Assembly: GCF_021631985.1 (NCBI RefSeq)
Contig: NZ_CP070225.1
Location: 4,898,001 to 4,962,000, forward strand
Direction of reading: 5' to 3'
DNA from: Sandaracinus amylolyticus
GTDB taxonomy: Bacteria > Myxococcota_A > Polyangia > Polyangiales > Sandaracinaceae
Length of the DNA: 64,000 nucleotides
Shown here piece by piece: positions 1-64,000 of this stretch. The position numbers were made by a program, and so were the translations under genes. Below the pieces are notes generated by a model. The model was given only the letters and a program-made list of their open reading frames with translations, was not told where the DNA came from and did not search any database. Position 1 is the stretch's first letter. The number at the start of each line of letters is the position of its first letter.

Positions 1-51
1 CGCGTCGTCGTCGTCGACGAGCAGGACGCGGAGCTGCGGGGCGTTCGACAT
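1..51 (-). CDS. Response regulator, N-terminal fragment cut by the window edge
   Basis: Reading leftward from the ATG at 49-51 gives 17 residues, MSNAPQLRVLLVDDDDA, before the window ends. This is the first beta strand and acidic cluster of a CheY-type receiver domain; the Asp pair after the hydrophobic strand binds Mg2+ in that family. Nothing beyond the acidic pocket is visible, so its output domain and phospho-acceptor are unknown. It is divergent from the receiver gene at 176, with about 124 bases between the two starts. Confidence is limited by the short fragment. Confidence 0.6.
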   Translation of the reverse strand, partial: MSNAPQLRVLLVDDDDA

Positions 52-175
52 CCGTCGACCGACGGGCAGCGTGCCGCGTCGGTCGGGGCTCGCCAAGCGC
101 GGGTGCGCGCGGTGTTGTTCCGGCCACACCGCGCGTACATGCCTCCACGAAGAACGGTCGAACGACGGAGGACCG

Positions 176-562
176 ATGAGTGCCACGATCGGAGCAGCAG
201 CAACGCGCGTCGTGGTGCTCGACGACGAGGAGCGCACGGTCCACGTGCTGGCGTCCTGGCTGGGCAATCTCGGCTTCGTCGTGCACGGGTTCACGTCGGC
301 GGAGAACGCGATCGAGTTCGTCTCGCGAGAGGGCGCGGACGTGGTGCTCACCGGATCGCACGTCGCGGACATGGGCGGCGCGCAGATCGCGGCGTCGATG
401 CGCGATGCGCGCCGCGCGCACCCGCCCGCGCTCGTCGCGATGACCCCGACGGGCGAGAGCGCGCGCGGCGTCGAGCCCGAGTTCGACGCGATCGTGCGCA
501 AGCCCTGCGTGCTCGACGCGCTCCTCACCGCGATCTCGCGGCTCGTGCCTGCACACGGCTGA
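176..562 (+). CDS. Single-domain receiver-like protein lacking the phospho-acceptor Asp
   Basis: A 128-residue CheY-like protein. The start is the ATG at 176 because a GGAGG at 166-170 sits just upstream and the receiver fold begins about ten residues later; an in-frame upstream start at 71 would add a Cys/Arg-rich tail atypical of receivers. The acidic pair D16-D17, T90 and the conserved K109-P110 are present. The strand that should end in the phosphorylated Asp reads DVVLTGSHVADMGG, so Gly60 replaces it. It should therefore not be phosphorylated in the normal way and may act as a constitutive or ligand-gated pseudo-receiver. No output domain is fused. It is divergent from another response regulator at the window edge. 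Confidence 0.8.
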   Translation: MSATIGAAATRVVVLDDEERTVHVLASWLGNLGFVVHGFTSAENAIEFVSREGADVVLTGSHVADMGGAQIAASMRDARRAHPPALVAMTPTGESARGVEPEFDAIVRKPCVLDALLTAISRLVPAHG

Positions 563-577
563 TCCTCTCCAGATCTC

Positions 578-640
578 GAGGAGAGCAGGAGCCGGAGCTC
601 TGAGGAGAGCAGGAGCCGGAGCTTCTGAGGAGAGCAGGAG
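578..640 (+). repeat. Direct repeats, GAGGAGAGCAGGAG family (three copies)
   Basis: Two near-identical 22-bp units start at 578 and 602 (GAGGAGAGCAGGAG followed by CCGGAGCT). A third, shorter unit of 14 bp starts at 627. The unit spacing is about 24-25 bp. The same core recurs inverted at 871-883 and 966-978, and again between purD and purH near 49813-49916, so it is dispersed rather than local. Confidence 0.8.
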
Positions 641-721
641 GGTCAGGAAGACCACGGCACTGAGCTCGCTGGTGATCCCGACGCGTCCCGCAGTGCGAGA
701 GAGAGAGAAGAGAGAGGATCT

Positions 722-797
722 ACCGCAGAGGACACGGAGGGCCGCAGAGTTGGCTTCAGAGAGTGTTTCTCTGCGGCCCTCCGTGGCCCTCTGCGGT
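722..797. repeat. Long imperfect palindrome (28-29 bp arms, 19-nt loop)
   Basis: The left arm at 722-749 (begins ACCGCAGAGGACACGG) and the right arm at 769-797 (ends GGCCCTCTGCGGT) are reverse complements except for one mismatch and a one-base bulge. The 19-nt loop is AT-richer than its surroundings. A hairpin this long could terminate transcription from the receiver gene upstream, or it could be a REP-like mobile palindrome. No T-tract follows on either strand. Confidence 0.75.
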
Positions 798-976
798 GAA
801 TTCTCCGAGGCCGAGCGCAGCAGATGCAACGCGTCGAGGAGGAGACCCATCGACGTGGTCTTCCTTCTCCTCCTGCTCTCCTCAGAAACTCTCTTCGCTC
901 GAGGTCGAGCGCAGCGGGAACAGCGTGTCGACGAGACGATCCGTCGACGTGGTGTTCCCTCTGCTTCCTGCTCTCC

Positions 977-1306
977 TCAGACGATCGTGTCGCGGCGTGG
1001 CTCGTCCTGCTCGCGCACGACCGCGCCCGACTCGCGCAGCGCGCGGCGGAGATCCTCGACCGGCGTGCCCGGCGTCATCGCCTTGATCGCGCGCAGGCCC
1101 TTGTTCGGCTCGCAGATGAGCACGGGGCCTTCCTCGGCGACCCACACCGCGACCAGGCCGGCGCCGAACGTCGGCGGGCGCTCGGGCGCGCGCGGCTCGA
1201 GCACGTGCAGCGCAGGGGCGTCGTCGTCGCCGGGCGCCCATCGCGCGCCCTTCCCGACCAGCTTCGCCCACAGCATCCCGAAGCTCACGTCCTGCGTCGT
1301 CACCAT
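977..1306 (-). CDS. Hypothetical protein, 109 aa
   Basis: A short soluble protein of unknown function. It has typical host codon bias and no recognised motif, signal peptide or membrane helix. The middle (VAVWVAEEGPVLICEPNKGLRAIKAM) looks like alternating beta strands followed by a helix, and the last 35 residues are charged. The ATG at 1306 is supported by a TACGCT box at 1319-1314 (reading leftward), seven bases upstream, which fits the leaderless-promoter pattern of this window. It is divergent from the small basic protein at 1378. Confidence 0.6.
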   Translation of the reverse strand: MVTTQDVSFGMLWAKLVGKGARWAPGDDDAPALHVLEPRAPERPPTFGAGLVAVWVAEEGPVLICEPNKGLRAIKAMTPGTPVEDLRRALRESGAVVREQDEPRRDTIV

Positions 1307-1313
1307 CGCGCCG

Positions 1314-1319
1314 AGCGTA
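1314..1319 (-). promoter_or_regulatory. -10-like box TACGCT, predicted leaderless start
   Basis: TACGCT ends seven bases before the ATG at 1306. The stretch TACGCTCGGCGCGATG here is identical to the one before the Cys-rich lipoprotein gene at 48519, an unrelated gene, which argues for a shared promoter architecture rather than chance. Transcription would start at or very near the A of the start codon. Confidence 0.55.
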
Positions 1320-1377
1320 CACGATCACGCCAGCCCCGATCGTGCGCGTGGCCCGCACCGTGCACCGACGTCGGCAC

Positions 1378-1863
1378 ATGTCGAAGATCCACACGAGGCA
1401 GCGCGGCGAGACGCGGAGCCCGAAGCCGCGACGTGAAGACGATCGTGGCGCGAAGAAGGCACCGAACGCAGCCCCGCCCGGCGGCGCGCTGATGGGCCGT
1501 CGCGTCGGTCGCAGCTCGAAGGACCTCGGCGACGTCCTGAAGCGCCCCGAGAAGATGCACGGCGACTACCCGGTCGACACCAGCAAGAAGGGCATCAGCG
1601 CGACCGACAAGAAGGCGGGCGGCGAGTCCACCGCGCGCCGCAACTCGCGCAAGAACGCGGCGAGCGCGCGCTACGCGCTCGAGGACTCGAAGTCGGTCCC
1701 GTCGCGCAAGTCGACGCGTCGCAGCGGGAACTCGCAGAAGGCGGACAACCAGCTGAAGAGCCGGACGACTCGCAACACGACGTCGCCCGAGGCCCGCGCG
1801 CGGCGTGCGAGCGTGAGCGCGACGCGCACGCGTGGCGGCGGTCGCGTCGCGCCTCGCACGTAG
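1378..1863 (+). CDS. Small, highly basic, disordered protein
   Basis: A 161-residue protein rich in Lys, Arg, Ser and Thr with almost no hydrophobic core, so mostly disordered. The ATG at 1378 was chosen over an in-frame start at 1342, which would add only Arg-rich sequence. The C-terminal half carries an ordered-looking string (ARYALEDSKSVPSRKSTRRSGN, then QLKSRTTRNTTSPEARARRA) that resembles a widespread small basic bacterial protein of unknown role. Such composition suits binding to DNA, RNA or another polyanion. The tubulin-like operon starts 88 bp downstream on the same strand, but nothing shows that the two are linked. Confidence 0.6.
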   Translation: MSKIHTRQRGETRSPKPRREDDRGAKKAPNAAPPGGALMGRRVGRSSKDLGDVLKRPEKMHGDYPVDTSKKGISATDKKAGGESTARRNSRKNAASARYALEDSKSVPSRKSTRRSGNSQKADNQLKSRTTRNTTSPEARARRASVSATRTRGGGRVAPRT

Positions 1864-1951
1864 CGTCCGGTCGCACGTCGTGATCGGAACACCGCTTCGC
1901 GCGCCGCGTTCAGGTTTACGCGGCTCACGCAGCGGAGGTACGGTCACGCGC

Positions 1952-4900
1952 ATGACGAACATCCTGCCGGGCGAGGTCACGCCGACGCTCTTCGTCGGCC
2001 TCGGCGGCTCGGGGGGCCGCGCCATCGGACGCATCGCGCGGCACCTTCGCGCGCGGGCCGATTTCGGCGTGCGCTACGAGGGCCTCGTCCGCTTCCTCGC
2101 GATCGACACCAACGAGGCGGACCTCGCGCGGCTGCGCCAGGGCCCAGGCGCGATCCACAGCACGGTCGCGATCAGCGACTTCGACAAGGTCGAGTACTCG
2201 TCGCTGCGCCGCGGGGATCGTTTCGCCGACGCCGATCCGTACTTCACGCAGTGGGTGCACCCCTGGTACCGCTTCCGCGAGGAGAGCGGCGCAGGCGCGG
2301 GGCAGATCCGTGTGGAGAGCCGGCTCTCGTTCAACCGCGCGGTCGAGGTGGGCTCGCTCTCGGCGAGACTGAGCGAGATCCTCGATGCGCTGCGGCACCA
2401 CGCGCAGGGCATGCGCCGTCACGACGCGCCGGTGCAGGTGTTCGTCTACTTCTCGGTCGCGGGCGGCACCGGATCGGGCGCGTTCCTGCCCTTCGGCTAT
2501 CTCGTGCGCGACGCGCTCGGCGACAAGCGCTCGCGCGTGTTCGGCTTCGCGATCCTGCCCGAGGCGTTCGAGGTGGTCGCGGGGCGCAACCGCGACGGCG
2601 TCTACGCGAACGGCTACGCGGCGCTCAAGGAGCTCGAGCACCTGATGCGGCTCGACACCAACACGAGCGGCTCGCCCGACGCGATCGCGTTCCACTACGA
2701 CCCGCGCAACAAGAGCCGGAAGACCGTCGCGCGACGTCCCTACGATCTCGTGTACCTCGTCGATCGCCCCGCGAGCTTCAGCCTCGACGAGGTGGGCGAG
2801 GCGCTCGCGGACGCGAGCTACCTGCAGGTGTTCTCGCCGATCCTCGGGGATCAGCAGGCCGACTACGACAACTACACGAAGGAGTCGCGGGCGCTCTTCC
2901 CGGCGGAGCTCGGCAGCGACGGATACAGCGCGTTCTACGGCACGCTGGGCTCGGCGCTGGTGATCCTGCCGCGCAAGGACCTGCTCGAGTACTGCGCGCG
3001 ACGGTGGAGCGCGGCCGCGGTGCGGCGTTACCTGCTGCTCGACGATCCCGCGCTGGTCAGCGAGTCGCAGCGCGAGCGGTTCAAGCGGTTCGCGCTCGAT
3101 CCCGCGGAGCTCGACACGCTCTCGCCCGACGAGCGCGCGCGACGTGTCGATCAGAGCTTCGTGTCGCGCATCGATCTGCTTGCGGAGGAGGATCGCGAGG
3201 GCGGGATCTGGAAGCGCATCGTCGCGCTGAAGGAGACCGCGGGCGCGAAGATCGCGGCGACGCTCCACGGGATCGAGACCGAGCTGCGCGGAAAGACCAC
3301 GCAGGTCCGGGAGATCAGCGCGGATCGCATCCTCGACGGATCGTGGACGCCCGCGAACACGATCGGCGCGCTGGGGCGCGAGGTCGAGAAGGCGCGCGCC
3401 GACGTGCAGGCGCGACTGGGCACGGTGCTCGCGCAGATCGACGGCGGGAGCTTCTGGCCGGAGCTGCTCGCGAAGGCGGGCCCCGACGGAGCGCCCGAGC
3501 TCTCGCCCTACGAGCAGCGCTACGTGCTCACGATGCTGCGCGAGCCCACGGGCCTGCTCGGCAGCGCGGCGCTCGACGAGGTGACGCGACAGATCGCGGG
3601 GCTCACCAAGGAGTGCGAGCTCGGTCGCGAGGGTCGCTTCACGAGCGAGATGGACGCGCACGCGTCGACGCTGAAGCGCACGCACGGCGGGTTCGACGCG
3701 GTGGTGCTGCGCAAGGACAAGGACTTCGAGGCGGCGCGCGATCGCGCGGTCGCGACGTTCAACGAGCAGGTGGAGCGACAGCGCGCGCTCTTGCTCAAGA
3801 GCGCGCTGCACGAGCTGCGGGTCGCGCTGGGGCGCGCGGCGGACGCGCTGCGCGCGAGCTTCCGGAACATCGAGGCGTCGGCGTCGCGCTTGTCGGTCGA
3901 GCTCGACGAGAAGGCGCGCCGCTTCGAGCTCGACGGTGGGCACGCGGGCGCGGGCGAGGTGAACGACTTCGCGCTCGACGTGGAGGCGCTGCAGCACCCG
4001 AGCGGCAAGCAGCGCTTCTGGAGCTGGTACTACCTGGACCAGGTCGCACGTGGCTCCCTGGGCGCCGCAGGCCCCGAGACCGGAGACAGCAAGGAGATCG
4101 TCGCGGCCGTGCAGGACGCGATGCGTCCGCGCTTCGACGAGCGGGGACGTCCGGTGTCGCGCACCGCGCGCGAGATGGTGAGCGACATCGAGCGCAAGCT
4201 GGTCGAGGTCGCGGAGGGCGTGCTCGCGAAGGTGATCCTCGGCGATCCGCGGAGCGACGATCCCGCGGAGCGCGCCGGGCTCACGCTCGATCAGGCGATC
4301 GCGCTCGAGGCGAAGTACTACGAGCTGCACACGCAGAACGAGGTGCTGGCCGAGCGCGAGCGGAAGAAGACGACGGCCGAGGCCGCGCTGCGCGCGATGT
4401 CGCCGCTCTCGCCGGCGTCGCTGTGGGGCGAGGAGAACGTGCGGCAGTACGCGCTGCGCAAGCTGCGCGCGACGATCGGCAAGGCGCAGCCGCTCACGCG
4501 TCTCTCGCCCGAGGCGCGCAGCCTGATGAAGCACACCGACATGCTGCTCGTCGGCGTGCACACGTCGCTCGCGGGGAGCGCGCTCGGTCGCTTGCTCGCG
4601 GGCGCGACCGAGGGCCTGAGCGCGCAGACGATCGACGACTGGCCGGACGCCGAGCGCCTCGTGTTCTATCGCTCGATCCTCGGCGTGCCGCTCTACTGCT
4701 TCCCGCACGTGAACGAGGAGATGAAGGCCTGCTACCAGCGCTACCAGGCGCAGCGCGAGAAGGCGTGGCCGCTCCACATCGACGCGAACTGGGAGGCGCT
4801 GCCCGATCTCGATCCCGAGGAGCGGCGCGCGGCGATCGAGTCGCGTCGCAAGCAGCTGAAGGGCGCGCTCGGCGCGCTCGCGATCGCGGTGACGCGGGGT

Positions 4901-5209
4901 GCGGTGACGAGCGGTGAGAGCGGGCTCGAGCTCGTGATCGGCTCGTCGCGGCTGCCACTCGGTCGCGGGCCCATCGAGGCCGCGGGCGCGCTCGCGGCGC
5001 TCGAGCAGAGCAAGCCCTCGATCTTCCAGTCGGTCGTGCTGCCGCTGCGCAGCGCGTTCGAGAGTGGCACCGCGAAGGGCGAGGTCGCGGGCGCACAGAA
5101 GACGTGGAGCGAGCGCGCGATGCAGCTCGAGCTGCTGGCCGGTCTCGACTCGGCGCAGAAGCGCGAGTACGACGAGCTGCGCGAGGTCGCGGCGATCCTC
5201 GGCGGCTGA
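1952..5209 (+). CDS. Tubulin-like GTPase (Tubulin_2 type)
   Basis: A 1085-residue protein. It opens TLFVGLGGSGGRAIGRIARHL, the glycine-rich loop expected at the start of tubulin/FtsZ-like nucleotide folds. At residues about 169-176 it carries VAGGTGSG, the tubulin signature that binds the phosphates (GGGTGSG in FtsZ). The remaining 650 residues are charged and helical with coiled-coil-like stretches and no membrane helix. Length and architecture fit the Tubulin_2 group of large bacterial tubulin-like proteins, which have no settled function. The ATG at 1952 has GGAGG at 1934-1938; an in-frame start at 1832 would add Arg-rich sequence. It is the first gene of a three-gene set, with 16 bp to the next. 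Polymer formation is untested. Confidence 0.85.
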   Translation: MTNILPGEVTPTLFVGLGGSGGRAIGRIARHLRARADFGVRYEGLVRFLAIDTNEADLARLRQGPGAIHSTVAISDFDKVEYSSLRRGDRFADADPYFTQWVHPWYRFREESGAGAGQIRVESRLSFNRAVEVGSLSARLSEILDALRHHAQGMRRHDAPVQVFVYFSVAGGTGSGAFLPFGYLVRDALGDKRSRVFGFAILPEAFEVVAGRNRDGVYANGYAALKELEHLMRLDTNTSGSPDAIAFHYDPRNKSRKTVARRPYDLVYLVDRPASFSLDEVGEALADASYLQVFSPILGDQQADYDNYTKESRALFPAELGSDGYSAFYGTLGSALVILPRKDLLEYCARRWSAAAVRRYLLLDDPALVSESQRERFKRFALDPAELDTLSPDERARRVDQSFVSRIDLLAEEDREGGIWKRIVALKETAGAKIAATLHGIETELRGKTTQVREISADRILDGSWTPANTIGALGREVEKARADVQARLGTVLAQIDGGSFWPELLAKAGPDGAPELSPYEQRYVLTMLREPTGLLGSAALDEVTRQIAGLTKECELGREGRFTSEMDAHASTLKRTHGGFDAVVLRKDKDFEAARDRAVATFNEQVERQRALLLKSALHELRVALGRAADALRASFRNIEASASRLSVELDEKARRFELDGGHAGAGEVNDFALDVEALQHPSGKQRFWSWYYLDQVARGSLGAAGPETGDSKEIVAAVQDAMRPRFDERGRPVSRTAREMVSDIERKLVEVAEGVLAKVILGDPRSDDPAERAGLTLDQAIALEAKYYELHTQNEVLAERERKKTTAEAALRAMSPLSPASLWGEENVRQYALRKLRATIGKAQPLTRLSPEARSLMKHTDMLLVGVHTSLAGSALGRLLAGATEGLSAQTIDDWPDAERLVFYRSILGVPLYCFPHVNEEMKACYQRYQAQREKAWPLHIDANWEALPDLDPEERRAAIESRRKQLKGALGALAIAVTRGAVTSGESGLELVIGSSRLPLGRGPIEAAGALAALEQSKPSIFQSVVLPLRSAFESGTAKGEVAGAQKTWSERAMQLELLAGLDSAQKREYDELREVAAILGG

Positions 5210-5225
5210 GCTTGATCGCATCGCG

Positions 5226-7745
5226 ATGACCACCGCGGCGATCGTCTGCGGGCTCGGTGCGTTCGGCGCGAGCGTCGCGCGTCGGCTCGAGGAAGAGCTG
5301 TCGCGCGAGGGCGCGCCCTTCGCGTTCGTCGCGCTCGATCCGTGCCCCTCGCCGAGCGCGATCGCGTCGGCGGTGATCGAGCGGGCGCGCGTGCTGCTCG
5401 CGCACGAGCGCATGGTGCACGCGCGCGATGCCGCGGGGGAGGACGGGCTCACCGAGCTGCTCGTGATCCCGATCGCGCACCTCGGCGAGCGCGGACCACG
5501 CGGTGCGATCGAGGCCGCGCTCACGGCGATCGAGGAGCGCGTGATCGGCGAGCTCGGTCCGATCTTCGAGCCGTTCCGTACGGGGAGCGAGCGCAACGCG
5601 ATCGTCGCGCCGATGCTCGCGATGCCGCATCCCCACGGACACGCGGAGGGCGAGGCGATCATCGCGTCGGTGCGCGCGCTCGTGAGCGCGGTGCGCGCAC
5701 GTCCCGCGACGCGGCGCTGCACGCCGCAGGTCTGGCTCGTCGAGGACGTCGCGGAGTTCTCGATCCTCTCGGAGGGCGAGCTCGAGCAGAACGTACGCAA
5801 CTTCGTCACGCTGCTGCTGCGCGCGCGACCGGCGCTCGATCGCGTGCAGACGGTGCTGCACGGCACCGCGCCCGACGCACCGCTCGCGACGTTCGCGTGT
5901 GCCGTCGCGGAGCTCCCGCGCGAGCGCATCCGGCGCTGGGCGACGAGCCAGGTCGCGCTCGAGCTGCTCGATGCGGTGCTCGACGCGAAGCTCGAGGGCG
6001 CGACGTTGTCGGAGGTCGACGCGCTCGAGCAGGTGGAGCTCGACGCGCTCGATCCCACCGCCGACGCCGCGCACGTCGTGCGCGACGTGCTCGAGCGCTA
6101 CGTGCCGCCGATCGAGAACGACGCGCCGCCGCGCTGGCACGAGAGCGCAGAGGAGATCCGCGCGCGCTACGGGCCCGATCACGGAGATCCTTCGCTCGAC
6201 GATCCGCAGCCGCCGCCCCAGCAGCCGGTGGGTTTCGCGCTCGAGCGCATGCGGCAGATCGAGGACGCCTGGCGGCTCCTGCAGCGGCGGCGCTTCGACG
6301 ATCTCGTGGCGCGCGAGCGCGCGGACATGGAAGCGGCGCGCGAGTCGTTGCTCACGCGGGTGAAGGCGCGCGTGGATCGCGAGCTCTGGGGAACGCCGTC
6401 GCCCGACGCGTTCCGGCGCACGACCGAGCTCGTCGACAAGCTGCGCCGCGGCGTCGCGATGCGGCTCGAGGACGCGATCACCGAGCGCGACGCGATCGAG
6501 CCGACGCCTTCGCCGAGCTTCGACGATCTGCGCGCGAGGCATGCCGAGCTGCTCGATGCGGCGCGCCGCAGGCCCGATCTCGGGCGCATGGTGCTCTGGG
6601 GCCTGCTCGCGACGATGGCGACGATCGTGCTCGTGCCGTCGATCCTGGTGGAGCTCGCGGGCGCGATCGATGCCCAGCCGAGCGACTGGTACGAGCCGTG
6701 GCTGCGGGCGCGCGCGATCTGGACCGCGGGCACCTTCGGGCTGCTCGCGATCGGAGCGCACCTCGCGTGGCACGTGTGGAGCGCACACGCGGCGACGGTC
6801 GAGGCGCACCGCGAGATGTGGGCCGCGATCCGTCGCACCGTGATGGGCGAGCAGCGATCGGTCGCGACGTACTTCACGACGCGCTTGCGCTTGTCGCGCG
6901 CGACGGCACGGGTCCAGGCGCTGCTCGCGCTGCGCGCGGTGCTCGATCGCGACGCGGAGGCGCTGCTCCTCGCGGAGCGCGCGGCGCAGCGTGCGCGCGC
7001 GGAGCTGCTCGCAGAGCAGCGTGCGCTGGGCGTGGTGCGCGAGGGCGCGCGCGTCGATCTCTCGGAGCTGCTCGGTGGGCGCGGCGAGACGCTGGTCGAA
7101 GGGCTCGCGGGCGCGGCGGCAGCGCGCGCGCTGATGCGTCAGCTCCCCGCCGATGCGCGGCCGACGCGCGAGCGCGATCTGCTGCGCGCCCTCGCCGATC
7201 GCGAGGGCTGGTCGCGGCGTTGGCGCGACGAGGTGCCGTTCTCGTCGCTCGTGTCGCTGCGCGCGGGCGCGGCGCCGCACGCCGAGCCGGTCGCGGCGTG
7301 GGATCCGTTCGCGGAGAGCGAGGACGCGGAGGCCGCGAGCGCGCAGATCGCGTCGTTCTTGCGGAGGCAAGCGCGCTCGCTGAGGGTCGCGCTCGACTTC
7401 ACGGGCCGCGAGGTCGGCGGCGACGCGCACGTCGTGTACGAGGGCCTCGGCGTGGTCCCGCCCGCGGCCGAGCCCGAGGTCGCGCGAAGGCTGGAGAAGG
7501 AGAGCGCATCGGGCGCACCGATCCGCTGCGCGCGCGGCATCGAAGAAGATCGCGCGTACTGGCTCGTGGTGGTGACCGACATCGAGCTCGAGCGCGTCGC
7601 ATCGCTGCGCACCACGACCGCGACACGTCCCACCGCCGCCGAAGCCCCGCGCTTCGAGATCGAAGACGAAGCCGCCGCCCGCGTCGCGACGCTCGCCCGC
7701 AAGCCGCCCTCGCCCCCTCACTCCGACCCGGAGGAGGGCGCGTGA
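5226..7745 (+). CDS. Large membrane protein of the tubulin-like operon
   Basis: An 839-residue protein I cannot assign to a named family. Its start, AIVCGLGAFGASVARRLEEEL, resembles the glycine loop of the preceding tubulin-like protein, but there is no GGTGSG signature, so it may be a degenerate partner domain. A long charged helical region follows, with a Pro-rich linker near residue 330 (PQPPPQQP). Two membrane helices lie at about residues 453-480 (MVLWGLLATMATIVLVPSIL) and 495-520, then a coiled-coil-like cytoplasmic tail. The ATG at 5226 gives 16 bp from the previous stop; no strong Shine-Dalgarno is seen, so translational coupling is likely. Its stop overlaps the next start (GTGA). It is a plausible membrane anchor for the tubulin-like protein. 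Confidence 0.75.
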   Translation: MTTAAIVCGLGAFGASVARRLEEELSREGAPFAFVALDPCPSPSAIASAVIERARVLLAHERMVHARDAAGEDGLTELLVIPIAHLGERGPRGAIEAALTAIEERVIGELGPIFEPFRTGSERNAIVAPMLAMPHPHGHAEGEAIIASVRALVSAVRARPATRRCTPQVWLVEDVAEFSILSEGELEQNVRNFVTLLLRARPALDRVQTVLHGTAPDAPLATFACAVAELPRERIRRWATSQVALELLDAVLDAKLEGATLSEVDALEQVELDALDPTADAAHVVRDVLERYVPPIENDAPPRWHESAEEIRARYGPDHGDPSLDDPQPPPQQPVGFALERMRQIEDAWRLLQRRRFDDLVARERADMEAARESLLTRVKARVDRELWGTPSPDAFRRTTELVDKLRRGVAMRLEDAITERDAIEPTPSPSFDDLRARHAELLDAARRRPDLGRMVLWGLLATMATIVLVPSILVELAGAIDAQPSDWYEPWLRARAIWTAGTFGLLAIGAHLAWHVWSAHAATVEAHREMWAAIRRTVMGEQRSVATYFTTRLRLSRATARVQALLALRAVLDRDAEALLLAERAAQRARAELLAEQRALGVVREGARVDLSELLGGRGETLVEGLAGAAAARALMRQLPADARPTRERDLLRALADREGWSRRWRDEVPFSSLVSLRAGAAPHAEPVAAWDPFAESEDAEAASAQIASFLRRQARSLRVALDFTGREVGGDAHVVYEGLGVVPPAAEPEVARRLEKESASGAPIRCARGIEEDRAYWLVVVTDIELERVASLRTTTATRPTAAEAPRFEIEDEAAARVATLARKPPSPPHSDPEEGA

Positions 7746-10700
7746 ACGCGTTCGAGCGTCTCGCGTGCGAGCTCGCGCGTCTGTCCGCGCTGATCCCTGG
7801 GCTCGGGATCACCGTCGTCGCGTTCGTGCCCTCGCTGCTCGTGATCGCGACGTCGTACCTGCTCGGTCGCGCGGCGCGCGCGCTGCCCGGCGGTCGTGGT
7901 CGAGCGAGCCACACGCCGACCTGGGTCGCGGCCTCGATCGTCGCGGTCGCGCTCTACGGCCTCGCGCGCATCGCCGATCCCTTCCTGCGTGATCGACTGC
8001 ATCGCCCCGACGACGTCGATCCCGCGCTGTGGGAGCGCGTCTCGTACTTCGAGTGGCGTCTCCTCGGTGCGCCGTGGGGTCGCCCGCTCGTGCCGCTCGA
8101 TGCGCACCCCGACATCGCGATCGCGCTGCACGCGATCGTGTGGCTGCCGATCATCGTGCTCGTCGCGGCGCTGCTCGAGCGCTTCGTCGTGTCCGCGACG
8201 CCGGGCGGGCTCACGTGGAGCACGAAGCAGGAGGACCTGCCCTTCTTCCATCGCTGGGTCGGCGCGAGCACCGCGCGCCGCGCCGACGATCGCTTCCGCC
8301 GCTGGGCGCGCCCGCTGTGGATCGCGATCTTCGTCGCGCACGCGATCGCGGGTTGGCTCTTCTACGTGCGCTTCGTCGCGAGCGAGCCCCCCGCGATGAT
8401 GATGTGCCGCGAAGGCGAGCAGGGCGCGCCGGTGCGGCCCGCGGCGTACGCGGACGACGACGATCCGATCGAGCAGGCGCGCGACGATGCGCGGCCCGCG
8501 CCCGGCGCGTGGGTGCTCGCGCTCTACCTGCTCACCGTGCTCGGCGTGCACCTCGCGACGCAGGCGCGTCCGCCGGCCGAGCAGGACGAGAAGAAGGCCG
8601 AGGAGGACACGAAGGCACCTCCGCCCGAGCCCGCGATCGAGCGCCTCCGCGCCGCGCTCGCCGACGCACCGGGCGCCCCGACCATCGCACCTTCGACGCG
8701 CACCCCCGCGCGCACCGCCGAGACCGCCGCGCTCCCCGATCGCACCGCTGCGCTCGCGGCCGAAGCGTTCCGCCGTCTCACCGGCGCCGAGACGCTCTAC
8801 ACACACCAGCGCGACGTGCTCGAGCACCTCTCCTCGATGTGGCGCACCACGTCTCCCACCGCGCGCGGCGCGGCGCCCGAGCTGCGCGAGGAAGCGATGG
8901 GCGCGCCGTTCCGCGGCGCCGAGGGCGCGCTCGAGCACCCGCTCGTGCTTCTGCCCGAAGGCAGCGGTCGCACCGCGCTCTGCGCGCTCGCGGCGCTGCA
9001 GGTCTTCCTCGATCGCGGCGCGACCACGCTGGTCGTCACCCGCGACGCACCCTCGGCGCGCGCGTTCGCCGAGCGCGTGCGCGATGCGGTGCAGCGCACG
9101 GCCGCGCGATGGAACGCCGCGGTCGCCGTCGCAGGTGAAGATCTCGCCGCCGCGCTGCTCGCCGAGCGCACCCCCGCGATCGTCGTCGCGCATCTCGAGG
9201 CGCTCGAGTCGGACGTGCTCTCGGATCCGCGCACCGAGCCGATCCTCGAGCGCCTCGGGCTCTGGATCGTGCTCGACGTCGAGGGCTTCACCGGCGTGCG
9301 CGAGATGCATCTGCACATGCTCGCGCGCCGTACCTGGGCGCTCCTCGATGCGGTGCACGACGCGCCCTACCCCGCGCTCCTGCTCGCCACCGCCGGCCCG
9401 AGCGCGAGCGGCATCGCGGGCTGGGCGCGCCACCTGCTCGCCGCGCCGCTGCGGGTCTTCGAGCGCGACGGAGCGCCGCGCCCCGCGCACGCGACGATCA
9501 CCCGCCGCGATCTGCGTCGTGACGACGGGCGCGAGGTCACGATCGCCGAGCTCGCCGAGGCGTGCGCGCGCGCCGGGCTGCGCTGGCACCTGCGCCTCGC
9601 GGGCGACGCGTGGCGCGGCATCGCGCGAAGCACGATCGATCTCGCGCCCGTCGCGGGGCACGTCGACGATCCGCTCGACGCCGAGGTCGTGATGATCGAA
9701 GGGCGCTGGCCCGACGTGCGGCGGGAGGCCGAGCGCCTCGCACACGCCGGGCAGCGCGCCGCGCCCGAGGGCGAGACCCTCGTGATCCTCGCACCGCCAC
9801 GGGGCGACGAGCTCGCGCTGCACGACGAGGCGGAGGACGCGCCCTTCCGCGCGCTCACGCTCGCGCTCCCTCGCGCGGTGCCGCTCTCCGAGCCCGAGGT
9901 GGTGCGCCAGCGTCACTTCGATCGCGCGCTCGGTCGCGAGCAGGACGTCGACGCGCTGCGCACGCGCTTCGGCGCGCCCTTCGTCGACGAGACGCTGCGA
10001 CGCCTCGAGGCGAACGGACGCGTCGCGCGCCGCGCCGCGCTCGAGTTCGACGCGCGCATCGACGACGCGCGTGCCCGCGCGAAGGTGCGCAGCACGAGCG
10101 AGGCCGCGATCGGCGAGCCGATCTGCGATGCGTGCGTGGGCGAGTCGACGTCGCGGGTGCGGCTCGTCGACGAAGGCACGCGCGACGTGCTGCGCGAGCT
10201 CGATCTCGCGACCGCGAGCGCGCTGCATCCGCCGGGCAGCCTCGTGCTCCACGCGCGGGGTCGCTACCTCGTGCGCGAGGGCGCGAGCGAGCCCGGGCTC
10301 CTCCTCGCGGCGCACGGGCAGCCTCCGGGCCGCACCACACCCGACCGTCGCGTGACCATCGAGCCCCGGGGGAAGCTCGAGCTCTCGGAGCGCTCGCTCG
10401 GCGGCGCGCCGATCCCGATCGCGCTCGCGCGCGCCGAGGTCACCGAGACGTTCCATGGCATCCGCCGCTACGCGCCGGGCCCGCGCCTCGTCGAGCGACG
10501 CACCTACGCGCATCCGCTCGCGAGCGTGTACTCGACCGAGGCGTGCCTCGTCGTGATCGAGCCCGCGCTCCCGCGCGCGGCGGAGATCGCGCTCGCCACC
10601 GCGGTCCGCGCGATGCTGCCGTGCCTGCTGCGCGCGTCGGAGGATCTGATCGACGTCGAGATCGTGCGCATCGAAGAGCGCGTCTGCCTCGCGCTCTTCG

Positions 10701-11554
10701 ATCGCACGCCGGGCGCGAGCGGGCTCGCGCGGCACCTGCACCACGAGGGCGTCGGCGATCTGCTGCGGCTCGCGCGGCTCGCGCTCGAGCGCCTGGTCGG
10801 TGCGGAGACCGCGCCGCTGCGCGCGCTCTACGACACGCGGGAGGGCGGCGATCGCGAGCCCTGGGACGCGCGCGCCGCGCTGGTGTGGCTCGATCGCGTG
10901 CTCGACGCGGCGCCCGAGGACGACGCGCCTGCGCGCGAGCGTGCCGCGCGCGTCGAGCACGTGCCGGGAGAAGGCGCGCCCGGCGATCTCGGTCGCGTGT
11001 GGATCGCGCTCGAGGGTCGCACCGAAGATCTGGTGTGGACCCGGCACGCGTGGATCAGCGAGGTCGCGATCGGCCAGGCGCCCGCGGGCCCGGTGCACCT
11101 CGACGTCGCGTTCGAGCGCGGCGCGATCGCGCGTGCCCTCGAGGAGGCCGCGAGCGCGAGCGACGATCTCGGCGCGTGGGGCGATCTCGTGGCGCGCGCC
11201 GAGGCCGATCTCGCGCCGCTCGCATCGCGCCTGATCGATCTCGCGGGCCCCGCGTACCCCGAGCTCGTGCTCGGGCTCGTCGCCGCGATCCCCACCCGCG
11301 CACGACCGCTCGCGCCCGCCGAGCGCGCGCCCCTCGTCGCGCTGGTGCGACGACGCGCCGACGCGCCCGCGAAAGCGCTGCTCGCGCTCACCCTGCTGCG
11401 CGCGCACGGCCCCGCGCAGATCCTCGAGGGGCCGCGTGGTCCGTGGGTGCGCGCGACGATCGGAGAGCGCGATCGTGTCGTCGATCTCACCCGCGATCCG
11501 CCGCGCGTGGTGTCGTCTTCCGAGCACGCTGCAGCGCGTGTGCACCTCGGCTGA
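7742..11554 (+). CDS. Membrane-anchored, degenerate Hrq1/MrfA-like (DUF1998) helicase
   Basis: A 1270-residue protein starting at a GTG that overlaps the previous stop by 4 bp. About five hydrophobic segments lie in the first 275 residues (near 15-40, 60-77, 122-146, 193-213, 257-273), then a charged linker. The cytoplasmic part follows the order of Hrq1/MrfA DEAD-like helicases: YTHQRDVLEHL (Q-like), EGSGRT at 406-411 in place of GSGK(S/T), and LDVEGFTGV with D512 in place of DE(V/L)HxYxG. Later come LRELDLATASALHPPGSLVLHARGRYLV and LALFDRTPGASGLAR, which match conserved strings of the DUF1998/MZB region. The usual arginine-finger motif VI is not evident and the DUF1998 cysteines are mostly missing, so ATPase activity is doubtful. 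Confidence 0.7.
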   Translation: MNAFERLACELARLSALIPGLGITVVAFVPSLLVIATSYLLGRAARALPGGRGRASHTPTWVAASIVAVALYGLARIADPFLRDRLHRPDDVDPALWERVSYFEWRLLGAPWGRPLVPLDAHPDIAIALHAIVWLPIIVLVAALLERFVVSATPGGLTWSTKQEDLPFFHRWVGASTARRADDRFRRWARPLWIAIFVAHAIAGWLFYVRFVASEPPAMMMCREGEQGAPVRPAAYADDDDPIEQARDDARPAPGAWVLALYLLTVLGVHLATQARPPAEQDEKKAEEDTKAPPPEPAIERLRAALADAPGAPTIAPSTRTPARTAETAALPDRTAALAAEAFRRLTGAETLYTHQRDVLEHLSSMWRTTSPTARGAAPELREEAMGAPFRGAEGALEHPLVLLPEGSGRTALCALAALQVFLDRGATTLVVTRDAPSARAFAERVRDAVQRTAARWNAAVAVAGEDLAAALLAERTPAIVVAHLEALESDVLSDPRTEPILERLGLWIVLDVEGFTGVREMHLHMLARRTWALLDAVHDAPYPALLLATAGPSASGIAGWARHLLAAPLRVFERDGAPRPAHATITRRDLRRDDGREVTIAELAEACARAGLRWHLRLAGDAWRGIARSTIDLAPVAGHVDDPLDAEVVMIEGRWPDVRREAERLAHAGQRAAPEGETLVILAPPRGDELALHDEAEDAPFRALTLALPRAVPLSEPEVVRQRHFDRALGREQDVDALRTRFGAPFVDETLRRLEANGRVARRAALEFDARIDDARARAKVRSTSEAAIGEPICDACVGESTSRVRLVDEGTRDVLRELDLATASALHPPGSLVLHARGRYLVREGASEPGLLLAAHGQPPGRTTPDRRVTIEPRGKLELSERSLGGAPIPIALARAEVTETFHGIRRYAPGPRLVERRTYAHPLASVYSTEACLVVIEPALPRAAEIALATAVRAMLPCLLRASEDLIDVEIVRIEERVCLALFDRTPGASGLARHLHHEGVGDLLRLARLALERLVGAETAPLRALYDTREGGDREPWDARAALVWLDRVLDAAPEDDAPARERAARVEHVPGEGAPGDLGRVWIALEGRTEDLVWTRHAWISEVAIGQAPAGPVHLDVAFERGAIARALEEAASASDDLGAWGDLVARAEADLAPLASRLIDLAGPAYPELVLGLVAAIPTRARPLAPAERAPLVALVRRRADAPAKALLALTLLRAHGPAQILEGPRGPWVRATIGERDRVVDLTRDPPRVVSSSEHAAARVHLG

Positions 11555-11572
11555 CGCGGCGCGTCATGGTGC

Positions 11573-11578
11573 TAGGCT
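11573..11578 (+). promoter_or_regulatory. -10-like box TAGGCT, predicted leaderless start
   Basis: TAGGCT ends eight bases before the ATG at 11587. No Shine-Dalgarno sequence is present in the intervening GGCGCGCC. It gives the barrel gene its own promoter despite lying only 33 bp behind the tubulin-like operon. Confidence 0.5.
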
Positions 11579-11586
11579 GGCGCGCC

Positions 11587-12243
11587 ATGAGGCAGCTTCG
11601 AACATCGATCCCATTCGCGTTCCTCGCCGCGCTGCTGGTTCCGGCGAACGCGAGCGCCCAGATCCTCGAGCGCGACGATCACCTCCGCATCGGCGCGCAC
11701 CTCGGGCTCGGCTTCGGCGGTGAGTTCGACTTCTCGGCGAGCACGGAGCTCGGCACCGCGGAGACCGACGGCGACCTCGACCCCAGCGTCGGGTTCGGCT
11801 TCCGCATCGAGCAGCCCTTCCTCGACTTCTTCTCGGTGGGCGGTCTCTTCGAGGCCATGAGCCACGAGGCGGACGCCGACAACGCCGAGCGCGAGTGGGC
11901 CTTCCACTTCGATCTGCTCGTGCGCATCCGCGCGATGTTCGAGGTGATCCGCGGCGAGCTCTTCCTCGAGCCCTACGCCGCGATGCCGATCGGCTTCACG
12001 CTCGGCGTGCTCCCCGCACCGCCGCTGCCGGGCGCCGACGACTCGACGTGGCCGGGGTGGAACATCGGCGCGCTCGCGGGTCTCACCGTGATCACGTCCT
12101 CGCGCGTCGGCGGCTTCATCGAGCTCGGCTGGCGGCACTTCGACATCTTCAACGGCGACGAAGTGCTCGGCCGCGACGTCGACTACACGGTCACCCTGAA
12201 CGAGTTCGCGCTGAACCTCGGCATGATGTTCATGTTCCAGTAG
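11587..12243 (+). CDS. Predicted outer-membrane beta-barrel protein
   Basis: A 218-residue protein with a clear Sec signal (MRQLRTSIPFAFLAALLVPANASA, cleavage before QILERDD). The mature part alternates hydrophobic and polar residues, is rich in Gly, Phe and Trp, and ends in MMFMFQ, a typical aromatic barrel C-terminus. It probably forms a small 8-stranded barrel; no transport or adhesion motif is visible. The ATG at 11587 is preferred over the in-frame ATG at 11566 because the signal peptide starts there and a -10-like box fits. It follows the helicase-like gene by 32 bp but seems to have its own promoter. Confidence 0.75.
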   Translation: MRQLRTSIPFAFLAALLVPANASAQILERDDHLRIGAHLGLGFGGEFDFSASTELGTAETDGDLDPSVGFGFRIEQPFLDFFSVGGLFEAMSHEADADNAEREWAFHFDLLVRIRAMFEVIRGELFLEPYAAMPIGFTLGVLPAPPLPGADDSTWPGWNIGALAGLTVITSSRVGGFIELGWRHFDIFNGDEVLGRDVDYTVTLNEFALNLGMMFMFQ

Positions 12244-12362
12244 CGTCCGGGCCCTGCGGGGCGAGCGCTCTGTCGAAATCGGCTCGCCCGCCGGTCCCTA
12301 CCGTCCGCGCGCTTCGCGCGCTCCCGTCCGGGACCTGCGGGACGAGCACTCCGGCAAGCACT
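12243..12362 (+). repeat. Dispersed intergenic repeat, copy 1
   Basis: Two blocks recur elsewhere: TCGGCTCGCCCGCCGGTCCC (near 12280-12299) and a CGCTCCCGTCCGGGACC block followed by TGCGGGACGAGCACTCCGG (12329-12354 and just after). The same blocks, closer together, lie at 45666-45747, and a shorter version at 18620-18660. This copy has an extra 18 bp with the palindromic GCGCGCTTCGCGCGC. It fills the gap between convergent genes and may act as a terminator, but the conserved order suggests a mobile or propagated element. Confidence 0.7.
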
Positions 12363-12619
12363 CACTCGATCGCCCGCGGATCTCGGATCCGATCCGCGGG
12401 CACGTCGGGCTGCTCGTGCACGAAGCCCTCGCTCTCCTCGGGCTCGGGCGCGATGGACGAGGCCATCCAATAGGTCGCCGCGATCGTGAGCGCGAGCACG
12501 CCGAACATCGCGGTCATGATCCCGATGCCCTTCGAGCTGTGCAGCTTCTGCTGCCGCAGTCGCTCCCCGCGATCCTCGACGTGCACCATCCCCGGCACGC
12601 GCTGATAGGTCGTCGCCAT
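12362..12619 (-). CDS. Small single-helix membrane protein
   Basis: An 85-residue protein with one membrane helix (GIGIMTAMFGVLALTIAATYWMASS, residues about 30-55). The N-terminal half is short and basic, the C-terminus acidic (PEPEESEGFVHEQPDVPADRIRDPRAIE), predicting N-in, C-out topology. The function is unknown. The ATG at 12619 follows a GGAGG that lies exactly in the loop of a 6-bp hairpin (12620-12636), so initiation may depend on RNA folding. The gene's stop abuts repeat copy 1. Confidence 0.65.
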   Translation of the reverse strand: MATTYQRVPGMVHVEDRGERLRQQKLHSSKGIGIMTAMFGVLALTIAATYWMASSIAPEPEESEGFVHEQPDVPADRIRDPRAIE

Positions 12620-12636
12620 CTCCGTCCTCCACGGAG
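12620..12636 (-). promoter_or_regulatory. Hairpin presenting the Shine-Dalgarno in its loop
   Basis: Read on the minus strand, CTCCGT-GGAGG-ACGGAG sits directly before the ATG at 12619. The six-base arms pair perfectly and the GGAGG is the loop. This could expose or mask the ribosome binding site. It may also be coincidence in GC-rich sequence. Confidence 0.4.
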
Positions 12637-12662
12637 ATCGCGTCGCAGGTCACGTGCCACGA

Positions 12663-12944
12663 CTACGCGCCGATGCGCTCGTCGCCTTCGAGGATCCATC
12701 GCGCGCGCGGTGCGCGCGGCGCGCCCAGCGGGCTCTGCCACGTGCGCTCCACGCCGCGCTCGGTCGCGCTCCAGCGCTCGAGCTCGACGCCGTGACCGTC
12801 GACGAAGAGAGCCTCCCAGCCCTCGCGTCCGGTGAGCAGACGTCGCGCCGCCGCCTCGGTGTCCTCGGCAGGCGCGACGGTCGCCACACCACGGCACACG
12901 CCGCTCGCGTGGAGGAGCACCATCATCGTGATGCGCGGCTCCAT
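12663..12944 (-). CDS. Hypothetical protein, 93 aa
   Basis: A small soluble protein with predicted mixed alpha/beta content (MVLLHASGVCRGVATVAPAEDTEAAARRLL, then WEALFVDGHGVELERWS). No known motif, signal peptide or membrane segment was recognised. The start at 12944 is supported by a TACGAT box at 12959-12954 reading leftward, nine bases upstream. It lies 43 bp before the small membrane protein gene and could be cotranscribed with it. Confidence 0.55.
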   Translation of the reverse strand: MEPRITMMVLLHASGVCRGVATVAPAEDTEAAARRLLTGREGWEALFVDGHGVELERWSATERGVERTWQSPLGAPRAPRARWILEGDERIGA

Positions 12945-13004
12945 GAGAGCACGATCGTACCCCGTTGCGGCGGCGCACGCATCGCCGCCACCCGCGGAGC
13001 GCCG

Positions 13005-13667
13005 TCACGCATCGATGCAGAGCTTCATCTGACCTTCGACGCGCTTCCATTTCTCGGTGAGCGCGTGGAACGAGCGCGCGTGGGTCGTGCCCGCACGCCC
13101 CGCGGCGAGCGCGTACCACTTGAGCGCGATGACCCAGAGACGCACCACCAGCACGGCGCGCCCTGCGAGCTCGTGCTCGATGAGCGTGCCGTGCGCGCCG
13201 AACACCGGCGCGAGCGAGGCGAGTCGCACCAGCGAGCGCTGCTCGCGCGCCGCCGCGTGACGGAACGCGCGCAGCAGATCGGTCGTGCGCACGCGCTCGG
13301 GCACGCCCGCCGGGAACAGGTACGAGTGCATCTCGTCGTCGCTGTCCGCGCTGCCGACCTGCGCCGCGATCGCGCGCAGCGGTCGCATGAGCTCGTCGCC
13401 CGCGCCCGCGGCACCTCCGGGCGATGCCGCCCAGACGTGCAGTGCCGTCTGCAGCTTGCCCGCGAGCGCGACGCGCACGTCGACGGGCAAGACACGGGCG
13501 GGCGGGCCGTCGGGGAAGAGGTCGCGCTCGAGCGCAGCGCCGAGCGCCTCTTCGCGACGTGCGAGCACGCGCTCGAGCCCGCTCGTCTCGTCGACGAGCC
13601 GCCGCACGAGGGCCGGTCCGACGCGCGGTCGTTCGCCTTCGTGGTTCTCCAGGAACGAGAGCTCCAT
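13005..13667 (-). CDS. Hypothetical protein, 220 aa
   Basis: A soluble, mostly helical protein of unknown function. It begins MELSFLENHEGERPRVGPALVRRLVDETSGLERVL and ends in a hydrophobic-helical stretch (LVVRLWVIALKWYALAAGRAG) that is amphipathic rather than clearly membrane-spanning. The start at 13667 is chosen because GAGG lies about nine bases upstream; longer in-frame versions are Arg-rich. It ends 60 bp before the next minus-strand gene. No family was recognised. Confidence 0.6.
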   Translation of the reverse strand: MELSFLENHEGERPRVGPALVRRLVDETSGLERVLARREEALGAALERDLFPDGPPARVLPVDVRVALAGKLQTALHVWAASPGGAAGAGDELMRPLRAIAAQVGSADSDDEMHSYLFPAGVPERVRTTDLLRAFRHAAAREQRSLVRLASLAPVFGAHGTLIEHELAGRAVLVVRLWVIALKWYALAAGRAGTTHARSFHALTEKWKRVEGQMKLCIDA

Positions 13668-13946
13668 CGTCCGTCCTCGGCCGTGGAGAGAGCAACCTCG
13701 GTGCCGTCGTCCCACCCCGACCAGCCGCGCTCGCGGGCTTGGATCCCGGGGCGACGCGCGGACCGGTGGCCGAGGTCGGCCGCGTCCGCCGATCCGCCGG
13801 AGAAGCGGGGCACTTCCCCACGCCCACGCACCCTTTCTTCGCGGAGGGAGCTGCGGCAGCGTGCGACCGCGGGCTGTGCATCGCGCGCGCACGACGCGCT
13901 CCTCGCTCCACGACCGCGAGCCCCGGGAACGCGACGCGCGCCGCGC

Positions 13947-13952
13947 TACGAT
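13947..13952 (+). promoter_or_regulatory. -10-like box TACGAT, predicted leaderless start
   Basis: TACGAT ends eight bases before the ATG at 13961 and no ribosome binding site lies between them. It matches the TANNNT pattern seen before many starts in this window. Confidence 0.5.
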
Positions 13953-13960
13953 GCGCGCCC

Positions 13961-14437
13961 ATGCGCTCCGCTCCTTCGCTCGCCCTCGCGCTCGTGCTCG
14001 CCTCGTGCGGCGCGTCGTCCGCCGCGCCCGCGGCGCAGACGCAGACCGAAGCCGTCGTGATCCCCGGCCCACCGCGACCCTGGGCCGAGCTCACACGCGA
14101 CGAGCGCACCGCGCACATGACGCGCGAGGTCCTGCCGCGCATGACCGAACTCTTCGCGGCGTACGACGCGACCCGCTACGACGCGTTCACCTGCGCGACC
14201 TGCCACGGCGAGGGCGCGCGCGAGCACGACTACGCGATGCCGAACCCGGCGCTGCTCCCGCTGCACCCGACGGGCAGCGAGGGCCAGCACCAGACCGTGC
14301 GCGATCATCCCGAGGGCGTGCGCTTCATGTACAGCCGCGTGATGCCCGCGATGCAGGCGCTGCTCGGCGCGCCCGAGTACGACGCGAGCACCGGCGAGGG
14401 CTTCTCCTGCTACGCGTGGCACCCGCACGCGGAGTGA
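13961..14437 (+). CDS. Haem-binding (c-type cytochrome-like) lipoprotein
   Basis: A 158-residue protein with a lipoprotein signal (MRSAPSLALALVLASCGA; lipobox LASC), so it is probably lipid-anchored in the periplasm. One canonical haem c motif, CATCH, follows the TRYDAFT segment. The C-terminus ends GFSCYAWHPHAE, resembling a second haem site that has lost its second Cys (CxxxH instead of CxxCH). Methionines in RVMPAMQALL could serve as an axial ligand. It ends one base before the convergent carbonic anhydrase stop, so there is no room for a separate terminator. A role in electron transfer is inferred from the motif only. Confidence 0.75.
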   Translation: MRSAPSLALALVLASCGASSAAPAAQTQTEAVVIPGPPRPWAELTRDERTAHMTREVLPRMTELFAAYDATRYDAFTCATCHGEGAREHDYAMPNPALLPLHPTGSEGQHQTVRDHPEGVRFMYSRVMPAMQALLGAPEYDASTGEGFSCYAWHPHAE

Positions 14438-14438
14438 G

Positions 14439-15134
14439 TCAGCGTTCCATCATCGGCAGGCGCGGGGCCGGGACTGCGTGCGAGAGGATGCGCTCGGCTT
14501 CCTCGGCATCGAGCAGCACGAACCCGCCGCGCTCCGAGTCGTAGATGTGCGTCTCGCCGGTCGCGACGTCGAACCACCACCCGTGCAGGCGCACGTGGCC
14601 CGACGCCTCGCGCTCGCGCACGACGTGATAGCTGCGCAGATGATCGAGCTGCTGGAGCACGTTGATCTGCGAGAGCCGATCGGCGGGCGGGAGCCCCTCG
14701 CCGATGCCGGGAACGTGCTTCGCGCGCTCGACGCTGGGACGCGCGAGCTCGAGCCACTCGCGCAGGTTCGGCGCGCCCGCGGGCGCCTTGCCCGAGAGCA
14801 TCGCGCCCATCGCGCCGCAGTGGCTGTGACCGCAGATGACGATGTCGCGCACCTCGAGCGCGATCAGCGCGTACTCGACCGCCGCCGCCTCGGACACGTC
14901 GCCGATCGCGCCGCCCTCGGGATCGGCGGGCGCGATCAGGTTGCCGACCGTGCGGATCGTGAAGAGATCGCCGGGCTCGGTCGACGAGAACAGGTTCGGC
15001 ACCACGCGGCTGTCGGCGCACGCGAGGAAGAGCGTGTCGGGATCCTGCCCGCTCGCGAGCTTCGCGAACGTGTCGCGACGCTGAGGGAGCTCGTGCTCGC
15101 GGAAGTGGAGGATGCCTCGGATCAGCTTGTCCAT
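14439..15134 (-). CDS. can: Beta-class carbonic anhydrase
   Basis: Interconverts CO2 and bicarbonate with a zinc ion. The 231-residue length is normal. Zinc ligands and the catalytic dyad are visible: C39 with D41-R43 (CADSR), and H103/C106 in CGHSHCG. GDLFTIRTVGN is another family hallmark. It is cytoplasmic, with no signal peptide. A TATCCT box lies about nine bases before the ATG at 15134. It supplies bicarbonate for carboxylation, fitting the fatty-acid metabolism genes elsewhere in the window, though not linked to them. It lies 22 bp from the upstream SDR gene on the same strand. Confidence 0.93.
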   Translation of the reverse strand: MDKLIRGILHFREHELPQRRDTFAKLASGQDPDTLFLACADSRVVPNLFSSTEPGDLFTIRTVGNLIAPADPEGGAIGDVSEAAAVEYALIALEVRDIVICGHSHCGAMGAMLSGKAPAGAPNLREWLELARPSVERAKHVPGIGEGLPPADRLSQINVLQQLDHLRSYHVVREREASGHVRLHGWWFDVATGETHIYDSERGGFVLLDAEEAERILSHAVPAPRLPMMER

Positions 15135-15156
15135 CGCGCCCGGAGGATAGCTGCAA

Positions 15157-15945
15157 TCACGTCGCGTTCACGCGCGGCAGGATGCGCGCGAGCAGACCGG
15201 GCGCGTAGCGTCGCAGGTAGATCGCGGCGACCTCGCGACCGCCGACGTACACCTCGCGCGGCTGCGTCGCGATCGCGCGCGCGATGCGCTCGGCGCACTG
15301 CTCGGGGGACATCCCCGCGGCGTTGCTCGCGGCGCGCTCGCCGTGCACCGAGCCGTCGCCGCGCAGCGCGGAGAGCGTGATGTCGGTGCTCACGTAGCCG
15401 GGGCACACCATCGTGACCTTCACGCCGTCGGCGTGGCCCTCGGCGCGCAGCGCCTCGAAGAAGCCGTGCAGCGCGTGCTTGCTCGCGGCGTACGCCGAGC
15501 GCTGCTGGGTGCCGACGTAGCCGACGACGCTCGAGACCACGACGAAGTGCCCGCGCTTGCGCGCGATCATCGACGGGAGGATCGCCTTCGTGAGCGCGAC
15601 GACGCCGAAGTAGTTGACCTCCATGATGCGTCGATCGACGTCGAGCGCGGTGTCGACGACGAGCGAGCGCTGCGTGATGCCGGCGTTGTGCACCAGCACG
15701 TCGACGTGCCCGAACGGGACCTGCGCGGTTTCGGCGTGCTCCTTCGCACGCGTGGTGTCGGCGACGTCGAGCGGGAGCACCGCGACGCGCGCGGGATCCG
15801 GGCAGCGGAGGCGCAGCGCCTCGAGCCGATCGGCGCGTCGCGCCGAGAGCACGAGCTTGGCGCCGCGCCGCGCGAGCTCGAGCGCGAGCGCTTCGCCGAT
15901 GCCCGACGACGCGCCGGTGATCCAGACGACCTGGTCCTTGGTCAT
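15157..15945 (-). CDS. Short-chain dehydrogenase/reductase
   Basis: A 262-residue NAD(P)-dependent oxidoreductase of the classical SDR class. It shows the cofactor loop TGASSGIG (residues 10-17), the NAG motif in VLVHNAGITQ, a Ser after VVVSS, and the catalytic YAASK. The Arg residues after the second strand (LSARRADRL) suggest NADPH preference. The C-terminus is extended (IYLRRYAPGLLARILPRV) and may associate with membrane, as in SDRs acting on lipids or steroids. Substrate unknown. The start at 15945 has a TAATCA box six bases upstream (15957-15952). Confidence 0.88.
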   Translation of the reverse strand: MTKDQVVWITGASSGIGEALALELARRGAKLVLSARRADRLEALRLRCPDPARVAVLPLDVADTTRAKEHAETAQVPFGHVDVLVHNAGITQRSLVVDTALDVDRRIMEVNYFGVVALTKAILPSMIARKRGHFVVVSSVVGYVGTQQRSAYAASKHALHGFFEALRAEGHADGVKVTMVCPGYVSTDITLSALRGDGSVHGERAASNAAGMSPEQCAERIARAIATQPREVYVGGREVAAIYLRRYAPGLLARILPRVNAT

Positions 15946-15951
15946 GCGCGC

Positions 15952-15957
15952 TGATTA
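15952..15957 (-). promoter_or_regulatory. -10-like box TAATCA, predicted leaderless start
   Basis: Read leftward, TAATCA ends six bases before the ATG at 15945. The stretch between is GCGCGC with no Shine-Dalgarno sequence. Confidence 0.45.
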
Positions 15958-15976
15958 CGACGGCGCGCCGCGCCTG

Positions 15977-16522
15977 TCACCCGCGCGGATCGTCGGGCCC
16001 GATCACGTCGTGGCCGATGCGCACGCCGTCGCGCACGACGACGAGGTACACCAGCGGGAGCGGGCCGATCGCCTCGAACGAGTGCGCGCTGCCCGCGGGC
16101 ATCGGCGCGATCTCGCCGCGCCGCACCACGTGGCCGTGCGAGTCGCGGAGCGCGCCCTGGATCACCAGCACGCGCTCGTCGCCGAGGTGCTCGTGCTCCG
16201 GGAACTCGCGCCCCGCCTCGACCCGCACGAACCCGGTCACCGCGCTCGCGACCGCGGGGCCGCCCTCCACGTGGAAGAGGCGCACCCCGGGCGCAGGGCC
16301 CTCGGTCCACGAGCTCGCGTCGTCGACGCGCAGCAGCAGCGCGCCCGCCGCGCGCACGTCGAGGTCGAGCAGCGACGCGACCTCGCGCTCGAGATCATCG
16401 AAGCGGCTCGTCGCACGCGCGCTCGCGACCAGACGATCGCGCGGCTCCTTCCGGAGCATCGCGATCGCCGCCGCGAGCTCGAGCGCCTCGGGCTCGAGAT
16501 CGAAGAGGTCGTCGTCGCTCAC
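15977..16522 (-). CDS. ChrR-like cupin anti-sigma factor without zinc-binding cysteines
   Basis: A 181-residue protein translated from a GTG overlapping the sigma-factor stop (GTGA). The C-terminal half is a cupin with metal-ligand pattern FPEHEHLGDERVLVIQG...GSAHSF, as in ChrR. The N-terminal half is helical and aligns in position with the sigma-binding domain, but the protein contains no cysteine at all, so the HxxxCxxC zinc site of classical ChrR is absent. Sensing would have to go through the cupin, possibly by a bound metal or small ligand. The tight coupling with the ECF sigma gene supports the anti-sigma role. Confidence 0.78.
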   Translation of the reverse strand: MSDDDLFDLEPEALELAAAIAMLRKEPRDRLVASARATSRFDDLEREVASLLDLDVRAAGALLLRVDDASSWTEGPAPGVRLFHVEGGPAVASAVTGFVRVEAGREFPEHEHLGDERVLVIQGALRDSHGHVVRRGEIAPMPAGSAHSFEAIGPLPLVYLVVVRDGVRIGHDVIGPDDPRG

Positions 16523-17091
16523 GAGCGCTCCTCCTCGCCGAGACGTTCGCGCAGCGCCTTGAGCGCCGCTGCGACGCGCGATTTCACGGTGCCGATCGGA
16601 GCGCCGAGCCGCTCCGCGATCTCGCTCGAGGAGAGCCCTTCGAAGTACCCGAGCACCAGCACGTCGCGCTGCGCCTCGGGCAGCGCGGCGAGCGCCGCGG
16701 CCACGCGGGCTCGATCGAGCAGCACGGCCGGGCTCTCCGACGCGGGCGCGACCCGCGGATCGTGGGCGAGCGGCGCGCTGCGCGCGAACGCGTGCGACTT
16801 GCGCCGATCGAGCGAGCGCGAGCGCATCATCAGCACGAGCCAGGCGCGCACGCTGGCGCGCGAGGGATCGTAGGAGTGCGCGCGGCGCCACACCTCGAGG
16901 AAGACGTCGTGCACGAGGTCCTCGGCCTCGCGTCGCTCCCGCAGGATGCGCAGCCCGAGCGCGAGCAGCGCGCCCGCATGACGGTCGTAGAGCGTCGCGA
17001 GCGCGTCGCGATCACCGGCCGCGATCGAGAGCACGAGCGCCGCGTCCTGCTCGTTGCCCGCTCGCTCCGCCGCCGTGTCTCGCGCGTGCAC
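16519..17091 (-). CDS. ECF-family RNA polymerase sigma factor
   Basis: A 190-residue sigma factor. Region 2 is residues about 20-90 (ALATLYDRHAGALLALGLRIL... AEDLVHDVFLEVWRRAHSYDPSRASVRAWLVLMMRSRSLDRRR-like), with the -10 recognition helix after DVFLEVW. Region 4 follows (LPEAQRDVLVLGYFEGLSSSEIAERLGAPIGTVKSRVAAALKALRE), with the helix-turn-helix in EIAERLG...TVKSR. The GTG at 17091 has a GAGG about eight bases upstream. It is cotranscribed with its ChrR-like partner at the 3' end, so it is probably held inactive until that cupin protein senses a signal. It may control its own operon; no clear promoter motif was identified. Confidence 0.9.
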   Translation of the reverse strand: MHARDTAAERAGNEQDAALVLSIAAGDRDALATLYDRHAGALLALGLRILRERREAEDLVHDVFLEVWRRAHSYDPSRASVRAWLVLMMRSRSLDRRKSHAFARSAPLAHDPRVAPASESPAVLLDRARVAAALAALPEAQRDVLVLGYFEGLSSSEIAERLGAPIGTVKSRVAAALKALRERLGEEERS

Positions 17092-17180
17092 CCGACCTCG
17101 GCCGAGAACTCTACCAGGCTCGCGCAGCCGGACAGAGCCCCGGCGCGCTCCCGCGCGCACACGACGTCGGACGGAGGACC

Positions 17181-17600
17181 TCACGCCGCTCCTACGAGCG
17201 ACCTCCGCGTCCGGATCGAGGGCGCGCCGAGAAAGAACCAGAGCCCGATGATCGCGTCGAAGATCATGCACCCGAACGACGAGGTCTCCATGAACGGCCA
17301 GATCGGGTCGCCGTAGAGGTGATGCACGAGGTCCCACGCCGAGTGCATCCACCACGCGATGCCGATCGCCCGATGCGAGCGCAGGCCTCGATAGGCCACG
17401 ACGGCGCCGATCGCAGCGAAGGGCAGCTCCCAGATCCCGAGGCCGCCGCCGAGGTACGCGCCCATCGCGCCACCGACGATCACCGCGTTGAGCTCGCGGC
17501 GCGCGGGGTCGGCGAACCGCGACATCACGAGGACGAAGACGAGCGCGCCGATCGCTGGGCCGACGTAGTCGAGCAGCTCGGTCGGAAGAGGTCTGTGCAT
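17181..17600 (-). CDS. DUF6010-type small membrane protein
   Basis: A 139-residue integral membrane protein with about four helices. Strings such as LDYVGPAIGALVFVLVMSRFADPARRELNAV, AIGIAWWMHSAWDLVHHLYGDPIWPF and FGCMIFDAIIGLWFFLGAPS match what I recall of the DUF6010 family, whose function is unknown. The conserved His/Asp pair in HSAWDLVHHLYG could bind a metal or be catalytic. It starts 33 bp from the divergent GlxA-type regulator, which could control both genes. Confidence 0.75.
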   Translation of the reverse strand: MHRPLPTELLDYVGPAIGALVFVLVMSRFADPARRELNAVIVGGAMGAYLGGGLGIWELPFAAIGAVVAYRGLRSHRAIGIAWWMHSAWDLVHHLYGDPIWPFMETSSFGCMIFDAIIGLWFFLGAPSIRTRRSLVGAA

Positions 17601-17621
17601 GACGGACCCTGCGCGCCGGCC

Positions 17622-17627
17622 TACGCT
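17622..17627 (+). promoter_or_regulatory. -10-like box TACGCT, predicted leaderless start
   Basis: TACGCT ends six bases before the ATG at 17634, in the 33-bp gap between divergent genes. The gap is too short for two separate control regions, so both promoters must overlap. Confidence 0.5.
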
Positions 17628-17633
17628 CGGGCC

Positions 17634-18656
17634 ATGTCTGGAAAGACACGTTTCGACGGATTCTCGCCAAGGCGCGGACGTGTCGTCGTCGTCGTGTTCG
17701 ACGGTGTGGTGCTCGGTGATCTCGCGATCCCCTGCGAGGTGTTCGGGCGTGCGCGCGACCGCGACGGCGCGCTCGGCTACGACGTGCGCATCTGCGCGGA
17801 GGCGCGACGGGTCCGCACCGAGCACCTGACGCTCGAGGTGCCCCACCGGCTCGCGGCGTTGCGCCGCGCCGACACCGTGATCGTGCCGGGCCTCGACCGC
17901 GTCGATCGCGCGGTCCCCGACCCGACGCTGCGTGCGATCGCCGCGGCTGCGAAGCGCGGCGCGCGCGTGGCCTCGATCTGCACCGGCGCGTTCGTCCTCG
18001 CCGCGACCGGCGCGCTCGACGGGCGCGCCGCGACCACGCACTGGCTGGCCGCCGACGAGCTCGCGCGACGTCACCCGCGCGTGCGGGTCGATCCGCGCGT
18101 GCTCTACGTCGACGAGGGCACCGTGCTGACCTCGGCCGGCGCGGCCGCGGCGTTCGATCTGTGCCTGCACCTCGTGCGGCGCGACCTCGGCGCCGAGGCA
18201 GCGGCGCAGACCGCGCGCGCGTGCGTGATGCCGCTCGAGCGCGCGGGCGGGCAGGCGCAGTTCATCTCGCATCCGCCGCCTCGGTGCGAGTCGCCGTTCG
18301 CCGCGCTGCTCGTGTGGGCCGAGCAGCACCTCACGCGCGATCTCTCGCTCGCCGTGCTCGCGCGGAGGGCGGCGATGAGCGAGCGCACGTTCTCGCGTCG
18401 GTTCCGCGAGGAAGTGGGCACGACCCCGGCCGCGTGGGTCGCGCGCGCTCGAGTGCAGCGCGCCCAGCACCTGCTCGAGACGACGGATTGGTCGGTGGAC
18501 CGCGTCGCCGCGGAGGCGGGCTTCGGCGGGGCGACGGTGCTGCGCGAGACCTTCGCGCGACTCGCGGGCACGACCCCGCGCGCCCACCGGCGATCGTTCG
18601 GCGCTCGAAGACCATCCAAAGAATCGGCTCGGCCGCCGGTGCGAGCACTCCGGTGA
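17634..18656 (+). CDS. GlxA-type AraC-family regulator (DJ-1/PfpI plus HTH)
   Basis: A 340-residue transcription factor. Residues about 15-190 are a DJ-1/PfpI-like domain (VVVVVFDGVVLGDLAIPCEVF; SICTGAFVLAATGALDGRAATTHW, with the nucleophile-elbow Cys in SICTGAF). An AraC/XylS double helix-turn-helix follows (LSLAVLARRAAMSERTFSRRFREEVGTTPAAWVARARVQRAQHLLE and VDRVAAEAGFGGATVLRETFARLAGTTPRAHRRSF). The DJ-1 domain probably senses a small metabolite. The last dozen residues (after KESARPP) are encoded by a dispersed repeat, so the native C-terminus has probably been replaced or extended. It is divergent from the DUF6010 gene. Confidence 0.88.
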   Translation: MSGKTRFDGFSPRRGRVVVVVFDGVVLGDLAIPCEVFGRARDRDGALGYDVRICAEARRVRTEHLTLEVPHRLAALRRADTVIVPGLDRVDRAVPDPTLRAIAAAAKRGARVASICTGAFVLAATGALDGRAATTHWLAADELARRHPRVRVDPRVLYVDEGTVLTSAGAAAAFDLCLHLVRRDLGAEAAAQTARACVMPLERAGGQAQFISHPPPRCESPFAALLVWAEQHLTRDLSLAVLARRAAMSERTFSRRFREEVGTTPAAWVARARVQRAQHLLETTDWSVDRVAAEAGFGGATVLRETFARLAGTTPRAHRRSFGARRPSKESARPPVRALR

Positions 18657-18660
18657 GGGC
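18620..18660 (+). repeat. Dispersed intergenic repeat, copy 2 (short form)
   Basis: AATCGGCTCGGCCGCCGGTG followed by CGAGCACTCCGGTGAGG matches the two conserved blocks at 12280-12354 and 45680-45737, but with the middle block missing. It overlaps the last codons of the GlxA-type gene and ends just before the predicted left boundary of the IS110 element. Confidence 0.6.
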
Positions 18661-18668
18661 TTGTATCT

Positions 18669-18905
18669 AGTGCACCGGCCGATTGCCCGCCGTGGTAGGG
18701 CTGCCGGTCCAGCGGTTTCGGGAGAGGGTCGCCGCGTAGGGCTTGGGGCATCGTCCCCGTGACTGAGATTGGCGCCCTCGACCGAGTTTCTTTGCTCGAA
18801 CGGTATCCAGAGGCGTGGCTCGTCCACCGTCCTCGCATGGACAAGCAAGGGCACGAAGCTCGGCTCCGAGGCTCCCGGGGACGCGAACACGAGCTCGAGA
18901 GGCAC
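18669..18905 (+). ncRNA. Candidate bridge RNA region of the IS110 element
   Basis: In the IS110 subgroup the non-coding 5' end encodes a structured bridge RNA that pairs with donor and target DNA. Here the 237 bases between the left boundary and the transposase start hold no convincing gene and contain short hairpins such as GGGG-CATCGT-CCCC (near 18746-18760). The guide loops cannot be defined without the pre-insertion site or related copies. The call rests on position and family knowledge, not on a seen covariance model. Confidence 0.4.
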
Positions 18906-20075
18906 ATGAGATTCGTCGGGATCGACATCGGTTCGGAGAAGCACGTCGTCGCGATCGTGGACGAGGCGGGCAAGGCACTGCGGAAGCCGACGCCGTTCTC
19001 CGAAGACGCGTCGGGCTACGAACGACTGCGCTCGATGCTCGGTGAGCCCGCCGACGCGTTCATCGCGATGGAGGCGACGGGGCACTATTGGCAGAACCTC
19101 TTCGCGTTCCTGCATGCAGCAGGGTTTCAGGTCGCGCTGTTGAACCCGACGCGCACGTCGCGGTTTGCAGCCGAGGATCTGCGGCGCGCGAAGACCGACG
19201 CGCTCGACGCTCTGGGCATCGCACGCTTCGCGCAGCAGAAGAGACCTGCGGCGACCCCGATGCCCGATGAGGCCACGCTCGAGCTGCGTGAGCTGATCCG
19301 GCTTCGCGACCGCCTCGTGCAGGACCTCGGCGACCGCACGCGGCAACTGCACCGCGCGCTCGACCTCTGTTTTCCGGAGTTCACCGAGCACGTGCGCGAC
19401 GTGGCTTCGGCCAAAGCGACCACGCTGCTCATCGCGAGTCCGACCGCCGAGGCCTTCCGTGCTGCCGACCCGAACGCGCTGGCGGAGCTGAAGTACGACG
19501 GCCGCCACGTCATCGGTGTCGAGCTCGCGCAAGCGCTCTGCGCGGCTGCGAAGACCTCCGTGGGCCGCCACCAGGGCACGGCGTACGAGCTTCAGATCCG
19601 CTACGCGTGCGAGGACATCGCGACGCTCCGAGCGCGGATCAAGAAGCTCGACGACGACATCGGCCAGAGCCTCGAGCGCCACGAGGTCGGCAAGCTGCTG
19701 ACCACCATCGACGGCGTCGGCGACAACACCGCGGCGCGGATGATCGCCTCGATCGACTTCGACGCGTTCAAGAGCGCGGCCGCGCTCGCGGCGTACGTCG
19801 GCGTCGCCCCGATCGTGAGCCACTCAGGCAAGCGCCAGCCACTGCGAGGCCCCGCCTGCACGATGGGCGACGCCGACCTGCGCGCGAAGCTCTGGATGCC
19901 GACGCTGCGAGCGGTGACCCACAACCCGTGGCTCAAGGCGTTCTACGGGCGCCTGGTCGCGGCCGGAAAGCCGAAGAAGCTCGCGATCATCGCTGCGATG
20001 CGCAAGCTCCTCGGCGCGATGATCAGCGTCGCGCGCACCCGCACGCCCTTCGTGCCGAGGCTCGCGGCGGCCTGA
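18906..20075 (+). CDS. IS110-family transposase (DEDD recombinase)
   Basis: A 389-residue recombinase. The N-terminal RuvC-like DEDD domain shows D7 (GIDIGSEKH), E56 (AMEATGHY), D98 and D101 (KTDALDA). A coiled-coil linker follows, then the Transposase_20 domain (IDGVGDNTAARMIASI, YVGVAPIVSHSGKR) with the serine in SHSG expected to be the nucleophile. All four acidic residues and the Ser are intact, so it is probably active. The ATG at 18906 begins the conserved MRFVGIDIG; upstream in-frame sequence belongs to the non-coding end. Codon use is slightly less GC-biased than its neighbours, consistent with recent arrival. Confidence 0.93.
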   Translation: MRFVGIDIGSEKHVVAIVDEAGKALRKPTPFSEDASGYERLRSMLGEPADAFIAMEATGHYWQNLFAFLHAAGFQVALLNPTRTSRFAAEDLRRAKTDALDALGIARFAQQKRPAATPMPDEATLELRELIRLRDRLVQDLGDRTRQLHRALDLCFPEFTEHVRDVASAKATTLLIASPTAEAFRAADPNALAELKYDGRHVIGVELAQALCAAAKTSVGRHQGTAYELQIRYACEDIATLRARIKKLDDDIGQSLERHEVGKLLTTIDGVGDNTAARMIASIDFDAFKSAAALAAYVGVAPIVSHSGKRQPLRGPACTMGDADLRAKLWMPTLRAVTHNPWLKAFYGRLVAAGKPKKLAIIAAMRKLLGAMISVARTRTPFVPRLAAA

Positions 20076-20111
20076 CGACCGCACTTCGAGCTTGCACGAG
20101 GTCACGGTATC

Positions 20112-20540
20112 TCAGTCGTAGCTCGTCGACTGACGGCCTCGTTTCGTCTCGGCGCGCCGCTTCTTCTCGCCGAGCCGTCGCTCCTTCGCGCCTCGGCTCG
20201 GCGCCGTCTTCTTGCGCTTCTTCGGCACGACCATCGCGGCGCGCACCAGCGCGGCGAGCTTCTCGCGCGCATCCTCGAGATTGCGCTTCTGGTCGCGCGT
20301 GATCTGACTGACGATCACGACGCGCCCGTCCGCGTCGAGCCGCGATGCGCCGGCCTTCGCGCGCACCCTCGCCTTCACCTCGGGCGCGAGCGCGATCGAG
20401 CCCTCGAGGTCGAAGCGCAGATCGACCTTCGAGCTCACCTTGTTCACGTTCTGCCCGCCGGGCCCCGACGCGCGCGCCGCGCTCCATGCGAGCTCGCGCG
20501 CCGGGATCACGACGCCGGGCGCCACGACCAGATCGTCCAC
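20112..20540 (-). CDS. arfB: Peptidyl-tRNA hydrolase ArfB (ribosome rescue)
   Basis: A 142-residue release-factor homologue that frees stalled ribosomes lacking a stop codon. The GGQ catalytic motif sits in ASGPGGQNVNKVSSKV (residues about 26-30). The basic tail (KKRKKTAPSRGAKERRLGEKKRRAETKRG) is the part that enters the empty mRNA channel. Length matches the family. It starts with GTG at 20540, with a CAAAGT box six bases upstream. Its stop codon touches the right end of the IS110 element, so the insertion occurred precisely behind or at the end of the gene without removing the functional tail. Confidence 0.93.
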   Translation of the reverse strand: MDDLVVAPGVVIPARELAWSAARASGPGGQNVNKVSSKVDLRFDLEGSIALAPEVKARVRAKAGASRLDADGRVVIVSQITRDQKRNLEDAREKLAALVRAAMVVPKKRKKTAPSRGAKERRLGEKKRRAETKRGRQSTSYD

Positions 20541-20582
20541 CGCGCGACTTTGATCGAAACACGCGCGCCGAGCGAGCCGCTC

Positions 20583-22634
20583 TCACTCGGTCGCGATCGC
20601 GCTCACCGGACCGAACGCGCCGACGATCTCCAACGTGCGCGCGCCCAGCGCGATCGTGGGCGAGCGCGTCCCGAGCACCTGCTCGCCGACGACGCCGTAC
20701 GTCGCGAGCCTCGGCGTGGTGCGGAACGAGGGGAGCGGGAGGCTCGGCCCGCCCTGGTTCATCGCGAACGTCGCGACGTAGTACGCCGCGTACGCCGCGT
20801 ACGCGTACACCCCGGCGCGCGCGCTCGCGGAGAGCGGGACGTCGCTCGACACCGCGAGCTCGGCGAAGCGCACGCCGCGCCCGCCGTCCATCGTGCCCGC
20901 GAAGAGCGGATCGCCCGCCGCGCTCGCCTGCACGCCGAGCTCGACCGTCGCCGCGATGCGCACCCGCACGTCGCCCTCGGGCCACGGCCCGTTCGCCGCG
21001 TCGTTCGTCACCACGAGCTCGAGCCCGCCGAGCATCGCCGACACGTCGCTGCTCACCGACACGACCGGGGGCAGCGCCATCTCGAAGCGGACCATGTCGG
21101 GCGCGACCACCATCGCGGGCGACACGCTCATGTCGGGCGCGACGATCATGTCGGGCGCCACGACCATGTCGGGCGCCACCACCATGTCGGGCGCGACGAC
21201 TCCTTCGAGCCCGCCGGCGCGCCACAGCTCGTGCGCGACGTGGTTGAGCACGCGCTCCGACACGACGTTGCCGACCGGCTCCGACGTGCGCGACGCGTCG
21301 ACCGCGACGCTGGCGCGCACGACTCCGCTCGTCGCGCGCGTCGCGGCGGGCGCTTCGTATCGCGTCGTCAGCCCGAACACGAGCCCGTCGGCGCTGGGCG
21401 TGACGGTCGCGAACGACGCGTCGAACGTGAACGTGGTGGCCGCGCCCTCGATGCCTGCGAGCTCGAAGCTCGCGCCGAGCGTGCGCACGTCGATCGTGCG
21501 CAGCAGCTCCTCCATGATCCCGTTGAGCTCGACGGCGATGAACGCCTCGATGCTCTCGGCGATCCCCTCGCGCCCTCCCCCGATGCGCGCCGCGATCTCC
21601 GCCTCGACGAGCATCTCCTGCGCTGCAGGAGGCGGTGCGGGACCGCCCGGCGCGTCGACGTAGTCCGCGCGGATCGCGCCGACCGTCGCGACGGCCTCGC
21701 CGCGCGTGCGCGCGACGAGCACGCCGCCCTCGACCACGAGATCGACCTCGAGCGCGATGTCGACGTCGTCGAGGTACACCAGCAGCGCGCCCTCGAGCGG
21801 GCCGAGCACCGAGGTCCCCACGTAGGTGCCGTCGATCGTCACGAGGGGCACGTGACCGACGAAGTGCAGCCCTCCGGCATCGGGCGTCAGCTCCGAGGTC
21901 GTCGCGTCGGAGATCGTGAGCGCGCCGTACGTGTAGTCGCCCTCGACGAGGCACACGCCGCCCGTGCTCGCGTGACATCCGTCGGAGAGCACCTCCGACT
22001 CGCCGCCCGGACCGAACCGCGCATCGAGGCGCTGCTCGATCAGCCCGCGCGTCGCGCCGGGACCGACCAGCGCGGCGCGGAACACGTCGTCGAGGCTCGC
22101 GTACTCGCCGTACGCGTCGTCCCCGTCGTCCACACCGCTCGGCGTGACGCGCATCGTCACCGCGCCTTCGAGCGGCTCGCCGACGTCCTGCCACGACTCG
22201 GACACGAGCACGGTGCACACCGCGCGCGAGACCCCTCCGCCGGTGCCGGTCGCGACGATCTCGAGCGTGTTCATCCCGAAGCGCGCGGGCAGCGCGACCT
22301 CGATCACGCCGACCTCGGGCGTCACCGCGACGCCGTTCGCGGTGACGCTCGCGACCTCGCCCGCGACCGCCGCGATCCAGTCGATCGGCGCGCCCGGAGC
22401 CGCGGTGATCATCGAGCCGTGGAGCGGTCGCACGCAGCGCACGTCGGGCCCGTCGGGCACCGGCGTCGAGGCATCCGAGCCGGCGTCGTCCATCGCCGCG
22501 TCCTCGATCGCCGCATCGGCGCCCGCGTCATACCGGCTCGCGTCCACCGGTGGAACGCTCGGCGGGCGCTCCTCGCACGCGGCGACGAGCAGGAGCGCGA
22601 GGACGAGCCCTCGCGGGTCGACGACACGGCGCAT
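20583..22634 (-). CDS. Large lipoprotein with VVAPDM tandem repeats
   Basis: A 683-residue predicted lipoprotein (signal ending LLLVAACEE). An Asp/Ala-rich linker (DASRYDAGADAAIEDAAMDDAGSDAS) typical of myxobacterial surface proteins follows. Residues about 70-150 look like an Ig-like beta domain; two larger beta-rich regions follow, separated by six copies of a six-residue unit VVAPDM (18-bp DNA repeat at 21091-21198). No enzymatic motif was seen, and the family was not recognised. The start at 22634 has GGAGG about six bases upstream and a TAGACT box further up. It is probably cell-surface or periplasmic. Confidence 0.7.
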   Translation of the reverse strand: MRRVVDPRGLVLALLLVAACEERPPSVPPVDASRYDAGADAAIEDAAMDDAGSDASTPVPDGPDVRCVRPLHGSMITAAPGAPIDWIAAVAGEVASVTANGVAVTPEVGVIEVALPARFGMNTLEIVATGTGGGVSRAVCTVLVSESWQDVGEPLEGAVTMRVTPSGVDDGDDAYGEYASLDDVFRAALVGPGATRGLIEQRLDARFGPGGESEVLSDGCHASTGGVCLVEGDYTYGALTISDATTSELTPDAGGLHFVGHVPLVTIDGTYVGTSVLGPLEGALLVYLDDVDIALEVDLVVEGGVLVARTRGEAVATVGAIRADYVDAPGGPAPPPAAQEMLVEAEIAARIGGGREGIAESIEAFIAVELNGIMEELLRTIDVRTLGASFELAGIEGAATTFTFDASFATVTPSADGLVFGLTTRYEAPAATRATSGVVRASVAVDASRTSEPVGNVVSERVLNHVAHELWRAGGLEGVVAPDMVVAPDMVVAPDMIVAPDMSVSPAMVVAPDMVRFEMALPPVVSVSSDVSAMLGGLELVVTNDAANGPWPEGDVRVRIAATVELGVQASAAGDPLFAGTMDGGRGVRFAELAVSSDVPLSASARAGVYAYAAYAAYYVATFAMNQGGPSLPLPSFRTTPRLATYGVVGEQVLGTRSPTIALGARTLEIVGAFGPVSAIATE
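21091..21198 (-). repeat. Six 18-bp tandem repeats inside a lipoprotein gene
   Basis: Six in-frame units resembling ACCATGTCGGGCGCGACC start at 21091, 21109, 21127, 21145, 21163 and 21181. They encode V-V-A-P-D-M variants on the minus strand; the unit at 21109 is the most diverged (SVSPAM region). Because the unit is 18 bp, copy-number change keeps the frame and would change the spacing between two beta-rich domains. Confidence 0.85.
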
Positions 22635-22682
22635 CGGATCCTCCGCGCGCAGCAGTCTATCGGCAATCTTCGCGCGTCGTCA

Positions 22683-23603
22683 TCACCGGCGGGACGTGCG
22701 CGCCCACTGCAACGTCCACGTGGGCGCTCCGATCCGCGAGGCCGCGATCTGCGCGATCGATCGCGTGCCGTCCGCGAGCAGGTCGGGCGCATACGCGATC
22801 TGCTCGCGCGCCAGCGCCATCGCAGCTTCGCGATCCGCAGGCGGGCGCGCGACGCGCAGCTCGATCACGTCGGCACCGAGCGCGACGACCTCCGCGCCGT
22901 AGCGCTCGCGCCATCGCGTGAGCATCGCGACGTGCACCGTGGGCTCGGGACAGCCCGCCCAATTGCCGAACGCGAGCCACGCCGGCACCTCCGCGGGATC
23001 CCGCGTCGGCACCAGGGCCACCGCGACCTCGGGCACCGGCAGATCGAGCGCGTCGCGCACCACCCGCGATCGCACCGGCACCGGCTCCGGGATCTCCTCG
23101 GGCCAGTCCCCCTCGCGGGGGCGCGACGTCGCGAGCCGCGTCGCGATCCACGCATCGAGATCGAACGTGCGTGCCCGCCGCACGATCGCGTCCGGCGCGT
23201 CCCCCGTCGAGCGCGTCGCCTCGTCGTGGGCGCGCACCGCCCACCCGTCGCCCAGCACCACGGGCCAGCGCCCGCTCTCCGCCACGCCCTCGCTCAGGCG
23301 CTCCCAGGCCCCGAGCGCATCGCGGCCCGCGAGCACGAGCCCGAGCACCCCGGTGTCGCCGCGCTCCACCACGCGCACCAGCGGCAGCCCGCCGAGCATC
23401 GCCTGCTCGAGCGCGCGTCGCTCGGTCGCGGCGGTCGCGTCGTCGGCCGCGATCGGCTCGCCGATCGGCGGCGCGGGCGGGCGGGCGATCACCGCTGCCA
23501 CCTCCTCGTCCGGTCGGTCGCGTCGGGCCACCATCGCCCACACGCCCAGCCCTCCGAAGAGCGCCGCGACGGCGACACGCAGGAACACACGCTCCTTCAC
23601 CAC
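22683..23603 (-). CDS. DUF4253-domain protein with N-terminal membrane anchor
   Basis: A 306-residue protein with one N-terminal hydrophobic helix (RVFLRVAVAALFGGLGVWAMVA) and a C-terminal domain matching DUF4253: FGNWAGCPEP, MLTRWRERYGAEVVALGADVIELRVARPPADREAAMALAREQIAYAPDLL. The function of that family is unknown. Two adjacent GTG codons could start it (23603 or 23600). The first is preferred because TATCCT at 23616-23611 ends seven bases before it, the leaderless spacing seen elsewhere. Divergent from the L,D-transpeptidase gene at 23827. Confidence 0.75.
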   Translation of the reverse strand: MVKERVFLRVAVAALFGGLGVWAMVARRDRPDEEVAAVIARPPAPPIGEPIAADDATAATERRALEQAMLGGLPLVRVVERGDTGVLGLVLAGRDALGAWERLSEGVAESGRWPVVLGDGWAVRAHDEATRSTGDAPDAIVRRARTFDLDAWIATRLATSRPREGDWPEEIPEPVPVRSRVVRDALDLPVPEVAVALVPTRDPAEVPAWLAFGNWAGCPEPTVHVAMLTRWRERYGAEVVALGADVIELRVARPPADREAAMALAREQIAYAPDLLADGTRSIAQIAASRIGAPTWTLQWARTSRR

Positions 23604-23610
23604 GCGCGCG

Positions 23611-23616
23611 AGGATA
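23611..23616 (-). promoter_or_regulatory. -10-like box TATCCT, predicted leaderless start
   Basis: Read leftward, TATCCT ends seven bases before the GTG at 23603; no Shine-Dalgarno sequence lies between. It decides between two adjacent GTG starts. Confidence 0.45.
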
Positions 23617-23674
23617 GCAACGACGCGGTCCCCGGCCCGCGACGGCGTGTCCCGAGGGACGCGCCGTACCCTGT

Positions 23675-23690
23675 GTGATCCGCGGATCAC
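23675..23690. promoter_or_regulatory. Perfect 16-bp palindrome GTGATCCGCGGATCAC, candidate operator
   Basis: A fully symmetric 16-mer in the 223-bp gap between the divergent DUF4253 and L,D-transpeptidase genes. The size and symmetry suit a dimeric helix-turn-helix repressor. No regulator gene lies next to it, and the palindrome could also be chance in GC-rich DNA. Confidence 0.4.
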
Positions 23691-23826
23691 CCGAGAAACA
23701 TGGGCTTCTCCAGCCTCCCCACGCTGGCACGTCGGGCGCAGTCCCACCCTTCGTGCGCACGCAGAACGCCCACGGATCCGAGAGAAAGTTGCGCCAAGGC
23801 AGCAGTGTACGAACACTCGAAGAGTG

Positions 23827-26034
23827 ATGTCGGAAAGGGTCCGGTCGCGACGGCCGTTGCTCGCGCTGGGATGCCTCCTGGGGCTCGTCGCGTGCGGCGA
23901 CGTCGAGGTCGTCAACGCGCCGGCCGAGGCGCCTCCCCGATCCGAAGGCCAGGGCGCTGCACCGGGCGAGGGCGAGTCGGGCGGGGGTGAGCCCGAGGTC
24001 GTCGACGCGCGTCCGCCGCCGATGCACCAGCCCATCCCACTGTGGGAGAACGGCCGACCCGGCGAGATGGTCGACGCGGCGACCGCGCGCGAGCACGGCT
24101 ACGTCGTCGTCGACCTCGGCGAGGAGTGGACGCCCTACCTCTTCACGACGCGCGGCAACGCCGCGGAGCCCGAGACGCCGAACGCGTACCGCGCGACCTA
24201 CCTCGCGCTCGCGCGCGGCGAATTCCCCAACGATCACCACGGCGAGCGCGCCCGCAGCGACAAGTACCTCGAGCTCTACGGCATCATGCCGACGCTCGGC
24301 CTGCTGCGTCAGCGCATGCGTCACACGAGCTCGCTCGAGTGCATGGCGTCGCTCGACCTCGAGCCGCTGCGCACGTTCGAGGGCTTCATCGCGTACGAGA
24401 ACCGCGACTCGGGCCGCAACTTCGCGCGCACGGTCCGCGTCCTCGAGAACCAGGTCGGCGAGATCGTGCGCAACCAGCGCGTCGAGTCGCCGGACGCGAT
24501 CGACGCGGCGCGCCTCTCCGATCGCGATGCGCGCCGCTACGCGGAGTGGCAGCGCACGATGCCGCGCTTCCGCGCGATCCGCGCGGCGCAGCAGCGCCTC
24601 GAGTGCGAGGGCTACTTCGAGGGCAAGGGCGAGTACGTGTCGGGCGGGCTCGACTGGCCGACGCACGAGGCGCTCGCCGAGTTCGAGCGACGCCATCGCA
24701 TCTACGGCTGGGGCTTCCTCGGGCGCGAGACGCTCGACATGCTGCGCCGCTCGCCGCTCGAGGGCGATCAGGAAGCCGTCGTGCGCGTGCTCACCGAGCG
24801 CGCGATGCACGCGGCCGGCGTCATCGAGGACGGCTCGATCGGCGAGCGACAGTTCCGCGGCGAGGACGGCGCGCAGCACGAGGTGCCGAACCTCGAGGGG
24901 CAGATCCGCTCCAACGTGATCGAGGCGTTCGGCCTGCAGAGCGCGGAGTCGACGCTCGCGTTCCTCGAGCAGCTCGGGGAGCTCGCGCCGGAGGCGGAGC
25001 ACCTCGTCGCGATCCGCGCGCCGCAGCTGCCCGAGTACTACGACGGCAACATGGACCTCTCGGTCGAGATCGACCGAGGCGACGTCTGGTACGAGTTCCC
25101 CTACGACGACGCGGGCCAGGAGCGCGCGCAGCCCGCCGAGCGCCGCCCGCGCCTGACGATCTTCACGACGTACCGCGGCCAGCGGATCCCGCTCTCGCGC
25201 ATCGGCACCACGATCGGCGGCTGGCGCAGCGAGCAGATCGAGGGCCGCACCTGGTGGAAGTACAAGAACTCGCCGCCGGGCCCGGTGATCTGGCACCAGA
25301 TCGTCGCCGCGCCGGTGTGGCTGCCGCCCGAGTCGACGCCGCACCGCGAGCTGCTCTCGCGCGTGCCGCGCGGCCGCGGCGCCGAGGCCTACCGCGTGAA
25401 CTACCACGAGGTCGGGCCGAGCTACGCGTCGGCGTACGGGCTCGTCGCCGCCTATCACATCCGCTATCGCGAGGACGAAGGCGGCGCGCTGCGCTTCGGG
25501 CCCGACGAAGGGATCCGCACGCACGGCTCGGTCGACTACATGTCGATCATGCGGCGGCACTCGCACGGCTGTCACCGGCTGCACAACCACATGGCGGTGC
25601 GCCTCATGAGCTTCGTGCTCGCGCACCGGCCGCACGTGCGCGTGGGCCAGCAGGCGCTCGGCTTCCGCCGCGAGCTCGAGCACGAGGGGCACACCTATCA
25701 GATGGCGCTCGATCGCGGCGGCTACGTGTTCCAGCTCGCGCAGCCGATCCACGTCGAGGTGCTCGAGGGCCGCGTGCGCGGCGAGCGCGAGACGCCGATC
25801 GAGTTCCCGCTGCCGCGCTGGGACTCGACCTACGGCGCGTACATGCTGCCCGACGGCGGCGCGGTCGCGATCTCGCGCAGCGGCGGGATGCGCGCGGTGC
25901 CGGTGCCGGTGCCCGACGGCGGCGTGCCGATGATCGTCACGCCGGCGTTCGACGGCGGCGTGCGCCCGACGATGCCCGTCGTGCCGGTCCTGCCGAGCGC
26001 GCCGGTCACGCCGACCGCGATCGCACCTCGCTGA
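23827..26034 (+). CDS. L,D-transpeptidase-family lipoprotein
   Basis: A 735-residue protein. The lipobox LLGLVAC (C23) predicts lipid anchoring. Residues about 275-310 (GLDWPTHEALAEFERRHRIYGWGFLGRETLDML) look like a peptidoglycan-binding repeat. The YkuD-type catalytic motif is HGSVDYMSIMRRHSHGCHRLHN, with nucleophile C582. Expected activity: cross-linking or attaching protein to peptidoglycan in the periplasm. It is much longer than simple L,D-transpeptidases, with a Pro/Val-rich tail (PVVPVLPSAPVTPTAIAPR) that may extend through the wall. The ATG at 23827 begins the signal peptide. Confidence 0.82.
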   Translation: MSERVRSRRPLLALGCLLGLVACGDVEVVNAPAEAPPRSEGQGAAPGEGESGGGEPEVVDARPPPMHQPIPLWENGRPGEMVDAATAREHGYVVVDLGEEWTPYLFTTRGNAAEPETPNAYRATYLALARGEFPNDHHGERARSDKYLELYGIMPTLGLLRQRMRHTSSLECMASLDLEPLRTFEGFIAYENRDSGRNFARTVRVLENQVGEIVRNQRVESPDAIDAARLSDRDARRYAEWQRTMPRFRAIRAAQQRLECEGYFEGKGEYVSGGLDWPTHEALAEFERRHRIYGWGFLGRETLDMLRRSPLEGDQEAVVRVLTERAMHAAGVIEDGSIGERQFRGEDGAQHEVPNLEGQIRSNVIEAFGLQSAESTLAFLEQLGELAPEAEHLVAIRAPQLPEYYDGNMDLSVEIDRGDVWYEFPYDDAGQERAQPAERRPRLTIFTTYRGQRIPLSRIGTTIGGWRSEQIEGRTWWKYKNSPPGPVIWHQIVAAPVWLPPESTPHRELLSRVPRGRGAEAYRVNYHEVGPSYASAYGLVAAYHIRYREDEGGALRFGPDEGIRTHGSVDYMSIMRRHSHGCHRLHNHMAVRLMSFVLAHRPHVRVGQQALGFRRELEHEGHTYQMALDRGGYVFQLAQPIHVEVLEGRVRGERETPIEFPLPRWDSTYGAYMLPDGGAVAISRSGGMRAVPVPVPDGGVPMIVTPAFDGGVRPTMPVVPVLPSAPVTPTAIAPR

Positions 26035-26041
26035 CTTTCCC

Positions 26042-26062
26042 GGGGAGGCTGCGCGCCTCCCC
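26042..26062. terminator. Bidirectional hairpin between convergent genes
   Basis: GGGGAGGC and GCCTCCCC pair over 8 bp with a 5-nt loop, between the stops at 26034 (+) and 26085 (-). There is no strong T-tract, which is common in GC-rich genomes. Confidence 0.6.
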
Positions 26063-26084
26063 TCTCGACCCCTCGAGGCTCGCC

Positions 26085-26552
26085 TCAGAGCTTCTTCACC
26101 CAGCGCGTGCGGGCGTGCTGGGTGAAGCCCTCGCGGCGATACAGGCTCGTCACGCGCGCCCGGGATGCCTCGACCTCGAGGTCGAGCGCCACGCATCCCT
26201 CGACGCGCGCGACGCCCATCGCGGCGTGGAGCAGCGCGGTGCCCACTCCGTCGTTGCGTCGCTCGGGCACGACGTAGAGCTCCTCGAGCCACGCGGCGTG
26301 ACCGCCGTGCTCGAGCGCCCACACGAACGAGAGGTACGCGACGCCGATCGCCTTCTCGTCGTCGTGCACCAGCAAGAGGCGACCGCGCGAGGGCACGCCC
26401 AGCGCACCGTCGACCGCGACGCGCACGAGCTCCTCCGGCGTGTCGATGTGGTGCTCGCGCAGCTGGGCCACGAGCAGGCGCACCGCGTCGTCTCGCTCGT
26501 CGTGCGTGACCGGCTCGATGCGAAACGCCTCACGCGGGTGCGTGGTGCTCAT
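26085..26552 (-). CDS. GNAT-family N-acetyltransferase
   Basis: A 155-residue acetyl-CoA-dependent acetyltransferase. The conserved core is ELYVVPERRNDGVGTALLHAAMGVA, where RRNDGVG is the acetyl-CoA pyrophosphate loop (Q/RxxGxG/A), followed by LDLEVEASRARVTSLYRREGF, the typical beta-5/alpha-4 end. The substrate is unknown. It overlaps the upstream HD-domain gene by an ATGA junction, so the two are cotranslated and may act on related substrates. Confidence 0.88.
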   Translation of the reverse strand: MSTTHPREAFRIEPVTHDERDDAVRLLVAQLREHHIDTPEELVRVAVDGALGVPSRGRLLLVHDDEKAIGVAYLSFVWALEHGGHAAWLEELYVVPERRNDGVGTALLHAAMGVARVEGCVALDLEVEASRARVTSLYRREGFTQHARTRWVKKL

Positions 26553-27118
26553 CGCGGGATCTCCTTGCCTGCGCGCGCACAGATCGCCTCGAACACCTCG
26601 CGCGCGACGGCGATCCCGCGATCGTCGAAGTTCTTCGGGTGCGCCCAGAACTCGACGAGGTGGCCGCGCTGCTGGTGCCCGTAGGAGAGCGCCTTGATCA
26701 TCATCTGGATCTTGTCGGCGGCTTTCACGATCCGCGCCTCGAGCGACTGGCCCTCCTCCATGACGCGCCAGTCCTCGCGCTGCGCGGGCGGGAGCAGCCG
26801 CTCGACCAGCGAGGCCTCGAGCTCGTGCAGGGCCGCATCGAGCGCGACGGTCTTGCTCGGCATCGGCACGTCTCCGGTGCGCGCCTCGGGCGCGTCGTGC
26901 ACCAGCGCCATGCGCAGCGCGCGCTCGCCGTCGACGCTCACGCCCTCTTCGCGCAGCGCGTCGACCAGAAGCATCACGACGAGCGCGACCCCGTACGAGT
27001 GATCGGCGATCGACTCGCACGGGCGCACACCGCGCAGCAGCCATCCCGTCCGAGGAAGATCGGCCAGCGTGTCGAGGCCGAGCACCGTGTCCACGATCCG
27101 ATCCGCACGCGCGCTCAT
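26549..27118 (-). CDS. HD-domain phosphohydrolase (YfbR/HDDC2-like)
   Basis: A 189-residue metal-dependent phosphohydrolase. The HD superfamily ligands are visible in order: H in ESIADHSYGVA, HD in MALVHDAPEARTGDVP, and D in KAADKIQMM. This order and length resemble the HDDC2/YfbR group, whose characterised members dephosphorylate nucleoside 5'-monophosphates. Substrate not certain. CATGCT lies six bases before the ATG at 27118. It is the first gene of a two-gene operon with the GNAT protein. Confidence 0.85.
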   Translation of the reverse strand: MSARADRIVDTVLGLDTLADLPRTGWLLRGVRPCESIADHSYGVALVVMLLVDALREEGVSVDGERALRMALVHDAPEARTGDVPMPSKTVALDAALHELEASLVERLLPPAQREDWRVMEEGQSLEARIVKAADKIQMMIKALSYGHQQRGHLVEFWAHPKNFDDRGIAVAREVFEAICARAGKEIPR

Positions 27119-27134
27119 CGGACGAGCATGTCCT

Positions 27135-27443
27135 TCAACGCTTGTCGCGCCAGCGCAGCTGACGGCGCGGCCAGTCGCGCTCCGCCGCGTGGTTCTTGTG
27201 CACGATCTTCAGGAACGAGCGCGCGCTCTCCACGGTCCACGGCTCGGGTGCCGGCGCGTCGCCGCGCGACGTCGTCCAGGGATCGAGCGTGATCGCGCCG
27301 CCCTCGAGCGCGATGGTCGCGCGGCTCGCGTGCGAGGTCGCCGGTGCGTGCAGCTCGACGCGGTAGACGACGTCGTGATCGCCGGCGCGCTCGAGCTCGA
27401 GCAGCACGCGGACGCCGTGCTGCGGGATCAGATCGCTGCTCAT
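27135..27443 (-). CDS. Hypothetical protein, 102 aa
   Basis: A small protein: the N-terminal 55 residues look like a beta-rich domain (VRVLLELERAGDHDVVYRVELHAP... ATIALEGGAITLDPW) and the C-terminal part is helical and basic (ESARSFLKIVHKNHAAERDWPRRQLRWRDKR). No family was recognised. The ATG at 27443 follows a TAGGCT box ten bases upstream. It lies 16 bp before the HD-domain gene and may share a transcript with it. Confidence 0.6.
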   Translation of the reverse strand: MSSDLIPQHGVRVLLELERAGDHDVVYRVELHAPATSHASRATIALEGGAITLDPWTTSRGDAPAPEPWTVESARSFLKIVHKNHAAERDWPRRQLRWRDKR

Positions 27444-27479
27444 CTCGGCGCGCAGCCTACGACGCGCGCGCGCACGCGC

Positions 27480-27485
27480 TAGAGT
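27480..27485 (+). promoter_or_regulatory. -10-like box TAGAGT, predicted leaderless start
   Basis: TAGAGT ends seven bases before the GTG at 27493. There is no Shine-Dalgarno sequence between. Divergent from the hypothetical gene at 27443, whose own box lies at 27459-27454, so two short promoters share a 49-bp gap. Confidence 0.5.
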
Positions 27486-27492
27486 CCGGCGC

Positions 27493-28227
27493 GTGGACGT
27501 CGCGACGCTCGAGGATCTGTTGGCGCGCGGGTGGATCGCCGCCCCGGGCACCTCGCTCCGCGACGAGGATCGCAAGAAGGCGCGCGAGCTCGTCGGCATC
27601 CTCGCCGAGGTCGCGCGCGCCGAGGCGCGCTGCCCGCGATCGAGGCAGCGCGTCACGCTCGTCGACGCCGCCGCGGGCAAGGGCTACGTCGGCGTGATCG
27701 CGTCGACGATCTCTCCGCGTCTGCACGTGCACGCGATCGAGCGCGACCCGCGCCGCATCGCGCTGATGAGCGAGGCCGCGTCGCGCCTCGGCGGTCGGGT
27801 CGAGCCGCTCGTCGGCGACGTCGGGGACGCGGCGATCTGGCCCGCCGAGGTCGACGTCGTCGTCGCGCTCCACGCGTGCGGCGACGCGAGCGATCGCACC
27901 ATCGAGCGGGCGACCGAGGCGAACGCCCGATCGATCCTGATCGCGCCGTGCTGCGTCGCGACCAAGCTCCCGGCGGCCGAGCGCGCCAACGCGCGCGCCG
28001 AGGCTCTGGGCCTTCCGCGCGGCGAGGTGCGGCGCGGTTTCATCGAGTCGCTCGTCGCGTCGGAACGCATGCTCGAGCTCGAGGCGCGCGGGTGGCGCAC
28101 CGAGATCGTCACGTTCGCCGCGCCGAGCGTCACGCCGTACCGACACCTCCTGCGCGCCGAGCGGCTGCGCGAGCCGGGACGCATGGCGCAAGCACGCGAT
28201 ACGCTCGCGCGCCTGCGCGCCGCCTGA
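27493..28227 (+). CDS. Class I SAM-dependent methyltransferase (Methyltransf_32-like)
   Basis: A 244-residue Rossmann-fold methyltransferase beginning at GTG. Motif I is TLVDAAAGKGYVGVIAS, the acidic residue of motif II is in HAIERDPRRI, and VVALHACGDASD with IAPCCVATKLP matches the LHxCGD and CC pattern of the Methyltransf_32/METTL25 group. The substrate is unknown; that group is thought to act on RNA or protein. A helical N-terminal segment of about 45 residues precedes the fold. Confidence 0.82.
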   Translation: MDVATLEDLLARGWIAAPGTSLRDEDRKKARELVGILAEVARAEARCPRSRQRVTLVDAAAGKGYVGVIASTISPRLHVHAIERDPRRIALMSEAASRLGGRVEPLVGDVGDAAIWPAEVDVVVALHACGDASDRTIERATEANARSILIAPCCVATKLPAAERANARAEALGLPRGEVRRGFIESLVASERMLELEARGWRTEIVTFAAPSVTPYRHLLRAERLREPGRMAQARDTLARLRAA

Positions 28228-28245
28228 CGAGAGAGGACACGAACG

Positions 28246-28851
28246 ATGAACTCGCGATTTCCTCGCCGGAGCTCGTCACCGCCGGCGCTGCCGACGATCC
28301 GCGCCGCGTTCCTCCACTCGAACCTCGAGGCGCTCGGCGCGCTCGGGCCCGCCGTCGCGGAGCGCGTGCGCGCGCGCATTCCATCCGAGGTGCTGCGCGA
28401 CGCGGACGAGGCGGCGCGCACCGCGTGGCTTCCAGTCGAGCACGACGTCGTGCTCACCGAGGCGATCGAGCAGGAGCTCGGCCGCGCCGCGATGCGCGCG
28501 TGGGCGCGCGACGGTGTGCTCCGCGCCACCGAGGCGCCGCTGCTCGCGCCGATCGCGCGCTCGGCGCGAGCGATCTTCGGGATCACTCCGCACGCGTTCC
28601 TGCGCCGCGCGCCGCAGGCGTGGAGCGTGCTCTATCGCGACTGCGGGCAGATGGAGTACGCCGAGACGAGCTCGCGCAGCGCACGTGTCGGGCTCGTCGG
28701 CGCGCCCACCGCGATCACGCGCAGCGTCGCGTACGTCGAGGGGCTCGCCGCGGGCCTCGAGGCCGCGATGAAGCTCGGCGGCGCGGACGGCGCGGTCGAG
28801 ATCGCGGTCGACGCCGCCGCGCGCACTGCCCGCTATTCGTGCGCGTGGTGA
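28246..28851 (+). CDS. Hypothetical myxobacterial-type protein, 201 aa
   Basis: A soluble alpha/beta protein. The layout (helical LHSNLEALGALGPAVAERVRARIPSEVLR, LPVEHDVVLTEAIEQELGRAAMRAW, then beta-rich RAPQAWSVLYRDCGQMEYAETSSRSARVGLVGAP) loosely resembles the DUF2378-like paralogue family of myxobacteria, but I am not certain. No membrane segment. The ATG at 28246 has GAGAGAGGA ahead of it. It follows the methyltransferase by 18 bp and is probably cotranscribed. Confidence 0.65.
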   Translation: MNSRFPRRSSSPPALPTIRAAFLHSNLEALGALGPAVAERVRARIPSEVLRDADEAARTAWLPVEHDVVLTEAIEQELGRAAMRAWARDGVLRATEAPLLAPIARSARAIFGITPHAFLRRAPQAWSVLYRDCGQMEYAETSSRSARVGLVGAPTAITRSVAYVEGLAAGLEAAMKLGGADGAVEIAVDAAARTARYSCAW

Positions 28852-28861
28852 GCTGCGCTGC

Positions 28862-29290
28862 TTGGCCACGACGCTCGCCGAGGGCGAGCGCTGCGCCACC
28901 TTCGGTCCGACTCGCCTGTGCACGCCGCCGCTGGTCTGCCTCGACGGTGATCGCAGCGGAGAGCCGCGCTGCGGCAGCTTCGAGCTCGCGGGTCCGGGTG
29001 AGCGCTGCGAGCTGGACCTCGTCTACTTCCTCAACCCGGACCCGGTCTGCGACCCCGCGTACGATCTCGTGTGCACACCGCGCGGCTGCGAGCCCGAGGG
29101 ACCACGCACGCTGGGCGCGCGCTGCCATCCCACGCGCGAGCCGTGTCGCGTGGGCCTCGTGTGCCCGGCGAGCGGCCCGAGCGCTGGCGTGTGCCAGCGC
29201 CCCGCGCCGATCGGCGCCGCGTGCACGATCGGAGACCAGTGCGAGAGCGGCGCGTGCATCGAGGCCCGATGCGTCGCGTGCGGAGGCTGA
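28862..29290 (+). pseudogene. Cys-rich fragment lacking a signal peptide
   Basis: 142 residues in Cys-rich cysteine-knot-like units (GERCATFGPTRLCTPPLVCLDG, GARCHPTREPCRVGLVCP, GAACTIGDQCESGACIEARCVACGG) like those in the large lipoprotein at 47080-48519. Such domains are normally exported, yet here the only nearby start is a TTG at 28862 with no signal peptide, and the frame stays open back to about 28772 inside the preceding gene. It may be the 3' remnant of a larger exported protein, truncated or fused by rearrangement. An intact gene using an unusual start is less likely. Confidence 0.45.
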
Positions 29291-29306
29291 GCCGCTCGGC
29301 TCAGCC
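29285..29306. terminator. Perfect 9-bp hairpin spanning two convergent stop codons
   Basis: GGCTGAGCC-GCTC-GGCTCAGCC includes the TGA at 29288-29290 and the TGA (complement) at 29301-29303. Both genes end within the stem, so it can serve both directions. No T-tract is present. Confidence 0.65.
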
Positions 29307-30005
29307 GCCCATCTTGAACGACTCGAGGTTCGAGTCGATCGTCGCGCGCACGTAGTCGAGCAGCGGGCGACGCACGCTCCGCTTCGTCTTCCCGTACGCC
29401 GGCTGCGGGAGCGCAGCGAGCGCCTCGGCCTCCGTGATCGCCGCCGCCTCGAGCGCCTCGGGCGCGACGAGCCGATCGAGCCAGCCCACGCGCAGCGCGT
29501 CGTCCGGGGTGTACATCGTCGCGCGCAGCACCGACTCCTCGAGCGCGCGCGGATCGAGCCGGTAACGCGCGAGCTCGTGCGCGAAGATCGGCACCGGCAG
29601 CGCGTTCGTGACCTCGTTGAGCCCGAGCTTGAAGTCGCCGGTGATCCCGATACGACGATCACCGCACGCAGCGAGCAGCAAGCCTCCCGCGATCGCGTGC
29701 CCGCTCACCGCCATCACCACGGGCAGGCGCAGCTCGAGCACGCGCATCATCAGGTTCGCGCCGTCGCGCACCAGCGCGCGGGCCGCCTCGGGGCCCGACA
29801 TCATCACCTTCAGATCGAACCCGGCCGAGAAGCGCCCGGGCCGGCCCGCGATCACGACCGCCTTGATCGCGGCGTCCTTCTCCGCGGCGTCGAGCGCCGC
29901 GCTCATCGCTTCGATCCACGCGTTCGACATCGCGTTCGCGCGACCGTCGTCCATCTTGATCACGGCCACCGCGCCACGCGCCTCGTAGGTCACGATCTCG
30001 CTCAT
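29301..30005 (-). CDS. Enoyl-CoA hydratase/isomerase (crotonase) family
   Basis: A 234-residue crotonase-fold protein acting on an acyl-CoA in the cytoplasm. Oxyanion-hole strands are visible: VVIAGRPGRFSAGFDLKVM and AVSGHAIAGGLLLAACGDRRIG. In place of the catalytic Glu pair of true hydratases, the second region reads GLNEVTNALPVPIF, where one Glu (NEV) is kept; this pattern is common in members annotated as crotonase/enoyl-CoA hydratase of unclear substrate. The ATG at 30005 has a GGAG; the extended in-frame start at 30068 lacks one. Confidence 0.87.
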   Translation of the reverse strand: MSEIVTYEARGAVAVIKMDDGRANAMSNAWIEAMSAALDAAEKDAAIKAVVIAGRPGRFSAGFDLKVMMSGPEAARALVRDGANLMMRVLELRLPVVMAVSGHAIAGGLLLAACGDRRIGITGDFKLGLNEVTNALPVPIFAHELARYRLDPRALEESVLRATMYTPDDALRVGWLDRLVAPEALEAAAITEAEALAALPQPAYGKTKRSVRRPLLDYVRATIDSNLESFKMGG

Positions 30006-30091
30006 CTCGCCGCTCCTCGGAAAAGAGGTCGCGAGCGTAGCAGCGCGATGCGGCGGGAACCCGTACACACGAGTGTTGTCTCGATGGGCCG

Positions 30092-30733
30092 ATGGCCTAC
30101 CGCGATGCCCTCGACGCGCTGCGCGCGCGTCGCGACGAGCTGCGCGCCGAGCTGCAGCGCCTCGAGCTCCCCGATCTCGATCCGGAGGTGCGCGCGCGCA
30201 TCGACGCCTGCGCGAGCGAGCTCGCGACGATCGCCGATCGCATCCGCGCCCTCGATCCCGGCGCGCGCGATCTGCTCTCGCGCATGCGCATCGCCGCGCC
30301 GTGCACGCTCACCTGGGATCAGCTCTCGGGCGGCGATCGCGTGCGGCACTGTCCGATCTGCGATCGCAACGTCTACGACGTGCGCGGCATGACGAGCGCG
30401 GAGGTCGACGCGCTCCTCGCGACGTTCGAGACGACGCCCTGCATGCGGATCTATCGGAGGCCCGACGGTGCGGTCACGACCGGCGACTGCCCGAGCGGCG
30501 TGGGACGGCGTCGGCGTCGCGCGGCGATCGCCGGCATCGTCGCCGCGAGCGTCGGTCTCGCGAGCGCGGTCGCGATGCGCCCTCCCGAGGAGCCACCGCC
30601 GATGGCGCGGCCCGTCGCGCCCGCGCGCCCCCGTCCGATGGCGCTGCCCGACTTCACGCGCGAGCCGTCCGTCGACGACACGATGCCGACCGTCATGGGA
30701 GGCCCGATGGCGATCCGGCTGACGGACACGTGA
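30092..30733 (+). CDS. Cys-pair (zinc-ribbon-like) protein with membrane helix
   Basis: A 213-residue protein. The N-terminal coiled coil (residues 1-60) is followed by a compact domain: CTLTWDQLSGGDRVRHCPICDRNVYDVRGMT and then CMRIYRRPDGAVTTGDCP, about five Cys that could hold a metal. A basic patch (RRRRRAA), a membrane helix (IAGIVAASVGLASAVAM) and a Pro-rich tail follow, so the Cys domain is probably cytoplasmic. I know similar domains in other hypothetical bacterial proteins but no function. Confidence 0.7.
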   Translation: MAYRDALDALRARRDELRAELQRLELPDLDPEVRARIDACASELATIADRIRALDPGARDLLSRMRIAAPCTLTWDQLSGGDRVRHCPICDRNVYDVRGMTSAEVDALLATFETTPCMRIYRRPDGAVTTGDCPSGVGRRRRRAAIAGIVAASVGLASAVAMRPPEEPPPMARPVAPARPRPMALPDFTREPSVDDTMPTVMGGPMAIRLTDT

Positions 30734-30863
30734 AGCGCCACGGGCCACGCAGCCCGTGCGACACCACCGGAACGTCGAGGATCCCTGCACGATCCACGGG
30801 CACCGAAGGCGCATAGCGCGGTTTGCGGGCCGGTATCGCCTGTGTCACACCGCGCCCCCTCGT

Positions 30864-32717
30864 ATGTCCAGCTCCGCGCTCTCTCATCTGCGCAACGTCT
30901 GCATCATCGCGCACGTCGACCACGGGAAGACGACTCTCGTGGACTCGATGCTCAAGCAGACGGGCGTGTTCCGCAGTGGTCAGGAGGTCGCGGATCGCGT
31001 CCTCGACTCGAACGATCTCGAGCGCGAGCGAGGCATCACGATCCTCGCGAAGCAGTGCTCGGTCCGCTTCCCGGACCCCGGTGCTCCTGGGAGGCCGGGC
31101 GGCGAGATCAAGATCAACATCGTCGACACGCCCGGGCACGCCGACTTCGGCGGCGAGGTCGAGCGCACGCTCTCGATGGCCGACGGCGCGATCCTCCTCG
31201 TCGACGCGGCCGAGGGCCCGCTGCCGCAGACGCGCTTCGTGCTCGGCAAGGCGCTCTCGCTCGGCATGACGATCATCGTCGTCATCAACAAGATCGATCG
31301 CCCCGACGCGCGCCCCGACGAGGTGCTCAACGAGGTCTTCGATCTCTTCGTCGACCTCGAGGCGTCGGACGAGCAGGCGGACTTCCCGGTCCTCTACGCC
31401 ATCGGCAAGCAGGGCATGGCGAAGCGCTCGCTCGAGGAAGAGGGCAAGGATCTGATGCCCCTCTTCGAGACGATCATCGAGCGCGTGCGTCCGCCCAAGG
31501 GCGACCCGAGCGCGCCGCTGCGCATGCTCGTGCACGACACGCAGCACGACGACTACGTCGGTCGTCTCGCGATCGGCAAGGTCGTCGACGGATCGATCGG
31601 CGACAACATGCCGGTCGCGCGCATCGCCGAGCACGACAAGCAGGTCCGCGCGAAGATCACGAAGGTCTACAACTTCGAGGGCATGGTCCGCACGCCCTGC
31701 GGCTCCGTGTCGGCGGGCGACATCGTCGCGCTCGCGGGCATGGACGAGGTGCAGATCGGCGACACGATCACCGATCCCGAGAAGCCCGCCGCCGCGTTCC
31801 CGCGCATCCGCGTCGAGGAGCCGACCCTCAAGGTCACGTTCCTCGTCAACACGTCGCCCTTCGCCGGCAAGAGCGGCAAGTGGGTCACGTCGCGGCACCT
31901 GCGCGAGCGCCTCGAGAAGGAAGCGAGGAAGAACCTCGCGATGCGCTTCGAGCCGACCGACCAGCCCGACGTGTTCACGGTGCTCGGGCGCGGCGAGCTG
32001 ATGATCGCGGTGCTCCTCGAGACGATGCGCCGCGAGGGCTACGAGATGGCCGTCGGCATGCCCGAGGTCGTCGTGAAGGAAGAGGCCGGGCAGAAGCTCG
32101 AGCCGGTCGAGCGCGTCGTCGTCGACGTGCCCGAGAACTTCGTCGGCGTCGTCACCACGAACCTCGGCCAGCGCCGCGGTCAGATGGTGAAGATGACGAA
32201 CCTCGGCTTCGGCCGCGCGCGCATCGAGTTCCGCGTGCCGAGCCGCGGGCTCATCGGGTTCCGCTCGCAGTTCCTCACCGAGACGCGCGGCACCGGCCTG
32301 CTCAACACGCTCTTCGACGGCTGGGAGCCCTACGCCGGCCCGATGCTGCGCCGTCCGAGCGGCGCGATGGTCAGCGATCGCACCGGCGAGTGCACGGCGT
32401 ACGCGCTCGATCACCTCCAGCCGCGCGGCGTGCTCTTCGTGAAGCCGGGCGACGAGGTGTACGAGGGCATGGTCTGCGGCGAGCACAACCGCGAGAACGA
32501 CCTCGACGTGAACGTCGTGCGCGAGAAGAAGCTCTCGAACGTGCGCAGCAAGAACAAGGACGACAACGTCGTCCTCTCGCCGCCGCGCGTGATCACGCTC
32601 GAGCTCGGCCTCGAGTTCGTCGATCGCGACGAGCTGATGGAGGTCACGCCCGACGCGATCCGCCTCCGCAAGAAGGTGCTCGAGATCGCGCGTCGCCCCC
32701 GTCGCGACGCGGAGTGA
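30864..32717 (+). CDS. typA: Translational GTPase TypA/BipA
   Basis: A 617-residue ribosome-associated GTPase involved in stress adaptation and late 50S assembly. G1 is AHVDHGKTT (residues 16-24), the switch II is DTPGHADFGGEVER, G4 is NKIDRPDARP. The TypA-specific C-terminal part is clear (FRSQFLTETRGTGLLNTLFDGWEPYAG, NRENDLDVNVVREKKLSNVRSKNKDD). Full length. The ATG at 30864 begins the conserved LRNVCIIAHVDHGKTTL. No good Shine-Dalgarno is seen; a TATCGC box about 25 bases upstream would give a short leader. Confidence 0.96.
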   Translation: MSSSALSHLRNVCIIAHVDHGKTTLVDSMLKQTGVFRSGQEVADRVLDSNDLERERGITILAKQCSVRFPDPGAPGRPGGEIKINIVDTPGHADFGGEVERTLSMADGAILLVDAAEGPLPQTRFVLGKALSLGMTIIVVINKIDRPDARPDEVLNEVFDLFVDLEASDEQADFPVLYAIGKQGMAKRSLEEEGKDLMPLFETIIERVRPPKGDPSAPLRMLVHDTQHDDYVGRLAIGKVVDGSIGDNMPVARIAEHDKQVRAKITKVYNFEGMVRTPCGSVSAGDIVALAGMDEVQIGDTITDPEKPAAAFPRIRVEEPTLKVTFLVNTSPFAGKSGKWVTSRHLRERLEKEARKNLAMRFEPTDQPDVFTVLGRGELMIAVLLETMRREGYEMAVGMPEVVVKEEAGQKLEPVERVVVDVPENFVGVVTTNLGQRRGQMVKMTNLGFGRARIEFRVPSRGLIGFRSQFLTETRGTGLLNTLFDGWEPYAGPMLRRPSGAMVSDRTGECTAYALDHLQPRGVLFVKPGDEVYEGMVCGEHNRENDLDVNVVREKKLSNVRSKNKDDNVVLSPPRVITLELGLEFVDRDELMEVTPDAIRLRKKVLEIARRPRRDAE

Positions 32718-32742
32718 GCGAGGCACCGGTCGCGTGATGAAC

Positions 32743-32772
32743 GAGGGCGCGTCGCGAGAGCGGCGCGCCCTC
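32743..32772 (+). terminator. Terminator hairpin after typA
   Basis: GAGGGCGCG and CGCGCCCTC pair perfectly over 9 bp with a 12-nt loop, 26 bp after the typA stop. TTCGCGTT follows; no real T-tract. Confidence 0.6.
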
Positions 32773-32904
32773 TTCGCGTTCTGGCGCCGGGGTTGCAGGG
32801 CTGGATCGGGTGCCCACTTCGGCACGCGCGATGGCTTGCGGCATCGTGCCTCACGTGCCACGACACCGCGCTTTCACCGCCAGAAGGGACGGGGATCTCG
32901 ACCG

Positions 32905-33219
32905 ATGAAGCACACGATCGACACCGGGCTCGACCAGCAGCTGTCGAAGAAGGCGATCGAAAAGGCGATGGACGCGTACAAGACGCGCTTCGCCGACTAC
33001 TCGCCGCGCTTCGACTGGACCGGCGACGATCGCGGCGAGTTCTCGTTCAACGCCAAGGGCGTGAAGCTCAACGGGAACATCGTCGTGCGCGATCGGAAGG
33101 TCGACGTCGACATGCACGTGCCGCTGCTCTTCCGCGTCTTCCAGGGCAAGGCGATGGAAGTGATCGAAGAGCAGGTGAAGCTCTGGGTCGAGAAGGCCAA
33201 GCGCGGCGAGCTCACCTGA
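32905..33219 (+). CDS. Polyhydroxyalkanoic acid system family protein
   Basis: A 104-residue protein that matches the PHA-system (PHA_gran_rgn) family along its length: MKHTIDTGLDQQLSKKAIEKAMDAYKTRFADYSPRFDWTG, FSFNAKGVKLNGNIVVRDRKVDVDMHVPLLFRVFQGKAMEVIEEQVKLWV. Members are linked to PHA granules in some bacteria, but here no PHA synthase lies nearby, so the role may be general. The ATG at 32905 follows GGGA about 12 bases upstream; in-frame upstream sequence is Arg-rich. It converges on a GNAT gene, overlapping its 3' end by 8 bp. Confidence 0.82.
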   Translation: MKHTIDTGLDQQLSKKAIEKAMDAYKTRFADYSPRFDWTGDDRGEFSFNAKGVKLNGNIVVRDRKVDVDMHVPLLFRVFQGKAMEVIEEQVKLWVEKAKRGELT

Positions 33220-33796
33220 TCGGCATCGGCAGCGGGCGCGGGTCGGGCTGCGTCGCTTCCTTCACGTCGTAGACGCTGAAGCCCGCGCGCTCGTAGGTCG
33301 CACGCGCCGAGGGATGGTCGAGCGAGCACGTGTGCACCCACACGCGCTCGACGTCCCGCGCGTCCCACGCGCGACGAATCGCCGCGTCGAGCAGCCAGGG
33401 CCCGATGCCGCGCCCGATCGCCTCGGGCACGAGCCCGAAGTACGCGAGCTCGACCTCGCGCGGCACGCGGCGATCGAGCTCGTAGTAGCCCGCGGGCACG
33501 CCTCGCTCGTACGCGACCGCGATCTCGACCCGCGGGTCGTGCACGATCGCGGCGAGCGTCGCGTCGTCCATGCGCCGTCGATCGACCCAGAGCCACGGCG
33601 CGCCCACGCTCTCGTAGAGATATCGATAGAAGTGCAGCGGCGGGCGCTCGATCGCGCGCAGCTCGAGCCCCTCCGGCGCAGCACGCGCGGGCGTGCGCGG
33701 CGCGCTGCGCATCTCGAGCGACCAGGTCGTCACGCGCAGCTCGGTCTTCGTCGACACGCGCGCATGCTGGATCGACGCACCGCACGAGCAAGCCAT
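33212..33796 (-). CDS. GNAT-family N-acetyltransferase
   Basis: A 194-residue acetyltransferase. The core is VELAYFGLVPEAIGRGIGPWLLDAAIRRAW (GRGIGPW is the acetyl-CoA loop), then VERVWVHTCSLDHPSARATYERAGFSVY. The N-terminus (MACSCGASIQHARVSTKTELRVTTWSLEM) carries two early Cys residues and is not part of the usual fold; the real start could be a later codon. The ATG at 33796 overlaps the stop of the upstream permease gene (TGATG). Substrate unknown. Confidence 0.85.
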   Translation of the reverse strand: MACSCGASIQHARVSTKTELRVTTWSLEMRSAPRTPARAAPEGLELRAIERPPLHFYRYLYESVGAPWLWVDRRRMDDATLAAIVHDPRVEIAVAYERGVPAGYYELDRRVPREVELAYFGLVPEAIGRGIGPWLLDAAIRRAWDARDVERVWVHTCSLDHPSARATYERAGFSVYDVKEATQPDPRPLPMPIR

Positions 33797-34854
33797 CACG
33801 GCGGCGCGCTCGGCACCACGATGCGCAACGCTTCGATCAGCAGGCGCACCACGAGCGGCCCGAGCAGGATCCCCCACGGCCCGAGCGCGACGAGCCCGCC
33901 GACCATCGACACCAGCAAGAGCAGCACGTGCATGTCGACCTTGCCGACGCGCGCGAGCACGGGGCGCAGCAGGTTGTCGATCGTCGACACCACGAGCCCG
34001 TTCCACGCGAGCATCGCGAGCGCCTCGCCACGTCGTCCGGTGATCCAGAGGCCGATCACGACCGGGCCCCACACGAGCCCGGTGCCGATCGTCGGGATGA
34101 ACGACGCGAAGAACGTGAGGAACCCGAGCACCAGCGCGCGCTGCACGCCGATCGCGGCGTACGCGCCGCCCGCGAGCACCGCCTGCACCAGCCCGGTGAG
34201 CCCGAGACCCACGAGCAGACCGCGCCCGGTCTCGACGAACGCATCCGCGAGACGCCGCACGTCGCGACGCTCGAGCGGCACGTGCGCGACCGCCCACGCG
34301 AACGCGCGCCGTCCCTCGACCAGCCCGACGTAGGTGCCCGCGAGGAACACCACGAGGCCGAGCGCGATCTCGCCCGCCGCGCCGACGACGTCGGTCGCCA
34401 TCGACCAACCTTCGGGCCCCGTGCTGCGCAGCCACGCGACGAGCGCCTCGGGGCTCGAGAGCACGCGGATCGCGTCGCTCGGCGTCTGCTGCTCGGCGAT
34501 GACGAGCTCGAGCGCAGCGCGGCCGGTGCCGGTCGCGAGCGCATCGCGGATCATGCTGCGCGCATCGGCCCAGAGCGCCGCGCCGGTCGCGATCGCAGGG
34601 CCCGCCACCATCGCGAGGATCGCGAGCGTGACCATCGCCGCAGCGGTGCGGCGACGATCACGACGGGGCGCGAGGCGATCGACCCACGGCGTCGCGAGCG
34701 CGGCGGTCCACCCCGCGAGCACGAGCCAGGGCACGTACGGCGAGAGCACGATCACGCTCCCGATCGTCAGCGCGAGCGCGATCGCGCGGAGCGTGTTCGC
34801 GCGCGCAGGCGAGAGCGCCGAGGGGCGAGCAGCATCGGTGGTGCTCGTGGCCAC
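33796..34854 (-). CDS. AI-2E family transporter-like permease
   Basis: A 352-residue membrane protein with about seven or eight helices and the AI-2E (YdiK/PerM-type) features: a hydrophobic N-terminal pair, a large extracytoplasmic helical loop in the middle, and the late signature GFLTFFASFIPTIGTGLVWGPVVIGLW and NLLRPVLARVGKVDMHVLLLLVSMVGG. Transport of a small solute or efflux is likely, but the substrate is unknown. The GTG at 34854 is preferred: an in-frame GTG at 34893 would add codons TTT and TAT, which are rare here. Its stop overlaps the GNAT start. Confidence 0.82.
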   Translation of the reverse strand: MATSTTDAARPSALSPARANTLRAIALALTIGSVIVLSPYVPWLVLAGWTAALATPWVDRLAPRRDRRRTAAAMVTLAILAMVAGPAIATGAALWADARSMIRDALATGTGRAALELVIAEQQTPSDAIRVLSSPEALVAWLRSTGPEGWSMATDVVGAAGEIALGLVVFLAGTYVGLVEGRRAFAWAVAHVPLERRDVRRLADAFVETGRGLLVGLGLTGLVQAVLAGGAYAAIGVQRALVLGFLTFFASFIPTIGTGLVWGPVVIGLWITGRRGEALAMLAWNGLVVSTIDNLLRPVLARVGKVDMHVLLLLVSMVGGLVALGPWGILLGPLVVRLLIEALRIVVPSAPP

Positions 34855-34989
34855 GGACCAGGGATACGCAAACGCGAGGCCGCGCCGCGACACCGCCCGC
34901 GGTCACGCGCCCGGTGCTCGCGCTGTCACGGCGCGACACCGGTGGCTCAGTGCCGCTGTGGCATCCTCGCGCGCAGGAGGCAGCGAGCG

Positions 34990-35787
34990 ATGAAGAGCGT
35001 CTTCCGCGACGACGTGCTCGAGACGAAGGTCGCATTCGTGACCGGCGGCGGCTCCGGCATCTGCAAGGGGATCGCGCGCGCGTACCTCGCGCACGGGGCG
35101 CGCGTGGCGATCGTCGGACGCAAGGCGGATCGCCTCGAGGAGGCCGCGCGCGAGCTCGCGCACGAGACCGGCGGCGAGTGCATCGCGTGTCCGGCGGACG
35201 TGCGCAATCCGCAGGAGGTCGAGGGCGCGATCGAGAAGACGCTCGACCGCTTCGGCACGCTCGACGTCGTGGTGAACGGCGCAGCGGGGAACTTCCTCGC
35301 GCCCGCCGCACAGCTCTCCTACAACGCGTTCCGCACCGTCGTGGAGATCGACACGCTGGGCACCTGGAACGTGAGCAAGGCGGCGTTCCAGCGGCACCTG
35401 CGCGATCACGGCGGGCACATCGTGAACATCACGGCGACGCTGCACTACGCGGCGACGCCGATGCAGGCGCACGCGTCGGCCGCGAAGGCGGGCGTGGACG
35501 CGATCACGCGCTCGCTCGCGCTCAAGTGGGGACAGCTCGGGATCCAGGTGAACGGGATCGCACCCGGGCCGATCGCGGAGACGGAAGGGCTCTCGCGGCT
35601 GGCGCCGCCGGGCTACGTCGAGAAGCTCGTGCAGACGATCCCGCTGCGTCGGCTCGGGCGCATCGACGACGTCGCGAGCTGCGCGGTGTGGCTGGTATCG
35701 GGCGCCGCGTCGTACGTGCACGGCGAGACGATCGTGGTGGACGGAGGCGCGTGGCTGCCCGGAATGGGCGGGATGATGAGCTTCTAG
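34990..35787 (+). CDS. SDR resembling 2,4-dienoyl-CoA reductase (DECR-type)
   Basis: A 265-residue NADPH-dependent reductase. The cofactor loop is TGGGSGICKGIA and the active-site region contains NGAAGNFLAPAAQL, the fingerprint of dienoyl-CoA reductases of the DECR2 type, in place of NAG. The catalytic Tyr of classical SDRs is replaced (HASAAKAG instead of YxxxK), as in DECR proteins that use another residue. The role would be reduction of unsaturated acyl-CoAs in fatty-acid breakdown. AGGAGG lies just upstream of the ATG at 34990. Confidence 0.85.
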   Translation: MKSVFRDDVLETKVAFVTGGGSGICKGIARAYLAHGARVAIVGRKADRLEEAARELAHETGGECIACPADVRNPQEVEGAIEKTLDRFGTLDVVVNGAAGNFLAPAAQLSYNAFRTVVEIDTLGTWNVSKAAFQRHLRDHGGHIVNITATLHYAATPMQAHASAAKAGVDAITRSLALKWGQLGIQVNGIAPGPIAETEGLSRLAPPGYVEKLVQTIPLRRLGRIDDVASCAVWLVSGAASYVHGETIVVDGGAWLPGMGGMMSF

Positions 35788-35841
35788 GGACGTGTTCGAA
35801 ACCCGTCGCCGACCACGCTCACGTCGACGATCGTGAACGGT

Positions 35842-35910
35842 CGAATCGGCTACCGATGCGTCACATGCCAGGCGAATCGGCTGAGATCAGCCGCCCAGAC
35901 AGCCGATTCG
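35842..35910. repeat. GAATCGGCT repeats with terminator-like hairpin
   Basis: CGAATCGGCT occurs at 35842 and 35873, and its reverse complement AGCCGATTCG at 35901-35910. The second and third pair over 10 bp with an 18-nt loop, between convergent stops (35787 + and 35912 -). It probably terminates both, and it shares the GAATCGGCT word with the dispersed repeat at 18620. Confidence 0.6.
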
Positions 35911-35911
35911 T

Positions 35912-37480
35912 CTACGCGCTCCGGCGCTGCCCGCGCGCGCGCAGCGTGGTGTCGAGGACCTCGCGGAGGCTCGACGCGTCGACCGGCGTGTCGAGCATCA
36001 CGTCGAACCCCGCATCCTCGACACGCCGGCGCGCGGAGTGGTCGGCGATCGCGGCGATGCGCGCCTCGCCGCTCGGTGCGGCGCTCGTCGCGGCCCGCAG
36101 CCGGCGCACCACCTCGCGCACGCCGGTCATGCCCGCGACGTCGATCAGCACGAGGTCCGCGCCCGCGAGCGCGATCGCGTCGATCGCCGCGGGCACATCG
36201 CGCACGAACGTCGCGGCGTGCCCCCACAGACCGATCAGATCGCGCAGCGTCTCGCCCGTGCGCTCGTCGGTCGAGAGCAGCACCACGCCACCTGCCGAGC
36301 GCTCGCCCGAGCTGCCCTCGCTCGCGCCTTCCGCGCGCGCGAGCGGGAAGCGCACCGCGAACTCGCTGCCGCGCCCGAGGCCATCGCTGCGCGCGGCGAC
36401 CGACCCGCCGTGCAGCTCGATCAGGCGCTTCACCAGCGAGAGCCCGAGGCCGAGCCCGCCTGCGGAGCGCGCGATGCCCGGCGCCGCTTGGTAGAACGTC
36501 GCGAAGAGCTTCGGCAGCACCTCGGGCGCGATGCCGTCGCCGTCGTCGCGCAGCACGAGCTCCGCGACGCCGCGCGGATGCGCTTCCACATCCGTCAGCG
36601 TGCGCAGCGCGATCTCGATGCGCCCGCCCACGCGCGTGTGGCGGATCGCGTTGTCGAGGAGGTTCGTGAAGATCTGCTCGATGCGCGCGGCATCGCCCTC
36701 GACGTAGACCGGATCTTCGCCGAGCGAGAGCTCGACGCGTCGGGTGCTCGCGTTCGGCAGCGTGTCGCTCATCGACGCCGCGAGGGTCGCGATCCACGCG
36801 CGCAGATCGAGGCGCTCGCGGCGCAGCTCGATCGCGCCGCGGGTGACGCGCGCGACCTCGAGCAGATCACCGACCAGCCGCGCGAGCTGCTTGGTCTGGC
36901 GATCGATCACCGCGCGCGCGCGCTCCTCGAGCGGGTCGCGCGCCGGCTGCATCGCGAGAAGCGGGAGCGCGCTCGAGATCGCGGCGAGCGGATTGCGCAG
37001 CTCGTGCCCGAGCATCGCGAGGAACTCGTCCTTGCGTCGATCCGCTTCGATGAGACGCTCGGCGCGCGCGCGCAGCTCGAGCTCGGCCGAGCGCAGGCGC
37101 AGCAGCGAGCGCACCGTCGCGATCAGCTCCTGCGGCTCGAAGGGCTGGGTGAGGTACCCGTCGGCGCCGACCTCGAGGCCGAGCACCTTCTTGTCGGGCG
37201 TGACGAACGCCGCGGACGTGTGGAGCACCTTGATGCTCGCGGTCTCCGAGCACGACTTGAGCTGCCGGCACACCTCGAACCCGTCGGTGTCCGGCAGCTT
37301 CACGTCGAGCACGATCACGTCGGGCTGTGGTAGCCCGCGCGCGAGCTCGATCGCGCGCTGTCCCGTCGCCGCCTCCGCCACGCGGTACCCCGCGCCCCTC
37401 AGCATCCGCGTCACCATGTAACGCGCAGCGAGGTTGTCGTTGACGTTCAGGATCAGCGCTTCTCGGTCGGTCTCGCCCAT
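35912..37480 (-). CDS. Hybrid sensor kinase: receiver - histidine kinase - receiver
   Basis: A 522-residue cytoplasmic two-component protein. Receiver 1 spans residues 8-125 with D15 and phospho-acceptor D59 (VIVLDVKLPDTDG); the usual Lys is replaced by Q112 (YLTQPFEP), a known variant. The HisKA phospho-acceptor is H158 (FLAMLGHELRNPLAAI). The ATPase shows NLLDNAIRHT, DDGDGIAP and GGLGLGLSLVKRLIELHGG. A second, C-terminal receiver (VVLLSTDERTGETL... DLVLIDVAG) is partly degraded. No membrane helix, so input comes from the receiver, possibly from the kinase gene upstream, 32 bp away. Confidence 0.9.
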   Translation of the reverse strand: MGETDREALILNVNDNLAARYMVTRMLRGAGYRVAEAATGQRAIELARGLPQPDVIVLDVKLPDTDGFEVCRQLKSCSETASIKVLHTSAAFVTPDKKVLGLEVGADGYLTQPFEPQELIATVRSLLRLRSAELELRARAERLIEADRRKDEFLAMLGHELRNPLAAISSALPLLAMQPARDPLEERARAVIDRQTKQLARLVGDLLEVARVTRGAIELRRERLDLRAWIATLAASMSDTLPNASTRRVELSLGEDPVYVEGDAARIEQIFTNLLDNAIRHTRVGGRIEIALRTLTDVEAHPRGVAELVLRDDGDGIAPEVLPKLFATFYQAAPGIARSAGGLGLGLSLVKRLIELHGGSVAARSDGLGRGSEFAVRFPLARAEGASEGSSGERSAGGVVLLSTDERTGETLRDLIGLWGHAATFVRDVPAAIDAIALAGADLVLIDVAGMTGVREVVRRLRAATSAAPSGEARIAAIADHSARRRVEDAGFDVMLDTPVDASSLREVLDTTLRARGQRRSA

Positions 37481-37512
37481 CGCAAGGTGACGGAAGTGGG
37501 GTCTCTCGGTAC

Positions 37513-39543
37513 CTAGCCCCCGTGTCCCGGGTTCGAAACCGGGTGGATACCCGCCTTGTGGAGAGCATCACGGATGCGCTGGATCGCCAGCTCTCTCGAG
37601 AGGTTCTCCTTGGAGAGGATCGACTCGGTCGTCTGGGCCAGGCGCTGGCGCTCCGCATCCCCCAGCGCGTGCGACGAGAGGATCACGACCGGGATCGGCC
37701 GCGTGCGCGGATCGGACTTCAGCGCGTCGATCACGTCGAACGCGGTCATGCGACCGGCCGACGGAGTCTCCTCGAGCAGGAAGTCGAGGATGATGACCTG
37801 CGGCTGCTGGTCGTGCGCGAGGCGCACGCCGTCGTGGCCCGTCGCTGCCTCGATCAGCTGGAACGAGGTTCCGTCGAGCAGCCGCCGCACGACATAGCGG
37901 GCGCGCTCGTCGTCGTCGATGACGAGCACCTTCGCCTGGCCCGCGCGCTTCGGGATCTGCTCGAGCCGGCGCAGCAGTCGATCTTGATCGAGCGGCTTGA
38001 GCCAGAACTCGTCGGCACCGAGCGCGCGCGCCTTCTGCTCGCGGTTCATCACCGTCACGACGAGCACCGGGATGTCGCGCGTCGCGGGGCTCGACTTCAC
38101 CTCGGAGAGGAACTCCCAGCTCGTCTCGCCCTCGAGCATGATGTCGAGGACGATCGCGGCCGGGTTCACCTCCGCGAGCAGCGCGCGCGCATCGGCGATC
38201 GAGCGCGCGGGGATCACCTGGTACCCGGCGAGCGAGAGGTAGCGCTCGTAGACGAAGATCGTCTTGCGGTCGTCCTCGACGACCAGCACCGGCTGGCGCG
38301 ACGGATCGCGCTGGCGACCACGCTCGCGGATCTCCTCGACGGTGCGCACCTCGGGGTGCACGCGCGGGATCACGAGCGTGAAGCGCGAGCCCTTGCCGAG
38401 CTCGCTCTCGACCTCGATCGCGCCGCCCAGCAGCTCCGCGAGCTTGCGCGAGAGCGGCAGGCCGAGGCCGGTGCCGCGCAGGTGGAGCGCGGCGGGCGCG
38501 CGATAGAACTCCTCGAACACGCGCGGCAGATCGGCGGGCGCGATGCCCATGCCGGTGTCGATCACCGAGACGCGCACCTCGTTGGACGATGCCGCGACGG
38601 CGACACGCACGTCGCCCCGCTCGGTGTACTTGAGGCCGTTGGTGATGAGGTTCCGGAGGATCTGCGCGACCTTGCCGCGATCGGTCTCCAGCAGGACCTC
38701 GTCGCGCGGCGCGTCGATCGAGAGCTGCACGCGATCACCCTCGGGGACCAGCGGGCGCAGCATGCCGCGCAGCGTCTCGAAGAGATCGGCGATCGCGAAC
38801 TTCGACGCGCGCACGCTCGCGATGCCCGACTCGAGGCGCGCGAGATCGAGCATGTCGTTCACGAGCAGCGCGAGCTCCTCCGCGGCCGAGCGCACGAAGC
38901 GCACCTGCGTGCGCTGCTCCTCGGAGAGCGGTCCGTCCGTCTCGTCGAGCAGGAGCTGCGAGAGCCCGAGGATCGAGTGGATCGGCGTGCGGAACTCGTG
39001 GCTCACGTTCGCGACGAGGCGCGACTTCACCTCGGCGCTGGTCGCCGCTTCTTCGGCGCGCTGCGCGAGCTCGTCGTGGAGCTGGACGATCCCGCGGTTC
39101 GACTCCGAGAGCTCGTGGTTGACGCGGAGCAGCTCGCGGCCCTGTCGCGCGAGCTCGCGGTTCAGCGCGTCGACCTCGCGCAGCGCGCCCGACGTCGAGC
39201 CCGACACTGCGACGAGGTCCTCGGGCAACACGCTCGCGAGGACCGCGAAGCCGGTGCCATCGGGCTCCGGCGCGCTCGCGCAGACGAGCGTCACCGGGCG
39301 ATCGCCCGCGAGCACGCAGAGCTCCCATCCCTCGAGAGGCTCGCGCGCAGCGCGCTCGCAGAAGATCCCGAGCTTCTCCTCGGCGCCGGGGCACGCGAGC
39401 TCGGTGAGCCGTTGACCCAGCCGCACGCCGAGGACGCGCAGCGCGCGGTCGTCACGCCACGTGATCACGGCCGACGCATCGCACGCGAGCGCGAGCTCCC
39501 GGCTGTGCCGTTCGACCAGTCGAGAGACGAGCGGCGAGCTCAC
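37513..39543 (-). CDS. Hybrid sensor histidine kinase with two C-terminal receivers
   Basis: A 676-residue soluble kinase. Residues 1-115 look like a PAS-type sensor region (SAVITWRDDRALRVLGVRLGQ). A coiled coil (120-170) leads to the HisKA box with H182 (RLVANVSHEFRTPIHSIL) and the ATPase (ILRNLITNGLKYTE, DTGMGIAPADLPRVFEEFYR, GTGLGLPLSRKLAELLGG). Two receivers follow, each with an intact Asp (AIVLDIMLE; VIILDFLLEE) and a Lys (WLKPLDQ; ILSKENLS). It is first in a two-kinase operon with the 35912 gene. The phosphorelay order is inferred. Confidence 0.92.
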   Translation of the reverse strand: MSSPLVSRLVERHSRELALACDASAVITWRDDRALRVLGVRLGQRLTELACPGAEEKLGIFCERAAREPLEGWELCVLAGDRPVTLVCASAPEPDGTGFAVLASVLPEDLVAVSGSTSGALREVDALNRELARQGRELLRVNHELSESNRGIVQLHDELAQRAEEAATSAEVKSRLVANVSHEFRTPIHSILGLSQLLLDETDGPLSEEQRTQVRFVRSAAEELALLVNDMLDLARLESGIASVRASKFAIADLFETLRGMLRPLVPEGDRVQLSIDAPRDEVLLETDRGKVAQILRNLITNGLKYTERGDVRVAVAASSNEVRVSVIDTGMGIAPADLPRVFEEFYRAPAALHLRGTGLGLPLSRKLAELLGGAIEVESELGKGSRFTLVIPRVHPEVRTVEEIRERGRQRDPSRQPVLVVEDDRKTIFVYERYLSLAGYQVIPARSIADARALLAEVNPAAIVLDIMLEGETSWEFLSEVKSSPATRDIPVLVVTVMNREQKARALGADEFWLKPLDQDRLLRRLEQIPKRAGQAKVLVIDDDERARYVVRRLLDGTSFQLIEAATGHDGVRLAHDQQPQVIILDFLLEETPSAGRMTAFDVIDALKSDPRTRPIPVVILSSHALGDAERQRLAQTTESILSKENLSRELAIQRIRDALHKAGIHPVSNPGHGG

Positions 39544-39694
39544 GAGCAGCGGTGCTCCGCGGTGGCGAGGCGGGGGATCGACACGACCGAGGATCGATCG
39601 TGCGCGCGATCACGGGATACGGGCTCCCTCGCGCGCAGGCAACCTCGGAACGCCTATCCGCTCGGGCCTCGCGGGCGCTCGATCACACGCGTGA

Positions 39695-39731
39695 GCGTGC
39701 GTGCTGGGGCAACTTGCCTCAGCACGCACGC
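39695..39731 (-). terminator. 17-bp hairpin after the fabG gene
   Basis: Arms 39695-39711 and 39715-39731 pair (GCGTGCGTGCTG...CAGCACGCACGC, one G-T pair) with a 3-nt loop, directly behind the stop of the minus-strand fabG gene at 39739. There is no T-tract. The rest of the 195-bp gap (39544-39738) shows no gene. Confidence 0.7.
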
Positions 39732-39738
39732 ATTTCGA

Positions 39739-41091
39739 TCACGCACCGACGAGCGCGCCACCGCACACGCGCAGCACTTGGCCGGTCAGGCCGTGCGCGT
39801 GAGGCGTGGCGAGGAACGTGATCGCATGTGCGACGTCGTCGGGCTCGCCGCCCTGTCCGAGCGCCGCGAGACGACGGCCGGCCTCGCGGATCATCAGCGG
39901 GATCGCGGCGGTGAGGCGCGTCTCGATGAAGCCCGGGGCGATCGCGTTCACCGTGATGCCGCGCGACGCGAGCTGCGGCGCGAGCGCGCGCGCGAGGCCC
40001 GCGATGCCGGACTTCGACGCGGCGTAGTTGCTCTGCCCGACGTTGCCGGCGAGCCCCGCGATCGACGAGAGCAGGATCACGCGACCGCCGTCGCGCAGCG
40101 GGCCCTTCGCGAGCGCGTCGGTGATGCGCACCACCGCGCCGAGGTTCACGTCGACGGCCTGATCCCACTCCTTCGTCGACATCTTCGCGAGCGTGCGATC
40201 GCGGGTGATGCCCGCGTTGTGCACCACGATGTCGAGACCGCCGTGCGACTCCGTGATCGCGCGCGCGATGCGCGCCGGCGCGTCGGGATCGGTGATGTCG
40301 GCCGAGATGGTGCTGCCGCCGATCGAACGCGCGACCGCGAGCGTCTCTCGCTCGTCGTCGGGGCGATCGAGGAGCACCACGCGCGCGCCTTCGGCGGCGA
40401 GCAGGCGCGCGGTCGCCGCGCCGATGCCGCGCGCCGCGCCGGTGACCAGCGCGACCTTGCCGTGGAGCGAGCGCGCGCAAGCGATCTCGCCGGCGAGCGG
40501 CGCGGCGACGCGCGTGACGCGGAACGGCTGCGCGGTCACGAACGCCGAGCGCGCGCTCGCGAGGAACACGATCACGCCACGCGCGCGCTCCTCCGCGCCC
40601 TCGCCGACCACCACGAGGTTCGCAGTGGCGCCGCGGCGTCCGACCTCCTTCGCGACGCTGCGCACGAACCCGTCGAGCGCCTGCTGCGCAGCGGCGGCCT
40701 CGGGAGAGCCCATCGACTCCGGCGCGCGACCGATCACGATCACGCGCCCCGAGCGCGCGAGCTTCGCGACCGGTGCGTGCAGCGCATCGTAGAGCGAGCG
40801 CAGATCGGCGACGCGCGTCAGGCCCGTCGCGTCGACCACGAGCGCGCCGATCTTTCCTTCGCTCGGCGCCTCGGACAGCACGCGCGCGCCCGCGCCGCGG
40901 AGCACCTGCGCGACGACGTCGGACATCGGCCCGTGCAGCGCGATCACCGCGTCGAGCCCGGCGAGCTCCTGCTCGCGCCATGCACCTTCGGCCCGACGGA
41001 GCGGCTCGGGAACGGGCGATGGAAGCCCGATGCGCTGCACCAGGTTGCGCGCCACCGGGCGCTTCGCGATCTCCAGGAGTACGTCGCTCAT
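39739..41091 (-). CDS. fabG: Long-form 3-oxoacyl-ACP/CoA reductase (FabG4-type)
   Basis: A 450-residue high-molecular-weight FabG. The N-terminal half (residues 1-205) is a degenerate Rossmann domain without a complete cofactor loop. The C-terminal half is an active SDR: GKVALVTGAARGIGAATARLL, HNAGITRDRTLAKM, SSIAGLAGN and YAASKSG, with NAIAPGFIETRLT. Length and layout match mycobacterial FabG4. It would reduce 3-oxoacyl thioesters. It is the last gene of the operon with the MaoC hydratase (45 bp upstream) and acyl-CoA dehydrogenase. The start at 41091 has GGTGAG directly ahead. Confidence 0.9.
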   Translation of the reverse strand: MSDVLLEIAKRPVARNLVQRIGLPSPVPEPLRRAEGAWREQELAGLDAVIALHGPMSDVVAQVLRGAGARVLSEAPSEGKIGALVVDATGLTRVADLRSLYDALHAPVAKLARSGRVIVIGRAPESMGSPEAAAAQQALDGFVRSVAKEVGRRGATANLVVVGEGAEERARGVIVFLASARSAFVTAQPFRVTRVAAPLAGEIACARSLHGKVALVTGAARGIGAATARLLAAEGARVVLLDRPDDERETLAVARSIGGSTISADITDPDAPARIARAITESHGGLDIVVHNAGITRDRTLAKMSTKEWDQAVDVNLGAVVRITDALAKGPLRDGGRVILLSSIAGLAGNVGQSNYAASKSGIAGLARALAPQLASRGITVNAIAPGFIETRLTAAIPLMIREAGRRLAALGQGGEPDDVAHAITFLATPHAHGLTGQVLRVCGGALVGA

Positions 41092-41136
41092 CTCACCGTC
41101 TCCATCTCTCCAGCCCCTCACGTGCACGTGCTCGTT

Positions 41137-42003
41137 TCACCGGACCACGCGCCCTTCCATCACGACGCCGTCCTGCGCATCGACGACCCAGATCGCATCG
41201 CCGTCCGCGAGCACCCGCGCGCTCCCTGGCAGCACGAGCGGCCGCGTGAAGCGCGCATCGAGCTCGGCGAGCCCACCGCGCGCGCGACGCACGATCTCCC
41301 AGGCACGCGAGTAGGTCCCGAACCCGTGCAGGATCACGCCGCGGAACCCGCTCGCGCGCGCCCACGGACGTGCCCAGTGGATGGGATTGAAGTCGCCGGT
41401 GAGCAGCGCGAACTCCCACCCTGCGCGCGCCCCGACGTCGAAGCGCCCGAGCTCGCGCGCGCCCGCGCTCGCCTTCGGCGCTTCCTTCTTCGCGCCATCG
41501 CCCCGACGTCCCTTCGCGAGCGGCACGAACGCGCGCACCTCGGCGTTCACCAGCTGCGTCGCGCCCTCGACGCCCGTCGTGAAGCGCTGCGTGATCACCG
41601 CGCGCTTCCCGTCGTCGTCGATCGCCGCGAGCCGGCCGCGCACGATCAGGTCGCGACCGCGCGGGAGCTCGCCGCGCACCTCGAGCCGGCATCCCGCGTT
41701 CACCGCGCGCAGCAGCGGATACCGCAGCCCGCCGAGCAGCTCGCCGCTCATCGCGAACGCCCACTGCGGGAAGAGATGCGCGGGCACCGTGCCGTCGCGC
41801 GGCGCGCCCACTGCGTCGGCGTACGCATCGATCAGCGCGTCGGGCAGCGCGGGCACACGCCGCTCGAGCCACTCACCGGGCACGATCGGCGGCATGCCGC
41901 GGAGCGGCCCGGGCACGAGCCCCGCGAGCGCGAGCGAGCCCATCCCGCGCAGCGTGTCCCTCTGGAGCCGCGCGAAGCGCAGCGTCTCTTCGGTGGTGGT
42001 CAT
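41137..42003 (-). CDS. MaoC-like (R)-specific hydratase/dehydratase
   Basis: A 288-residue double hot-dog enzyme. The hydratase-2 motif is FALLTGDFNPIHWARPWARASGFRGVILHGFGT, with catalytic Asp and His in GDFNPIH. The length and its position next to a long FabG and an acyl-CoA dehydrogenase recall mycobacterial HtdX. It would (de)hydrate 3-hydroxyacyl thioesters. The ATG at 42003 is 4 bp from the acyl-CoA dehydrogenase stop; an in-frame start at 42039 would overlap that gene. Confidence 0.88.
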   Translation of the reverse strand: MTTTEETLRFARLQRDTLRGMGSLALAGLVPGPLRGMPPIVPGEWLERRVPALPDALIDAYADAVGAPRDGTVPAHLFPQWAFAMSGELLGGLRYPLLRAVNAGCRLEVRGELPRGRDLIVRGRLAAIDDDGKRAVITQRFTTGVEGATQLVNAEVRAFVPLAKGRRGDGAKKEAPKASAGARELGRFDVGARAGWEFALLTGDFNPIHWARPWARASGFRGVILHGFGTYSRAWEIVRRARGGLAELDARFTRPLVLPGSARVLADGDAIWVVDAQDGVVMEGRVVR

Positions 42004-42007
42004 CGCT

Positions 42008-43957
42008 TCACTCCGCTGCTTCGCGGTGGACCGCCGCACCCACGTCGTGACCGAGCTTCGCGAGCAGGCGATCGCCGGTCGTCGTGATCTCGTCGAGCAG
42101 GAAGCGCACGCGCGGCTCGGCGCGCTCGAGGTGACGCTCGAGGATCTCGCGGCGCGCCGGATCCTTCTTCGACTGCTCGAGGAGGATCTCGCCGATCGCC
42201 TCGTCGCAGAGGATGCGCGTGAGGCGCTCCGCGTGGAGCATCGCGAACGCGAAATCGCGCTTGGGATCCCAGTTCTTCGCGAAGCGATCGGCCCACTCGG
42301 TGATCGGCACGTCTCTCCCAGCCAACACAGCGCCCAGGCCGCGCAGCTTGTCGCTCGCGGTGCGCATGATCAGGTGCTGCTGCGCCTGGTGCGACATCGC
42401 CTGGATGCGCGCGAGCTTCTTCTCGAGCCCGTCGCGCGCGCTCACCGCGCGCCACCGCGCCTGCGCGCCGCGACGCACGAAGCGCTGCGGGTTCTTGATG
42501 ATCCCGCCGAGCGTGTCCTTCATCGCCATGAGCGCCTGGATCTGCGAGGTGCCCTCGTAGATCGGCATCACCATCGCGTCGCGCAGCAGCTTCTCCGCGC
42601 CGTACTCGGTCGTGTAGCCGACTCCGCCGTGGATCTGCACGCAGCGCCTTCCCATCTCGACCGCCTTCTCGGCGCCGAGGTACTTGAGCAGCGGCGTGAC
42701 GCGACGCGCGGCGCGACGATGACGCGCGGCCTTCTTCTCGATCGCCTTGCGCTCCTCGGCCGAGAGATCGCCGCGGAACTTCAGCTGCAGGCCGAGCTTC
42801 TGGCCCATCTCCTCGTGGAACACGCCCTCGACGCAGAGCGCGCGGATGCCCGCGACGTCCGTCTTCATCTCCTCGAGGTAGTCCGCGATCATCTCGTGGC
42901 GATCGATGGTCTTGCCCATCGATCGACGCTGCGCCGCGTACTCCTCGGCCAGGCGGATCGCGGCCTCGCAGAGGCCCACGCACTCGAAGCCGACGCCCAC
43001 GCGGGCGCCGTTCATCAGCGTGAGCATGTACTCGAAGCCCTCGCCCCTCTTGCCGATCAGCATCGCGGGCGCGCGCTCGAACGCGAGCGCCGCGGTGACC
43101 GACGCGTGGTGCCCGAGCTTCTCCTCGACGCGCTCGAGCGTGACCACGCGACGGCGCGTTCCGTCGGGCAGATCCTCGTAGGTCGGCACGAGGAACATCG
43201 AGAGGCCCTTGAGGCCCGCGAAGGGATCGTCGGGCGCGCCCGCCTTCTCGGTCCGCGCGATCACGAAGTGCCACTTCCCGTGGCCCGACGTGATGAAGAT
43301 CTTCTGGCCGGTGACGAACCAGTTGCCCTTCTCGTCCTGCTCACCGACCGCGCGCAGCTGCGCCATGTCGCTGCCGGCGTCGGGCTCGGTGATGTCCATG
43401 CAGCCCCACGACTCGCCGCGCGCGATCTCGCGGATGACGTTCTCGAAGCGCGTCTTCTTGATCTCGCCGGTCGTGGGATCGACCTCGGTCGTGCCCTCGC
43501 GGATCGAGAACATGAGCGCCGCGAGCGCCATGCCTCCGTGGAAGCCGTGGTGCGCCATCGTGCTGACGTCGGCGCGCCCGAAGATCTCGCTCGCCAGGTA
43601 GTAGAGCGCGAGCGGCGCGTTCATGCCGCCGAGCTCGCGCGGCACGCAGAGGCCGTGCAGCTCCATCTGCTTGATCCGATCGAAGATGCCCTGGAGGAAG
43701 TCGGGCAGGCGCGCCTCGCCCTTCTCGAAGATCACCGCCTCGCGATCGATGCGCGCGACGTGCGGCGCGATCTCGTCGGCGACGAACTGACCGACCATGT
43801 CGGCGATCTCGAGGTAGAGCTCGGTCGCTTCCTCCGTGCTCTTCGGGCCGCCGGGGCTCCGGAACTCGTGCTCGGTCACGCGCACCAGCGCGTCCCAGTC
43901 GAGCCCCTTCTCGAAGTACCAGCGGAGGTCGTCGTTGTCCTTGTAGAAGTTGCCCAT
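42008..43957 (-). CDS. Acyl-CoA dehydrogenase (FadE5-like, extended)
   Basis: A 649-residue FAD-dependent dehydrogenase that makes 2-enoyl-CoA. Visible hallmarks: EPDAGSDMAQLRAVG, FVTGQKIFITSGHGKW, RVGVGFECVGLCEAAIRLAEEYAAQR, VQIHGGVGYTTEY, and YEGTSQIQ with the catalytic Glu. It has about 200 residues more than short-chain enzymes, with an extra C-terminal helical domain, as in the FadE5 group. The N-terminus has no signal peptide. It is the second gene of the TetR-led operon, 18 bp after the regulator. Confidence 0.92.
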   Translation of the reverse strand: MGNFYKDNDDLRWYFEKGLDWDALVRVTEHEFRSPGGPKSTEEATELYLEIADMVGQFVADEIAPHVARIDREAVIFEKGEARLPDFLQGIFDRIKQMELHGLCVPRELGGMNAPLALYYLASEIFGRADVSTMAHHGFHGGMALAALMFSIREGTTEVDPTTGEIKKTRFENVIREIARGESWGCMDITEPDAGSDMAQLRAVGEQDEKGNWFVTGQKIFITSGHGKWHFVIARTEKAGAPDDPFAGLKGLSMFLVPTYEDLPDGTRRRVVTLERVEEKLGHHASVTAALAFERAPAMLIGKRGEGFEYMLTLMNGARVGVGFECVGLCEAAIRLAEEYAAQRRSMGKTIDRHEMIADYLEEMKTDVAGIRALCVEGVFHEEMGQKLGLQLKFRGDLSAEERKAIEKKAARHRRAARRVTPLLKYLGAEKAVEMGRRCVQIHGGVGYTTEYGAEKLLRDAMVMPIYEGTSQIQALMAMKDTLGGIIKNPQRFVRRGAQARWRAVSARDGLEKKLARIQAMSHQAQQHLIMRTASDKLRGLGAVLAGRDVPITEWADRFAKNWDPKRDFAFAMLHAERLTRILCDEAIGEILLEQSKKDPARREILERHLERAEPRVRFLLDEITTTGDRLLAKLGHDVGAAVHREAAE

Positions 43958-43975
43958 TGCGATCAGTCCCCTCGG

Positions 43976-44653
43976 TCAGCCAGCCATCAGCGCCGCACGC
44001 GCGACGCGCTTGATCTCGTTCGCGATGCGCGCGGGGAGCTTCGTCCCCGTGCTCCGCGACCCGTTGCTCCCGCGCGCAGCGGCGAGCATCGACACCGTGC
44101 CGGTGGTCGCGACGTTTCCGATCACCAGGTGGATCACCATCACCACGTAGGCCTCGGGATCGACGTCGGCGCGCAGCGCCCCCGCGCTCTGACCGCGCTG
44201 GATCGACTCGGTCACCACCGCCATCCACGGCGACGCGTACGTCGCGAGCAGCGCGCGCATCGCGTCGGGACGATCGAGCGCCTCGCGCAGGAGCAAGCGC
44301 GCGCGATCGGGATCCTCGGCGAAGAACGCGATGGTCTCGTCGAGCACCGCGTCGAAGCGATCCTCGCGCGTCGCGGCGCGCATCAGCGCGGGCAGCGCCT
44401 CGTTCCAGCGCGAGAGGAGCGCGTCGAGCACCGCGCGGTGCAGCTCGTCCTTGCTCGCGAAGTGCCAGAGCAGCGAGGGCTTCCGCATCCCGACCGCGTC
44501 GGCGATGTCCTGCAGCGAGGTCGCGTCGAGGCCCTTCTGCGCGATGAGCTTCGTCGCGGCGCGGAGGATTCGATCACGCGCGTCCGGCTCGGGCCGCGGC
44601 TTCGCGTCGGCCTTCTTCGGTGCGCTGCTGCGACGGCTTGCAGGGGTTGCCAC
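43976..44653 (-). CDS. TetR-family regulator of the fatty-acid operon
   Basis: A 225-residue repressor. The HTH is DRILRAATKLIAQKGLDATSLQDIADAVGMRKPSLLWHFASKDELHRAVLDALL, residues about 27-80, preceded by a basic Ala/Lys tail. The ligand domain is all-helical; an acyl-CoA ligand is likely given the downstream genes but unproven. It starts with GTG at 44653. A long palindrome overlapping its own promoter (44662-44697) suggests autoregulation of the whole operon. Confidence 0.9.
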   Translation of the reverse strand: MATPASRRSSAPKKADAKPRPEPDARDRILRAATKLIAQKGLDATSLQDIADAVGMRKPSLLWHFASKDELHRAVLDALLSRWNEALPALMRAATREDRFDAVLDETIAFFAEDPDRARLLLREALDRPDAMRALLATYASPWMAVVTESIQRGQSAGALRADVDPEAYVVMVIHLVIGNVATTGTVSMLAAARGSNGSRSTGTKLPARIANEIKRVARAALMAG

Positions 44654-44661
44654 GACTCTCC

Positions 44662-44697
44662 CTAACGCTCGGTCGGGAGATCCCTACCACTCGTTAG
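44662..44697. promoter_or_regulatory. TetR operator candidate overlapping the operon promoter
   Basis: An imperfect 36-bp palindrome: CTAACG...GGT.GGGA and TCCC.ACC...CGTTAG, 13 of 17 arm positions complementary. The left end overlaps the TTAGGG/TAGGGA box that would be the -10 for the GTG at 44653. The spaced, layered symmetry (outer 6, then 3, then 4 bp) is what two TetR dimers or one large footprint would give. Confidence 0.6.
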
Positions 44698-44803
44698 AGG
44701 AAGTCGCAAGCGACGGAACGACTGGGTCCCACACCGCGGGACTTGTCGGCGCGCGCGAGCGGATCGCGATCAACTCGGAACACCGAGGAAACACTCGTTG
44801 CGC

Positions 44804-44809
44804 TACATT
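44804..44809 (+). promoter_or_regulatory. -10-like box TACATT, predicted leaderless start
   Basis: TACATT ends six bases before the GTG at 44816. An alternative start, TTG at 44798, has GAGGAA ahead of it, but would lie upstream of this box. Confidence 0.4.
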
Positions 44810-44815
44810 GGAGTC

Positions 44816-45658
44816 GTGCCTTATCGCACGGACGCCTCGGCGCTCGGGCGAGAGCGAGCGCGAATGCTCGCCGAGCTCAAGGATCTCGAGTCGCGCTTCA
44901 CCGACGTGTTCTGGCAAGAGCTCGCCGCGGGGCTCGGAGTCTCGCGATGGAGCCTCGAGGACGTCCCTCGCAGCGCGGAGCTCGCGGCACGTGATGCGCT
45001 GATGCGCAGCGAGGCCGCCCGGAGCACGCGCCTCGAAGATCAGGTCGCGGAGCTGGGCGTGCGCATCGCCGCGCTCGAGCGCGTGATCGCGCGATGGAGC
45101 TCGCTCACTCGCGCGTGGCGTCGCCCTTCGTCGCGCGCGCCGCGTGGTGATGGATCGCGCAGCGGCGGCGCCGATCCGACGGTCGAGACGGTGCTCGCGC
45201 GCGAGCGCATCGAGTCGATGTTGCGCGAGCTGCGCCCTCGCCTGCCGATCGACGTGCGCGTGAAGCCGAACGGCGCGCTGCGCGTGCACTGGGCGATCGC
45301 GACCTCGGCGCCGCGCGGGATCGGCGCGGTGCGGCTCGAGCCCGAGCGACTGCTCGACGATCTGCGCAAGGTCGCTGGCGTGCTCACCGACATCGACGTG
45401 GGCGACGACCGCTTCGACGGCGCGTTCCTGGTGCGCGGCCACGAGCCGACGGTGCGCAGCGTGCTCGATCACGAGACGCGCGGGCGCTTGCTCCGGCTCG
45501 ACGCGCGCTGCGCGGATCTGCGCGTGGACGTCGATGGCGGCGAGGCGGTGGTGCGCATGCACTCGTCGCCGACGCTGGAGCTGCTCGAGGACGCGCTCGC
45601 GGTGCTGGCGCGGCTGCGTCGCGCGCCGGTGCGTCCGCTGCGCTACGACGACGTCTGA
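44816..45658 (+). CDS. Hypothetical protein with coiled coil, 280 aa
   Basis: A protein with an N-terminal helical/coiled-coil half (RERARMLAELKDLESRF... RLEDQVAELGVRIAALERVIARW), a low-complexity Arg/Ser linker, and a C-terminal alpha/beta region (RLPIDVRVKPNGALRVHWAIATS; DGGEAVVRMHSSPTLELLEDALAVLARL). No membrane segment or known family. The GTG at 44816 fits the leaderless pattern; TTG at 44798 with a Shine-Dalgarno would add six residues. It is divergent from the TetR operon, so that operator may also affect it. Repeat copy 3 begins right after its stop. Confidence 0.6.
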   Translation: MPYRTDASALGRERARMLAELKDLESRFTDVFWQELAAGLGVSRWSLEDVPRSAELAARDALMRSEAARSTRLEDQVAELGVRIAALERVIARWSSLTRAWRRPSSRAPRGDGSRSGGADPTVETVLARERIESMLRELRPRLPIDVRVKPNGALRVHWAIATSAPRGIGAVRLEPERLLDDLRKVAGVLTDIDVGDDRFDGAFLVRGHEPTVRSVLDHETRGRLLRLDARCADLRVDVDGGEAVVRMHSSPTLELLEDALAVLARLRRAPVRPLRYDDV

Positions 45659-45665
45659 TCGCTCG

Positions 45666-45747
45666 AGGACTGTCGAGAAAATCGGCTCGCCCGCCGGTCC
45701 CGCTCCCGTCCGGGACCTGCGGGACGAGCACTCCGGCGAGGACTCAG
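45666..45747 (+). repeat. Dispersed intergenic repeat, copy 3
   Basis: Contains the two blocks of copy 1 (TCGGCTCGCCCGCCGGTCCC, then CGCTCCCGTCCGGGACC plus GACGAGCACTCCGG), here directly adjacent without the 18-bp insert. It lies between convergent genes whose stops are at 45658 and 45744, and the last bases encode the stop region of the minus-strand gene. Confidence 0.75.
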
Positions 45748-46157
45748 CGACAGCGGTACGCCGGCGTGCCGTCCCACGTGAAGAGGGGCATGGGGGCGGC
45801 CGTGTCGCAGGTCATGCCGGTCGGGCACGGGCGCGACGTGGTGCAGAACGCGGTGCACGTTCCGTCGCCGGCCGCCGGCGCGTCGCAGACGAGCATCGGC
45901 AGGCAGCTACCGGTGCCGGCGCACGCAGTGCCCGGCGTCCCGGTGCCCTCACCGGCACAGCGCGCGATCGTCGTCGCGGGGCGCACGAGCACGCTGCAGG
46001 TCGTCATCGCGCCGCACTCGGCGCTCGTGAACGGATTGCAGGTCCCTCCGCCGTCGACGCGCGGCGTGTTGGTCCCTCCGTCCTCGAAGTCGAAGCCCGA
46101 GAGATCGTAGCTACACGACGCGAGCAGCAGCGAGATCGTCACGAGCACGCGCCGCAT
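45744..46157 (-). CDS. Small Cys-rich lipoprotein
   Basis: A 137-residue exported protein. The signal MRRVLVTISLLLASCSYD ends in the lipobox LASC, so it is probably lipid-anchored. The mature part has 12 or so cysteines in a disulfide-type pattern (CNPFTSAECGAMTTCSV; CAGTGSCLPMLVC; CTAFCTTSRPCPTGMTC), like the larger protein at 47080. It probably sits on the cell surface or in the periplasm. The ATG overlaps the stop of the TPR gene by one base, suggesting coupling. Confidence 0.75.
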   Translation of the reverse strand: MRRVLVTISLLLASCSYDLSGFDFEDGGTNTPRVDGGGTCNPFTSAECGAMTTCSVLVRPATTIARCAGEGTGTPGTACAGTGSCLPMLVCDAPAAGDGTCTAFCTTSRPCPTGMTCDTAAPMPLFTWDGTPAYRCR

Positions 46158-47041
46158 CAGAAGGTCCCCTCGAGCGCGAGCCCACCGAGGCCGACCTGCA
46201 GACGCACGCCCTCGCGCTCGGCGTGGCGCACCACGGTCGTGCGCGCCGAGCCCTCGACGAAGAACACGATCGCGGTGAGCACACCGAGCGAGGCCGCAGA
46301 GATCCACAGCGCGTTGGTCGCGATCTCGTAGCCCTCGAGCTCGCCGCTCACGAAGTCACGCGTGCACCCGGTGATCGCGCACTGATCGCGCAGCTCGTCG
46401 CGCCGCCCTTCTCCCTCGACCCACACGATCGGCGACGCGATCGCGGCGCCCACGGTGAGCACGAGCAGCGGCCAGGTCCACACGAACGAGGGACCGCTGT
46501 CGACGACCTCGTCGACCGGCGGCGTCGGATCCGAGATCACGACCGACCGCGACGGCTCGCTCGGAGGCGCGGGCTCGCCGCCCATCGGCGTCATCACCGG
46601 ACGATCCTCGCGGCGCGGGGTCTCGCGCGGCGGCGGCGTCACGTCGACGTGCTGCTGCTCGCGCAGATCGTCGCGCAGCGAGGCGAGGCGCTGCTCGACC
46701 TCGGTGCGGTTGCGCGCGTCGGGCACCGACGCGAGGTACTGCTCGAACGCGATGATCGACTCCTCGAGCCGCCCGAGGCGATCCGCGGTGACGCCGATGT
46801 CGTAGAGGAGCTCGGCGCGACCGCTCGAGGCGTAGAGCGCGCGGAAGCGCGCGAGCGCGTCCTCGTACCGCCCTTCGTGCCACGCGCGCGAGGCCTCGGT
46901 GTACTGCTCGGCGAAGAGATCGCGCGGCGGTGGGACGGCCGCTCCGCCGGTGTGCGCGCCACCGGTGTGCGCGCCCTGCGCAGACGCGCTGGAGGCGATC
47001 GAGACGAGCAGCGCGAACGAGAGCGCGAGAACGGAACGCAC
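46157..47041 (-). CDS. Exported TPR-repeat protein with C-terminal membrane helices
   Basis: A 294-residue protein. A Sec signal (RSVLALSFALLVSIASSASA) is followed by a short GAHTGGAHTGG repeat, then TPR-like helices (AEQYTEASRAWHEGRYEDALARFRALYA; AELLYDIGVTADRLGRLEESIIAFEQYLAS), a Pro/Glu linker, and two membrane helices (WTWPLLVLTVGAAIASPIVW and LWISAASLGVLTAIVFFV). Such proteins are common in myxobacteria and probably scaffold other envelope proteins. GTG at 47041 is chosen because the signal begins there. It overlaps the small lipoprotein gene. Confidence 0.68.
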   Translation of the reverse strand: MRSVLALSFALLVSIASSASAQGAHTGGAHTGGAAVPPPRDLFAEQYTEASRAWHEGRYEDALARFRALYASSGRAELLYDIGVTADRLGRLEESIIAFEQYLASVPDARNRTEVEQRLASLRDDLREQQHVDVTPPPRETPRREDRPVMTPMGGEPAPPSEPSRSVVISDPTPPVDEVVDSGPSFVWTWPLLVLTVGAAIASPIVWVEGEGRRDELRDQCAITGCTRDFVSGELEGYEIATNALWISAASLGVLTAIVFFVEGSARTTVVRHAEREGVRLQVGLGGLALEGTF

Positions 47042-47079
47042 CGCCCGCGAGGATGCCGCAGCCCCTCGGCGCGAACAAC

Positions 47080-48519
47080 TCAGCACGCGGGAACGGCGCA
47101 GCTCGCCGAGCCGTCGGCGTCGACGAGGCATTCGAGCGGCGCGGCGCAGCGTCCCGCGGCACCACAGGGCTCGCCCTCCGAAGCAGGAGGCTGGCACGTC
47201 GAGACGATGCACGAGCCCTCGCAGTCGTCGGGAGCGTCGCAGGCGGCACCCTCGGGCGAGCGCACGCAGCGCCCGTCGCGACACTCACCGAGCAGACAAA
47301 CGTCCTCGCATGCGTCGCCGAGCGACGGAAGCGGCGCGCACTCGCCGGCATCGCAGGAGAAGCCCGTGGGGCACACCGCGCTCGACGCACACGCCGCGCC
47401 GGGCCGGGCGATCGCGACGCACCGCTCGTCGAGGCAGCGCGCGTGCTCGCCGCAGCGCGCACCGAACCGCGTGCTGCACGGCTCGCCGTCGGCGACCGTG
47501 CGGATGCAGTGAATGCCCATGCTGCACGTCAGGTCGCCGGGGCACGATTCACCGGGAGGGGCGCCGGCATCGCACCGAGCGCCTGCGGGATCCGACGAGC
47601 ACCTCGCAGAGATGCACCACGGCGCGCTCGGCGGGCACTGGGAGTCGAGATAACACGCGCGTGTGGGATCCTCGCTCGTGCACTCGCCCTCTTCGCAGCG
47701 CAGCGAGAGAAGACACGGGTGCGAAGCGTCGCAGCGATCACCCAGCCACCCGACGGGCTCGCAGACGTTCGACGCGCCACAGTGCGCACCTTCCTCGCAC
47801 TGGTCGCGCACCCAGACGCACTCGGCCCCGAGCGGCAGGCGCGTGACCGGCGTGCATACGCCGTCCTGGCACGAGTGGCGGTGGCCCTCGACGCCGCTCT
47901 CGCAGAAATCGGTGTCGCTGCAGCGCTCACCGGGCTCGCGAAGCCTGCCGCACAGCAGCCCGCCCGACTCCGGATCGACCGGGACGATCAGACATCGAAG
48001 CCCCTCTTCGCACGAGAGCGAGGGGCCGACGCACGGCTCGCGAGGACCGCCCCCGGGCGCGCATCGCGCGCAATCCGAGCCGGCCGCGCAGCCCAGCCCC
48101 GGCGCGCAGAGGTCGGACTCCGCGTCGGTGGGATCACAGCGATCGCCGGCGCGCAGCGCCCCCTCGAGGACGCCGTCACACGCGCGCCTCACGGCGGCGA
48201 GCACCTGCGTGTCGCCGCAGGCGGCGCGCTCGAGACCTTCCACGCACTCGACCGCGCGGGCTCCGTCGAAGCGAGCGTCACCGCGCGCGACCGCGTCGAT
48301 GCGCGCGTCGAGCGATGCGCGCGCGGTCGGATGGCATGCCGACGGTGGCTCGCTCCGCTCCGCGAATTCGCAGCGCAGGGCGCGCTCGCACGACGCGGCG
48401 TGCCACGCGTCGACGAACGCACGAGGAGATGCGTCCGCGCGCTCGTGTGTCGCGGTGCAGGAGAGGAGCAACGAGGAGACGAGGAGCGCTGGCACGAGCG
48501 CGGGTGCCGCGATGCGCAT
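47080..48519 (-). CDS. Large Cys-rich lipoprotein (Dickkopf-like units)
   Basis: A 479-residue exported lipoprotein (signal ending SLLLSCTA). After an N-terminal Cys-containing helical region, the mature part is a chain of about ten Cys-rich units of the form C-x(5-10)-C-x(3-6)-C with Gly turns (GERCSDTDFCESG, GAECVWVRDQCEEGAHC, GDRCDASHPCLLSLRCEEGEC). All cysteines are probably in disulfides. The fold resembles Dickkopf/EGF-type knots found in many myxobacterial surface proteins; ligand unknown. TACGCT at 48532-48527 lies seven bases before the ATG, inside the purD 3' end. Confidence 0.75.
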   Translation of the reverse strand: MRIAAPALVPALLVSSLLLSCTATHERADASPRAFVDAWHAASCERALRCEFAERSEPPSACHPTARASLDARIDAVARGDARFDGARAVECVEGLERAACGDTQVLAAVRRACDGVLEGALRAGDRCDPTDAESDLCAPGLGCAAGSDCARCAPGGGPREPCVGPSLSCEEGLRCLIVPVDPESGGLLCGRLREPGERCSDTDFCESGVEGHRHSCQDGVCTPVTRLPLGAECVWVRDQCEEGAHCGASNVCEPVGWLGDRCDASHPCLLSLRCEEGECTSEDPTRACYLDSQCPPSAPWCISARCSSDPAGARCDAGAPPGESCPGDLTCSMGIHCIRTVADGEPCSTRFGARCGEHARCLDERCVAIARPGAACASSAVCPTGFSCDAGECAPLPSLGDACEDVCLLGECRDGRCVRSPEGAACDAPDDCEGSCIVSTCQPPASEGEPCGAAGRCAAPLECLVDADGSASCAVPAC

Positions 48520-48526
48520 CGCGCCG

Positions 48527-48532
48527 AGCGTA
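48527..48532 (-). promoter_or_regulatory. -10-like box TACGCT, predicted leaderless start
   Basis: TACGCTCGGCGCGATG here is identical to the sequence before the gene at 1306. It separates expression of this lipoprotein from purD, whose stop is at 48536. Confidence 0.55.
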
Positions 48533-48535
48533 CGC

Positions 48536-49807
48536 TCAGCGCGTGCGTGCCTGCCAGCCGATGTCGCGGCGGTGCTGTGAGCCCGCGAGCCGGATGCGAT
48601 CGACCGCCGCGTAGGCGCTCGCTGCGGCGGCGTCGACGTCGGCGCCGTTCGCGGTGACGCAGAGCACGCGACCGCCTGCGCTCACCACGCGATCACCCGC
48701 GCGCTGCGTGCCCGCGTGGAACACCTGCACGCCCTCGAGCGACGCGGCATCGTCGAGGCCCTCGATCACGTCGCCCTTGCGCGGCGTGCCGGGGTAGCCG
48801 TGCGCCGCGATCACGACGCACAGCGCGGCGCCGCTCGTCGCGCTCGGACGCACGCCCGAGAGATCGCCGTTCGCGGCGCCGAGGAAGAGCGGCAGCACGT
48901 CGCCCTGCCAGCGCGCCATCAGCACCTCGGTCTCGGGGTCGCCGAAGCGCACGTTGTACTCGAGCACCAACGGCGCGCCGTCGACGATCATCAGCCCGAC
49001 GAAGAGCGCGCCGACGAAGGGCGTGCCGCGCGCGCGCATCGCCGCGAGCGTGGGCTCCACGCAGCGCGCGAGGATCTGCTGCTCGAGCTCGGGCGTGACC
49101 GGCGCGGCGGGCGAGTACGCGCCCATGCCGCCGGTGTTGGGACCGCGATCGCCGTCGGCGAGGCGCTTGTGATCCTGCGCCGACGCGAGCGCGACGTAGC
49201 GCGTGCCGTCGCACACGACGTGGTAGCTGACCTCGGGGCCGCGCAGGACCTCTTCGATCACCACGCGCCCGCCCGCGTCGCCGAACACGCGCTCGCGCAT
49301 GATCGTGCGGATCGCGTCGAGCGCCTCGTCGGTGTCTCCCGCGACGATCACGCCCTTCCCGGCCGCGAGCCCATCTGCTTTGACCACCAACGGTCTGCCG
49401 GCCTCGCGCACGTAGGCCTCGGCCGCGTCGGCGTCGTCGAAGATGCGGAAGCCGGCGGTGGGGATGCCCGCCTCGGCCATCAGCTCCTTGCTGACCACCT
49501 TCGAGCCCTCGAGCCTCGCCGCCTCGCGTGAGGGACCGAACGTCGCGATGCCCGCGTCGCGCAGCGCGTCGGCGAGCCCGATCACGAGCGGCGCCTCGGG
49601 GCCGATCACGACGAGCCCGACCTGCTCGCGCTGCGCGAGCGCGACGATCCCGGGCACGTCGTCGGCGCGCACGTCGATGCAGCGCGCGACCGCGGCGATC
49701 CCCGCGTTGCCGGGCGCCGCGATGACCTCTTCGACCTGCGGCGACTGCGCGATCTTCCACGCCATCGCGTGCTCGCGCCCACCGGATCCGACGACCAGTA
49801 CCTTCAT
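48536..49807 (-). CDS. purD: Phosphoribosylamine-glycine ligase PurD
   Basis: A 423-residue ATP-grasp ligase catalysing the second step of purine synthesis (phosphoribosylamine + glycine + ATP to GAR). It starts [18 protein letters not shown], and shows [38 protein letters not shown] and [12 protein letters not shown], all family hallmarks. Full length. GAGG lies just upstream of the ATG at 49807. It lies 118 bp from purH on the same strand, with a repeat-bearing hairpin between. Confidence 0.96.
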
Positions 49808-49812
49808 CGCGC

Positions 49813-49916
49813 CTCGGGAGAGCAGGAGAGAGGGAGGATTTCCTCCGAGGAGAGCAGGAGTGGCAGGAGAGCGGGAATCCTCTTCCTCTTCTCTCCTGGA
49901 TTCCTGCTCTCCCGAG
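49813..49916. repeat. Inverted repeat of the GAGAGCAGGA family between purD and purH
   Basis: CTCGGGAGAGCAGGA (49813-49827) and TCCTGCTCTCCCGAG (49902-49916) are perfect 15-bp inverted copies flanking a further direct copy GAGGAGAGCAGGAG at 49847-49860. The same word is repeated at 578-640. It could fold in the purH-purD transcript and set the relative expression of the two genes. Confidence 0.75.
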
Positions 49917-49925
49917 ACGTGTGTC

Positions 49926-51485
49926 TCAGTGCCGGAAGTGGCGGACTCCGGTGAACAGCATCGCGATGCCTGCGGCGTCCGCGGCCGCGATCACGTCCGC
50001 GTCCTTCACCGAGCCACCGGGCTGCACCACCGCGGTCACACCCGCCTTCGCCGCGGCCTCGACTCCGTCGGGGAACGGGAAGAACGCGTCGCTCGCGAGC
50101 ACGCTGCCGCGGGACTTGTCGCCCGCCTTCTTCACCGCGATCTCGACGCTCACCACGCGCGACATCTGGCCCGCGCCGACGCCCACCGTCGTCGTGCCCT
50201 GCGCGAGCACGATCGCGTTGCTCTTCACGTGCTTGCAGACGCGCCACGCGAAGTCGAGCGAGGCGAGCTCCTCGGGCGTCGGGCGGCGCTGGGTGACGAC
50301 CTTCGCGTTCGCCGTCTCGACGCCGGCGCTCGCGTCGCGCTGCTGCACCACGAACCCGCCGTCGACCTTCTTCGCGGTGAGCGCGCGGTGATCGGCGCGC
50401 AGCCACTCGCCCGTCGCGAGCAGGCGCAGGTTCTTCTTCGTGCGCAGCAGCTCGAGCGCGTCGTCCGCGAACTTCGGCGCGATCACGCACTCGAGGAACG
50501 TCTCGACGAGGTGCTTCGCGGTCGCGAGATCGACCGGGCGGTTCAGCGCGACGATGCCGCCGAACGCGCTCAGCGCGTCGGCCTCGCGGGCCGCGAGATA
50601 CGCGTCGTGCAGCGTGCCGCGCGTCGCCACGCCGCAGGGGTTCGTGTGCTTCACGACGACCGCGGCGGGCTCGTCGAATTCGCGCACCGCCTCGAGCGCC
50701 GCGTCGCAGTCGACGAGGTTGTTGAACGAGAGCTCCTTGCCGCCCGCGCCGACCGACTCGGAGCGCGCGAGCGAGCCCGCAGGCGCGTTGCGCTCGACGT
50801 AGAACGCGCCGCTCTGGTGCGGGTTCTCGCCGTAGCGCAGGCCGTACGCCTTCTCGAGCGAGAACGTCAGCGTGCCCGGATACTCGGTGCGCGCGCCGCT
50901 CGCGTCGATCGACGTGAGGTACGCCGCGATCGCGCCGTCGTACGCGGCGGTCTGGGCGAACGCCTTCGCGGCGAGGCGGGCGCGGAGCGCGGCGCTCGGG
51001 CCCTCGGGCGCGTCGAGCGAGGCGACGACCTCGTCGTAGTCCGCGGGGTCGACGACCACGGTGACGCGCGCGTGGTTCTTCGCCGCGCTGCGGATCATCG
51101 AGGGCCCGCCGATGTCGATGTTCTCGACGATCTCGTCGTGCGGCGCGTTGCGCGCGACGGTGGCCTCGAAGGGATAGAGGTTCACGACGACGAGATCGAT
51201 CGCCTGGCCGCCCAGCTCCGTGAGCTGGGTGCGATCGCCGATCGTGTCGCGCATCAGGATCCCGCCGTGCACGCGCGGATGGAGCGTCTTCACGCGTCCG
51301 TCCATCACCTCCGGCGAGCCCGTGTACTCGGCGACGTCGATCACCGCGATGCCGGCGCCGCGCAGCGCCTTCGCGGTGCCGCCGGTCGACAGGATCTCGA
51401 CACCCTTGTCGGCGAGCGTGCGGCAGAGCTCGATCACGCCGCGCTTGTCCGACACCGAGACCAGCGCTCTCTCGATTCGAGCCAT
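49926..51485 (-). CDS. purH: Bifunctional AICAR formyltransferase/IMP cyclohydrolase PurH
   Basis: A 519-residue enzyme catalysing the last two steps of IMP synthesis. The N-terminal MGS-like domain shows ALVSVSDKRGV, STGGTAKAL and GRVKTLHPRVHGG; the AICARFT domain shows AVVVKHTNPCGVA, SAFGGIVALNRPVD and AIVLAQG. Full length, all key motifs intact. The start at 51485 is set by a strong GAGGAGG seven bases upstream. It is followed by purD, so both are one purine transcription unit. Confidence 0.96.
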   Translation of the reverse strand: MARIERALVSVSDKRGVIELCRTLADKGVEILSTGGTAKALRGAGIAVIDVAEYTGSPEVMDGRVKTLHPRVHGGILMRDTIGDRTQLTELGGQAIDLVVVNLYPFEATVARNAPHDEIVENIDIGGPSMIRSAAKNHARVTVVVDPADYDEVVASLDAPEGPSAALRARLAAKAFAQTAAYDGAIAAYLTSIDASGARTEYPGTLTFSLEKAYGLRYGENPHQSGAFYVERNAPAGSLARSESVGAGGKELSFNNLVDCDAALEAVREFDEPAAVVVKHTNPCGVATRGTLHDAYLAAREADALSAFGGIVALNRPVDLATAKHLVETFLECVIAPKFADDALELLRTKKNLRLLATGEWLRADHRALTAKKVDGGFVVQQRDASAGVETANAKVVTQRRPTPEELASLDFAWRVCKHVKSNAIVLAQGTTTVGVGAGQMSRVVSVEIAVKKAGDKSRGSVLASDAFFPFPDGVEAAAKAGVTAVVQPGGSVKDADVIAAADAAGIAMLFTGVRHFRH

Positions 51486-51815
51486 CGCGAATCCTCCTCT
51501 GCGAAGCGTGGGCACCGTGCGCCCGGGCCGCGAGGTACTGGACGCAACGCGATGCGTCAACGAGAGTTGTGCGCCCGCGCGCATCTCACGGAGCAGACCA
51601 TCGCGACGTGTGTGGCGAGGTCGACGCGCCCCGTGGCGATCGACACCGCGGCGTCGATCCGAGAGGACGCGGAGCACACGTGGTCGCGCGAGATCGCACG
51701 CCACGTTTCTTCACGGGCATGGTGGCCGTCGTCTTGCTCCACTGCTCGCGCGGCACGGCGTCCCGCGTCCATTTGTCGCGGGCGGGCGCGGCCGCTAGAA
51801 CCGGGGCCGAGGTCG

Positions 51816-52523
51816 ATGGAGCAAGCGGTCCAATTCTTCGTGGAGAACGGGTCGTACGGCCTGATGATCGCGGCGCTGATCGCCGCGGGGCTCGGCCTGC
51901 CGCTCCCCGAGGACATCGTGATGATCTCGGGCGCGATCCTCGCGCAGCGTGGGCTGACCGATCTCGGGCTCACCGTCGCGGCGCTCGCGTTCGGGGTGTT
52001 CGCGGGCGACACCGCGCTCTTCTTCCTCGCGAAGCGGATCGGGCCCGGCATCTACAAGTGGCGGCCCATCCAGCGGATGATGCCCGAGCCGCGACGTCGC
52101 TACGTCGAGGGCCTGATGGAGAAGCACGGCACGCTGGTCGTGTTCTTCGCGCGACACGTCGCGGGCTTCCGCGGGCCGACCTTCGCGATCGCCGCGATCC
52201 ACGGCATCTCGTACCCGCGCTTCATCGTGGCCGACATGCTCGCGCTCGCGATCTCGCTGCCGCTGTGGATGGGGCTCGGCTGGTTCTTCGCGGATCGCTG
52301 GGACGATCTCTTCAGCCACACCCAGACCGCGGAGCGCGCGGTCACGATCGGCGTGCTGGTCGTCGTCGTGGTGCTCGTGGTGGGGCACTACGTGAGCAAG
52401 GCGATCAAGAAGAAGCTCGCGGAGAAGGTCGACCGTGAGGTCGTCGCGGAAGCGCGCGAAGAGTCGAGCGCGCAGCCGCCCGCATCGTCGTCGTCGTCGG
52501 GCAAGGACGCGATCGCAGAGTAG
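51816..52523 (+). CDS. DedA-family (VTT-domain) membrane protein
   Basis: A 235-residue protein with about five hydrophobic segments. The VTT-domain features are present: GLGLPLPEDIVMISGAILA near the start, GDTALFFLAKRIG, and the late motif FFARHVAGFRGPTFAIAAIHGISYPRF with conserved Arg residues. Some DedA members flip undecaprenyl phosphate or phospholipids; which substrate applies here is unknown. The charged tail ends in a Ser-rich stretch (PPASSSSSGKD). GAGG lies eight bases before the ATG at 51816, and a TAGAAC box further up. Confidence 0.9.
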   Translation: MEQAVQFFVENGSYGLMIAALIAAGLGLPLPEDIVMISGAILAQRGLTDLGLTVAALAFGVFAGDTALFFLAKRIGPGIYKWRPIQRMMPEPRRRYVEGLMEKHGTLVVFFARHVAGFRGPTFAIAAIHGISYPRFIVADMLALAISLPLWMGLGWFFADRWDDLFSHTQTAERAVTIGVLVVVVVLVVGHYVSKAIKKKLAEKVDREVVAEAREESSAQPPASSSSSGKDAIAE

Positions 52524-52893
52524 CCGCTCGCCGATCGTTCGCGTGTGTGTCGCACGAGAACGGCATCGAGAGCGCGAGCGAGCGCGGGTGTTCTCGAACA
52601 CGCCCCCGAGCACGATGCTGCGGGGCTCGAGAGCGGCTCCACCGCGGAGCAACCCCACCACGAGCGGCCCGCTCGCCGAGACCCGGACGGAACAGCTGCG
52701 AGCGCGCGCCAGCGCGCCCTTGCGCGAGCGTGCACACCGAAGCCTCCCCAGATCGTCCTCGAGATCGCGCTTTCGCAAGCCACGCTCGCGAGCACGCAAA
52801 GACGAGAGCGCGCGAGCGACCTGGCCGTCGCTCGCGCGCTCTTCGTGTCTCTTCGCTCTCTTCGCTGTTCGTGCGGTGGCTCGCCGCGCTCGC
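52524..52893. other. Intergenic spacer between convergent genes (370 bp)
   Basis: No convincing gene on either strand. It contains the strong hairpin at 52805-52842, and an imperfect GTGTTCTCGAACACG dyad near 52588-52602. Confidence 0.6.
52805..52842. terminator. Strong bidirectional terminator hairpin (16-bp stem)
   Basis: AGAGCGCGCGAGCGAC and GTCGCTCGCGCGCTCT pair perfectly with the 6-nt loop CTGGCC, between dedA (+) and the cytochrome gene (-). On the plus strand a TCGTGTCTCTTCGCTCTCTTCG pyrimidine-rich tract follows. Confidence 0.75.
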
Positions 52894-54246
52894 TCACTGC
52901 TGGACGGGGTAACGCTGCGCGAGGTACGTGACCATGATTCGCGCCTCGTCGGTCGAGAGCTCGGCGCCCTCGCGGATCATGCGACGCACGACGCCGGCCC
53001 AGCCCGCGCGATCGTCACCGCCGTGCTCGTCGATGTCGGACAGACCGTGGCAGTCGGTGCACGCGCGCTGGAGCAGCTCACGCGCGAGCGAGGGGCTGTA
53101 GCGCAGCTGCGGCGTCGCGGATCCCGCCGCGGCGGGCGCGGACCCACCACCACCGCTGCTGGCGCTCGACGCGCTTCCGCCCGACGCCGCCGCAGGGGCC
53201 GTCGCAGCGAGCGTCGCGCCCGAGCTCGACTGACCGCCGCGCGAGCGACGACCACGACGACCACGACGGCCACGGCTGCGTCGCTCCGGCTCCTCGGCGG
53301 CCGCGATCACCAGCGGCGCGTCGGTCTGGGGCGCGACCGTCCCTCCGTCGGGCGGCACACCACCGTCGGCAGCCGGCGCGGCGGCAGCCTCGGCGGGCGC
53401 ACCTTCGGCAGCCGGCGCCGCGCCCTCGACAGCCGCGCCTTCCGCCGGCGGCGCTCCGACATCCGCCTCGAGGTCGGCGACGACGTCCTCGCGATCCGCC
53501 TCCTCGTCGCGACGCTGCTGCAGGTCCTCCTGCAGGTTCGGCGTGATCGCGATCAGGTACGCGGTCGCGACGTGCACGTCGACGTCGCTGAGCGGCGTGC
53601 CGAGCGTCGGCTTGTTCTGCATGCGGCGGCAGAGGCTCAGCCAGCCCGAGCCGGTGCGCGGCTCGCTCAGGATCGTGCGCAGGTCGTGGCAGAGCGTGCA
53701 CTCGCGCGTGACGACCTCACGACCTTGCTCGAGCGACGACACGCTCGAGAGCCCTTCCGCCGTGTAGCCCGACGGGAGATCGAGGCTCGCGAGGATGCCG
53801 CGGACGCGCTCGCGGTTCTCGTCGTGCAACAGCTCGGCGCTGCCGTGCGCGCGGATCGCGAAGGGCAGCGAGAGCGTGCCCAGCAGGATCGTGCACACGA
53901 GCAGCACGAGCCCGAGCGCGGGCATCGACTCCTCGAAGTACCGGAAGAACCGGAGGATGAAGATCTTCGTGAAGAGGACGACGCCGATCGTGATCGCGGC
54001 GACCGCGTGGATGACCGTGCGCGCCGGGAGCTCGACTTGGTACTCCCAGAGTCGCGGCACCATGTAGATCATCATCACGACGTAGATCGCGGCGTACGCG
54101 TATCCGACGACGCGATGCACGGCCATCCAGAACGGCGGCGCGTGACTCTTCTTGGCCACCGGATCCCAGTATTTCGGGTTCCACAGCCAGGCCTGGAGGA
54201 GGACGGCGATGAGGCATAGCGCCAGGAACGCAACGCCCAGCCACAT
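52894..54246 (-). CDS. Membrane cytochrome with two c-type haem motifs
   Basis: A 450-residue protein. Four helices lie in the first 175 residues (WLGVAFLALCLIAVLLQAWLW; VGYAYAAIYVVMMIYMVP; VIHAVAAITIGVVLFTKIFIL; LGLVLLVCTILLGTLSLPF), with His residues in VHRVVGYAY and VIHAVAA that could bind haem b. A periplasmic part with CTLCH, a long Ala/Pro/Asp linker with an Arg-rich stretch (RRSRGRRGRRGRRSRGG), and a second haem site CTDCH follow. An electron-transfer role between membrane and periplasm is likely. The ATG at 54246 was chosen; GTG at 54264 is possible. Confidence 0.78.
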   Translation of the reverse strand: MWLGVAFLALCLIAVLLQAWLWNPKYWDPVAKKSHAPPFWMAVHRVVGYAYAAIYVVMMIYMVPRLWEYQVELPARTVIHAVAAITIGVVLFTKIFILRFFRYFEESMPALGLVLLVCTILLGTLSLPFAIRAHGSAELLHDENRERVRGILASLDLPSGYTAEGLSSVSSLEQGREVVTRECTLCHDLRTILSEPRTGSGWLSLCRRMQNKPTLGTPLSDVDVHVATAYLIAITPNLQEDLQQRRDEEADREDVVADLEADVGAPPAEGAAVEGAAPAAEGAPAEAAAAPAADGGVPPDGGTVAPQTDAPLVIAAAEEPERRSRGRRGRRGRRSRGGQSSSGATLAATAPAAASGGSASSASSGGGGSAPAAAGSATPQLRYSPSLARELLQRACTDCHGLSDIDEHGGDDRAGWAGVVRRMIREGAELSTDEARIMVTYLAQRYPVQQ

Positions 54247-54532
54247 GGAGACGGTGACGCTCACGAGGGCAGCGCGGTCTGCACCGTGTGTGCCCGCGGA
54301 ATTTTCGCGGAATTCGTGAGCAAACTCGGAGCGGAGAGCGTGGCCCGCTCCGGATGGGATCACGTCGTGCGCCGGGCTCACGTCCGAGGCACGATCGCCG
54401 GCGAGCGAGCGCTGTGCGCGGAGCGCACGAGCGAGCGAAGCTCCGATGCCCGAAGCTCGCGGCCGCTCATGACAGCAGCCGCGAGTACCAGGGCGCCGGA
54501 GCCACCGCCCCGCGACGCACGCCGAGACTCGC
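54247..54532. other. Intergenic spacer (286 bp) without a clear gene
   Basis: Only Arg-rich shadow frames are present. A weak dyad (CGGAGCG at 54327 and CGCTCCG at 54346) is the only structure seen. The cytochrome promoter should lie here. Confidence 0.5.
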
Positions 54533-56164
54533 TCAGACCGAGATCGCGCCCTTCCGGAAATCAGACGAGCCGATCTTCACGTTCACCAGCGCCGGCTCCG
54601 GGCACTCGAATGCCTTCTGCAGCGCGTCCTTCACCTGGTCCGGCGTCTCCGCGTAGAAGCCCTTCGCGCCCACCGCTTCCGCGACGAGGTCGTAGCGCGT
54701 GTACGCGAGCTTCGTCGCGGGCGTGCGCTCCGCGCCGAAGATGTCGCGCTGACCGCGATAGATCTGCGTCCAGCACGCGTCGTTGCCGATCACGCCGACG
54801 ACCTTGATCCCCTGGCGCGCCATCGCCTCGAACTCGAGGCCGTGCAGGCCGAAGCTGCCGTCGCCGTACACCAGGATCACGCGGCTCTCGGGGCGCACGA
54901 GCTTCGCCGCCATCGCGTACCCCGGGCCCACGCCCAGCGTGCCGAGCGGGCCGGGATCCATCCACAGCCCCGGCCACCGGATCGGCAGCGTGTACGCCGC
55001 GGTCGCGACGAAGTCACCGCCGTCGCCGATCACGATCGTGTCGTCCTGCACGTACTTCGCGAGCTCGCTGCAGACCCAGAGCGGGTTCGGCGGGCTCGTC
55101 GCGCCGCCCGCGATCTCCGCGCGCATCTTGCCCTGACGGCCCTCTTCGTCGGCGCGGATCGTCGCGAGCCAGTCGCCGGCGTCCTTCTTCGCGATCGCCT
55201 GCTCGAGCGCCGCGAGCGCGTGACCGCTGTCCGCCGGGATGCCGACGTCGACGCCGCGATTGCGCCCGAGCTCCTCGGGATCGAGGTCGATCTGGATGAC
55301 CTTCACGTCCTTCGCCCACGTGCCCTCGCGGCCGTAGTCGACGCGGAAGTCGAAGGGCGTGCCGAGCACGATCACGACGTCGGCACCCGCGAGCGCAGCG
55401 CGACGCGAGCGCGACATGAAGCAGCTGTGCGAGGGCGCGAGCGCGCCGCGCGCCATGCCGTTGAGGAACGTCGGCATCGGGCGCTTCGCGAGGAAGCGCT
55501 CGAGCGCGCCCTTGTCGCGCGACCAGCGCAGCTGCGAGCCGCAGATCACCATCGGGCGCTCGGCGCCGTCGATCAGCTTCGCGGCGGCCTCGATCGCCTC
55601 CTTCGAGGGCGCGGGCGTGAGCTCGCTGCGGTACTGCGTCGGACGGACGATCTGCTGGTCCGTCGCGAAGTTCATCAGGATGTCGAGCGGGATCTCGAGG
55701 AACACCGGGCCCGGCACGCCGGTCGTGGCGATGCGGAACGCGGTCGTGACGAACTCCTCGAGGCGTCGCGTCTCGGTCACGGTCGCCGACCACTTCGTGA
55801 TCGGCTTCATGAGCTCGACGTGATCCATGTCCTGCAGCGAGCCCATGTGCTTGTACGCGACCGGGCCCGCGCCTCCGATCACGATCATCGGCACGCCCGC
55901 GCGCTGCGCGTTCGCGACCGCAGTGACGACGTCGGTCACGCCGGGGCCCGCGGTGACGAGCGCGACGCCGGGCTTGCCGGTCACGCGCGCGTAGCCGTCG
56001 GCCGCGTGCCCCGCGGTCTGCTCGTGGCGCGTGTCGACCACGCGGATGCCCTCGTCGAGACACCCGTCGTAGATGTTCTGGATGTGCCCGCCGCAGAGCG
56101 TGAAGACGTGGGTGATCCCTTCGTTCTTGAGCGCGCGTGCGACGATCCGACCGCCGTGGAGCAT
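54533..56164 (-). CDS. Thiamine-diphosphate enzyme, acetolactate-synthase/2-hydroxyacyl-CoA-lyase type
   Basis: A 543-residue TPP enzyme. The N-terminal domain has RHEQTAGHAADGYARVTGKPGVALVTAGPG (catalytic Glu in HEQ); the central domain VIQIDLDPEELGRNRGVDVGI; the C-terminal domain the TPP site GDGSFGLHGLEFEAMARQGIKVVGVIGNDACW. Length fits both acetolactate synthase catalytic subunits and ILVBL/HACL-type lyases. No small regulatory subunit gene lies nearby, which favours a catabolic lyase over branched-chain synthesis. A GGAGG lies just ahead of the ATG at 56164. Confidence 0.88.
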   Translation of the reverse strand: MLHGGRIVARALKNEGITHVFTLCGGHIQNIYDGCLDEGIRVVDTRHEQTAGHAADGYARVTGKPGVALVTAGPGVTDVVTAVANAQRAGVPMIVIGGAGPVAYKHMGSLQDMDHVELMKPITKWSATVTETRRLEEFVTTAFRIATTGVPGPVFLEIPLDILMNFATDQQIVRPTQYRSELTPAPSKEAIEAAAKLIDGAERPMVICGSQLRWSRDKGALERFLAKRPMPTFLNGMARGALAPSHSCFMSRSRRAALAGADVVIVLGTPFDFRVDYGREGTWAKDVKVIQIDLDPEELGRNRGVDVGIPADSGHALAALEQAIAKKDAGDWLATIRADEEGRQGKMRAEIAGGATSPPNPLWVCSELAKYVQDDTIVIGDGGDFVATAAYTLPIRWPGLWMDPGPLGTLGVGPGYAMAAKLVRPESRVILVYGDGSFGLHGLEFEAMARQGIKVVGVIGNDACWTQIYRGQRDIFGAERTPATKLAYTRYDLVAEAVGAKGFYAETPDQVKDALQKAFECPEPALVNVKIGSSDFRKGAISV

Positions 56165-56250
56165 GGGTGTCCTCCCGATCCCCTGAGAAAGGTGGGTCGC
56201 GATGGTAGCGAGGCGAGAGCGTCATTTCTATCGCGAGGACGACAATCTCG

Positions 56251-56256
56251 TAGACT
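56251..56256 (+). promoter_or_regulatory. -10-like box TAGACT, predicted leaderless start
   Basis: TAGACT ends six bases before the ATG at 56263; the gap CGCGCG has no Shine-Dalgarno sequence. Confidence 0.5.
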
Positions 56257-56262
56257 CGCGCG

Positions 56263-56853
56263 ATGAGCCGGATGGTCTACGAGCACCAACTGCCACCGGA
56301 GAACGATCCCGAGGTCGTCGCGCTCGCGCGATCTTGGATCGACGGAGCGCGCGACGCGCAACGTCCGGGTCGCGCGATGGCCTATGCGATCCCGAGCACG
56401 CTGATCGGCATCGTGCTGTGGGGCGAGCTCAACCGGTGGACCGGGTTCGACATGCACTGGTACGTGATGGCGGGCTCGGCCGTCGCGCTGGGCGTCGTGC
56501 TCGGCCGGCCGTGCCGCACGCTCGGCGCGCTCTTCGATCGACGGTGGGCCGCGGTGCTCTTCCTGCTCGGGTTCGCGATGGGCGCGCTCGGCGATCTGTA
56601 CGCGATGACCGCGCTGGTCGCGGCGCGAGAGGGCGTCGGTTGGCTCTCGGTGATCACCCAGGCCGACGTCGGTGGGTGGATCGCAGGGCGCACGCCGCTC
56701 GACTGGATCGTCGCGGGCGCGGGCGGCGCCGGCGCGGCGCTCGCGGGCCGACCGCCGATGGACGAGCGACAGCTCGCGATGCAGGCGCGCATCGACGTCG
56801 CGGCGCGCCGGCTCGACGCGCAGGAGCGCGAGGACGCGGAGCACGCGGCGTAG
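56263..56853 (+). CDS. Hypothetical membrane protein, 196 aa
   Basis: An integral membrane protein with about three or four helices (AMAYAIPSTLIGIVLWGEL, WYVMAGSAVALGVVLGRP, WAAVLFLLGFAMGALGDLYAMTAL, and a glycine-rich IVAGAGGAGAALAG) and charged N- and C-termini. The C-terminal tail is helical and acidic (ARIDVAARRLDAQEREDAEHAA). No family recognised. It ends one base before the convergent MBL gene stop. Confidence 0.65.
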   Translation: MSRMVYEHQLPPENDPEVVALARSWIDGARDAQRPGRAMAYAIPSTLIGIVLWGELNRWTGFDMHWYVMAGSAVALGVVLGRPCRTLGALFDRRWAAVLFLLGFAMGALGDLYAMTALVAAREGVGWLSVITQADVGGWIAGRTPLDWIVAGAGGAGAALAGRPPMDERQLAMQARIDVAARRLDAQEREDAEHAA

Positions 56854-56854
56854 A

Positions 56855-58105
56855 TCACTCCTTCGGAGTCTCCTCGGACGCCGCTTTGTAGATCCCGCGC
56901 GCCATCACCGACGTCGCGGCATCGGCGCGTCGCGCGAGCACGGTACGACGCGCGCGCCACACGCCGGCATCGCGCGGCGCCGCGTCGCCTGCCATCTGCG
57001 CGAGGTGCGACGCGAGCGCGTGCTCGCCCGCGTCGGAGAGCGCGAGCGCGCGATCTGCGAGCGCGCTCGCGCCGCCGCACATCGACGCGATCTCGCGCGC
57101 GAGATCACGAGGGTGCGCGGGCTGCAGCGACGCGGGCTCGCCGTCCCACCACCCGCCGTAGAGGCGCCACACGTTGCGCACGATGAACGCGGGCTCGTCG
57201 TAGGTCGGTCGCAGGTACGGCTTCTCGAGCAAGTGTGCCGGTGCCTTCACCGTCGCGAGCACGTCGGCGAGGCGCGCGCCCTGGTTCATCAGCGCGAGCG
57301 TCTGATCGTGCAGGGACTCGAGCAGCTCCGCGGTGTCGATCAAGAGCGCGCGCACGCGCTCGGCGCCCGCGATCGGCAGGCCGTGGCCGGGCGTGAGGAG
57401 CTCCGGCTCGAGCGCGGCCATCGCGCGCAGCGCGTGCGCCCAGTCGAGCGCATAGCGCTGGACCTTCTGCGGGTTGCCGGCGTTCGGACAGGCCCAGATG
57501 ACGAGGTCGCCTGCGCAGACGAGCCGCCGCGAGGGAAACCACGCCCACGTCGCGTCGTCGGTCTCACCGCGCGCGTGGAAGAGCTCGATGCGCTCGCCGC
57601 CCGCGTCGATCGCGAGGCGCGTCGAGTACGTCACGTCGGGATCGCGGAAGCGCTCGGGGAACTGCACCGGAGTCTGGAACTGACGCTGGTTGATGCAGGC
57701 GTTCCAACCGCGGGCGCGTCGATATCGCGCGAAGCGCGCGGGCACGAGCTCGTGCGCGTAGACGGTCGGGCGCGCCCAACCACGGGCGTCCGCCTCCTGC
57801 TCCCAGCGCTCGACGCCGAAGCAGTGATCGACGTGCCCGTGCGTGAACACGACCGCGTGCGCGCGCGCGTCGGGGCGCCACATCCGGAGGCTCACGTGCA
57901 CCTGCCCCGAGAGCAGGAACGAGCCGGTGTCGACGAGCACGAGCCCGCGCTCGGTCGTGATCGCCGTCGCGTTCGCGAAGCTCGACACGAACGCGATGCC
58001 GGGCGCGATCTCGTCGAGCTCGAGGCGCGGCGTGAACGGCGCGACCTCTTCGACGTCGACGATGCCGTCGATGACGTCTTCCGCGAGCTGCGTCAGCTTC
58101 CCCAC
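56855..58105 (-). CDS. Metallo-beta-lactamase-fold hydrolase (alkylsulfatase-like)
   Basis: A 416-residue enzyme. The zinc motif is THGHVDHCFG (H-x-H-x-D-H), with later ligands in LFHARGETDDATWAW, CAGDLVIWACPN and LTPGHGLPI. This layout and length, with a helical C-terminal domain after ALMNQGARLADVLATVKAP, resemble SdsA1/BDS1-type alkylsulfatases, but the terminal SCP2-like domain is short, so the substrate is uncertain. No signal peptide. GTG at 58105 has TAGCAT (58118-58113) seven bases upstream. Confidence 0.82.
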   Translation of the reverse strand: MGKLTQLAEDVIDGIVDVEEVAPFTPRLELDEIAPGIAFVSSFANATAITTERGLVLVDTGSFLLSGQVHVSLRMWRPDARAHAVVFTHGHVDHCFGVERWEQEADARGWARPTVYAHELVPARFARYRRARGWNACINQRQFQTPVQFPERFRDPDVTYSTRLAIDAGGERIELFHARGETDDATWAWFPSRRLVCAGDLVIWACPNAGNPQKVQRYALDWAHALRAMAALEPELLTPGHGLPIAGAERVRALLIDTAELLESLHDQTLALMNQGARLADVLATVKAPAHLLEKPYLRPTYDEPAFIVRNVWRLYGGWWDGEPASLQPAHPRDLAREIASMCGGASALADRALALSDAGEHALASHLAQMAGDAAPRDAGVWRARRTVLARRADAATSVMARGIYKAASEETPKE

Positions 58106-58112
58106 GGCGACG

Positions 58113-58118
58113 ATGCTA
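58113..58118 (-). promoter_or_regulatory. -10-like box TAGCAT, predicted leaderless start
   Basis: Read leftward, TAGCAT ends seven bases before the GTG at 58105, with no ribosome binding site between. Confidence 0.5.
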
Positions 58119-58230
58119 CGCGAGTCGCCTCGCGCACGGCCCTCCGCGCTCGTGGGCTCCGAGACGACCGACGACGTCTGCTCGTCGGCGAGCGTGCTCG
58201 TGTGCTTCGGAGCCTCGCCACGGCGCGCCT

Positions 58231-59988
58231 TCAGCTCGCGGTCGCCGCGAGCCGCCAGCCCTTCGCGCGCTCTTGCTCCCGCCAGAGCGCGGCGTAGACG
58301 CCGTCCGCGGCGATCAGCTCGTCGTGCGTGCCGGACTCCGCGACGCGCCCTCGCTCGAGCACGACGATCCGATGCGCGCGCCGCACCGTGCGCAGTCGAT
58401 GGGCGATCACCACGACGGTCTTCTTCGCGACGAGCTCGTCGATCGCTCGCTGGATCTCGGCCTCCGCCGACGCGTCGACCGAGGCCGTCGCCTCGTCGAG
58501 CAGCACGATCGGCGCGTCCTTGAGGATCGCGCGCGCGATGGACAGACGCTGGCGCTCGCCACCCGAGAGCGTTCCGCCGCCTTCGCCGAGCACGGTGTCG
58601 TAGCCGTCCGGCAGCGCCGTGATGAAGTCGTGCGCACGCGCAGCCTTCGCAGCCCGCTCGACCTCCTCGCGTGACGCGTCGGGCCGCCCCACGCGGAGGT
58701 TCTCGAGGATCGTGCCGGAGAAGAGGACGACGTCCTGGAACACCATCGCGATGTGCTGGTGCAGCTGCTCGAAGGGCACGTCGCGGATGTCGACACCGCC
58801 GATGCGGATCGCGCCTCGCCCCCTCGGGATGTCCCAGAGGCGCGCGACGAGATGGACCAGCGTCGACTTGCCGGATCCCGACGCGCCGACGAGCGCGGTG
58901 AGCGAGCGCTCGGGGAAGCTCACCGAGACCCCGTCGAGCACGGCGTCTTCGTCGTAGGCGAACGACACCGCGTCGACCTCCACGTCGAACCTCTGGATCG
59001 GCGGCGCGCTCGCGGACGGCTCCGCGAGAGGCTCCTCCGCGAGCAGCCGGTCGACGCGACCGAGCGCGCGCTGTGAGGCTCGCAAGAGGAGCAGCGCCAC
59101 GCCGAGACCGGCCACCTGCTGCACGACGCCCACGGTCACCACGAGGAAGACGAGCAGCACGCCGGGCTCGATCGAGCCTCGGAGGACCAGCTCGCTCCCG
59201 GCGTACGCCACCGCGACGAAGCTCACCTCGATCACGAATCCGAACGCCGCGAGCAGCGGCGACGGCAGCACGTCGGCGCGGACGAGCGCGTCGCGCAGCC
59301 GCTCCATCGCGCTCACCAAGCGCTGATAGACGTCGCCGTGGCGGCCGAACGCGCGGAGCACGGCGATGCCCTGCACGTACTCGACGACGCGCCCGCTCAC
59401 GTCGGCCCCCGCGTCGAGCACCGCGTCGATCTCACGCACGAAGACGGGCGTGGTCGCCGCCAGCACGACGAGCGCGACGGGCAGCGCGGCGAGGACGACG
59501 AGCCCCAAGCGCCAGTCGAGGGCACAGAGGCCGAGGCCGACGAGCATCGGCAGCGCGAAGCTCGCCGCGAAGACGGCGACGGTGTGCGACCACACGTCCT
59601 CGACGAGCGCGAGATCCGTCGTCAGCACGCCCGCGAGCTCGCCGCTCCGGCGCTGCGTGAAGAACCCCATCGGCAGGCGCCGCAGGTGATCCGCGGTGCG
59701 GATGCGCGCCTGCCCCATGAGCGCGTGCGCGGCGATGAAGATGTTCGACATCGCGCCGCGAGAGAGGACGAGACGCAGCAGCACCGAGAGCGCGATCGCG
59801 AAGGTCGCCCACCCCGTGAGCGTCATCGAGAGCCGGCGCTCGAGCGCCTCGCGCACGAGGAGCAGGACGACGGCGTAGGGCGCCGCGATCGCCAGCGCCT
59901 CGCCGAACGCGAAGAACAAGCCGCGCCGCAGCCGCGCGTCGCGACGGCCCGCGAGCCGCTCGCCGAGCAGGAAGACGTCTCGCAGCAT
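58231..59988 (-). CDS. ABC transporter half (membrane + ATPase), second of a heterodimer
   Basis: A 585-residue fused permease/ATPase. Six membrane helices lie in residues about 20-310, then the ATPase: Walker A VGASGSGKSTL, Q-loop VFQDVVLFSG, signature LSGGERQRLSIARAIL, Walker B IVLLDEATASVD, switch His in VVVIAHRL. The start at 59988 overlaps the stop of the partner gene (TGATG), so the pair is cotranslated. It resembles IrtA/YbtQ-type siderophore or peptide-related ABC proteins. No extra domain (such as SIP) is fused. Confidence 0.9.
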   Translation of the reverse strand: MLRDVFLLGERLAGRRDARLRRGLFFAFGEALAIAAPYAVVLLLVREALERRLSMTLTGWATFAIALSVLLRLVLSRGAMSNIFIAAHALMGQARIRTADHLRRLPMGFFTQRRSGELAGVLTTDLALVEDVWSHTVAVFAASFALPMLVGLGLCALDWRLGLVVLAALPVALVVLAATTPVFVREIDAVLDAGADVSGRVVEYVQGIAVLRAFGRHGDVYQRLVSAMERLRDALVRADVLPSPLLAAFGFVIEVSFVAVAYAGSELVLRGSIEPGVLLVFLVVTVGVVQQVAGLGVALLLLRASQRALGRVDRLLAEEPLAEPSASAPPIQRFDVEVDAVSFAYDEDAVLDGVSVSFPERSLTALVGASGSGKSTLVHLVARLWDIPRGRGAIRIGGVDIRDVPFEQLHQHIAMVFQDVVLFSGTILENLRVGRPDASREEVERAAKAARAHDFITALPDGYDTVLGEGGGTLSGGERQRLSIARAILKDAPIVLLDEATASVDASAEAEIQRAIDELVAKKTVVVIAHRLRTVRRAHRIVVLERGRVAESGTHDELIAADGVYAALWREQERAKGWRLAATAS

Positions 59989-61781
59989 CACGCGACCTCC
60001 TTCGCGACCGCAGGCGCATCCGCCTCGCCCAACGACCAGTCCAGCGCCTCGGTGTGGCTCTCCCAGAGACGCTGGTAGAGCGCGCAGCGCGCGAGCAGCT
60101 CGTCGTGCGTGCCTCGATCGGACACGCGGCCGCCCTCGAGCACGACGATGTGATCGGCGGTGGCGATGGTGGACAGCCGGTGCGCGACCACGAGGACCGT
60201 CCGCCCGGCGCAGAGCTCCGAGAGCGCCTCCTGGATGCGCGCTTCGTTCTCGGGATCGGCGAATGCCGTCGCCTCGTCGAGCAGCAGCACCGGCGCGTCC
60301 TTGAGCAGCGCGCGCGCGATGGACAGGCGCTGCTTCTCGCCGCCGGAGAGCCTCGCGCCGCGCTCGCCGAGCAGCGTGTCGTAGCGCTGCGGCAGCGCCT
60401 GGATGAAGTCGTACGCGCGCGCAGCGCGGCACGCGGCGTCGATCTGCGCGTCGGTGGCGTCGGGCCGAGCGAGACGGAGGTTGTCGCGGACCGTGCCGTG
60501 GAAGAGGAACACGTCCTGGAACACCATCGAGACGCGCGAGAGCAGCGCGTCGAGCGCGAACGTGCGCACATCGACGCCACCGAGCTCGACGGCGCCGCTC
60601 GCCGCCTCCCACAGCCTCGGAACGAGCCGCACGAGCGTCGTCTTGCCCGCGCCCGAAGGCCCGACCAGCGCCGTGACCTTGCCCGCCGGGGCTTCGAACG
60701 AGACGTCGTGGAGGACCTCCGGGCCGCCGTCCTCGTAGCGGAAGCCGACGCCGCGGAACGCGATGCCGTCGTGCGCAGGCCGCGCGAGGCCCGCGGTGCG
60801 CTCGAGATCCGGCGCCGTGAGGATCGCCTGGATGCGCCCGTTGCCGGCCTCGATGCGCTCGACGTTCCCCCACGCGAACATCAGCCGCATCAGCGACATG
60901 AGGAGCTGCGGCCCGAGCACGAGGAAGAGCACGAGCGACTCGAGCGAGAGCGTCCTGCGCGTGTAGAAGAAGCCGCCGAGCGGCACGAGCACGACGAGGC
61001 TCGAGCCGATGAGCGCGCCGAACGCGCCGTACCCGCGGCCGTTGGTGCGCATGAAGCCTTCCATCCACGCGAGACCTTCGTCGATCGAGCGCGAGAGCTC
61101 GCCGAAGCGCTGCGCGGAGAGGCCGAAGGTCTTGATGACCTGGATGCCCCGCAGGTACTCGAGCAACGAGCGGTTCGTCCGGCTCTGGATCTCGTTCCAC
61201 TGCTGGTGCGCCGTGCCGGCGCCGCGCATCGCGACCGCCATCGCGCCGACGGCGAGCGGCGCCATCGCGATGCTCGCGAGCGCCATGCGCCAGTCGACCC
61301 CGAGCAACGCGATGGTGGTGGCGATCGGCACGACGAACGCGGCGACCGCGTCGGGGAAGTGGTGGGCGATGAACGCCTCGATCTGGTTCACGTCGTCCAT
61401 CAGCGTCTTGCGCAGCTCACCGGCGCTGCGACGGCTGAAGAACGAGAGCGGCACCGCGCCGAGCTTCTTCGCGAGCTCGAGGCGCAGCGCGTGCAACGTG
61501 CGGAACGCCGCGACGTGCGCGAGCACGTTCGCGCCGGCGACGAGGACGTAGCGCAGCGCCAGCGCGAGCGCCGCGACGAGCGCGAGCGAGCGGACCGTGT
61601 CGAGGTCCGGAGGGGTCGCGTAGATCGCGGTCGCCATGCGCGCGACGACGAAGAACGGCACGAGCGCGAGGGCCGCGGCCGACGTCGACGCGAGCGCGGC
61701 CGCGACGACGAGCGGCCCCTGCATCCCGAGCAGCCGCCTCAACCCCTTCAGCGTGGGTTGTTCGCTCTCATTGGGTCCCAT
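59988..61781 (-). CDS. ABC transporter half (membrane + ATPase), YbtP/IrtB-like
   Basis: A 597-residue fused permease/ATPase. Walker A VGPSGAGKTTL, Q-loop VFQDVFLFHG, signature LSGGEKQRLSIARAL, Walker B VLLLDEATAFADPENEARIQ, switch His VLVVAHRLSTI. The string DEATAFADPENE is common in the siderophore-type YbtP/IrtB group, so ferric-siderophore import is a reasonable guess, although those systems are in the exporter fold. It lies 43 bp after the AraC-family gene, which probably regulates it. Confidence 0.9.
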   Translation of the reverse strand: MGPNESEQPTLKGLRRLLGMQGPLVVAAALASTSAAALALVPFFVVARMATAIYATPPDLDTVRSLALVAALALALRYVLVAGANVLAHVAAFRTLHALRLELAKKLGAVPLSFFSRRSAGELRKTLMDDVNQIEAFIAHHFPDAVAAFVVPIATTIALLGVDWRMALASIAMAPLAVGAMAVAMRGAGTAHQQWNEIQSRTNRSLLEYLRGIQVIKTFGLSAQRFGELSRSIDEGLAWMEGFMRTNGRGYGAFGALIGSSLVVLVPLGGFFYTRRTLSLESLVLFLVLGPQLLMSLMRLMFAWGNVERIEAGNGRIQAILTAPDLERTAGLARPAHDGIAFRGVGFRYEDGGPEVLHDVSFEAPAGKVTALVGPSGAGKTTLVRLVPRLWEAASGAVELGGVDVRTFALDALLSRVSMVFQDVFLFHGTVRDNLRLARPDATDAQIDAACRAARAYDFIQALPQRYDTLLGERGARLSGGEKQRLSIARALLKDAPVLLLDEATAFADPENEARIQEALSELCAGRTVLVVAHRLSTIATADHIVVLEGGRVSDRGTHDELLARCALYQRLWESHTEALDWSLGEADAPAVAKEVA

Positions 61782-61824
61782 GCGCCGAGTGAGCCTCGGG
61801 ACCGGAACCGCGTATTGGATCTTT

Positions 61825-62688
61825 TTACCGGCGCACCGAGACGTGGTCGGTGCCGACGACGCGCGCGGCGAGGTACTCGCGAGGCGTCGAGCCTGCGAGC
61901 GAGCGGAACTCGCGCACGAAGTGCGCTTGATCGAAGTAGCCGTGCTCGGCGGCCACCGCGGCGCCGCGCAGGGTGCCGTGATCGAGCGCGCGCAGCGCCG
62001 AACGGAACCGTCGGACGCGCCAGAACGCCTTCGGGCTCAATCCGACCTCGTCGCGGAACAGCGCCAAGAGGCGCTTCGGTGAGAGCCCGGTCCGGCGATT
62101 CACCTCGCCGACCGACGTGAGGTCGCGGCCCTCGAACGCATCGAGCGACAGCCGCAGCGCGGCGTCCAGCTCGAACGAGCGAGCGAGCCGACGCAGGAGG
62201 TTGTCTTCGAGGAGCCGCACCCGATCGCGCGGCGAGGACGTCTCCATCAACCGTTCGCGCAGCGAGTGAGCCGACGCGCCCCACAGCGCGTCGAGCGACA
62301 CGACCCGCCCCGTGATCGCATCGGCGGGCAGGTCGAAGAAGGGGCGCGCCCCGCCGGGCTTGAACTCCACGCCGACCGTCGGCCCGAGCGCGGTGTCGAT
62401 CAGCAGCGGCGTCACCCGCGCGCCACACACGATCGCGCCCGAGACCTCGGTGGCGTCGATCGCGTCCTCGTCGGTGAAGACGCGCAGCGGGCCGTTGCCG
62501 AGGTGGACGACGAGGGACTGCGCGCCGCTCGGGAGCACCCTCTCGCGCTCCGCCTGCGCCACGTAGCTGTCCGCCGCCCAGATGAGCTCGACGAGCCCAT
62601 CGAGCGGCGGGCTCGGCCGATGGACCGTGATGCGCGTGACGCGCGCCGGCGGCTCCTGCACCGGCCGGAGAGCGCGCAGGGCCCTCAC
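61825..62688 (-). CDS. AraC-family transcriptional regulator
   Basis: A 287-residue regulator. The N-terminal domain (residues about 20-170: SPPLDGLVELIWAADSYVAQAERERVLPSGAQSLVVHLG) resembles the DUF6597 sensor domain. The C-terminal AraC HTH pair is LTSVGEVNRRTGLSPKRLLALFRDEVGLSPKAFWRVRRF and GAAVAAEHGYFDQAHFVREFRSLAGSTPREYL. It is upstream of the ABC pair and probably controls it. GTG at 62688 overlaps the thioesterase stop (GTGA); GTG at 62661 is an alternative. Confidence 0.87.
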   Translation of the reverse strand: MRALRALRPVQEPPARVTRITVHRPSPPLDGLVELIWAADSYVAQAERERVLPSGAQSLVVHLGNGPLRVFTDEDAIDATEVSGAIVCGARVTPLLIDTALGPTVGVEFKPGGARPFFDLPADAITGRVVSLDALWGASAHSLRERLMETSSPRDRVRLLEDNLLRRLARSFELDAALRLSLDAFEGRDLTSVGEVNRRTGLSPKRLLALFRDEVGLSPKAFWRVRRFRSALRALDHGTLRGAAVAAEHGYFDQAHFVREFRSLAGSTPREYLAARVVGTDHVSVRR

Positions 62689-63164
62689 CGCTCCGCCAGC
62701 CTCCGCGCTCTCCGCGCTTCCGCGTCCTTCGCTCTCCGCTCGTCGTCGGCGGTCTCGCAGAGCAGCGGCGGGACCTTCACCGCCTTGCCCTTCTCGTCGA
62801 CGCACACGAAGGTCATGAACGCATCGACGCAGAGCCGGCGATGCATGGTCGCGCGGTCCTCGACCTGCACCTCGATCTCGACCTCGACCGAGCTCGAGAA
62901 CGCGGCGTTCACGCGCGCCGCGAGGACCACGACGTCGCCGACGCGCATGGGCGCGAGGAACTTCACGTTGTCGATCGCGGCGGTGACCGCGGTCCGACCG
63001 CAGTGGCGCTGCGCGGCGATCGCGGCGCAGATGTCCATCCACGCCAGCACGGTGCCGCCGAACGCGGTGCCGATCGCGTTCGAGTGCTGCGGCAGCACGA
63101 GCTCCGTCATCTCGGTGTAGGACGCGCGCGGAGAGCGAGGCGGGGGCGTTCCTTCGTGGCTCAC
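62685..63164 (-). CDS. Acyl-CoA thioesterase (hot-dog fold, YciA-like)
   Basis: A 159-residue hot-dog thioesterase. The conserved helix is PQHSNAIGTAFGGTVLAWMDICAAIAAQRHCG, with the catalytic Asp in WMDIC, followed by VKFLAPMRVGDVVVLAARV and the late VDAFMTFVCVDEKGKAVKVP. It would hydrolyse acyl-CoA in the cytoplasm. The basic/acidic C-terminal tail (DDERRAKDAEARRARRLAER) is not part of the fold. It is translationally coupled to the AraC gene downstream. Confidence 0.9.
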   Translation of the reverse strand: MSHEGTPPPRSPRASYTEMTELVLPQHSNAIGTAFGGTVLAWMDICAAIAAQRHCGRTAVTAAIDNVKFLAPMRVGDVVVLAARVNAAFSSSVEVEIEVQVEDRATMHRRLCVDAFMTFVCVDEKGKAVKVPPLLCETADDERRAKDAEARRARRLAER

Positions 63165-63190
63165 GCGGGCGTAGTAGCACGCCGCCGCGG

Positions 63191-63196
63191 TATATC
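63191..63196 (+). promoter_or_regulatory. -10-like box TATATC, predicted leaderless start
   Basis: TATATC, unusually AT-rich for this DNA, ends six bases before the GTG at 63203. The thioesterase start is divergent at 63164, so only 38 bp separate the two genes. Confidence 0.5.
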
Positions 63197-63202
63197 CGTC
63201 GC

Positions 63203-63613
63203 GTGCGCCGCCTCGCCCACGTCCTCGCGCTCGCGATCACCCTCGCGGCGCTCGTGGCGCGCGCGCAGTCGGACGCGGCGATCGAGGTCGCGCTCGATCC
63301 ACCGGCGCGACTCGCGGTCGGAGCGCGCGCCGAGGTGATCGTGCGAGTGCGCGCGAGCGAGCGCGCGGGGCGCCCGATGTTGATCACGCCGAGCAGCGAA
63401 GGCAGCGCGATCGAGGTCGTGCGCGGAAGGCTCACGCGCGGCGACGCCGAGGAAGCGGGCGGCGAGCTCCGGTTCCGCGTCCCGATCGTGGCGCGCACCG
63501 CAGGCACCGCGGTGATGCGCGTGCGCGTCGACGGCTTCGCGTGCGAAGCAGGCCACTGCCGCGCGCTGGTGGTGGAAGCGAGCGCCCCGATCGAGGTGCT
63601 GCCGGCGCCGTGA
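63203..63613 (+). CDS. Small secreted or periplasmic protein, 136 aa
   Basis: It begins at GTG with a signal peptide (RRLAHVLALAITLAALVARAQ) and a beta-rich mature part (AIEVALDPPARLAVGARAEVIVRVRASE, ELRFRVPIVARTAGTAVMRVRVDGFACEAGHCRALVVEASAPIEV). The repeating strand pattern suggests an Ig-like or DsbD-N-like domain, with a Cys pair in CEAGHC that could form a disulfide. No family confirmed. Confidence 0.65.
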   Translation: MRRLAHVLALAITLAALVARAQSDAAIEVALDPPARLAVGARAEVIVRVRASERAGRPMLITPSSEGSAIEVVRGRLTRGDAEEAGGELRFRVPIVARTAGTAVMRVRVDGFACEAGHCRALVVEASAPIEVLPAP

Positions 63614-63619
63614 TCGTTC

Positions 63620-63637
63620 CTCGAGCGCGTGCTCGAG
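63620..63637. terminator. Hairpin after the small secreted protein
   Basis: CTCGAGC-GCGT-GCTCGAG, a perfect 7-bp stem seven bases after the stop at 63613. No T-tract. Confidence 0.5.
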
Positions 63638-63699
63638 AGCGCCCCCGCCGAGACCTCGCCGATCTCGCCTCAGCGTGCGACGATGCCCACCTCCTAGCG

Positions 63700-64000
63700 A
63701 TGCTCACGCTCATCCGCCGTCAGTCGCGCCTCGTCCGCGTCGCCGCTTGGACCTCGTGGGTGCTCTCCTGCGCCGGCGTCATCGAGCGCTTCTCGCCCGA
63801 TCGCGAAGCCGTCATCGACGACTGGAAGCTCCGCTGGGCGCGCGGCATGCGCGGCATCGTCGGGCTCGATCCCACGCTCGTGCACGGCGAGCCCTCGCTC
63901 TCCAGCGGGCGCGGTCGCCTCATCGTCGCGAACCACCGCACGCCGCTCGACATCGTCACGCTGCTCTCGCTCTTCGGCGGTCATTTCCTCGCGAACCACA
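63700..64000 (+). CDS. PlsC-type acyltransferase, N-terminal part (runs off the window)
   Basis: The first 100 residues of a 1-acylglycerol-3-phosphate-type acyltransferase. The HX4D catalytic motif is visible as NHRTPLD at residues about 77-83, preceded by RGRLIVA. A hydrophobic N-terminal stretch (VRVAAWTSWVLSCAGV) would anchor it to the inner membrane. The second block of the family lies beyond the window. The ATG at 63700 follows CTCCTAGCG with no clear Shine-Dalgarno. Confidence 0.8.
   Translation, partial: MLTLIRRQSRLVRVAAWTSWVLSCAGVIERFSPDREAVIDDWKLRWARGMRGIVGLDPTLVHGEPSLSSGRGRLIVANHRTPLDIVTLLSLFGGHFLANH

Follow-up and report, generated by a model that had tools for sequence, protein, structure and literature searches.

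The window analysed here is a 64,000-nucleotide stretch of the genome of Sandaracinus amylolyticus, an 11 Mb assembly in two contigs whose relatives in the public set are the Sandaracinaceae and related Myxococcota. Between positions 1952 and 11554 it carries three genes, all on the + strand. Gene 1 (1952..5209) opens with an ATG at 1952, closes with a stop codon at 5207-5209 and encodes a Tubulin_2/FtsZl1 GTPase of 1085 aa. Gene 2 (5226..7745, ATG at 5226) encodes a membrane-anchored protein of 839 aa that we assign, from an AF2 model, a fold match and a profile match, to the tubulin fold as a pseudo-GTPase. Gene 3 (7742..11554, GTG at 7742) encodes a polytopic membrane protein of 1270 aa in which profiles identify a diverged helicase-like region of the YprA/MrfA (DUF1998) type. 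The co-directional arrangement described in the first-pass annotation was recovered when the reading frames were rechecked, with a 16-bp gap between genes 1 and 2 and a 4-bp overlap between genes 2 and 3. Compared with the nearest relative (genome G012), identities are 96%, 94% and 93% for genes 1, 2 and 3, with dN/dS values of 0.10, 0.13 and 0.17, respectively, indicating that all three are coding sequences held under purifying selection.

A profile search with gene 1 matched Pfam PF13809 (Tubulin_2) over residues 13-358 (E=4.6e-54), scoring 184.5 bits where the curated cut-off is 27, and judged by its sequence gene 1 is a member of the FtsZl1 family of Makarova & Koonin 2010 (PMC2875224). 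The VAGGTGSG signature picked out at first inspection lies at residues 169-176, and the T4 GTP-binding loop (AGGTGSG, 2459..2479, + strand) is kept, apart from minor variants, by all aligned homologues that extend across it. In line with the earlier call of a tubulin-like GTPase, an AF2 model built from 40 homologues (mean pLDDT 86.8) matched tubulins with a best Z of 23.1 (rmsd 3.6, 323 residues aligned), and plain Foldseek matched this model to CetZ2 (E=2.5e-5). The model follows the FtsZl1 plan of an N-terminal FtsZ-like domain, a long coiled coil and a mostly helical C-terminal part. The tubulin alignment spans residues 9-957, with about 323-350 residues aligned, and together with the AF2 secondary structure it places a helical or coiled-coil insertion of about 490 residues (roughly residues 371-858; approximately 3062..4525, + strand) between two tubulin-fold parts. 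Because the match extends over residues 9-957, the full tubulin fold appears to be present in the modelled protein, split by this insertion. Furthermore, a canonical ftsZ (E=2.9e-51) lies elsewhere in the same genome, making gene 1 an extra tubulin that is unlikely to act as a division protein. In tubulins, the GTP of one subunit is hydrolysed once the T7 loop of the next subunit docks, and we infer that the gene 1 protein hydrolyses as well as binds GTP.

Gene 2 had been described as a two-helix membrane protein, and the helices hold up. A transmembrane hairpin lies within a helical insertion at approximately 6591..6779 (+ strand), seen in hydropathy and in AF2 helices 452-480 and 497-540; a strict hydropathy scan gave one segment here, and two emerge from a slightly altered scan and from the AF2 helices. 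What that description had missed is the tubulin fold. The gene 2 sequence gave no significant match in Pfam, NCBIfam, PADLOC or the PDB, and its identity came only from fold comparison and from broad profile comparison. The AF2 model (mean pLDDT 82.3), compared using VIA-align, had CetZ as its best match (Z=16.9, rmsd 4.9, 265 aligned), and its best 50 matches were all tubulin, FtsZ, CetZ, TubZ or BtubA/B. Plain Foldseek returned no match at E<=0.001, some tubulin chains having high probabilities with poor E-values, and a Foldseek search of viral predicted structures gave no match. The fold assignment therefore draws on VIA-align together with the independent profile match to gene 1, for which 32 gene 2 homologues were compared with 40 gene 1 homologues using hhalign (probability 94%, E=9.2e-8, 186 columns of the GTPase domain). 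This alignment brings into register the LPR segment that ends the GTPase part in both window proteins; narrow alignments gave no link between the two genes, whereas broad ones did. The T1 loop, GLGAFG, which is the glycine loop noted at first inspection, is kept in most gene 2 homologues. At the position corresponding to T4 of gene 1 in the hhalign comparison, gene 2 reads AHLGERGPR (5475..5501, + strand), and the [GA]GTG[ST] motif is found in 0 of 38 gene 2 homologues; we therefore class gene 2 as a tubulin-fold homologue and not as a GTPase. We conclude that it encodes a membrane-anchored pseudo-GTPase of tubulin fold, related to gene 1, and it probably originated by duplication of gene 1.

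Gene 3 had been read as five hydrophobic segments followed by strings resembling Hrq1/MrfA, and both observations were borne out. Hydropathy places about five N-terminal membrane segments at 7772..8560 (+ strand), and N-terminal membrane segments were found in all gene 3 homologues examined. The single sequence matched the Pfam families DEAD and MZB weakly; among the homologues, DEAD was detected in 23 of 28 (best 2.8e-10) and MZB in 16 of 28. A broad profile (A4) matched YprA in the PDB (6znp, E=1.2e-30) in two segments, RecA1 and the CON-DUF1998 region, and matched the intact MrfA of the same genome in one long alignment (E=8.8e-19), which supports, at the level of sequence profiles, a kinship with Hrq1/MrfA (YprA/DUF1998) proteins. 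The MZB/DUF1998-like region, located by PF09369 and the MrfA alignment, lies at 10592..10792 (+ strand) and includes PGASG; the PF09369 match has E=0.046 in the window protein and 4.8e-10 in the best homologue.

The same alignments weaken the earlier suggestion that gene 3 supplies a helicase module acting on nucleic acids. In the homologue alignment its Walker A is a degenerate EGSGRT (8957..8974, + strand), with lysine changed to arginine, and the Walker B region, LWIVLDVEGF (9260..9289, + strand), has lost its acid pair. The alignment to MrfA contains no counterpart of the RecA2 motifs V/VI (TNALELGID and QRFGRAGR), and no cysteine of the four-cysteine zinc site follows PGASG in gene 3, where the genome's own MrfA has GCECGGGCPAC. 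These combined losses make a scaffold the more probable role for gene 3, and as far as its motifs can tell, helicase activity has likely been lost in the window lineage. Across relatives Walker A varies: several other families have GKT or GKS, and none is recognisable at three loci (L119, L125 and L126); where GKT or GKS is found, ATP binding may persist. One homologue keeps DELH. Such retention would suit an alternative in which the membrane-bound gene 3 protein retains ATPase or helicase activity and tolerates the arginine in Walker A, but we consider this improbable given that the window lineage is without the Walker A lysine, the Walker B acid pair, the motif VI arginines and the zinc cysteines, and that the P-loop is unrecognisable in some relatives. 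Less probable again, by our estimate, is a DNA-positioning or segregation device, in which gene 3 would link a TubZ-like filament at the membrane to DNA: although TubZ is among the fold matches, and the family from which gene 3 descends is one of DNA helicases, its nucleic-acid motor motifs are decayed, the locus is chromosomal and no TubR-like DNA-binding gene was noticed beside the trio.

We then asked how widely the three genes occur together. Among the 379 genomes sampled from the phylum, searches detected gene 2 in 29 and Tubulin_2 in 81. At loci chosen by gene 2 (n=18), gene 1 adjoined it in every case and gene 3 was present at 14; three of the other four loci stop at a contig edge, and the fourth, in Plesiocystis (L082), is without gene 3 beside gene 2, which implies that gene 3 is not strictly required. 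At loci chosen by Tubulin_2 alone (n=20), gene 2 was present in nine and gene 3 in ten, and neither was found by sequence in eight. A survey of distant genomes, as proposed in the first-pass annotation, recovered the same gene order in divergent Myxococcota, kept across many genomes of different classes with identities down to about 20-30%, and the trio recurs far above chance; in two relatives genes 2 and 3 stand several kb apart. Of the two outcomes named beforehand as refuting the first proposal, rarity of the trio elsewhere and failure of gene 3 to match DUF1998 helicases, neither was observed, gene 3 having been compared by sequence profile. The three proteins also give closely matching distance matrices (Mantel r 0.96-0.98 over 25 loci, a value reached in 0 of 2000 permutations), which shows joint inheritance and not contact, as vertical descent alone can yield such an r. 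The widened spacing and the Plesiocystis locus are what might be expected if the genes were chance neighbours with no joint function, yet the synteny of the trio strongly disfavours this explanation, and with overlapping frames and matched rates added to it we consider the likelihood negligible.

Many relatives carry a gene for a secreted vWA protein directly upstream of gene 1. Its counterpart in the host genome stops 1.1 kb short of the window, about 3 kb upstream of the operon, and has a signal-peptide-like start and a DDSGS metal site. Ser/Thr kinase genes recur near trio loci, and in Myxococcota most of the neighbours that carry an annotation have household or kinase functions; no partner P-loop GTPase or OmpA-type gene was recognised in the subset of neighbours scanned. 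Beyond the Myxococcota, an Azospirillum plasmid encodes FtsZl1, then a protein of 710 aa that has a hydrophobic hairpin, then a membrane protein of 1118 aa. The last of these matched gene 3 moderately (hmmsearch E=0.006 at Z=1e6; hhalign probability 89%, with no shuffle close), and the 710-aa protein gave no significant match to gene 2. Plasmids of Thermus and Meiothermus carry a vWA-FtsZl1-hypothetical arrangement adjoining brxL, in a BREX-like setting, and the Meiothermus vWA-FtsZl1 genes also lie near DUF1156 and Swt1-HEPN genes; the Thermus protein downstream of FtsZl1 gave no match to gene 2. One further family (f46, loci L115-L117) has the layout of the trio without a significant sequence match. 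We regard the Azospirillum, Thermales and f46 loci as leads only and not as proof of the same trio.

These plasmid settings bear on the main rival to a role in envelope remodelling, namely that the genes encode a defence or conflict system. In it, the tubulins would assemble into a polymer for signalling or trapping, the vWA protein would resemble a co-chaperone and the YprA-like protein would sense foreign nucleic acid. The brxL, DUF1156 and Swt1-HEPN neighbours are in keeping with such a system, as is the assignment of other tubulin-domain and vWA genes to conflict systems by Kaur et al. 2020 (PMC7159879). Against it, PADLOC gave no match for genes 1-3 at E<=1, the trio is without a nuclease or methyltransferase, and no match was found for gene 2 on plasmids or for gene 1 in the viral contigs scanned. 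The household and kinase neighbours in Myxococcota, the evolution of genes 1-3 in step and the decay of the gene 3 helicase motifs also speak against defence, which on balance seems unlikely.

We favour instead, with a probability of roughly 55%, a reading in which the trio forms a membrane-tethered polymer of active tubulin and pseudo-tubulin on a pseudo-helicase scaffold and acts in envelope remodelling. We infer physical contact among the three proteins, and their biological role, as follows. The gene 1 protein would bind GTP and polymerise, and the gene 2 protein, presumably unable to bind GTP in the usual way, might cap or nucleate the polymer, or co-polymerise or alternate with gene 1. 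The gene 2 hairpin, sitting in the inner membrane, would tie the gene 1 filament to the membrane, and the RecA-like/DUF1998-like cytoplasmic region of gene 3, probably no longer a helicase in this lineage, may provide a docking scaffold for the complex. The secreted vWA protein encoded upstream would probably be their partner in the periplasm or at the surface. Such a machine would most likely serve envelope or membrane remodelling, or positioning linked to the envelope, rather than division or DNA segregation. Of the cytoskeletal or scaffold GTPase coupled to a nucleic-acid module that was first proposed for this locus, the membrane anchoring stands, through the hairpin and the membrane segments, and the nucleic-acid module is weakened by the lost motifs of gene 3. 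A more general version, which we put forward tentatively and hold to be somewhat less probable than the reading for this locus, is that an obligate pair of active and membrane-anchored pseudo-tubulin, a retired YprA-type helicase serving as dock and a vWA protein across the membrane make up a widespread membrane cytoskeleton that lies unrecognised at the heart of many FtsZl1 operons, including some outside Myxococcota.

The structural plan and the partners of FtsZl1/Tubulin_2 have been unsettled since 2010. Our data suggest that these proteins possess the whole tubulin fold, with a long helical stretch inserted into it, and that within one large clade FtsZl1 is accompanied by a pseudo-tubulin supplying the membrane anchor, a partner that makes FtsZl1 function directly testable. 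If true, the trio would add one of the few examples in which the fold of a DNA-repair helicase has been recruited to serve as a membrane scaffold.

Of the known systems, the closest are the FtsZl1 operons with vWA genes described by Makarova & Koonin 2010 (PMC2875224), for which a membrane-remodelling role was proposed. Our reading of the trio fits that proposal and supplies parts for it: gene 1 belongs to a family whose alignment there took in Plesiocystis pacifica, and vWA genes and kinases recur near those operons, as here. Whereas T6-H7 elements and the C-terminal tubulin domain were not placed in FtsZl1 in that work, and other neighbours were left as unannotated families, here both tubulin-fold parts are found in the predicted model around the helical insertion, and of the partners one is recognised as a pseudo-tubulin and the other as a membrane protein related to YprA. 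The conflict systems of Kaur et al. likewise combine tubulin-domain with vWA genes, and their firmicute versions have two tubulin genes; however, they centre on a GAP1-N2-type GTPase, none of which was recognised among the trio neighbours scanned, and the YprA-like membrane protein present here goes unmentioned in the excerpted text.

The YprA/MrfA helicases (6znp; DISARM, Druantia and relatives, PMC12458937) share homologous RecA1 and CON-DUF1998 regions with gene 3, which differs from them in having about five membrane helices in front, unrecognisable RecA2 motifs V/VI, no zinc cysteines and tubulin neighbours; the text of the preprint (PMC12458937) mentions neither tubulin nor a transmembrane form. 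The idea that the trio and DISARM have a common origin is not supported: none of the partner genes of DISARM accompanies the trio, and PADLOC gave no match. Finally, alpha/beta-tubulin and BtubA/B offer a precedent for two tubulin-fold proteins encoded or working together, as genes 1 and 2 may do, although in gene 2 the T4 motif is wholly absent, the protein is membrane-anchored and a heterodimer would be hypothetical. We found no pseudo-tubulin anchor or YprA-like membrane partner of FtsZl1 in the open-licence literature. FtsZl1-vWA operons as such were already known; the identity of the partners and the conserved trio that they form with FtsZl1 appear to be new.

Upstream of the trio, on the stretch of the same genome that reaches beyond the window start (L033), a gene for a secreted vWA-domain protein lies on the forward strand and ends at 8932 of that stretch, 1.1 kb before the window begins. 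The protein carries a signal peptide and a DDSGS metal site, and the position of its gene upstream of the trio is conserved among relatives. Between the first genes of the window (565-985), short repeated motifs around GAGGAGAGCAGGAG occur together with their reverse complement.

Variant loci were found within the Myxococcota. In family f29 (L067, L068, L073 and relatives), gene 2 is about 1400 aa long and has a long additional segment inserted shortly downstream of the T1 loop. Plesiocystis pacifica possesses both genes 1 and 2 (L082 / L023), with a different 511-aa frame, which overlaps gene 2, following next in the place of gene 3 (L023:15989-17524). In family f46 (L115-L117), the gene on the upstream side of FtsZl1 encodes a secreted protein in which DDSGSM resembles a metal site, and downstream come a protein of ~690 aa and a membrane protein of ~1150-1330 aa; this layout equals that of the trio, yet the sequence match to the trio is not significant.

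On an Azospirillum ramasamyi plasmid (L135:8686-17601), FtsZl1 is followed by a 710-aa protein containing a hydrophobic hairpin and by an 1118-aa membrane protein that matches gene 3 moderately. The context of FtsZl1 on Azospirillum sp. TSA2s plasmid p2 (L136) is different, and OmpA, DUF4384 and caspase-family genes surround it there. A Tubulin_2-like stretch is also encoded in a faecal record labelled Bacteriophage sp. (MT836542.1:7213-7974).

Finally, on plasmids of Thermus oshimai and Meiothermus taiwanensis (L134, L137), a vWA-FtsZl1-hypothetical block adjoins brxL, with DUF1156 and Swt1-HEPN genes also close by on the Meiothermus plasmid; the setting of the FtsZl1 gene at these two loci looks like a BREX-like defence locus.

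Follow-up and report, generated by a model that had tools for sequence, protein, structure and literature searches.

FtsZl1 genes were described by Makarova and Koonin in 2010 together with genes for vWA proteins and other partners, and membrane remodelling was predicted as their role (PMC2875224). A sequence of the myxobacterium Plesiocystis pacifica is included in their alignment. No experimental follow-up of this prediction was found in the papers searched. The YprA helicases represent a second relevant group, being central to the defence systems DISARM, Dpd, Druantia, ARMADA, BRIGADE and TALON (PMC12458937). Finally, the PriA pseudohelicase of Deinococcus radiodurans is a retained helicase relative for which helicase activity was reported to be absent (PMC4504706); it differs from the present case by its family and its role in replication restart.

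The window, i.e. the whole stretch of 64,000 nucleotides analysed here, stems from the 10.96 Mb genome of Sandaracinus amylolyticus and carries on its forward strand an operon for a Tubulin_2 GTPase, a tubulin-fold membrane protein and a helicase-like protein. As in the FtsZl1/vWA neighbourhoods, there is an FtsZl1-type GTPase with GGTGSG, a vWA protein nearby and membrane proteins within the operon. In contrast, a helicase is nowhere mentioned in the main text of PMC2875224. The locus resembles the YprA defence systems in that its helicase belongs to their family and carries additional domains, and the Dpd member has lost its four-cysteine cluster, too. However, nucleases or modification genes lie alongside the defence helicases, and the main text of PMC12458937 mentions neither a tubulin nor a transmembrane member. 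An association of the pseudohelicase with FtsZl1 is absent from the main text of PMC12458937, PMC2875224 and PMC12839542 (on YprA, FtsZl1 and BREX, respectively), and no paper joining FtsZl1 operons with YprA helicases was found in the open-licence literature. This analysis identifies two new parts of an FtsZl1-type operon, namely the pseudohelicase and a second protein with the tubulin fold.

Fold and degenerate motifs of the helicase-like protein

The pseudohelicase gene (7742..11554, + strand; assigned by model, profile and orthologues) encodes a membrane-anchored, MrfA/YprA-derived protein of 1270 aa. Its reading frame starts with GTG at 7742 and overlaps the upstream stop codon as GTGA. 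This overlap, which is preceded by the strong Shine-Dalgarno sequence GGAGGAGG at 7730-7737 (together 7730..7745, +), couples the gene to the upstream one. Scanning for promoters and terminators produced no signal above chance level.

An AlphaFold2 model of residues 318-1270 (pLDDT 85, pTM 0.78) has MrfA as its best match both in Foldseek (6znp, E 3.1e-27; the next helicase other than MrfA is Hel308 with 3.7e-9) and in VIA (Z 27.6 over 615 residues at 6.0 Å rmsd; next family 21.9). Comparison of a profile of 19 rows with MrfA/YprA yielded an E of 1e-25. With the single sequence, Pfam matches were weak (DEAD, E 0.011; MZB, E 0.046), phmmer found no match among PDB sequences and NCBIfam gave none; in the plasmid collection no relative was found. 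The order of two RecA-like domains followed by an OB-CON-DUF1998 canopy is present, with MrfA aligned over model residues 1-737, i.e. residues about 318-1054 of the protein, as in 6znp, 6znq and 6zns. In the MrfA/YprA family an N-terminal strand ahead of RecA1 (NTR) is inserted in RecA2; the model contains a strand at 319-321 and is aligned to MrfA from residue 22. The RecA1-like domain (residues about 346-575; 8777..9466, +), found by model, Foldseek, profile and VIA, precedes a reduced RecA2-like domain without motif V (residues about 576-720; 9467..9901, +) and a canopy-like region (10142..10903, +) that extends as far as the MrfA match does and in which the Zn cysteines are lost. The latter includes the DUF1998-type string LALFDRTPGASGLAR (residues 983-997; 10688-10732, +), which shares the FDxxPGxxG pattern with MrfA. 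A C-terminal extension follows beyond the MrfA match (10949..11551, +). By its predicted fold the protein decisively belongs to the MrfA/YprA (DUF1998) family. The initial annotation had proposed a retained SF2 fold with persisting DUF1998-type strings and had advised a structure prediction against MrfA; this prediction agrees with the proposal, since the model resembles MrfA and is not unrelated to SF2 helicases.

MrfA has no counterpart to the five membrane helices predicted from hydrophobicity and charge at residues 12-273 (7775..8560, +), where the hydrophobic stretches cover residues about 12-41, 60-78, 127-145, 191-209 and 255-273. The several helices that had been noted before amount to about five, all of them N-terminal. 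The charges of the loops fit an N-out/C-in topology, which would place the helicase-like part in the cytoplasm. N-terminal hydrophobic segments are also found in relatives that belong to the same gene triad and in none of the intact MrfA relatives.

For the motif alignment L056 and L103 served as intact references. L103 (G000:C1:1417000-1422500) is a separate MrfA-like helicase of the same genome with intact GKS, DELH, QRFGRAGR and Zn cysteines. Where both references have SGKT or SGKS in Walker A, the pseudohelicase has SGRT within the degenerate EGSGRT (residues 406-411; 8957..8974, +), with Lys replaced by Arg410. Such a Lys-to-Arg exchange normally abolishes nucleotide binding or hydrolysis. 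Motif II, expected as DELHxYxG, reads LDVEGFTGV (residues 511-519; 9272..9298, +), so that LDVE (L511-E514) stands for DELH. In the ungapped alignment to both references, Asp512 lies opposite the Glu of DELH and Leu511 opposite its Asp; the orthologues mostly have DD-[VAL]-D here. At the position of motif VI, ALHDEAED (9815..9838, +) is found in place of ALHQRGGRAGR, and in the continuing sequence ALHDEAEDAP acidic residues replace the Arg fingers. Neither motif VI (QxxGRxGR) nor motif V (TNALELGID) was found in the pseudohelicase, whereas both are present in L056 and L103. Because Walker A and motif II are altered and motifs V and VI are gone, we strongly infer from the sequence that ATP hydrolysis is lost. 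The loss of catalytic residues claimed in the initial annotation, including Arg410 and the missing motif VI, is supported by these alignments. For motif II the replacement itself was described correctly, but an acidic residue, Asp512, does align with the catalytic Glu.

Motifs Ia and Ib contact the nucleic-acid strand in SF2 helicases. Both (PTKAL and TNPD) are replaced throughout the pseudohelicase family, and the four Zn cysteines of DUF1998, kept in many distant relatives, are absent from the window's clade. The earlier suggestion that DNA or RNA binding was kept is therefore unsupported, since the DNA-contact motifs are lost as well.

Operon partners and genomic neighbourhood

The first gene of the operon (1952..5209, +; about 1085 aa) encodes the FtsZl1-type Tubulin_2 GTPase (Pfam E 5e-54) with an intact GTP-binding T4 loop of the GGGTG(S/T)G type, AGGTGSG (2459..2479, +). 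It is followed by a gene for an 839 aa membrane protein (5226..7745, +), which has the tubulin/FtsZ fold without the GGGTGSG (T4) signature and at least one predicted membrane segment (6579..6668, +). The structure predicted for it is similar to those of CetZ, tubulin and FtsZ (VIA Z 17.0 for CetZ over 275 residues), and its profile matches that of Tubulin_2 with an E of 2e-7. By itself, Foldseek found nothing significant for this model (best E 0.01); the tubulin fold is assigned from the VIA alignment and the profile comparison. According to the latter, the lost T4 loop corresponds to residues about 82-92, and no GGxTGxG-like motif was found anywhere in the 24 rows of this pseudo-tubulin.

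The order Tubulin_2, tubulin-fold gene, pseudohelicase gene occurs in 27 genomes. This count comprises the window, 12 loci with hits to all three profiles, four from clustering, seven of another group and three more. The named relatives found among the genome contigs are myxobacterial (Polyangia, Sandaracinaceae, Enhygromyxa). The observations on motifs and membrane helices in the initial annotation hold, but the conserved tubulin-like operon had been missed. In contrast to the MrfA/YprA helicases, the pseudohelicase is tied to this operon instead of MrfB or defence genes.

The vWA gene lies 3.0 kb upstream of the Tubulin_2 gene, just beyond the window. Its product contains a DxSxS motif and, close to the C-terminus, what appears to be a single membrane helix, and relatives were present in all six genomes tested (that of the window and five others). 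A P-loop GTPase, a protein kinase or an OmpA-like protein is a further partner in FtsZl1-type systems; at one locus (L012) a kinase-domain gene was seen nearby. The window also contains an IS110-family transposase gene (18759-20075), which lies some 7 kb beyond the operon on its downstream side. Two long reading frames of 683 and 1038 aa, with gene-like codon composition and no Pfam match, are present at 20583-26034. On a plasmid of Azospirillum ramasamyi (NZ_CP029832.1) a Tubulin_2 gene is followed by three long hypothetical genes, which gave no match to the pseudo-tubulin or pseudohelicase profiles. In Meiothermus taiwanensis (NZ_CP021131.1) and Thermus oshimai (NC_019387.1), genes for vWA, Tubulin_2 and a hypothetical protein of ~680 aa lie directly before brxL, and a gene for a 3'-5' exonuclease lies further on in these plasmids. 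These two loci point to a possible connection between FtsZl1-type genes and BREX-like defence.

Conservation and the graded family

Within the window's clade, Arg occupies the Walker A Lys position in each of the 12 members, which are 39-93% identical to the window protein. The orthologue comparison suggested in the initial annotation therefore recovers the same substitution throughout this clade. Relative to an orthologue of the same genus, dN/dS is 0.168 overall, 0.133 in the RecA1-like and 0.114 in the RecA2-like region, as expected under purifying selection, and the long reading frame is intact in the orthologues. When the motif columns are excluded from the tree calculation, a minimum of two changes between Lys and Arg is required.

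Beyond this clade the motifs are graded, and the relatives span the range from an intact P-loop to its total loss. Relatives from a different group of the phylum (L096-L102, L104) keep GKT or GKS, with motif II mostly of the DD type and once of the DE type (DELH). The group of L050-L055 and L057 keeps the Zn cysteines and has Lys or Arg in Walker A. In L126-L129 the P-loop is wholly lost; the Zn cysteines and the family match are retained, and the genes are still in the operon. The profile did not detect the middle gene of the triad in L128. Motif VI is missing across the aligned family. One regular-expression match to it occurs in the reading frame of L052, whose aligned motif VI region lacks the motif. 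Orthologues with intact motifs at shifted positions had been named as a finding that would speak against a lost activity. This was partly borne out: relatives in the other group have GKT/GKS at the same position and one of them has DELH, but motif VI is missing from these as well. Since some relatives keep GKT/GKS together with DD or DE, the binding of a nucleotide may still be relevant to some family members.

Possible roles of the pseudohelicase

The simultaneous loss of several motifs could indicate an ordinary decaying helicase pseudogene or an artefact of the reading frame. We consider this negligible, because the long frame is intact in orthologues, dN/dS is 0.17, the replacements are invariant and the operon is conserved. 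Arg in 12 of 12 clade members together with this dN/dS argues for a maintained pseudoenzyme instead of decay. Such a protein might still work as a switch that binds ATP or another NTP without hydrolysis, its binding state controlling a complex. The P-loop shape GSGRT and Asp512 are kept in the window's clade and GKT/GKS in relatives, but the usual effect of the Lys-to-Arg exchange, the group without any P-loop and the lack of Arg fingers at the corresponding alignment position throughout the family make this unlikely.

A somewhat more doubtful proposal is that the inactive helicase binds nucleic acid, either DNA or RNA, and thereby fixes it to the membrane, e.g. for segregation or uptake. It gains from the retained canopy region and from the DNA-bound MrfA structures being the nearest folds, and it suffers from the family-wide replacement of motifs Ia and Ib, the absent motif V and the Zn cluster lost in the window's clade. 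Function in anti-phage defence, as for the YprA relatives in DISARM, Dpd, Druantia or ARMADA, is less probable still. The central place of YprA helicases in such systems (PMC12458937) and the vWA-Tubulin_2 pair adjoining brxL on the Thermus and Meiothermus plasmids would fit; on the other hand, PADLOC gave no match for the three operon proteins, the operon includes no recognised nuclease, and its conserved gene order recurs across many genera.

With a probability of roughly two in three, we favour a membrane-anchored pseudoenzyme derived from MrfA/YprA that acts as a scaffold or conformational adaptor of an FtsZl1-type GTPase membrane complex. In many genomes of the phylum the dead helicase adjoins a tubulin-like GTPase and a degenerate tubulin-fold protein, so that it probably contributes structurally to an as yet uncharacterised membrane machine. 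An SF2 helicase of the MrfA/YprA type presumably acquired the five-helix anchor, kept the RecA1-RecA2-canopy fold and gave up both ATP hydrolysis and the canonical contacts to DNA. On the cytoplasmic side it would serve as the scaffold or adaptor in a physical complex built around the GTPase of the same operon, with the membrane-anchored pseudo-tubulin and the vWA protein, which may reach the periplasm. The GTPase would provide energy and polymerisation, the two degenerate membrane proteins would organise it at the membrane, and membrane remodelling may be the process served. Several observations count against this reading: in G169, G170 and G202 the gene for the pseudohelicase is on another contig than that for Tubulin_2, in G005 and G007 several kb separate the pseudohelicase gene from its partners, and several fragmented or distant Tubulin_2 genomes have an intact-type MrfA match alone, or none.

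The broader picture of a Myxococcota membrane machine, in which a live tubulin-like GTPase works with a pseudo-tubulin and a pseudohelicase, both membrane-anchored and linked to a periplasm-reaching vWA protein, and in which a helicase fold has become a cytoskeletal or membrane scaffold, is an evenly balanced proposition. The operon offers a testable case, since it is compact and relatives occur in isolated strains (Enhygromyxa). The variation of the P-loop from intact to absent within the same operon may show which residues the function needs. If the proposed machine exists, the FtsZl1/vWA clusters would gain two components that had gone unrecognised and whose folds are known, and the helicase fold would be shown to have been reused as a membrane scaffold.

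Follow-up and report, generated by a model that had tools for sequence, protein, structure and literature searches.

What recognizes the inverted repeat upstream of a tetR gene in Sandaracinus amylolyticus, and which genes does it serve? In the 64,000-nucleotide stretch of this genome that we analysed (hereafter, the window), the repeat occupies positions 44662-44697, reads CTAACGCTCGGTCGGGAGATCCCTACCACTCGTTAG on the plus strand and matches in 13 of its 18 base pairs. An initial annotation described it as a layered palindrome of 36 bp that serves as the operator of the adjacent TetR protein and possibly also of the divergent gene at 44816. Our analysis suggests with high confidence that the repeat consists of two tandem operators, that they belong to the TetR protein whose gene starts 8 bases downstream, and that their role is autoregulatory and pathway-specific. 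It is most likely a clear but ordinary genetic switch, in an arrangement common to related myxobacteria.

Four genes follow the element on the minus strand, their open frames overlapping or slightly gapped, and we infer that they are transcribed as a single operon. The first encodes a TetR-family repressor of 225 aa with a GTG start (43976-44653; TetR_N 2.7e-16, 59.5 bits against a cut-off of 24; TetR_C_29 8.5e-11). It is followed by an acyl-CoA dehydrogenase of 649 aa (42008-43957), a MaoC-like hydratase (41137-42039; MaoC_dehydratas 6e-12) and a 3-oxoacyl-ACP reductase of the PRK08261 type (39739-41127; NF006110, 521.6 bits against a cut-off of 410), which we take to be FabG4-like. The set is presumed to be a beta-oxidation operon. 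A relative of the dehydrogenase is present in 63 of the 76 tetR loci compared below, in all 63 on the same strand as tetR. Downstream of the operon, also on the minus strand, lies a histidine kinase with receiver domains (37513-39543), for which no relative was found in the available flanks of the 76 tetR loci.

Two putative operators and their presumed promoter

The symmetry of the element is rare in its full form and common in its simpler forms. The window contains the complete layered pattern, with six outer, three middle and four inner pairs at the same positions, once, whereas first-order Markov sequences (n = 100) average 0.04 copies. Plain 36-bp stretches with at least 13 of 18 pairs number 74 (Markov mean 39), and six-base arms at the same distance number 90 (Markov mean 78). 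Because such stretches and arms are common in the window, the palindrome score alone is unconvincing; what makes the predicted element convincing is its conservation in relatives. A repeat search also found a weak extension of the palindrome to 44653-44706, with 26-nt arms at 73%.

Read on the minus strand, the element is CTAACGAGTGGTAG-GGATCTCC-CGACCGAGCGTTAG, and its anatomy is best described as two tandem 14-bp palindromes, each a predicted TetR operator, 22 bp apart from centre to centre. The larger palindrome is visible because the two units stand in tandem and each is itself palindromic. Putative site 1, CTAACGAGTGGTAG, is promoter-proximal (44684-44697, minus strand); putative site 2, CGACCGAGCGTTAG, ends 8 bases before the tetR start codon (44662-44675, minus strand). 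Between them lies a spacer (GGATCTCC on the minus strand; 44676-44683), whose 8-bp length is conserved in relatives while its sequence is free, as seen in 21 aligned sequences. The inner GGGA/TCCC pairs fall at and in this variable spacer.

The promoter position is presumptive; a consensus scan found no sigma-70 promoter at the locus. The sequence TTGCGA (44704-44709, minus strand) is our presumed -35 element: among 59 distinct loci, 45 have a TTGM 11-12 bases ahead of site 1. If TTGCGA is the -35, the -10 would fall at the end of site 1, where TAGGGA (44681-44686, minus strand), a poor consensus match at a spacing of 17 bases, is the presumed -10 region. Site 1 would then probably lie between the -35 and the -10, and site 2 downstream of the -10, near the start codon. 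Overlap of the element with the -10 of the tetR promoter, as originally proposed, is thus plausible.

Conservation and distribution of the pair

TetR orthologs were found in 33 of 56 relative genomes at E values of 1.8e-36 or below, followed by a gap to 1.4e-22, and we compared the sequence upstream of 30 of these orthologs. The consensus before orthologous tetR genes is CTACCRNNYGGTAG-N8-CTACCRNNYGGTAG, with the units mostly 22 bp apart; none of 600 shuffled regions from this first set reached 19 of 24 letters at that distance. From the 21 aligned sequences, which leave out L004 (a copy of L003) and L020 (a chance-level pair), we built a profile of 36 positions for the pair. It matched exactly one place in 25 of the 56 relatives, each time before the tetR ortholog, under strict filters that may lose weak matches. 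Four of the 25 matched genomes lie outside the profile (G009, G023, G039 and G042), and G009 is identical to G007 there. Eight of the 33 orthologs have no profile match: six carry a single, weaker or differently spaced site (23 bp in L019, 34 bp in L029), and two, L007 and L030, have no site upstream of tetR.

A larger set of 80 named tetR loci, from which L159-L162 (Streptomyces and Frankia; partial matches) were dropped to leave 76, gave a distance-resolved view; it overlaps the ortholog set (L087 and L004, for example), and the two sets are not independent. By title, Myxococcota or Deltaproteobacteria assembled from metagenomes make up most of the 76 records; the others include a few strains (Plesiocystis, Enhygromyxa, Paraliomyxa) and some entries labelled Planctomycetota, Phycisphaerae or Hydrogenedentota. 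Plesiocystis pacifica, a cultured relative, has the locus as L123. A strong site, with at least 10 of 12 letters and no more than 300 bases before tetR, is present in 75 of the 76, which bears out the expected conservation in relatives. Exactly 22 bp from the strongest site, 58 loci have a second site with a score of at least 8, and 18 lack a good one. Every other centre distance from 16 to 44 bp is found in a mean of 1.7 loci and at most 8, the next commonest being 18, 26 and 44 bp (8, 7 and 8 loci), of which the 18- and 26-bp distances are perhaps echoes of the palindrome. By joint score, 61 of the 76 loci have the 22-bp pair, 59 of them distinct. These counts replace an earlier one, in which 73 of the 76 loci had a pair with a score of at least 19 at some distance between 16 and 44 bp; that count was unsafe because its shuffle control (1 of 380) also destroys the strong site, and a strong site with a chance partner may pass.

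Several loci depart from the common layout. L024 and L027 (G034 and G046) carry a solitary site 21-27 bp upstream of the tetR match in addition to a tandem pair roughly 165-170 bp upstream of it, a layout suggestive of two promoters. In L146, L152 and matches in G167 and G168, the operators are packed differently, at a distance of 18 bp and overlapped by an extra half-site (CAACCGAACGGTTGGTAG). In L144 and L020, tetR is divergent from MaoC-FabG, and a weaker site stands at either end of the intervening gap.

The pair is also found away from tetR. A pattern search for it gave matches in 47 of the 317 genomes searched in the class and in 28 of a sample of 377 from the phylum; with the reversed control, either search hit one genome. 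Five genomes have two such places (G196, G197, G200, G528 and G573). In G196 (L177) and G200 (L179), a MaoC-FabG unit separate from tetR-acyl-CoA dehydrogenase has the second pair at its start. In G573, tetR lies beside FabG (L186), and a detached acyl-CoA dehydrogenase, 55% identical, has a pair just before its start (L185). Because detached pathway units in these three genomes have their own pair, the site appears tied to the pathway independently of tetR. One of the two pairs in G197 (L182) and both in G528 (L183 and L184) lie by unrelated-looking genes: a protein kinase, an OmpA-family gene and genes without a Pfam family, with no tetR or pathway gene of the present type detected nearby. 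At 2540-2680 of L184, three related sites follow one another in steps of about 22 bp before an open reading frame without a Pfam family.

In the S. amylolyticus genome itself, the pair profile finds a single place, upstream of tetR. The initial annotation had suggested a scan for CTAACG-N24-CGTTAG at other fatty-acid genes; the window holds no other copy. Across the genome, CTAACGNNNGGTNG finds the present element twice and one other place, against 12 for the reversed control, and a search for the single site CTAMCRNNYGKTAG with at most one mismatch yields 35 places where the reversed pattern yields 161. As single-site matches are fewer than in the reversed control, neither the pair profile nor the single-site scan makes a wider regulon visible in this genome, solitary weak sites being possible.

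Could the site instead act on the divergent gene at 44816, alone or together with tetR? The gene shares the intergenic region with the element and lies beside tetR also in G001, where the arrangement is kept. Apart from G001, we found no relative of it beside tetR: a tblastn search at E 1e-10 of the flanks of the 76 loci (reaching a median of 4,000 bases upstream, and less than 1,000 in three) returned none. Its nearest homologs in G005, G007 and G009, perhaps relatives of a paralog also present in the S. amylolyticus genome, have 30-36% identity and are on contigs separate from that of tetR, while the operator is retained. The end of the operator is moreover 118 bp from the GTG start of the gene. 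We therefore consider control of this gene improbable, and the suggestion that it shares the operator is not supported by the comparison.

Half-site variation and the recognition helix

Certain positions of the TetR recognition helix vary together with the bases at the ends of the sites. Where a His precedes the HF/HY of the helix, sites end in T/A in 9 of 12 combinations, compared with 1 of 40 without the His (Fisher p 5.6e-7 over 52 distinct helix-site combinations, a value that ignores shared descent; most His proteins look like one group). The test omits loci whose best site falls below 11 of 12, and six for which no helix was parsed. The helix residues compared face the DNA in other TetR structures.

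The CTAAC outer half-sites of the window are unusual; G007, for comparison, has CTACC sites. Among the 59 distinct named loci, AAC occurs in an outer half-site only in L155, and there in both; the window and G001 likewise have AAC in both. G545, from the phylum search, is identical to L155 in these letters and possibly represents that genome again. The change from CTACC to CTAAC in both outer half-sites is thus seen in two lineages, the window's genus and L155/G545, with no intermediate: no match with only one outer half-site changed appeared in the named loci or in the class and phylum searches. In the parsed helices, Met at the helix start is shared by both CTAAC lineages, and Trp is found only in the window's genus. 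A reading of low probability is that the outer half-sites of the two operators evolve as one unit, which would mean two cooperating dimers whose outer subunits set specificity and a compensating change in the helix (Met at the helix start in both lineages, Trp for Tyr in the window's genus). If true, nature would have recorded at this locus how an operator and its repressor evolve together; two events do not suffice for a conclusion. Met at the helix start was also considered as the cause of CTAAC and was not established, as L145 and L020/L144 have Met without the change.

The parallel change of both outer half-sites, in the window's genus and in L155/G545, speaks for a further alternative, that the 36 bp are one binding unit in which a higher-order TetR complex, with overlapping dimers of the QacR type, reads the arms together with the inner layers. 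The full symmetry of the element here, inner GGGA/TCCC included, would also fit such a complex. Against it, every 14-mer is palindromic alone, some orthologs have a lone 14-mer or other distances, and the spacer sequence is unconserved in relatives, for which reason we rejected the single palindrome as the unit. A single 36-bp unit is therefore very unlikely: the outer, middle and inner pairs are present as initially annotated, and the layered unit they were thought to form is not what relatives conserve. Least probable is a leader-RNA hairpin or terminator that acts on the transcript without a protein site, as the presence of inverted repeats close to the operon's 5' end might suggest, since the sites keep a 22-bp tandem spacing, overlap the presumed -10 and co-vary with the TetR helix, no terminator was found at the locus, and a 14-mer would form a short stem only.

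Proposed switch and comparison with known systems

The tandem operators thus remain our preferred reading. The assignment of the element to the adjacent TetR, made at the outset, gains support from conservation before orthologs, from the restriction of the pair to tetR in the profile-matched relatives, from the detached pathway genes and from helix co-variation; these ties, like the tandem sites and their usual spacing, were computed. The mechanism that we propose draws on analogy with the TetR family. As the operator centres are 22 bp, or about two helical turns, apart, two TetR dimers would sit on one face of the DNA. From the positions of sites 1 and 2 around the -10, bound TetR would block RNA polymerase and so keep tetR, the acyl-CoA dehydrogenase, the MaoC hydratase and the 3-oxoacyl reductase off. 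An acyl-CoA or enoyl-CoA of the pathway would be the most likely ligand to release the repressor, as the operon content alone suggests.

The analysis gives a regulator, an operator code and target genes for the presumed beta-oxidation operon of many Polyangia and of a few records from other groups. The natural repressor-operator pairs with matched changes (CTACC, TTACC and CTAAC half-sites) offer material for testing how DNA specificity shifts in TetR proteins, and they are possible repressor parts. In the literature searched, covered mostly at the level of abstracts, we found this regulator nowhere described.

Among the TetR-family proteins that regulate fatty-acid genes are FadR of Bacillus and Thermus, PsrA and FadP. 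As here, FadR, PsrA and FadP each combine a TetR protein tied to fatty-acid degradation genes with a palindromic operator. NCBIfam equivalog scores do not place our protein among the orthologs of FadR- or PsrA-type regulators, as no cut-off is reached (24.5 bits of 200 for Bacillus FadR, 37.2 of 300 for Vibrio PsrA). An operator near several fatty-acid operons, a trait of FadR and PsrA, is not seen in the S. amylolyticus genome, whereas three other genomes have a second pathway operator. The RutR operator, TTGACCANNTGGTCAA, has the core ACCANNTGGT, which is the same in many relatives here; the protein scores 48.1 bits of 368 against RutR, which controls other genes. The scale of regulation also differs: for PsrA and FadP, the table in PMC5343134 gives averages of 11 to 18 genes per genome, compared with one operator place in the S. 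amylolyticus genome.

In its architecture, the element resembles TetR/tetO and QacR, in which a single promoter region likewise has a pair of operators or of dimers. The QacR dimers overlap, their centres being separated by about 6 bp, and the tet operators are about 30 bp apart between divergent promoters; the 22-bp centre distance found here differs from both.
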